From NCBI GenBank assembly GCA_002440765.1, contig DJVC01000024.1, positions 943 to 14,551 of the forward strand: a stretch of 13,609 bases of DNA, read 5' to 3'. Made by a program: the position numbers and the translations under genes. Of this stretch, positions 1 through 13,609 are shown in pieces. Position 1 is the first letter of the stretch. Each line of letters opens with the position of its first letter. Origin of the DNA: a bacterium UBP3_UBA6266 (GTDB lineage Bacteria; Auribacterota; UBA6266). The notes under the pieces are model-generated. The model did not search any database and was not told where the DNA came from. It saw nothing but the letters and a program-made list of their open reading frames with translations.

Positions 1-8
1 GGTGACAT

Positions 9-716
9 ATGGATCCTTTAACATTAGCGGCGATTTTATTGGGCACCGGATCTTTAGGATTGAGTGCTTATGGCATGTTCGGTAAAAAAGAGAAAAAGCC
101 GAAATTTAAAGATGTTGAATTACCGGCGAATCCATATGAACCCGAGATTGCAAAATATGTCAAAGATAAACTTAATCCGGGATATAAGGCGGAAGGTTTA
201 TCGGAGGGGCAATTAAGAGCGTTAATCAATACAAGCACGAGAAGAATTGATGAGGAAGCGGCAAAAAGAGGGAATGCATTAACGGAAAAAGCTAACAGAA
301 TGAGAGTTGGACCATCGTCGTTTTTCTTGAAGAAATATGATGAGGATATTGTCAGGGATACGGAGAGACGGAAAGGTGACAAGGGATCTGATATCAGGAT
401 TAAAAATGCTTTTGATGCGCTGAATAGAACCGAACGCGAGAGGGGGACGGCTTTAAATGCGGCAATAGGAAGTTATGGCGGAAAATTACAAAGAGCATCC
501 GGCCAGAAAGCTTTTGATATGAGCAAGTATATCTCGGACCTTGGGTTATATGAAGGGAGTGAAGCGGCTGGTGGTGCAGCTGCCGGCGCCGGATTAGAAA
601 CATTAATTTCAATGTTAGATATGTTGAACGGTAAAACAGGTGGTGGAATAAGTCGTAAGAGGATAAATCCTGACGCATATACTTTTAATCTCAAAAACAT
701 GCCCAGTTTTATATAA
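9..716 (+). CDS. Putative internal (ejection-type) virion protein, 235 aa
   Basis: I do not recognise a named family. Seen: residues about 4-24 are hydrophobic and small-residue rich (LAAILLGTGSLGLSAYGMFG), followed at once by a strongly basic run (KKEKKPKFK). Most of the remainder is charged and probably helical. A Gly/Ala-rich segment lies near residues 184-195 and the tail is short. The start is well bounded: an in-frame TGA lies at positions 3-5, two codons before the ATG, and a GGTGA ribosome-binding-like motif is at 1-5. Context: it is the first of three adjacent genes before fibre-like genes, the order in which podoviruses such as T7 and P22 place their DNA-ejection proteins. A small protein with an N-terminal hydrophobic segment in that position recalls T7 gp14-type proteins. 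That analogy is by order and shape only, not by sequence. A generic structural protein is the alternative. Confidence 0.6.
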   Translation: MDPLTLAAILLGTGSLGLSAYGMFGKKEKKPKFKDVELPANPYEPEIAKYVKDKLNPGYKAEGLSEGQLRALINTSTRRIDEEAAKRGNALTEKANRMRVGPSSFFLKKYDEDIVRDTERRKGDKGSDIRIKNAFDALNRTERERGTALNAAIGSYGGKLQRASGQKAFDMSKYISDLGLYEGSEAAGGAAAGAGLETLISMLDMLNGKTGGGISRKRINPDAYTFNLKNMPSFI

Positions 717-728
717 AAGGGAGGAGCT

Positions 729-1538
729 ATGAATCAACAAGGAGTGGCTTTAATAAACCAGTCAATCGCGCGAGCAATGGCCAATCTATTGACTCGCCGT
801 GAAAACAGAAATATCAGGGAAGACAACGACACATTTAAGAAGATGTATTTGAACCTTGCCATGGGTGATAGAAAATATAGCAGGGAAACAGCGGAAACAG
901 AGAAAAAGATACAAGCGTATAAATGGAAAGGCGAGATGTTGGCAGATGAGAGGAAGGCGATTTTGAAGAAAGATGTGTTATCCGAAGACGATACAACCCG
1001 GCTTGCAGCTATAAATAAAGAGTTGAGCGGCCTGGCTTCGAAGATTGCCGGATTATCGGGAGTAAAAGATTTTGATTTTGGAGGGATTGGGGTAAAGGCC
1101 TCCGCCGAAGCCGGAGTCGGAAAAAAAGAAAGTGAAAGCGGAACAGGTATAGCATCTTATGATATTGCCCAAAATATTAAAGGACTGGATCCCCAAACGC
1201 CCGCCAGGGCCGGTACACGGTTTGTTGAACAATTTATCAGGGGGATCAGGGGCGAAAAGCCAGGCGAGCCCGGCAAAATGGTTGCCGATAAAATATATCC
1301 TACCACTACAGGAAGTCAGAAGAAATGGCTTTTGAATAAGGCATTGTTAGGCCCTGTATTGGGGACTTTTGCGGATATAAGTAACGTTGATGCCGGCAAA
1401 ACAGCTGTGGATATGGGAAAAAAAACAGGTAAATTTGGAGTAAACGTTTTGAAAACATTAGCTCCTTTATACTTTCAAAGTCTCAAAAAACGGAAGAAAA
1501 AAAGCAATACTCTAAATGAATTAACCGCTGTTGAATGA
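729..1538 (+). CDS. Putative internal virion protein, helix-rich, 269 aa
   Basis: No family is recognised. Seen: the start ATG is preceded by GGGAGGAG with good spacing, 12 nt after the stop of the gene before it. Residues about 20-115 are highly charged and likely alpha-helical or coiled coil, with many Glu, Lys and Arg. A Gly/Ser/Ala-rich, probably flexible segment follows (about 116-140). The C-terminal part contains a mildly hydrophobic stretch (KWLLNKALLGPVLGTFADI and further on GVNVLKTLAPLYF) and ends in a basic cluster, KKRKKK. Context: it sits between a small hydrophobic-N-terminus protein and a 1243-aa polyvalent-type protein, so it is the middle of a likely three-protein ejection set. 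A structural role is inferred from position. There is no signal peptide and no recognisable enzyme motif. Confidence 0.6.
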   Translation: MNQQGVALINQSIARAMANLLTRRENRNIREDNDTFKKMYLNLAMGDRKYSRETAETEKKIQAYKWKGEMLADERKAILKKDVLSEDDTTRLAAINKELSGLASKIAGLSGVKDFDFGGIGVKASAEAGVGKKESESGTGIASYDIAQNIKGLDPQTPARAGTRFVEQFIRGIRGEKPGEPGKMVADKIYPTTTGSQKKWLLNKALLGPVLGTFADISNVDAGKTAVDMGKKTGKFGVNVLKTLAPLYFQSLKKRKKKSNTLNELTAVE

Positions 1539-1547
1539 GGATATTAA

Positions 1548-4500
1548 ATGGCGAATGTAAGCGCGCAATCACAGCCCAAGGGGTTATGGAAGATCCTCGA
1601 TTATTTGAATCGCTTAAATTATGCGATTGCCAACCCCGCTAAGAAGATTGTAGATAAAGAGAAGGATACCCCTCTTTCAATACTGAAAGCCTCGTGGCGG
1701 GGCTTATCCGGTCAAGAAAGGACCACATTCAGCGATGTGTTAGGAGAAGCCGGTTGGAATCCTAAGTCTGTTCCCGGAAAGGCTGCCAGGGGTTTGTTAG
1801 GTTTTGCCATGGATGTAGGCCTGGACCCTTTGACTTACATGGGTATCGGGGCATTTACCAAGGCGGGCCAAGCCAGTAAGGTGGCAAAAGGGATCGATGC
1901 AGCCGCAGATGCTGCCCGGGTAGCGCAAAAAACGAAGATTTTAAGAGCCGTGGCCATAGCGAAAAGAGCGAAAAAAACCGGAAATACCGCGATTTTTGAT
2001 AAAGCCATGACTCTTGCGAAGAAGATCCATGCCGGCACCCCGAAGATTATAGATGATATTTACAAGAGTGCAGGGAAATACGAAGCAGTTATACGGAAAG
2101 GTGTTGTTAAGCCCCTGGCAGACACAGCATCAAAACAGGCTGAATTAGGGCAAAGGGCATTAATATCTTTAGCCGGCCGGCCATTAGTTAAGGGTTCAAA
2201 AGCGATAGAAGGTCTGGAAAGGGCCGGAGAAATAATAGGGAAAACCAAGCTGGGCGGCGCGGCAAAAAAAATGTTTATTCCCGGGAAAACAGGGAATAAA
2301 GAGTTGGATGATATCGTCGAGAAAATTTTACCTAAAAAAGGTTTTAAAGAAGAAGAATATTTGGATGTGGCCAGATCATTTAAAGCAGCGATAAACCGCG
2401 TGGCCAAGGAAAGAGGTGTTACCCCGGATGAAATAGGGAAAACAATCTCGCAAAAAGTAGAGTTGGCAAAAGAAACGGGTAATAGTTTGTCGAGAAGGTT
2501 TAGATATCAATCAGCTGCAAAAGAGCACGTAGAAGACTTAAAAAAAATATTTGACGGCATTAAATCTGATATTGGGATTAAATCCGGAAATATCGTTGAC
2601 GTAAAACATATCTCGACTATAAAAACAAAAATAACAAGGAAGAGAGGAGAAGCAAGAATACTGGCTGATAAACAATTTTCCGGTATGCTTCCAAATTTAA
2701 ACTATGGAACGGAAGACTTGGGCGATATTCTGCGCGGGGTGATTTTCGTGGATAATTTGAGCCAGTCGCCGGCAGTTGTAAAAAAGCTGTCAAAAAAATT
2801 AGAGAAAATGGCGGTTGAGACCTCTCTTGTTGCCCCCAGGGGGAAGTGGGGGTATAGGAATATTCACGTTGATGGCGTATTGCCCGGGGGGCAAAAAGTA
2901 GAGATACAAATCGGGACACCGGATTTTTGGAAGTCGAAACACCGCGCGCATAAGATTTTTGATATATGGAGAGATGTACCCGAGAAAAAATTATCTTTAG
3001 GGGGATTAACTAAGCAATCTGATGATATAAAAAAGTCCCAAGAAATATTTTTAGCGGCAGTTAATAAAGAAGCTAAAAAAATAGGCTATAAAGATTACAG
3101 AGAATTGAGTGACCTGGAAGATAGAATACGATTGGCGGCGTCTGCCGATATAGGTGTTGACGTCCAGAAGAGCTCCAAAGTGCCCAGGGCAGGAACCCAT
3201 TCATCAATATTAGGATCAAACATACAAAAAGCTTCCGCGCCAGTAGTCCCTGGGGGTGGGGAAATCCATTCCCTTAGCAAAACACCTTCTTTGAGTGAAT
3301 ATTCGTATTTAGGCCCTGACATTTCTTCCTCCATTCAAAATATACTATCAAGGGGCGAAAAAGTCAATATTGATGATTTTGCCAAGCACTTCGCGTATGA
3401 GTTTGACAAGATACATAGAGCAGAAACAGGGCTGGGAATAAAAACGGCTAAACTTACCGCTGACATAGGTTATATGCCGCATATCGGCACTCCGGAATAT
3501 GTAAAGTTTACTAATAAAAAGAAAATTTTTGGCAACGCAAAAGTCTGGAGTGATAAACATCCGAACCAGCTCCGCCGGCAGTTAGGAGAAGTAATATTTC
3601 AAGATGATTCCAGAAAAATGATTTACGAGCTTACTCCGGATGAGATCGATAAGGCTGTAAAAAACGGGGCCGAGATCCATATTTATACGTTAGATGAAGC
3701 AAATAAGTGGTCGAGAGCCAAGGGATTTAAGGGAGATGCTTTCTATACTGATCCGGCAATTGCGTATGGAATAAGAGGTGTTAGATCCGCGCGGGCCCAG
3801 GCGGGAGCTGAGTTTATCCAGGAGGTTAAAAAATTCGGCAAGCCGGCAAAAGAAGCCCCGAAAGATTGGAAGGAAATTAATAGTGAGCTTTTAAAAGACC
3901 ATAGTTTCTTAAAGGGTCTGAAATTCGAACCGGAAGTAATAGATGAGATAGAGAGAGTTTATCAAAAAGTTACAGGACTTGAGGAAGTCAACGAGTTTTT
4001 AAAAGTATACGATAAGGTTCTTAACTGGTGGAAAGGCCAGGTGTTAATCAGCCCGGGATACCATTTGAGAAATGTTATCGGAAATGTCTGGAACAATTAT
4101 TTAGCCGGCGTTAAGAATCCTGAAGTTTATAGCCTGGCCGCTAAGATACAAAAAACATATAAAGGCGGGCAGGGGTTAGGCCAGCTGAAATCAATTAAAA
4201 TCGGGCTTCCCGGGGGCAGAACACTTAATAGTGATGCATTGATAACAAAAGCCCGGCAGTTGGACGTTATAGGGAGCGGTTGGTATGCCGCTGATATCCC
4301 AACCGCGATTGAAGAAGGAATAAGAAAAGGAACGTTAAAACCGTGGAAACAGAATAACTGGCTGTTTGTAGGCAACAAAAAGGTTGGGACATATCTCGAA
4401 AATCAGGGCCGGTTGGCTCATTTTATAGACCGTATCCGGAAAGGGGATTCTTTTGAAGACGCTGCTAAATCGGTAAAAAAGTATTTATTTGATTATCAGA

Positions 4501-5279
4501 ATCTTACTGAAACGGAGCGAAGGATTTTTAAGAGAATTATGCCGTTTTATACGTGGACCCGGAAGAATGTGCCTCTGCAATTAGAACATCTTTTAAAAGA
4601 ACCCGGGAAATATACCGCAATTTATAAGGCGAAAACCAATTTTGAAAAACAGCAGGAAGGTGTGCCGGATGAAACGTGGATGAGCGAATGGATGAAAGAA
4701 AATGCTCCTGTCAGAATCCGGAAAGGGAAGGACGGAAATTGGCAATATTTTCTGTTGGATAGGTGGTTGCCGGCTGCGGATATAGTGAAAATTGCTGCCG
4801 GGCAAGAATCAATAGTGGGATTGTTGAGTCCCGCAATTAAAATGCCGTATGAGCATATGACAAATAAAGATCTTTATTTTGGCCAGGAGATAGAAAGATA
4901 TGCCGGAGAAACAGGGTCGTATTTAGGGTTGAAGCTGCCTAAAAAAATTATTCACTGGCTTAGAACGATAAGAATTTTAAACGATTTGAATAAACTGAAT
5001 CCTTTTAATGTTTTCGGGACTAAGGAAAAGATAAGCATCTTTGGTAATTTGCCCAAAGGTGTTGTGCAGATGCCAGGGAAAGAACGTACTGCCGGCTATT
5101 TATTGGGTGGTAAATTATACCCTTATGATGTGGAAAAAGGGAAGCGGTGGGCTGAATACAGAAAAAGAAAAGATATTTCTAAGCTTAAAGCCGCGTTGAA
5201 GAAGGCAATAAAAGAGGGGCGGAAAGAAGAAGCCAGGAAGATATTAATGTTAATTGATAAGAGGAGGAAATCTGTATGA
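1548..5279 (+). CDS. Large polyvalent-type phage protein with RelA/SpoT-like domain, 1243 aa
   Basis: This is probably a virion protein delivered into the host with the DNA, judged from its size, multidomain make-up and place before the fibre genes. Seen, in order: an N-terminal segment with GLLGFAMDVGLDPLTYMGIG (residues 82-101), a mildly hydrophobic signature; long Lys/Ala-rich helices to about 330; and a RelA/SpoT-like region at about 355-480 (D393-I-L-R396, GYRNIH at 435-440, EIQIGT at 452-457, H468). A linker to about 610 leads into a block with GYMPHIGTPEY. Next is LISPGYHLRNVIGN (833-846), then FDYQNLTETER near 981 and PFYTWTRKN at 999-1007. The end is a basic helix. The last three motifs resemble the conserved C-terminal region of large polyvalent phage proteins. 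The gene ends in an ATGA overlap with the next one. The phage assignment is firm. The activity of the RelA-like part is inferred from motifs. Confidence 0.75.
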   Translation: MANVSAQSQPKGLWKILDYLNRLNYAIANPAKKIVDKEKDTPLSILKASWRGLSGQERTTFSDVLGEAGWNPKSVPGKAARGLLGFAMDVGLDPLTYMGIGAFTKAGQASKVAKGIDAAADAARVAQKTKILRAVAIAKRAKKTGNTAIFDKAMTLAKKIHAGTPKIIDDIYKSAGKYEAVIRKGVVKPLADTASKQAELGQRALISLAGRPLVKGSKAIEGLERAGEIIGKTKLGGAAKKMFIPGKTGNKELDDIVEKILPKKGFKEEEYLDVARSFKAAINRVAKERGVTPDEIGKTISQKVELAKETGNSLSRRFRYQSAAKEHVEDLKKIFDGIKSDIGIKSGNIVDVKHISTIKTKITRKRGEARILADKQFSGMLPNLNYGTEDLGDILRGVIFVDNLSQSPAVVKKLSKKLEKMAVETSLVAPRGKWGYRNIHVDGVLPGGQKVEIQIGTPDFWKSKHRAHKIFDIWRDVPEKKLSLGGLTKQSDDIKKSQEIFLAAVNKEAKKIGYKDYRELSDLEDRIRLAASADIGVDVQKSSKVPRAGTHSSILGSNIQKASAPVVPGGGEIHSLSKTPSLSEYSYLGPDISSSIQNILSRGEKVNIDDFAKHFAYEFDKIHRAETGLGIKTAKLTADIGYMPHIGTPEYVKFTNKKKIFGNAKVWSDKHPNQLRRQLGEVIFQDDSRKMIYELTPDEIDKAVKNGAEIHIYTLDEANKWSRAKGFKGDAFYTDPAIAYGIRGVRSARAQAGAEFIQEVKKFGKPAKEAPKDWKEINSELLKDHSFLKGLKFEPEVIDEIERVYQKVTGLEEVNEFLKVYDKVLNWWKGQVLISPGYHLRNVIGNVWNNYLAGVKNPEVYSLAAKIQKTYKGGQGLGQLKSIKIGLPGGRTLNSDALITKARQLDVIGSGWYAADIPTAIEEGIRKGTLKPWKQNNWLFVGNKKVGTYLENQGRLAHFIDRIRKGDSFEDAAKSVKKYLFDYQNLTETERRIFKRIMPFYTWTRKNVPLQLEHLLKEPGKYTAIYKAKTNFEKQQEGVPDETWMSEWMKENAPVRIRKGKDGNWQYFLLDRWLPAADIVKIAAGQESIVGLLSPAIKMPYEHMTNKDLYFGQEIERYAGETGSYLGLKLPKKIIHWLRTIRILNDLNKLNPFNVFGTKEKISIFGNLPKGVVQMPGKERTAGYLLGGKLYPYDVEKGKRWAEYRKRKDISKLKAALKKAIKEGRKEEARKILMLIDKRRKSV
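2610..2987 (+). other. RelA/SpoT-like nucleotidyltransferase domain inside the 1243-aa protein
   Basis: RelA/SpoT synthetase domains transfer pyrophosphate from ATP to GDP/GTP, or in some toxic small synthetases to tRNA or to adenine nucleotides. Seen here: a Lys/Arg-rich segment (IKTKITRKRGEA); then DILRGVIFVDN, matching the D-x-x-G-x-R-type strand that carries a metal-binding Asp; then GKWGYRNIHVDG, matching the G-Y-x-S-x-H signature; then KVEIQIGT, matching V-E-x-Q-I-R-T with the catalytic Glu; then a His (H468) ahead of FDIW, matching the trailing H-x-x-Y region. The candidate Asp393 and Glu452 are 59 residues apart, the spacing I remember for D264/E323 of streptococcal Rel. Oddities: the usual R in the final motif is G456 (EIQIG), and the D-Y-I segment before the GYR motif is absent. 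It could be active with altered specificity, or inactive. No hydrolase (HD) domain is seen. Confidence 0.6.
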
Positions 5280-5728
5280 GGAAGAAAGAATTATTGGCAA
5301 TTGTTGCAATCTTCGTTTTTATCGCAATTGCGGGGTGGGCTGTGTATGCCATAGCGGCGCCCAGAACGACATTAGAAAGTGCGACAGGAATAGATATCAG
5401 CACGGGGAATCCTCTACCTGTAAACCTTGTGACAGCATTGCAAGCGGTAAGTGCTTGGGGGACGTACAGAGATGTGCTCCATTCGGCGGCTACGGAATAT
5501 TTATACTCTGTTCCGATCGATGCCAAAGCTGCGATGTTTAAAGTTATCCGGACGGCGAATTGTGTATATACAGCGGAGCGAATAGGCCAAGTTGCAACAC
5601 CTACCGGCCATTATGACACGTGGTATGAATCAAGCGGATATACGATAGACAATTTAAAAAATCCGTCTTGCTCTATATATTATGCCGGATCGGCAGGCGA
5701 TGAAATTGTTATCAGAATAGCAAGATAA
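5276..5728 (+). CDS. Small exported or membrane-anchored protein, 150 aa
   Basis: No family is recognised. Seen: an N-terminal MRKKE followed by a hydrophobic stretch (residues 6-28, ending AIAAP). This fits a Sec signal peptide cleaved near AIAA or an uncleaved signal anchor. The rest is a compact, polar, probably beta-rich domain with two cysteines (C96 and C132) that could form a disulfide once exported. The ATG overlaps the TGA of the large protein gene (ATGA) and is preceded by GAGGAGG, so the two are translationally coupled. It is the first of three consecutive genes whose products begin with export signals and it lies directly before two fibre-like genes. Possible roles are a fibre or tail accessory protein or a host-surface modifier. 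Nothing in the sequence decides between them. Confidence 0.6.
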   Translation: MRKKELLAIVAIFVFIAIAGWAVYAIAAPRTTLESATGIDISTGNPLPVNLVTALQAVSAWGTYRDVLHSAATEYLYSVPIDAKAAMFKVIRTANCVYTAERIGQVATPTGHYDTWYESSGYTIDNLKNPSCSIYYAGSAGDEIVIRIAR

Positions 5729-5742
5729 AAGGGGGTGACAGA

Positions 5743-7509
5743 ATGAGAAAGATTTTAATACTGATCTTATTGCTTCTTGTTACCCCGACATTCGCGCTGA
5801 GCCAGAATTTTTTTGAGCGATGGGGTGAAAGTCAAGGGTATATATATCCTCTCGGGAACAAGAAAGTTTTGATCGGGGACCTTTCCGGGAATTATATCGT
5901 TATAGACCAGAATGTAATCAGTCGCGGCGGAAACGACTTGCTTAAATTTACTACGAGCTACATTCAAATGCCGTATGGAATGATAGTCGGCGCCGAAGCG
6001 TATAACAATATGATAGACGACAGCGTTCACGGGACCGGCTCCACAACGTTATATATCGGGAATAAAGCAATAGCAGTTGACGGTTCAAGCCCGACATTTG
6101 CTAATTGTTTTCTTACGGGGAATCTAAGTATTAAGCCTGCCGGCGCTGTTGGAGATAGCTCGTATGTTGATTTTACTGACGGTCGCGCAAGCGTGGGTTA
6201 TGACGGGGTGAATGGGATAGCGTATTTAAGAGCCGGCGGCGACAAGTCAATAGCATTTTTCGTCAATAATAGCGATACCTCAGCCGGTTGTTTTGAAACA
6301 GACGGCGATTTCGTAATTAAAAACGGGCAGATTCATGTCGAAGACGATTTATCGGTGAAATATTATGATGTTGAGATTGTAAATTGTAATTATAACGATG
6401 TCTACATGTGTTCTTGGGGAGATACGGATTTCAATTTGTTTTATAACAGTGCAAGCGGAGAAAATAAAGAGTTTAGTTTTTATGGATATATTACCGCTGC
6501 AAGCAGTCAAAAAAGAGGCTATATAAAGGTTGATGATAGCGACGACTATATCCATATGGCAAGGGAAGATAGCAATATTTTAGGGTTAAAGGTTGATATG
6601 CCTTTGGTGTTGGGAACAGATACAATTGTTCATACGGGAACATCTGATTTTTATACCGAGCGCTTTAAAAACGATGCTGATACAGGGTGGTATTGGGATA
6701 ATACCACGAGCAGATTAATATTCGGTTATGACGGTAATTCAATTTTAGAGGTGACAGACATTACCGCGTATGTGCCTAACGGAATTGCAATTAGCGCCTA
6801 CGACGGAAATAACGTTATAAGTTCAAGTTCTTTCGGCGGTGGAGGATCAACAACCCTATATATTGGAGATTACACCATTGACGTTACCAATCCGTCCGAC
6901 GAGAGATGTAAAGAAAACATTCAATTAACCAGATATGGGTTACCTGAAATCCTGGCTTTAAATGTTGTGGATTATAACTATAAAGCGGCAATGTTAAATG
7001 ACACTTCCACGCAGACAGGATTAATAGCACAGGAAGTTGAAAAAGTAATACCCGAGGCGGTAGCTATAAGAACATTCGGAGTTAAAGAGGTTGAGATTTC
7101 AAAGGAAGAAGCTGTCGGGAAAACTGTTAAAAGCTTAAAAGGTGGATATACGCAGGTTGAGGATAAGTACTTCAAAAAAGTTATAAAGATAGAAGAACAA
7201 GAAAAGTTTATTGAGGTTGAGAAGGTTGTCGAGATAGAGCCAGGCAAACATGAAAAAATACCTATCACAATATCAAAAGTAGTCAAAAAGAAAACCTATT
7301 CCGACGTTGAAGTTTCGGAAGATGAAGCTACAACAACACACACCTTTTTGAAAGATAAATGTTTTGAGAAAGACGGTAAATATTACCGGAAAGAGCCGGA
7401 ATATACCGACTTTAAGCAGGTTGATTATAAAAAGCTTGTGCCTGTGCTTATAAAAGCGGTCCAAGAGCTATCGTCGGAAGTTGAAGCGCTAAAAGCACAA
7501 AAGGAGTAA
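5743..7509 (+). CDS. Fibre-like protein with signal peptide and C-terminal S74 chaperone, 588 aa
   Basis: Probably a phage tail fibre or spike, or a trimeric surface adhesin. Seen: a Sec-like signal peptide at residues 1-18 (cleavage likely after TFA), then NFFERWGESQGYIYP, shared with the next gene. A long beta-rich repeat-like body follows (to about 383) with the motif STTLYIG at residues 100 and 369. From residue 385 comes SDERCKENI, the hallmark of the S74 intramolecular chaperone, with GLIAQEVEKVIPEA after it and a terminal coiled coil VDYKKLVPVLIKAVQELSSEVEALKAQ (560-586). S74 domains trimerise the upstream beta structure and then cleave themselves at a Ser-Asp bond, here predicted at S385-D386. 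Odd: about 118 highly charged residues (442-559) interrupt the chaperone, and a signal peptide is unusual on a phage fibre. The start has a strong GGGGGTGA site. Confidence 0.75.
   Translation: MRKILILILLLLVTPTFALSQNFFERWGESQGYIYPLGNKKVLIGDLSGNYIVIDQNVISRGGNDLLKFTTSYIQMPYGMIVGAEAYNNMIDDSVHGTGSTTLYIGNKAIAVDGSSPTFANCFLTGNLSIKPAGAVGDSSYVDFTDGRASVGYDGVNGIAYLRAGGDKSIAFFVNNSDTSAGCFETDGDFVIKNGQIHVEDDLSVKYYDVEIVNCNYNDVYMCSWGDTDFNLFYNSASGENKEFSFYGYITAASSQKRGYIKVDDSDDYIHMAREDSNILGLKVDMPLVLGTDTIVHTGTSDFYTERFKNDADTGWYWDNTTSRLIFGYDGNSILEVTDITAYVPNGIAISAYDGNNVISSSSFGGGGSTTLYIGDYTIDVTNPSDERCKENIQLTRYGLPEILALNVVDYNYKAAMLNDTSTQTGLIAQEVEKVIPEAVAIRTFGVKEVEISKEEAVGKTVKSLKGGYTQVEDKYFKKVIKIEEQEKFIEVEKVVEIEPGKHEKIPITISKVVKKKTYSDVEVSEDEATTTHTFLKDKCFEKDGKYYRKEPEYTDFKQVDYKKLVPVLIKAVQELSSEVEALKAQKE
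6889..7509 (+). other. Peptidase_S74 intramolecular chaperone domain with large insertion
   Basis: The domain runs from about residue 383 to 588. The conserved S-D at 385-386, the K-E-N-I segment, the L-x-L-x-V-V-D-Y-N-Y strand, the G-L-I-A-Q-E-V helix and the terminal coiled coil are all present in the family order. In endosialidase-type fibres the Ser-Asp bond is the self-cleavage site and the released domain is the chaperone. Between IPEAVAIR and VDYKKL the usual short loop is replaced by roughly 118 residues rich in Glu and Lys, with Tyr/Val strands such as YFKKVIKIEEQEKF and HEKIPITISKVVKKK. Confidence 0.75.
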
Positions 7510-7513
7510 CAGA

Positions 7514-9211
7514 GTGAGAAAAATATTATTGTTAATGTTTCTGCTTCTTTCTACCCAAGTTTTTGCCGTTTTCGGGCAATTTTACGAAAAATGGAAAGAA
7601 AGCAATGGCTCCATAAAGCCCAATAGAGCGAACATAGTAGAAACACCGCAGATAAAAGTTACCGATGAAGCAGATGTCAGCGGCAAAGCTGATGTTTATG
7701 ATTCTTTTTCTGCTGTTTGGGTTGATACAGCCGGGACTGTTTGGGGCGGCACTATGTCTGGCTTAAAGAAGTCAACCGATAAGGGGTTGACCTTTACACT
7801 TGTAGACGTGGCCGTAAGTGCGGTTGACAGAAGTACTGTGTTTCAGGCGGCTAATGGGTATTTATATTGGAACCAGTGGGGAACGGGCAAGATAAGACGC
7901 AGTACAGACGGTGGCAACACGTGGGCTGATGTTCATTCTTTTGACGGTACAGATAGCGGTCTGTGGGGTATATGCGAGGATTCTTTGGGGTATTTATATG
8001 CCGGCATATACACAATGGAATCGGTGGTTGCTGACGTTGTTTTGCGTTCTACGGATAACGGAGCGAATTGGACAAGCGTTTATGACGGCTCTGATCAACA
8101 TGTTCACGATATAGCCTGTGATCCTGGAACTGACTATATCTATGCTACGGTTGACGGTGGCGGTATAGGCACGTCCAGGATAATTCGGTCAGTAGATCAC
8201 GGGGAAAACTGGACTTCCATAGATACCGGTACGACTTATGTGGCGATAGGGTTTTTGTCTGGAATGAGGTTGTTTGCTAAAGAAGCAAACGGCGAGATAT
8301 ATAAAACAACAGATGATGCCTCTTTTACAAAAGTTTATACTGCCGGTTCAAATCTTGCCGGCTTTGACGCGGTAAAAGATGATAACGGCCGGCTCTATTT
8401 TGGGCAGGTAGCTTTGGCGGCCGGCCAGCACCCTCAAATAATATCTACTGTTGACGGCACAAACTGGAACATAGCGTGGAAGGCTCAGTCTACAGGTGCT
8501 TGGCACGGGGTAAACTGGATGTCTAATGTTTCACCGGCTGGTGATATTTATGTTTCTGTCGGTGGTTCAATCGACCATAACTTCAGGTTTTCTCAGAGCA
8601 ATCCGGTTTACACAAATGAAATAAAAGCAAATATCAATCCGCTTGTTTTTGGCGGCAGTGAAAGCACAGATGAGAAATTAACATACGACTTCAGGACAGA
8701 GGAAAATAAGGTTATTGTGGGTTCTATTTCGAACGTTTCAGAAATTGAATTTCAGAATATGAAAATATTAGCCGACGGCATTGTAACTAATGCTCCTTCA
8801 AATTGCCGTGTTTACAGGGGAACAAGCGATCAGACAATAACAAAAAATACTTGGGTTAAAATTGAATTTAACGCCGAAAGTTACGATGCAAAAGATGAGT
8901 TTGATTCAACAACAAATTACAGATTTACGGCAACGGACCCAGGCATATATCTTTCAACTGGTGCGTTGCGCGTTAAATTATTAACGGCAGACACAAATGT
9001 ATATATTGTAGCTAAGGTGAACGGCACCGAAGTAAATAGATACAACACAGCCCCGTGCAAATCTTCGTGGTTCAGTTTTCCTTTTGTTTTTACGCTAAAA
9101 CTGGCTGCAAGCGATTATGTCGAAATATATTTTTACCATGAAGATTCGGCTGATAGGGCGCTACATGCTGACGGGCAGTATACATGGTGCAGTATCGAAA
9201 AAATACAATAG
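7514..9211 (+). CDS. Fibre-like protein: signal peptide, six Asp-box repeats, C1q-like head, 565 aa
   Basis: Probably a receptor- or glycan-binding fibre/spike. Seen: signal peptide at 1-18 (cleavage likely after VFA), then QFYEKWKESNGSIKP, matching the preceding protein residue for residue in spacing. Asp-box (BNR) repeats of the S-x-D-x-G-x-x-W type start near residues 87 (STDKGLTF), 130 (STDGGNTW), 179 (STDNGANW), 226 (SVDHGENW), 266 (TTDDASF, degenerate) and 311 (STVDGTNW), which predicts a six-bladed sialidase-type propeller. Residues about 430-565 match a C1q/TNF-like jelly roll: VKIEFNAESYDAKDEFD, then FTATDPGIYLSTGA, then AASDYVEIYF. Such heads trimerise and bind ligands. I cannot confirm enzyme activity; no obvious arginine triad was traced. 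The start is GTG with AAGGAG inside the end of the previous gene, so the two are co-translated. Confidence 0.72.
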   Translation: MRKILLLMFLLLSTQVFAVFGQFYEKWKESNGSIKPNRANIVETPQIKVTDEADVSGKADVYDSFSAVWVDTAGTVWGGTMSGLKKSTDKGLTFTLVDVAVSAVDRSTVFQAANGYLYWNQWGTGKIRRSTDGGNTWADVHSFDGTDSGLWGICEDSLGYLYAGIYTMESVVADVVLRSTDNGANWTSVYDGSDQHVHDIACDPGTDYIYATVDGGGIGTSRIIRSVDHGENWTSIDTGTTYVAIGFLSGMRLFAKEANGEIYKTTDDASFTKVYTAGSNLAGFDAVKDDNGRLYFGQVALAAGQHPQIISTVDGTNWNIAWKAQSTGAWHGVNWMSNVSPAGDIYVSVGGSIDHNFRFSQSNPVYTNEIKANINPLVFGGSESTDEKLTYDFRTEENKVIVGSISNVSEIEFQNMKILADGIVTNAPSNCRVYRGTSDQTITKNTWVKIEFNAESYDAKDEFDSTTNYRFTATDPGIYLSTGALRVKLLTADTNVYIVAKVNGTEVNRYNTAPCKSSWFSFPFVFTLKLAASDYVEIYFYHEDSADRALHADGQYTWCSIEKIQ

Positions 9212-9224
9212 GTCTTATTTATCT

Positions 9225-9653
9225 ATGAACGGTATTGAAAAAGTTGACGGTGGTTATAAGTTCAGCGATGAATCTGTTTTTAGGCTCGTGGATCACGTTG
9301 CGTCTATCCGGACCGAAGTCGCACAAATTAAAAAAGATAGAGAAACCGATAAGGCAGAGGCAAAAGAGGCTCGAAAGAATGATAACGAAGCCATAAAAAA
9401 CATGATTACCAATTTGCCGATCGAAATACGCGAAGGTTGTCCGGTATTCCGGTTGACCGCCGGCACTAAACACGAGCCGGACAGCGAGAGGATACATAAA
9501 GTTAATGAATTTAAAAGGGATCAGGCGTTTTTAAGGAAAGCCCGGAAATCGTCGAAGTATATCGGAGCGGTATTTGGAGCAGGGTTTGCTTTTATTGCAA
9601 GACAAAAAATAGTTACGCTGTTTACTGCGATAGGAGATTTTTTCAAGAAATGA
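9225..9653 (+). CDS. Coiled-coil protein with C-terminal membrane segment, 142 aa
   Basis: No family is recognised with confidence. Seen: residues about 15-65 are highly charged with a Lys/Glu/Asp/Arg pattern (IKKDRETDKAEAKEARKND) typical of a coiled coil. A middle region contains CPVFRLTAG, and residues about 112-138 are hydrophobic (YIGAVFGAGFAFIARQ, then IVTLFTAIGDFF) with a short basic end. A coiled coil followed by one C-terminal membrane segment recalls XhlA-like holin-associated proteins, but those are shorter, so this is only a shape match. Start choice: ATG at 9225 is 14 nt after the fibre stop but lacks a clear Shine-Dalgarno. Upstream in-frame ATGs (9165, 9138, 9117) would overlap the fibre's C1q domain and were not preferred. 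Its TGA overlaps the next ATG. Confidence 0.55.
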   Translation: MNGIEKVDGGYKFSDESVFRLVDHVASIRTEVAQIKKDRETDKAEAKEARKNDNEAIKNMITNLPIEIREGCPVFRLTAGTKHEPDSERIHKVNEFKRDQAFLRKARKSSKYIGAVFGAGFAFIARQKIVTLFTAIGDFFKK

Positions 9654-9847
9654 CGGAGAATTTAGAAAATAAAAAGAAACTGGCCAAAATTCATTTAAAA
9701 ACACAGGGTTTAACAACAGCCCTTTTAACTCTTGAAGAAACCGTAAAAAATCTCAAGGTAGATGAAGTAATAATGCACCAGGTAAAGGCAGAGGTTCAAA
9801 CCTGCCTGGATATTAACTATCAAATAAGGAAATTGGCGGAGAGTTAA
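9650..9847 (+). CDS. Small coiled-coil protein, 65 aa
   Basis: No family is recognised. The predicted product is almost entirely charged or polar helix (NKKKLAKIHLKTQGLTTA and onwards) with heptad-like Leu/Val spacing and one Cys near the C-terminus. It has no membrane segment. Its ATG overlaps the TGA of the preceding gene (ATGA) and it ends 2 nt before the lipoprotein start, so it is part of a tightly coupled translation unit. Compactness and coupling are the main reasons to believe it. A small scaffold or regulator for its membrane-located neighbours is possible but not shown. Confidence 0.5.
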   Translation: MTENLENKKKLAKIHLKTQGLTTALLTLEETVKNLKVDEVIMHQVKAEVQTCLDINYQIRKLAES

Positions 9848-9849
9848 TT

Positions 9850-10167
9850 ATGAGAACGTTTATAAGTATATTGCTTTGCGTGTTGCTTCTGGGTTTATTC
9901 GGATGTTTCCGGACGACTCTTGTCGTTGTTAAAGGTGGAGCGGATTATATATATCCGATATGTAAAGGCAAGGGGACTGTTATAGAAAAGACGACTTATA
10001 TGGAAGATGGGAAGTACGCTGATGTTAAAACGGTGATAACAATAACGGATGATAACGTTACTGTGGAGGAAACCTTGAAAAGCAAACAAGGCGAAGTGCC
10101 GCCGGATGAAGACGGGGATGACAAAAAAGAAGATGAGGTCCGACCGGAGGAAAATGCCGCTGGATAA
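9850..10167 (+). CDS. Lipoprotein, 105 aa (possible spanin-like or surface protein)
   Basis: Seen: MRTF followed by a hydrophobic core and the lipobox L-F-G-C with the acylated Cys at residue 19; the next residues are Phe-Arg, not Asp, so outer-membrane sorting by Lol is expected in a diderm. The mature part has a short beta-rich stretch (IEKTTYMEDG, VKTVITITDDNVTVEETL) and a very acidic, probably disordered tail (PPDEDGDDKKEDE). A GGAGAG site lies 5 nt before the preceding stop. Phage lipoproteins in lysis cassettes are often outer-membrane spanins, and this one sits just before two hydrolase-like genes. However, no partner with an N-terminal membrane anchor and periplasmic coiled coil is clear. 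An alternative is a superinfection-exclusion or surface lipoprotein. The 3' end overlaps the next gene by 14 nt. Confidence 0.6.
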   Translation: MRTFISILLCVLLLGLFGCFRTTLVVVKGGADYIYPICKGKGTVIEKTTYMEDGKYADVKTVITITDDNVTVEETLKSKQGEVPPDEDGDDKKEDEVRPEENAAG

Positions 10168-10714
10168 AAAATATTTAATCGAATTGCTGCAGCCCGGGGA
10201 CATTATTTTATACCAGGGCGACGATTCGATGTGTTCGCGCGTTATTCAGAAATATCAGCTTTGGAAGTTCGACGTTGAGCATGCTCAGTATACGCATGTC
10301 TCGGTTAGCGGCCGGGGAGGCGTGATAGTAGACGTTGCTCCGCCGCGTGTTAAGATAGACAACATTTTTGAGAAATATGTCGGCCGGTATGTAAAAGTAC
10401 TGCGGTATCGAGAATACCAGGGTGATATGAAGCAGGGTGAGGTCGCGTTTTGGTCCGCATCGAACTGCAATAAAAATTATGATGTATGGGGAATTGCGGC
10501 ATTTAAATTTCCCATCCTATATAAACTGCCGATAATTAAGAACCGGATAGAATACCTCAATTTCTGTTCGGATAATGGATTGTGGAGTATCCGGCAGGTT
10601 TTCCCAGACGCTATGAGTAGCTTAGATCCCAATAGATGCATGCCTGCGCATTTTTCGGCCGCTATTGGAGAAGAATTCATTTTGAAAGCCGAAGGCGAAG
10701 TGCCTTCTGAATAG
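10154..10714 (+). CDS. YiiX-like permuted NlpC/P60 (papain-like) hydrolase, 186 aa
   Basis: NlpC/P60-superfamily enzymes cut amide bonds, commonly in peptidoglycan stems; the permuted YiiX/YebB-like branch also acts on other amide or ester substrates. Seen: LQPGDIILYQG near the N-terminus, then YTHVSVSGRGG with the candidate catalytic His48, then a Tyr-containing segment NYDVWGIAAF, then NFCSDNGLW with the candidate nucleophile Cys138. The order His before Cys, with GDI at the start and F-C-S late, is that of circularly permuted members. The start at 10154 was chosen because GGAGG lies at 10146-10150 and it overlaps the lipoprotein gene by only 14 nt; upstream ATGs at 10106, 10118 and 10133 would add a basic tail unlike the family. 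There is no signal peptide. It may serve as endolysin or as a processing protease/hydrolase. The fold call is fairly sure, the substrate unknown. Confidence 0.68.
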   Translation: MPLDKKYLIELLQPGDIILYQGDDSMCSRVIQKYQLWKFDVEHAQYTHVSVSGRGGVIVDVAPPRVKIDNIFEKYVGRYVKVLRYREYQGDMKQGEVAFWSASNCNKNYDVWGIAAFKFPILYKLPIIKNRIEYLNFCSDNGLWSIRQVFPDAMSSLDPNRCMPAHFSAAIGEEFILKAEGEVPSE

Positions 10715-10727
10715 AGGAGTAGCGGAT

Positions 10728-11510
10728 ATGTTTAAACTCGGCGCGAGATTAGGGTTAAGAGATCCCCGGAACTTAAGGTTTGGAAATTATATTAAAACCA
10801 AGAGGATACTTCCAGAAATACCCCTTAAAATTGATTGGGATAGCGATGTAATGGATAAATATCAAATGTTCGGTAATGATCTGGCCGGAAATTGTGTGTT
10901 TGTGGCCGCGGCAAATCAGATAGTCGGATCGGCTGTTAAGACTGGCGATCCCTGCGATATTACTACAGGGAAGGTGTTAAGAGAGTATTCTGATGTTACA
11001 GGATATGATCCTGAGACTGGGGCAAATGATAGGGGATCATTTCCCGAAGATGTTTTGAGGCACCTCAGCAAAAAGCCTATAGGCGACCCTTTCCGGATTG
11101 AGGCGTGGGGTGAGATAGATATATCAAATCTCGAAGAGATAAGGGCCGGTATGTATTTATTTGGGGGTATATTTACGGCTCTTTATCTCCCTATTACCGC
11201 CCGCGATCAAATCGAAAATGGTGAAGTCTGGCATATAAACCGAAAGACTGCTTTCAGGAAACGGCGTGCCGGATCCTGGGGTGGGCATATGACCATGACC
11301 CGGTTTATGAATAGCTCTGAAAAAGATATTGATATCCGGACTATAACCTGGGCCAGACAACAAAAGATGACTGAAGAGTGGTGGCGGAAGTACTGCGCTG
11401 TCGCGTATTTTTTTATCACTGAAAAGTGGATATCGGATCATACAGGAAAGACCCCTGCGGGATTTGACCTGGAAACGCTTCTTGCGGACGTTGAGGAGTT
11501 GAGGAAGTAA
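10728..11510 (+). CDS. C1-like (papain-type) cysteine peptidase-like phage protein, 260 aa
   Basis: Seen: KIDWDSDVMDKYQMFGNDLAGNCVF, with candidate nucleophile Cys56 preceded by the G-N-D-L-x-G-N segment and followed by VAAANQI, the usual start of the papain central helix. Then REYSDVTGYDP, then a late GSWGGHMTM with candidate His187, then TITWARQQKMTEEWW with W208 near where papain-fold enzymes carry the Asn/Trp pair, and a C-terminal strand YCAVAYFFI. This layout is shared by a group of phage proteins annotated as C1-like peptidases or hypothetical; their targets are unknown. No classical Asn follows the His in an N-S-W motif, so activity needs testing. There is no signal peptide. A good AGGAG site sits directly after the preceding stop. 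It ends the plus-strand late block, followed by a 260-nt gap. Confidence 0.62.
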   Translation: MFKLGARLGLRDPRNLRFGNYIKTKRILPEIPLKIDWDSDVMDKYQMFGNDLAGNCVFVAAANQIVGSAVKTGDPCDITTGKVLREYSDVTGYDPETGANDRGSFPEDVLRHLSKKPIGDPFRIEAWGEIDISNLEEIRAGMYLFGGIFTALYLPITARDQIENGEVWHINRKTAFRKRRAGSWGGHMTMTRFMNSSEKDIDIRTITWARQQKMTEEWWRKYCAVAYFFITEKWISDHTGKTPAGFDLETLLADVEELRK

Positions 11511-11522
11511 ATTACCGGAAGC

Positions 11523-11550
11523 TTGAAATTTTTATGGTAGATGATATAAT
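11523..11550 (+). promoter_or_regulatory. Candidate sigma70-like promoter P1
   Basis: TTGAAA at 11523-11528 and a perfect TATAAT at 11545-11550 are separated by 16 nt. It lies just after the stop of the C1-like peptidase gene and would start transcription near 11557, upstream of the second promoter and the structured RNA. The region is AT-rich, so one chance match is possible. Confidence 0.5.
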
Positions 11551-11580
11551 TAATGTGTTTTTTATACATGAAGATTTTAC

Positions 11581-11608
11581 TTGACAAGGGGTATCGCATA
11601 CGTTTAAT
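11581..11608 (+). promoter_or_regulatory. Candidate sigma70-like promoter P2
   Basis: A perfect TTGACA (11581-11586) and TTTAAT (11603-11608) are separated by 16 nt, predicting a start near 11615. It points at a segment with several hairpins ending in an intrinsic terminator, which supports a real transcript beginning here rather than a chance match. It marks a transcription unit separate from the late block. Confidence 0.6.
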
Positions 11609-11614
11609 GTACAG

Positions 11615-11749
11615 CTGTGGGGGCGCTTTATATAGAAATTATATAGAAAGTGATTAGCCTGTGGGCCAATAATTGTTAGGGGCAACAATGTTGGTGAAAA
11701 GGTTTTAAATACGGGATCGGTCTTTTCGCAAGAAGGACCGTATTTTTTT
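11615..11749 (+). ncRNA. Structured small RNA or leader of unknown class, about 135 nt
   Basis: It starts from P2 and ends at the intrinsic terminator. Seen within it: an AT-rich hairpin CTTTATATA...TATATAGAAAG (about 11625-11650); a strong hairpin at 11666-11694 (CCAA/TTGG and ATTGTT/AACAAT helices around an AGGGGC loop, with a small internal loop); and the terminator hairpin. The heptamer CTGTGGG occurs twice, at 11615-11621 and 11659-11665. I checked it mentally against c-di-GMP, preQ1, fluoride, 6S and SRP RNA patterns and saw no match. It contains no credible ORF. It may be a free small RNA, or an attenuating leader (riboswitch-like) for the PLD-like gene whose ATG is 23 nt after the terminator. 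Ends are approximate. Confidence 0.5.
11707..11749 (+). terminator. Intrinsic terminator before the PLD-like gene
   Basis: AAATACGG (11707-11714) pairs perfectly with CCGTATTT (11738-11745). An inner stem TCTTTTC/GAAGGA closes a GCAA tetraloop, and further T residues run to 11749. An alternative register pairs CGGTC with GACCG. It is strong and lies between the promoters and the downstream ORF, so read-through or regulated antitermination would be needed for P1/P2 to express that ORF. Confidence 0.8.
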
Positions 11750-11771
11750 GAGGCGGATGTTGGAGGTGTTT

Positions 11772-12326
11772 ATGGGTAAAATTGTCGATGTTTACAAGGA
11801 AATGGTGGATAAATATTTGGAGGAAAAGGCTACTGTTGTTTTTGCGAATTCGAATGTAAGTCATGCCTCGTATATTATACAGAGAATGCTTGAATCCGCA
11901 GAGAAAGAAGTGTGTATATTATCAGGTACCTTCAATGACGTTTTTTATCAAGGAGCTGAAGTTAAAAAGGCTTTTCAGGTAGCGGCTAAATCTATTTATA
12001 AAAATGGGGGCTCTATCAGAGTTATTACCGCGGATGAGCCAGATACAAAGGATTTAAGGCAGCTTTTTAAAGAGGTAAATGAAAGTGCTGGTGGCAAGGA
12101 TGTTGTAAAATACATTTCCGCTATTAATGGCGGAAAACCTGAAGATATTCAACATTTCATTGTAGTAGATAAGCTAATGTATAGAGAAGAGGAAAGGCAT
12201 CCTCTTTTAAAAGAGCCTCTCGAGCAGGCTAAAATAAAGGCGGAGGTTTGTTTTAATGCAAAAGAAAAAGCCTCTTTTCTCGCAAGCAGCTTTAATTCTA
12301 TATGGGAGAGATTGAGCGCGCATTGA
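11772..12326 (+). CDS. Degenerate phospholipase D-like protein, 184 aa
   Basis: Seen: an N-terminal helix with a charged start, then ASYIIQRMLESAEKEVCILSG (A-x-x-I-x-x-x-L-x-x-A-x-x-x-V-x-I), the strand-helix entry common in PLD-fold proteins. VAAKSIYKNGGSIRVIT follows, then IQHFIVVDKLMYREE (His128, Asp133, Arg138, Glu139), and AEVCFNAKEKASFLASSFNSIW at the end. The H-x-x-x-x-D segment sits where PLD enzymes have H-x-K-x(4)-D, but the Lys is missing, so it is probably a non-catalytic or altered PLD-like domain. No membrane segment. Start: ATG at 11772 has GGAGGT at 11762-11767; the frame also opens at a TTG inside the terminator and an ATG at 11757, both less likely. It is 1 nt from the next gene. 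PLD-like domains of this kind often act as sensors or binding modules. The family call is tentative. Confidence 0.55.
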   Translation: MGKIVDVYKEMVDKYLEEKATVVFANSNVSHASYIIQRMLESAEKEVCILSGTFNDVFYQGAEVKKAFQVAAKSIYKNGGSIRVITADEPDTKDLRQLFKEVNESAGGKDVVKYISAINGGKPEDIQHFIVVDKLMYREEERHPLLKEPLEQAKIKAEVCFNAKEKASFLASSFNSIWERLSAH

Positions 12327-12327
12327 A

Positions 12328-12831
12328 ATGAAATACACTTCCCTCTCTTTCTTTTGTTCTCTTTTTTTGGCTTCTGAAGCCTTTTTTCATGCATTTATCG
12401 TAAAGAGATCAGGAACGGTGATTACTTCTTTAAGAGAAGAATTCGATAGTCATTTTGTAAAAAGCGGGGAAGAACCAAGTGATGATAAACAAGTCAAGTT
12501 GCAGACCAGAATTCATAACTTAGAAAGGTTTTTTAGCTGTTGGAATACTGTTGCCCGCAGAGGCACTGTAGTTGTAACGTTCCTTTCCTTTTTCTGTATT
12601 TTTTGGTTTTTTGTAATAGCGCTTTCTTTGGAAGGTTCCTTGGCTCCATTTTTGAGTTGGATGAAACCTAAAATTATAGTAATAGCTTCAATTTATTTTA
12701 GTTTAAAATTGGGTTATTTTGTGGTGCAGTATTGTCTCGTAAATCACCTTTTTAGAGATATACGGTTACTCCAAGAAAATGCAATCCCTCCTGGAGCAGA
12801 TCTTTTGCGAGCTCGAAGAAACAATGAATAA
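12328..12831 (+). CDS. Three-helix membrane protein, 167 aa, partner of the PLD-like protein
   Basis: No family is recognised. Seen: predicted membrane segments at about residues 3-25, 79-101 and 115-137, a charged soluble loop between the first two (REEFDSHFVKSGEEPSDDK), and a basic C-terminal tail (LLRARRNNE). The ATG is 1 nt after the stop of the PLD-like gene and has only a weak Shine-Dalgarno, so translation is most likely coupled, which points to a functional pair. A soluble PLD-like protein with a small membrane protein resembles the sensor-plus-membrane-effector logic of some phage-defence or exclusion modules; this is inference. The 3' end overlaps a possible minus-strand ORF. Confidence 0.55.
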   Translation: MKYTSLSFFCSLFLASEAFFHAFIVKRSGTVITSLREEFDSHFVKSGEEPSDDKQVKLQTRIHNLERFFSCWNTVARRGTVVVTFLSFFCIFWFFVIALSLEGSLAPFLSWMKPKIIVIASIYFSLKLGYFVVQYCLVNHLFRDIRLLQENAIPPGADLLRARRNNE

Positions 12832-12927
12832 AATCAAGGGCTTTGTGATTTTTATATTGGGGAAGTGTCGGTTAATATATTCAAAATGTCCTTCTACTCC
12901 CAGGATGTCTATTAAATCTTCTGCCAT
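12766..12927 (-). CDS. Possible 53-aa ORF behind the edge-truncated membrane gene
   Basis: On the minus strand an ATG at 12927 lies 2 nt after the stop of the upstream membrane gene, with AAGGA correctly spaced in front of it. It encodes MAEDLIDILGVEGHFEYINR and continues through a short hydrophobic patch (LILFIVSSSS) to a TAA at 12766-12768. The start context is good. However, the last 66 nt overlap the 3' end of the plus-strand membrane gene, and it matches nothing I know. It may be a real small gene or chance. Confidence 0.35.
   Translation of the reverse strand: MAEDLIDILGVEGHFEYINRHFPNIKITKPLILFIVSSSSQKICSRRDCIFLE
12830..12853. terminator. Weak AT-rich hairpin after the membrane gene
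   Basis: AAAATCA (12830-12836) pairs with TGATTTT (12846-12852) directly after the TAA of the plus-strand membrane gene, followed by T-A-rich sequence. The stem is GC-poor, so it is only a candidate intrinsic terminator. It lies within the small minus-strand ORF. Confidence 0.3.
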
Positions 12928-12929
12928 GA

Positions 12930-13609
12930 CTATCCTTTTTTCATCTGTTTTGCCACAATGGTTAATGCCTGTATTTGTTCGGGAGTCATTTCTTTTAAAG
13001 ATTGAGCCAGCTCTTCGGCGGGTGTGATTTTCTGCGGTTGGACTTCTACCTGTTTTTCCGGTTCAGGTGCTTCTTTTGTTTTACTTTCTTCTTTGGTGTT
13101 TTGTTTTAATAGATTAACTAATATCTGCTTGCGGATTTTGTCGTTTTCTGTTTCTGCCCATGAGGGGATTAGGAAGATGCAGCAAAAATTAGAAAGTCCT
13201 ATCATGCCAAGACATAAGAGGGTAAGGATTGGCCCTCCGCCTTCTAATGTAATTACTATATCAAAGAAAATACAACCCGGCAGAACGATAAAAAGAATAA
13301 CATTATAAAGAGTAACAACATTTTTCCGCTTAAAATATCTGGCGTGGGCGCCTACAATGCCAATTAGAAATAATAAAAGATACGCAATCCCCACAGATTT
13401 TTTCTTTTGCTCAAATTCCCTTTGTAGAATTTTATATTGATGTTCGGAAAGCCGGGAAACACCGGTTGTAAAGTCTAATAAATATTTGTTTCTTATGATT
13501 TCCCCAAAATTGTGAAAAGAGCCACAGGGGCATTTTATTGATATTGCAGAAATGTCTTTTGATTCATAAATGTCTTTAAAGATATTTATATCTGCCTTAT
13601 GGGTTGTTT
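12930..13609 (-). CDS. Membrane protein with soluble N-terminal part, cut by the window edge (225 aa visible)
   Basis: The reading frame is open from the right edge to a TAG at 12930-12932, so the 5' end is missing. A GTG at 13394 gives a 154-aa version, but the coding frame clearly continues upstream for at least 71 codons. Seen: a soluble segment with CPCGSFHNFGE (two Cys, a His) and a charged helix (LQREFEQKKK). Three membrane segments follow (AYLLLFLIGIVGAHA; LYNVILFIVLPGCIFFDIVI; ILTLLCLGMIGLSNFCCIFLI). Then a Glu/Lys/Pro-rich linker and a C-terminal helix with LAQSLKEMTPEQIQAL. The family is not recognised. It runs convergent to the plus-strand cassette. Whether it is phage or host is open. 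The CPCG pair may be a half zinc site, but that is speculative. Confidence 0.6.
   Translation of the reverse strand, partial: TTHKADINIFKDIYESKDISAISIKCPCGSFHNFGEIIRNKYLLDFTTGVSRLSEHQYKILQREFEQKKKSVGIAYLLLFLIGIVGAHARYFKRKNVVTLYNVILFIVLPGCIFFDIVITLEGGGPILTLLCLGMIGLSNFCCIFLIPSWAETENDKIRKQILVNLLKQNTKEESKTKEAPEPEKQVEVQPQKITPAEELAQSLKEMTPEQIQALTIVAKQMKKG

What the first reader, a model, noticed from the sequence alone, without database searches (positions are those of the whole stretch)
2610..2987. RelA/SpoT-like alarmone synthetase domain inside a phage ejection-type protein
The motif series D-I-L-R, G-Y-R-x-I-H, V-E-I-Q-I and trailing His appears in the correct order, with a 59-residue Asp-Glu spacing, in the middle of a 1243-aa protein that is probably carried in the virion. 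If active, the phage would deliver a nucleotide pyrophosphokinase into the cell at infection. It could make (p)ppGpp, or modify tRNA or nucleotides as toxic small synthetases do. The final motif has Gly where Arg is usual, so the substrate may differ. Seen: the motifs. Known: RelA/SpoT chemistry and polyvalent phage proteins. Inferred: delivery and activity.
Basis: partly seen in the sequence, partly recalled or inferred. Interest (0 to 1): 0.75.

Follow-up and report, generated by a model that had tools for sequence, protein, structure and literature searches.

The report
Rel-like enzyme domain in phage protein
A large protein that this bacterial virus probably carries in its particle contains an inserted enzyme domain of the kind bacteria use to make starvation-alarm nucleotides, so the virus may inject a ready-made growth-slowing enzyme; similar insertions in other phages are already described.

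Summary

The carrier belongs to a large family (372 homologues found) whose genes lie among tail and structural genes. In 71 placeable homologues the two conserved cores are a median 28 aa apart (window 324); 20 of 71 have other inserts over 150 aa there, one with a second, divergent Rel-like domain. I read it as an ejection-type virion protein with swappable cargo. Virion location, delivery and activity are inferred; the substrate is open.

The kind is known: RelA/SpoT domains in phage polyvalent and MuF proteins are published. Less expected: four genomes of the host family show no other RelA/SpoT domain, and 7 of 44 in the phylum have one above cut-off.

The parts
1548..5279 (+). ORF of 1243 aa, member of a large phage protein family
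   Evidence: 372 homologues at E <= 1e-3 to residues 780-1220 among 7997 candidates scored; 80 IMG/VR loci kept of 259
1683..2462 (+). N-terminal conserved core, residues about 46-305
   Evidence: blastp of the ORF against 120 homologues
2511..3080 (+). RelA/SpoT-type synthetase domain, residues about 322-511
   Evidence: alignment and profiles; AlphaFold2 and fold searches
2604..2606 (+). K353 of VKHISTIKTK, aligned with the K-[PS]-x-x-S motif of relatives
   Evidence: Identical in 12 of 12 rows
2724..2726 (+). D393, aligned with the catalytic Asp of B. subtilis SAS2
   Evidence: Identical in 12 of 12 rows; aligned with IHDIAG of 6fgk; the word catalytic is recalled
2850..2855 (+). G435-Y436 of GYRNIH
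   Evidence: Identical in 12 of 12 rows
2901..2903 (+). E452 of EIQIG, aligned with the Glu of EIQIRT in SAS2
   Evidence: Identical in 12 of 12 rows (part of the search pattern for seven rows)
2949..2951 (+). H468 of AHK
   Evidence: Identical in 12 of 12 rows (part of the search pattern for seven rows)
3090..3347 (+). Ser/Gly/Pro/Ala/Thr-rich linker, residues 515-600 (42% against 31% for the whole protein)
   Evidence: a frame-broken remnant 82% identical to window 3076-3368 lies in same-genus MAG G002
3423..5267 (+). C-terminal conserved core, residues about 626-1240
   Evidence: PHROG 19395 (tail) E 3e-14 at 953-1067; PDB 9k3a 'Tail protein' E 2e-5, 5e-8 with the family profile
5743..7509 (+). 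Neighbouring tail-fibre-like gene with Peptidase_S74 chaperone domain (context)
   Evidence: Pfam E 6.5e-14; PHROG tail fibre E 1.4e-19

Best explanation
The ORF is an ejection-type virion protein of a tailed phage. At a recombination site between its two conserved cores it carries a RelA/SpoT-fold pyrophosphokinase domain as cargo. The protein enters the cell with the phage DNA. The domain then moves a pyrophosphate from ATP to the 3'-OH of a nucleotide, or of the tRNA 3' end, and so damps host RNA or protein synthesis early in infection. Shown by computation: the domain's homology and fold, the retained Asp and Glu, and the insertion. Inferred: virion location (gene order, family), delivery, activity and effect. 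The acceptor (GTP, ATP or tRNA) is not settled.
Against: No experiment. Pfam scores of the window stay below cut-off. The immediate upstream neighbours (window 9-716 and 729-1538, L018:7484-9004, L022:8322-9626, Shocker gp36) match no named family. The scaffold's direct matches are named only tail proteins and cover about 100 residues. Only 1 of 120 homologues and no other family ORF in 80 IMG/VR loci has a Rel-like domain, so conservation of the domain within this scaffold cannot be tested. The model was built on an alignment of Rel-like sequences and is not fully independent.
Confidence: 0.5

Rival explanations
1. Sub-reading: the domain is a toxic-SAS-type enzyme that makes (p)ppApp or pyrophosphorylates tRNA rather than a (p)ppGpp synthetase, arresting the cell by ATP depletion or a translation block.
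Confidence: 0.35
2. The domain is a catalytically dead or passenger domain, kept for structure or simply not yet lost.
For: Divergent sequence; Gly456 in place of Arg; the domain is absent from nearly all relatives examined.
Against: Asp, Glu, Tyr, His and the N-terminal Lys are all retained, in a frame without stops; no Arg stands at the Gly456 position in any of the 11 relatives either.
Confidence: 0.25
3. The protein is not carried into the new host; it is made during infection and acts or assembles only in the producing cell.
For: Virion location is inferred from gene order; the immediate upstream neighbours match no named family. The standalone relatives in large phages are not obviously virion proteins.
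Against: Family members lie between structural and lysis genes, match tail-protein families, and one has an SLT domain.
Confidence: 0.2
4. The motif series is a chance resemblance without homology.
For: Single-sequence searches are weak: best PDB E 0.075, best phage tblastn E 0.2; protein-database search with the region found nothing at E <= 0.01.
Confidence: 0.01

Closest known systems
RelA/SpoT domains in phage polyvalent proteins (Iyer et al. 2017, PMC5512222)
   Same: Same domain superfamily embedded in a large phage protein thought to be injected; alternation with ART domains (section 22 read; passages). Predicted viral structures matching the model include seven proteins of 981-1321 aa, five of them named as uncultured Caudovirales phage proteins such as RelA/SpoT, ART-PolyVal-like and DdrB-like.
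   Different: That paper names Spirochaete and epsilonproteobacterial (pro)phages; this scaffold has no Pfam family at its cut-off, and whether their unseen supplement includes it is unknown.
MuF polymorphic toxins Apk2 (PMC12226406)
   Same: Synthetase-fold domain on a phage protein thought to be in the head; shown to make (p)ppApp (abstract and passages).
   Different: There the domain is C-terminal on a MuF domain with immunity genes; here it is internal, with no MuF hit and no immunity gene recognised by Pfam in the ten ORFs scanned.
Sinorhizobium phage phiN3/phiM12/phiM19 RelA/SpoT family protein and IMG/VR relatives
   Same: Closest sequence relatives: same K-x-x-S, D-x-x-R, GY, E-x-Q-x-x-T-x3-W-x2-K-x2-A-H pattern, no Arg at the EIQIRT position.
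   Different: Standalone proteins of about 210-350 aa, six of the seven pattern loci with contigs of 90-220 kb or short unknown length; not fused to a virion-type protein.
Small alarmone synthetases RelP/SAS2 and RelQ/SAS1
   Different: About 20% identity, no EIQIRT Arg, embedded in a phage protein.

Membership tests
RelA/SpoT synthetase (SYNTH) domain, PF04607 | Profile match above the curated cut-off | tested here: not met
   17 to 21.7 bits against a cut-off of 27; four of six IMG/VR relatives scanned do pass
RelA/SpoT synthetase (SYNTH) domain, PF04607 | Homology to accepted members by profile | tested here: met
   44.3 bits with a profile of 11 relatives, shuffles at most 10.5; that group with the window hits SAS2 at E 1.8e-7
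RelA/SpoT synthetase (SYNTH) domain, PF04607 | Synthetase fold | tested here: met
RelA/SpoT synthetase (SYNTH) domain, PF04607 | Catalytic Asp and Glu | tested here: met
   D393 and E452, identical in 12 of 12 rows, aligned with those of SAS2
RelA/SpoT synthetase (SYNTH) domain, PF04607 | EIQIRT Arg of canonical enzymes | tested here: not met
   Gly456; 8 Met and 3 Ala in the 11 relatives. Not a defining feature of the whole superfamily: Apk2 has YH there
RelA/SpoT synthetase (SYNTH) domain, PF04607 | Pyrophosphokinase activity | not testable with these tools
   Needs an assay
Phage polyvalent protein | Disparate enzymatic domains swapped within one large phage protein family | tested here: met
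   Rel-like in the window and P0036, ART-PolyVal in P0067 and P0068 (26.0 and 29.5 bits, below the cut-off of 31.2), weak metallopeptidase (3 of 82) and LPD1 (1 of 82) hits
Phage polyvalent protein | Packaged in the virion and injected | not testable with these tools
   Only gene order and family matches speak for it
Ejection (internal virion) protein, T7 gp16-like | Sequence match to a known ejection protein | tested here: inconclusive
   Only PHROG 19395 'tail fiber protein; host specificity' and PDB 9k3a 'Tail protein' match, over about 100 residues; one relative has an SLT domain
MuF toxin (Apk2) | N-terminal MuF domain | tested here: not met
   No MuF hit in the 1243-aa protein at E <= 1

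The most novel reading that the evidence does not exclude
The phage injects a ready-made alarmone-type pyrophosphokinase into a host lineage that has no stringent-response enzyme of its own, so that the product is a foreign signal which the host can neither make nor remove: alarmone synthesis as a pure weapon. In the four genomes of the host family (G000-G003) no RelA_SpoT domain other than this one and no HD_4 hydrolase domain was found; in the phylum 7 of 44 and 3 of 44 genomes have them over cut-off.
Probability: 0.2. Interest if true: 0.75.

Novelty: new member of a known kind. Interest (0 to 1): 0.42.

Why it matters
It adds a scaffold family that Pfam does not recognise to the phage proteins that may carry an alarmone-type enzyme into the cell, and shows an insertion site where Rel-like and ART domains occur in different relatives. 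If the enzyme is active, it would be a virion-delivered pyrophosphokinase aimed at a host group that, by the genomes searched, mostly has no (p)ppGpp enzymes. One could then ask what such a nucleotide does in cells with no machinery to make or clear it.

Tried and rejected
Chance resemblance was rejected. A motif regex over the 120 listed homologues found no true second case; the relatives' profile later found P0036, so the regex alone misled. Protein-database search with residues 300-520 gave nothing at E <= 0.01 among 1211 candidates. The search for related loci with the whole protein or the domain alone gave nothing; with alignments A4 and A7 only Sinorhizobium phage phiN3 returned. The first IUPAC pattern was mis-spaced by one base and did not match the window itself; the corrected one was used. 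The last viral scan, for relatives of the P0036 domain, found none. tblastn of two neighbour proteins of L018 against the phage collection found no match.

The first AlphaFold2 job, on a four-row alignment misaligned at the N-terminal K-x-x-S motif, gave pLDDT 44; its Foldseek list already led with alarmone synthetases, but I do not rest on it.

Weak hits set aside: L011 (stops inside) and L012; PHROG 37685 and 27387 (E 0.007 and 0.018); HPPK chains. The five CRISPR spacers of sister MAG G002 do not match the contig (best 12-14 mismatches of 32), so they give no host link. No paper held the code 9K3A. I considered that 3076-3368 might be a small mobile gene on the minus strand (ORF 3095-3334); the wobble positions of the two frames coincide, so substitutions cannot tell them apart, and I left it as linker. 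A search for ART-like cargo beyond Pfam gave nothing firm. Absences in VIA-align are not used as evidence. Rows dropped: L113 (same protein as L112) and the loci that repeat contigs already held were left out of alignment A10; 49 of 120 homologues and 52 of 83 locus ORFs could not be placed in the spacer count; 38 of 120 homologues were not scanned with Pfam by me.

Print check: PMC searches for 'internal virion protein' with 'alarmone' held no paper; one search listed no paper with the term 'RelA SpoT domain' among its first ten. Searches gave the papers cited. Papers seen: PMC5512222 section 22 and passages; PMC12226406 outline with abstract, sections 12 and 16, passages; PMC12691689 passages; PMC3153485 passages; all others as search listings only. 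T7 gp16 facts, the placing of Limisphaerales and Pedosphaera in Verrucomicrobiota and the names of catalytic residues are recalled.

Full report
WHAT WAS CLAIMED AND WHAT IS THERE. The ORF is real (1548-5279, +) and the motifs are at the stated places: D393 in DILRG, GYRNIH at 435-440, E452 in VEIQIG, H468 in AHK. D to E is 59 residues.

IS IT RELA/SPOT? Pfam's RelA_SpoT is the best Pfam hit but stays under its curated cut-off of 27 bits: 17 bits, E 0.0073 in the whole protein; 21.7 bits, E 2.5e-4 when trimmed. Single-sequence search of the PDB is weak (best E 0.075). Against 50,697 phage records, tblastn of the domain matched 6 records; 5 are Sinorhizobium phage records of a gene annotated RelA/SpoT family protein, at E 0.2-0.3.

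From there I collected relatives: P0122 (phiN3 itself), P0123 and P0124; seven loci, one of them phiN3, by a DNA pattern for E-[IV]-Q-[IV]-x-T-x3-W-x2-K-x2-A-H; and three further loci by profile, two of which I used. Of six IMG/VR relatives scanned, Pfam gives 42.7, 36.4, 30.5, 27.8, 26.3 and 23.2 bits: four pass the cut-off. phiN3, P0123 and P0124 score 23, 27 and 26.5. A profile built from 11 relatives, without the window, scores the 1243-aa protein 44.3 bits; the best of 2000 residue-shuffled versions scores 10.5. The profile of the group with the window added hits B. subtilis YwaC/SAS2 at E 1.8e-7 and further RelA/Rel chains.

In the alignment of 12 rows, K353, K361, D393, R396, G435, Y436, E452, Q454, T457, W461, K464, A467, H468, R475 and S497 are identical in 12 of 12. 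E, Q, T, W, K464, A and H were part of the pattern that found seven of the rows, and Q, T, W of the one behind two more, so their conservation is partly by construction. D393, R396, K353, K361, G435, Y436, R475 and S497 were in no pattern.

WHAT CARRIES IT. Residues 780-1220 have 372 homologues at E <= 1e-3 among 7997 candidates scored (120 listed); the listed ones are 734-2081 aa long. Aligning the 120 shows two conserved cores, ~46-305 and ~626-1240, and a trough at 401-500 covered by about 3 to 6 of 120. For 71 of 120 in which both core ends could be placed (by extrapolated blastp ends, so rough), the spacer has a median of 28 aa; the window has 324; 20 of 71 exceed 150 aa, up to 1074. In the loci, 31 of 83 ORFs could be placed, median 14 aa, 4 above 150.

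Pfam at E <= 0.01 on 82 of the 120 finds ART-PolyVal in 2, a putative metallopeptidase (DUF6782) in 3, LPD1 in 1, and RelA_SpoT in none; the ART hits are 26.0 and 29.5 bits, below the cut-off of 31.2, though the database's own precomputed table lists that domain for both. With the relatives' profile one of 120, P0036 (1492 aa), shows a second Rel-like domain at 534-647 (11.9 bits, i-E 8.3e-4 over 120 sequences; whole-sequence E 0.0066 in the larger set) with DLLRYT, GYKHIA, HELQII and GHMAY, inside its 536-aa insert. Pfam does not see it and its PDB search gave nothing relevant. No other family ORF in the 80 IMG/VR loci carries the domain by these profiles. So the domain sits at a junction where several kinds of sequence have been inserted.

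IS IT IN THE VIRION? This is inferred. In the window a tail-fibre-like gene with a Peptidase_S74 domain follows at 5743, after a 150-aa ORF without a family; the two ORFs upstream match no family. In L018, four of the six genes upstream match minor-tail, tail-fibre-assembly or tail families (two match none), and an endolysin lies downstream. In Microbacterium phage Shocker the homologue (gp37, 22.8% identity, E 3e-7) comes after a gene annotated tail tube protein and four hypothetical genes, and before two endolysin genes; PHROG calls the first of these structural. One relative, L067, ends in an SLT transglycosylase domain above cut-off. This order and make-up resemble T7 gp14-gp16 (recalled). 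The direct matches of the scaffold are named only tail proteins.

HOW IT PROBABLY WORKS. The scaffold enters with the DNA and brings the domain into the cell; the domain transfers pyrophosphate from ATP to a 3'-OH, which slows host RNA or protein synthesis. The acceptor cannot be read off. By my mapping onto the motif contrasts in PMC12226406 (section 16) the sites read RGV (Apk2 RYT, RSH AVR), N-I-H (Apk2 GxN, RSH SxH) and IG (Apk2 YH, RSH IR): a mixture; and that paper found that substituting these motifs did not change specificity.

HOST. The window is part of contig C26 of a MAG of 1.84 Mb (89.7% complete). A same-genus MAG (G002, contig C10, which by my reading of its ORFs carries tol-pal-type genes; record JAQUNG010000010.1) holds a frame-broken remnant 82% identical to window 3076-3368. 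This supports that such phages infect this genus, unless that contig end is a misassembly. Its five CRISPR spacers do not match.

RelA_SpoT over cut-off occurs in 7 of 44 genomes of the phylum and HD_4 in 3 of 44. In G000-G003, the family, the only RelA_SpoT match is the phage domain and there is no HD_4 match. The same searches ring in 11 and 10 of 14 control genomes. TolB-like protein of G002 has its nearest named relatives in Verrucomicrobiota at 30-40% identity: 13 of the first 14 non-self loci listed, the other being an unnamed bacterium. A 2011 survey states that Rel is absent from the PVC superphylum (PMC3153485, passages). So the host group probably lacks the stringent response; but one protein is thin evidence for its place, and MAGs are incomplete.

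KNOWN OR NEW. RelA/SpoT domains in phage polyvalent proteins and MuF fusions are in print (PMC5512222 section 22), and the MuF type has been shown to make (p)ppApp (PMC12226406 abstract). I therefore file this as a new member of a known kind, on a scaffold that Pfam does not recognise. The host angle is the part a specialist would find least expected.

Noticed in passing
L206 (G005:C61:32001-52000), about 11001-11999, minus strand: A same-phylum genome has an open frame of 6192 aa holding HD_4 (27.6 bits) and RelA_SpoT (43.7 bits) next to each other, an RSH-like pair inside a giant protein.
   Followed up: partly
L008:9902-10789 (G002:C10 end): A frame-broken remnant of the phage gene lies beside a CRISPR array of six repeats (28-29 bp repeat type, 61-nt period) near the contig end; none of the five spacers matches the window's contig.
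   Followed up: partly
P0036, residues 534-647: A second family member carries a divergent Rel-like domain at the same core junction, with DLLRYT where Apk2 toxins have RYT.
   Followed up: partly
L009:2249-5530: The 1093-aa homologue in same-phylum genome G020 reads by eye like an ADP-ribosyltransferase (R...STS...E) in its insert; Pfam gives no hit at E <= 1, so this is unproven.
   Followed up: partly
L096-L102, L109, L112, L113: A group of standalone RelA/SpoT-like phage proteins without the EIQIRT Arg occurs on contigs up to 236 kb; in phiN3 it lies near genes annotated methyltransferase and peptidyl-tRNA hydrolase.
   Followed up: partly
L067:8374-15243: A 2290-aa relative with a C-terminal SLT transglycosylase domain and a region matching Phage_L5_gp82 below cut-off.
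   Followed up: no
L044:4214-11038: A 2275-aa frame of the family with about 1500 residues between the cores and no clear Pfam domain.
   Followed up: no
window 10728-11510: A 260-aa ORF matches PHROG 19005 (unknown function) over its whole length at E 4e-29.
   Followed up: no
window 11748-12326: A 192-aa ORF has a weak match to DUF7931 (E 7.6e-4, below cut-off).
   Followed up: no
window 3095-3334, minus strand: A 79-aa ORF runs antisense in the linker; its wobble positions coincide with those of the phage frame, so divergence from G002 cannot show which frame is selected.
   Followed up: partly
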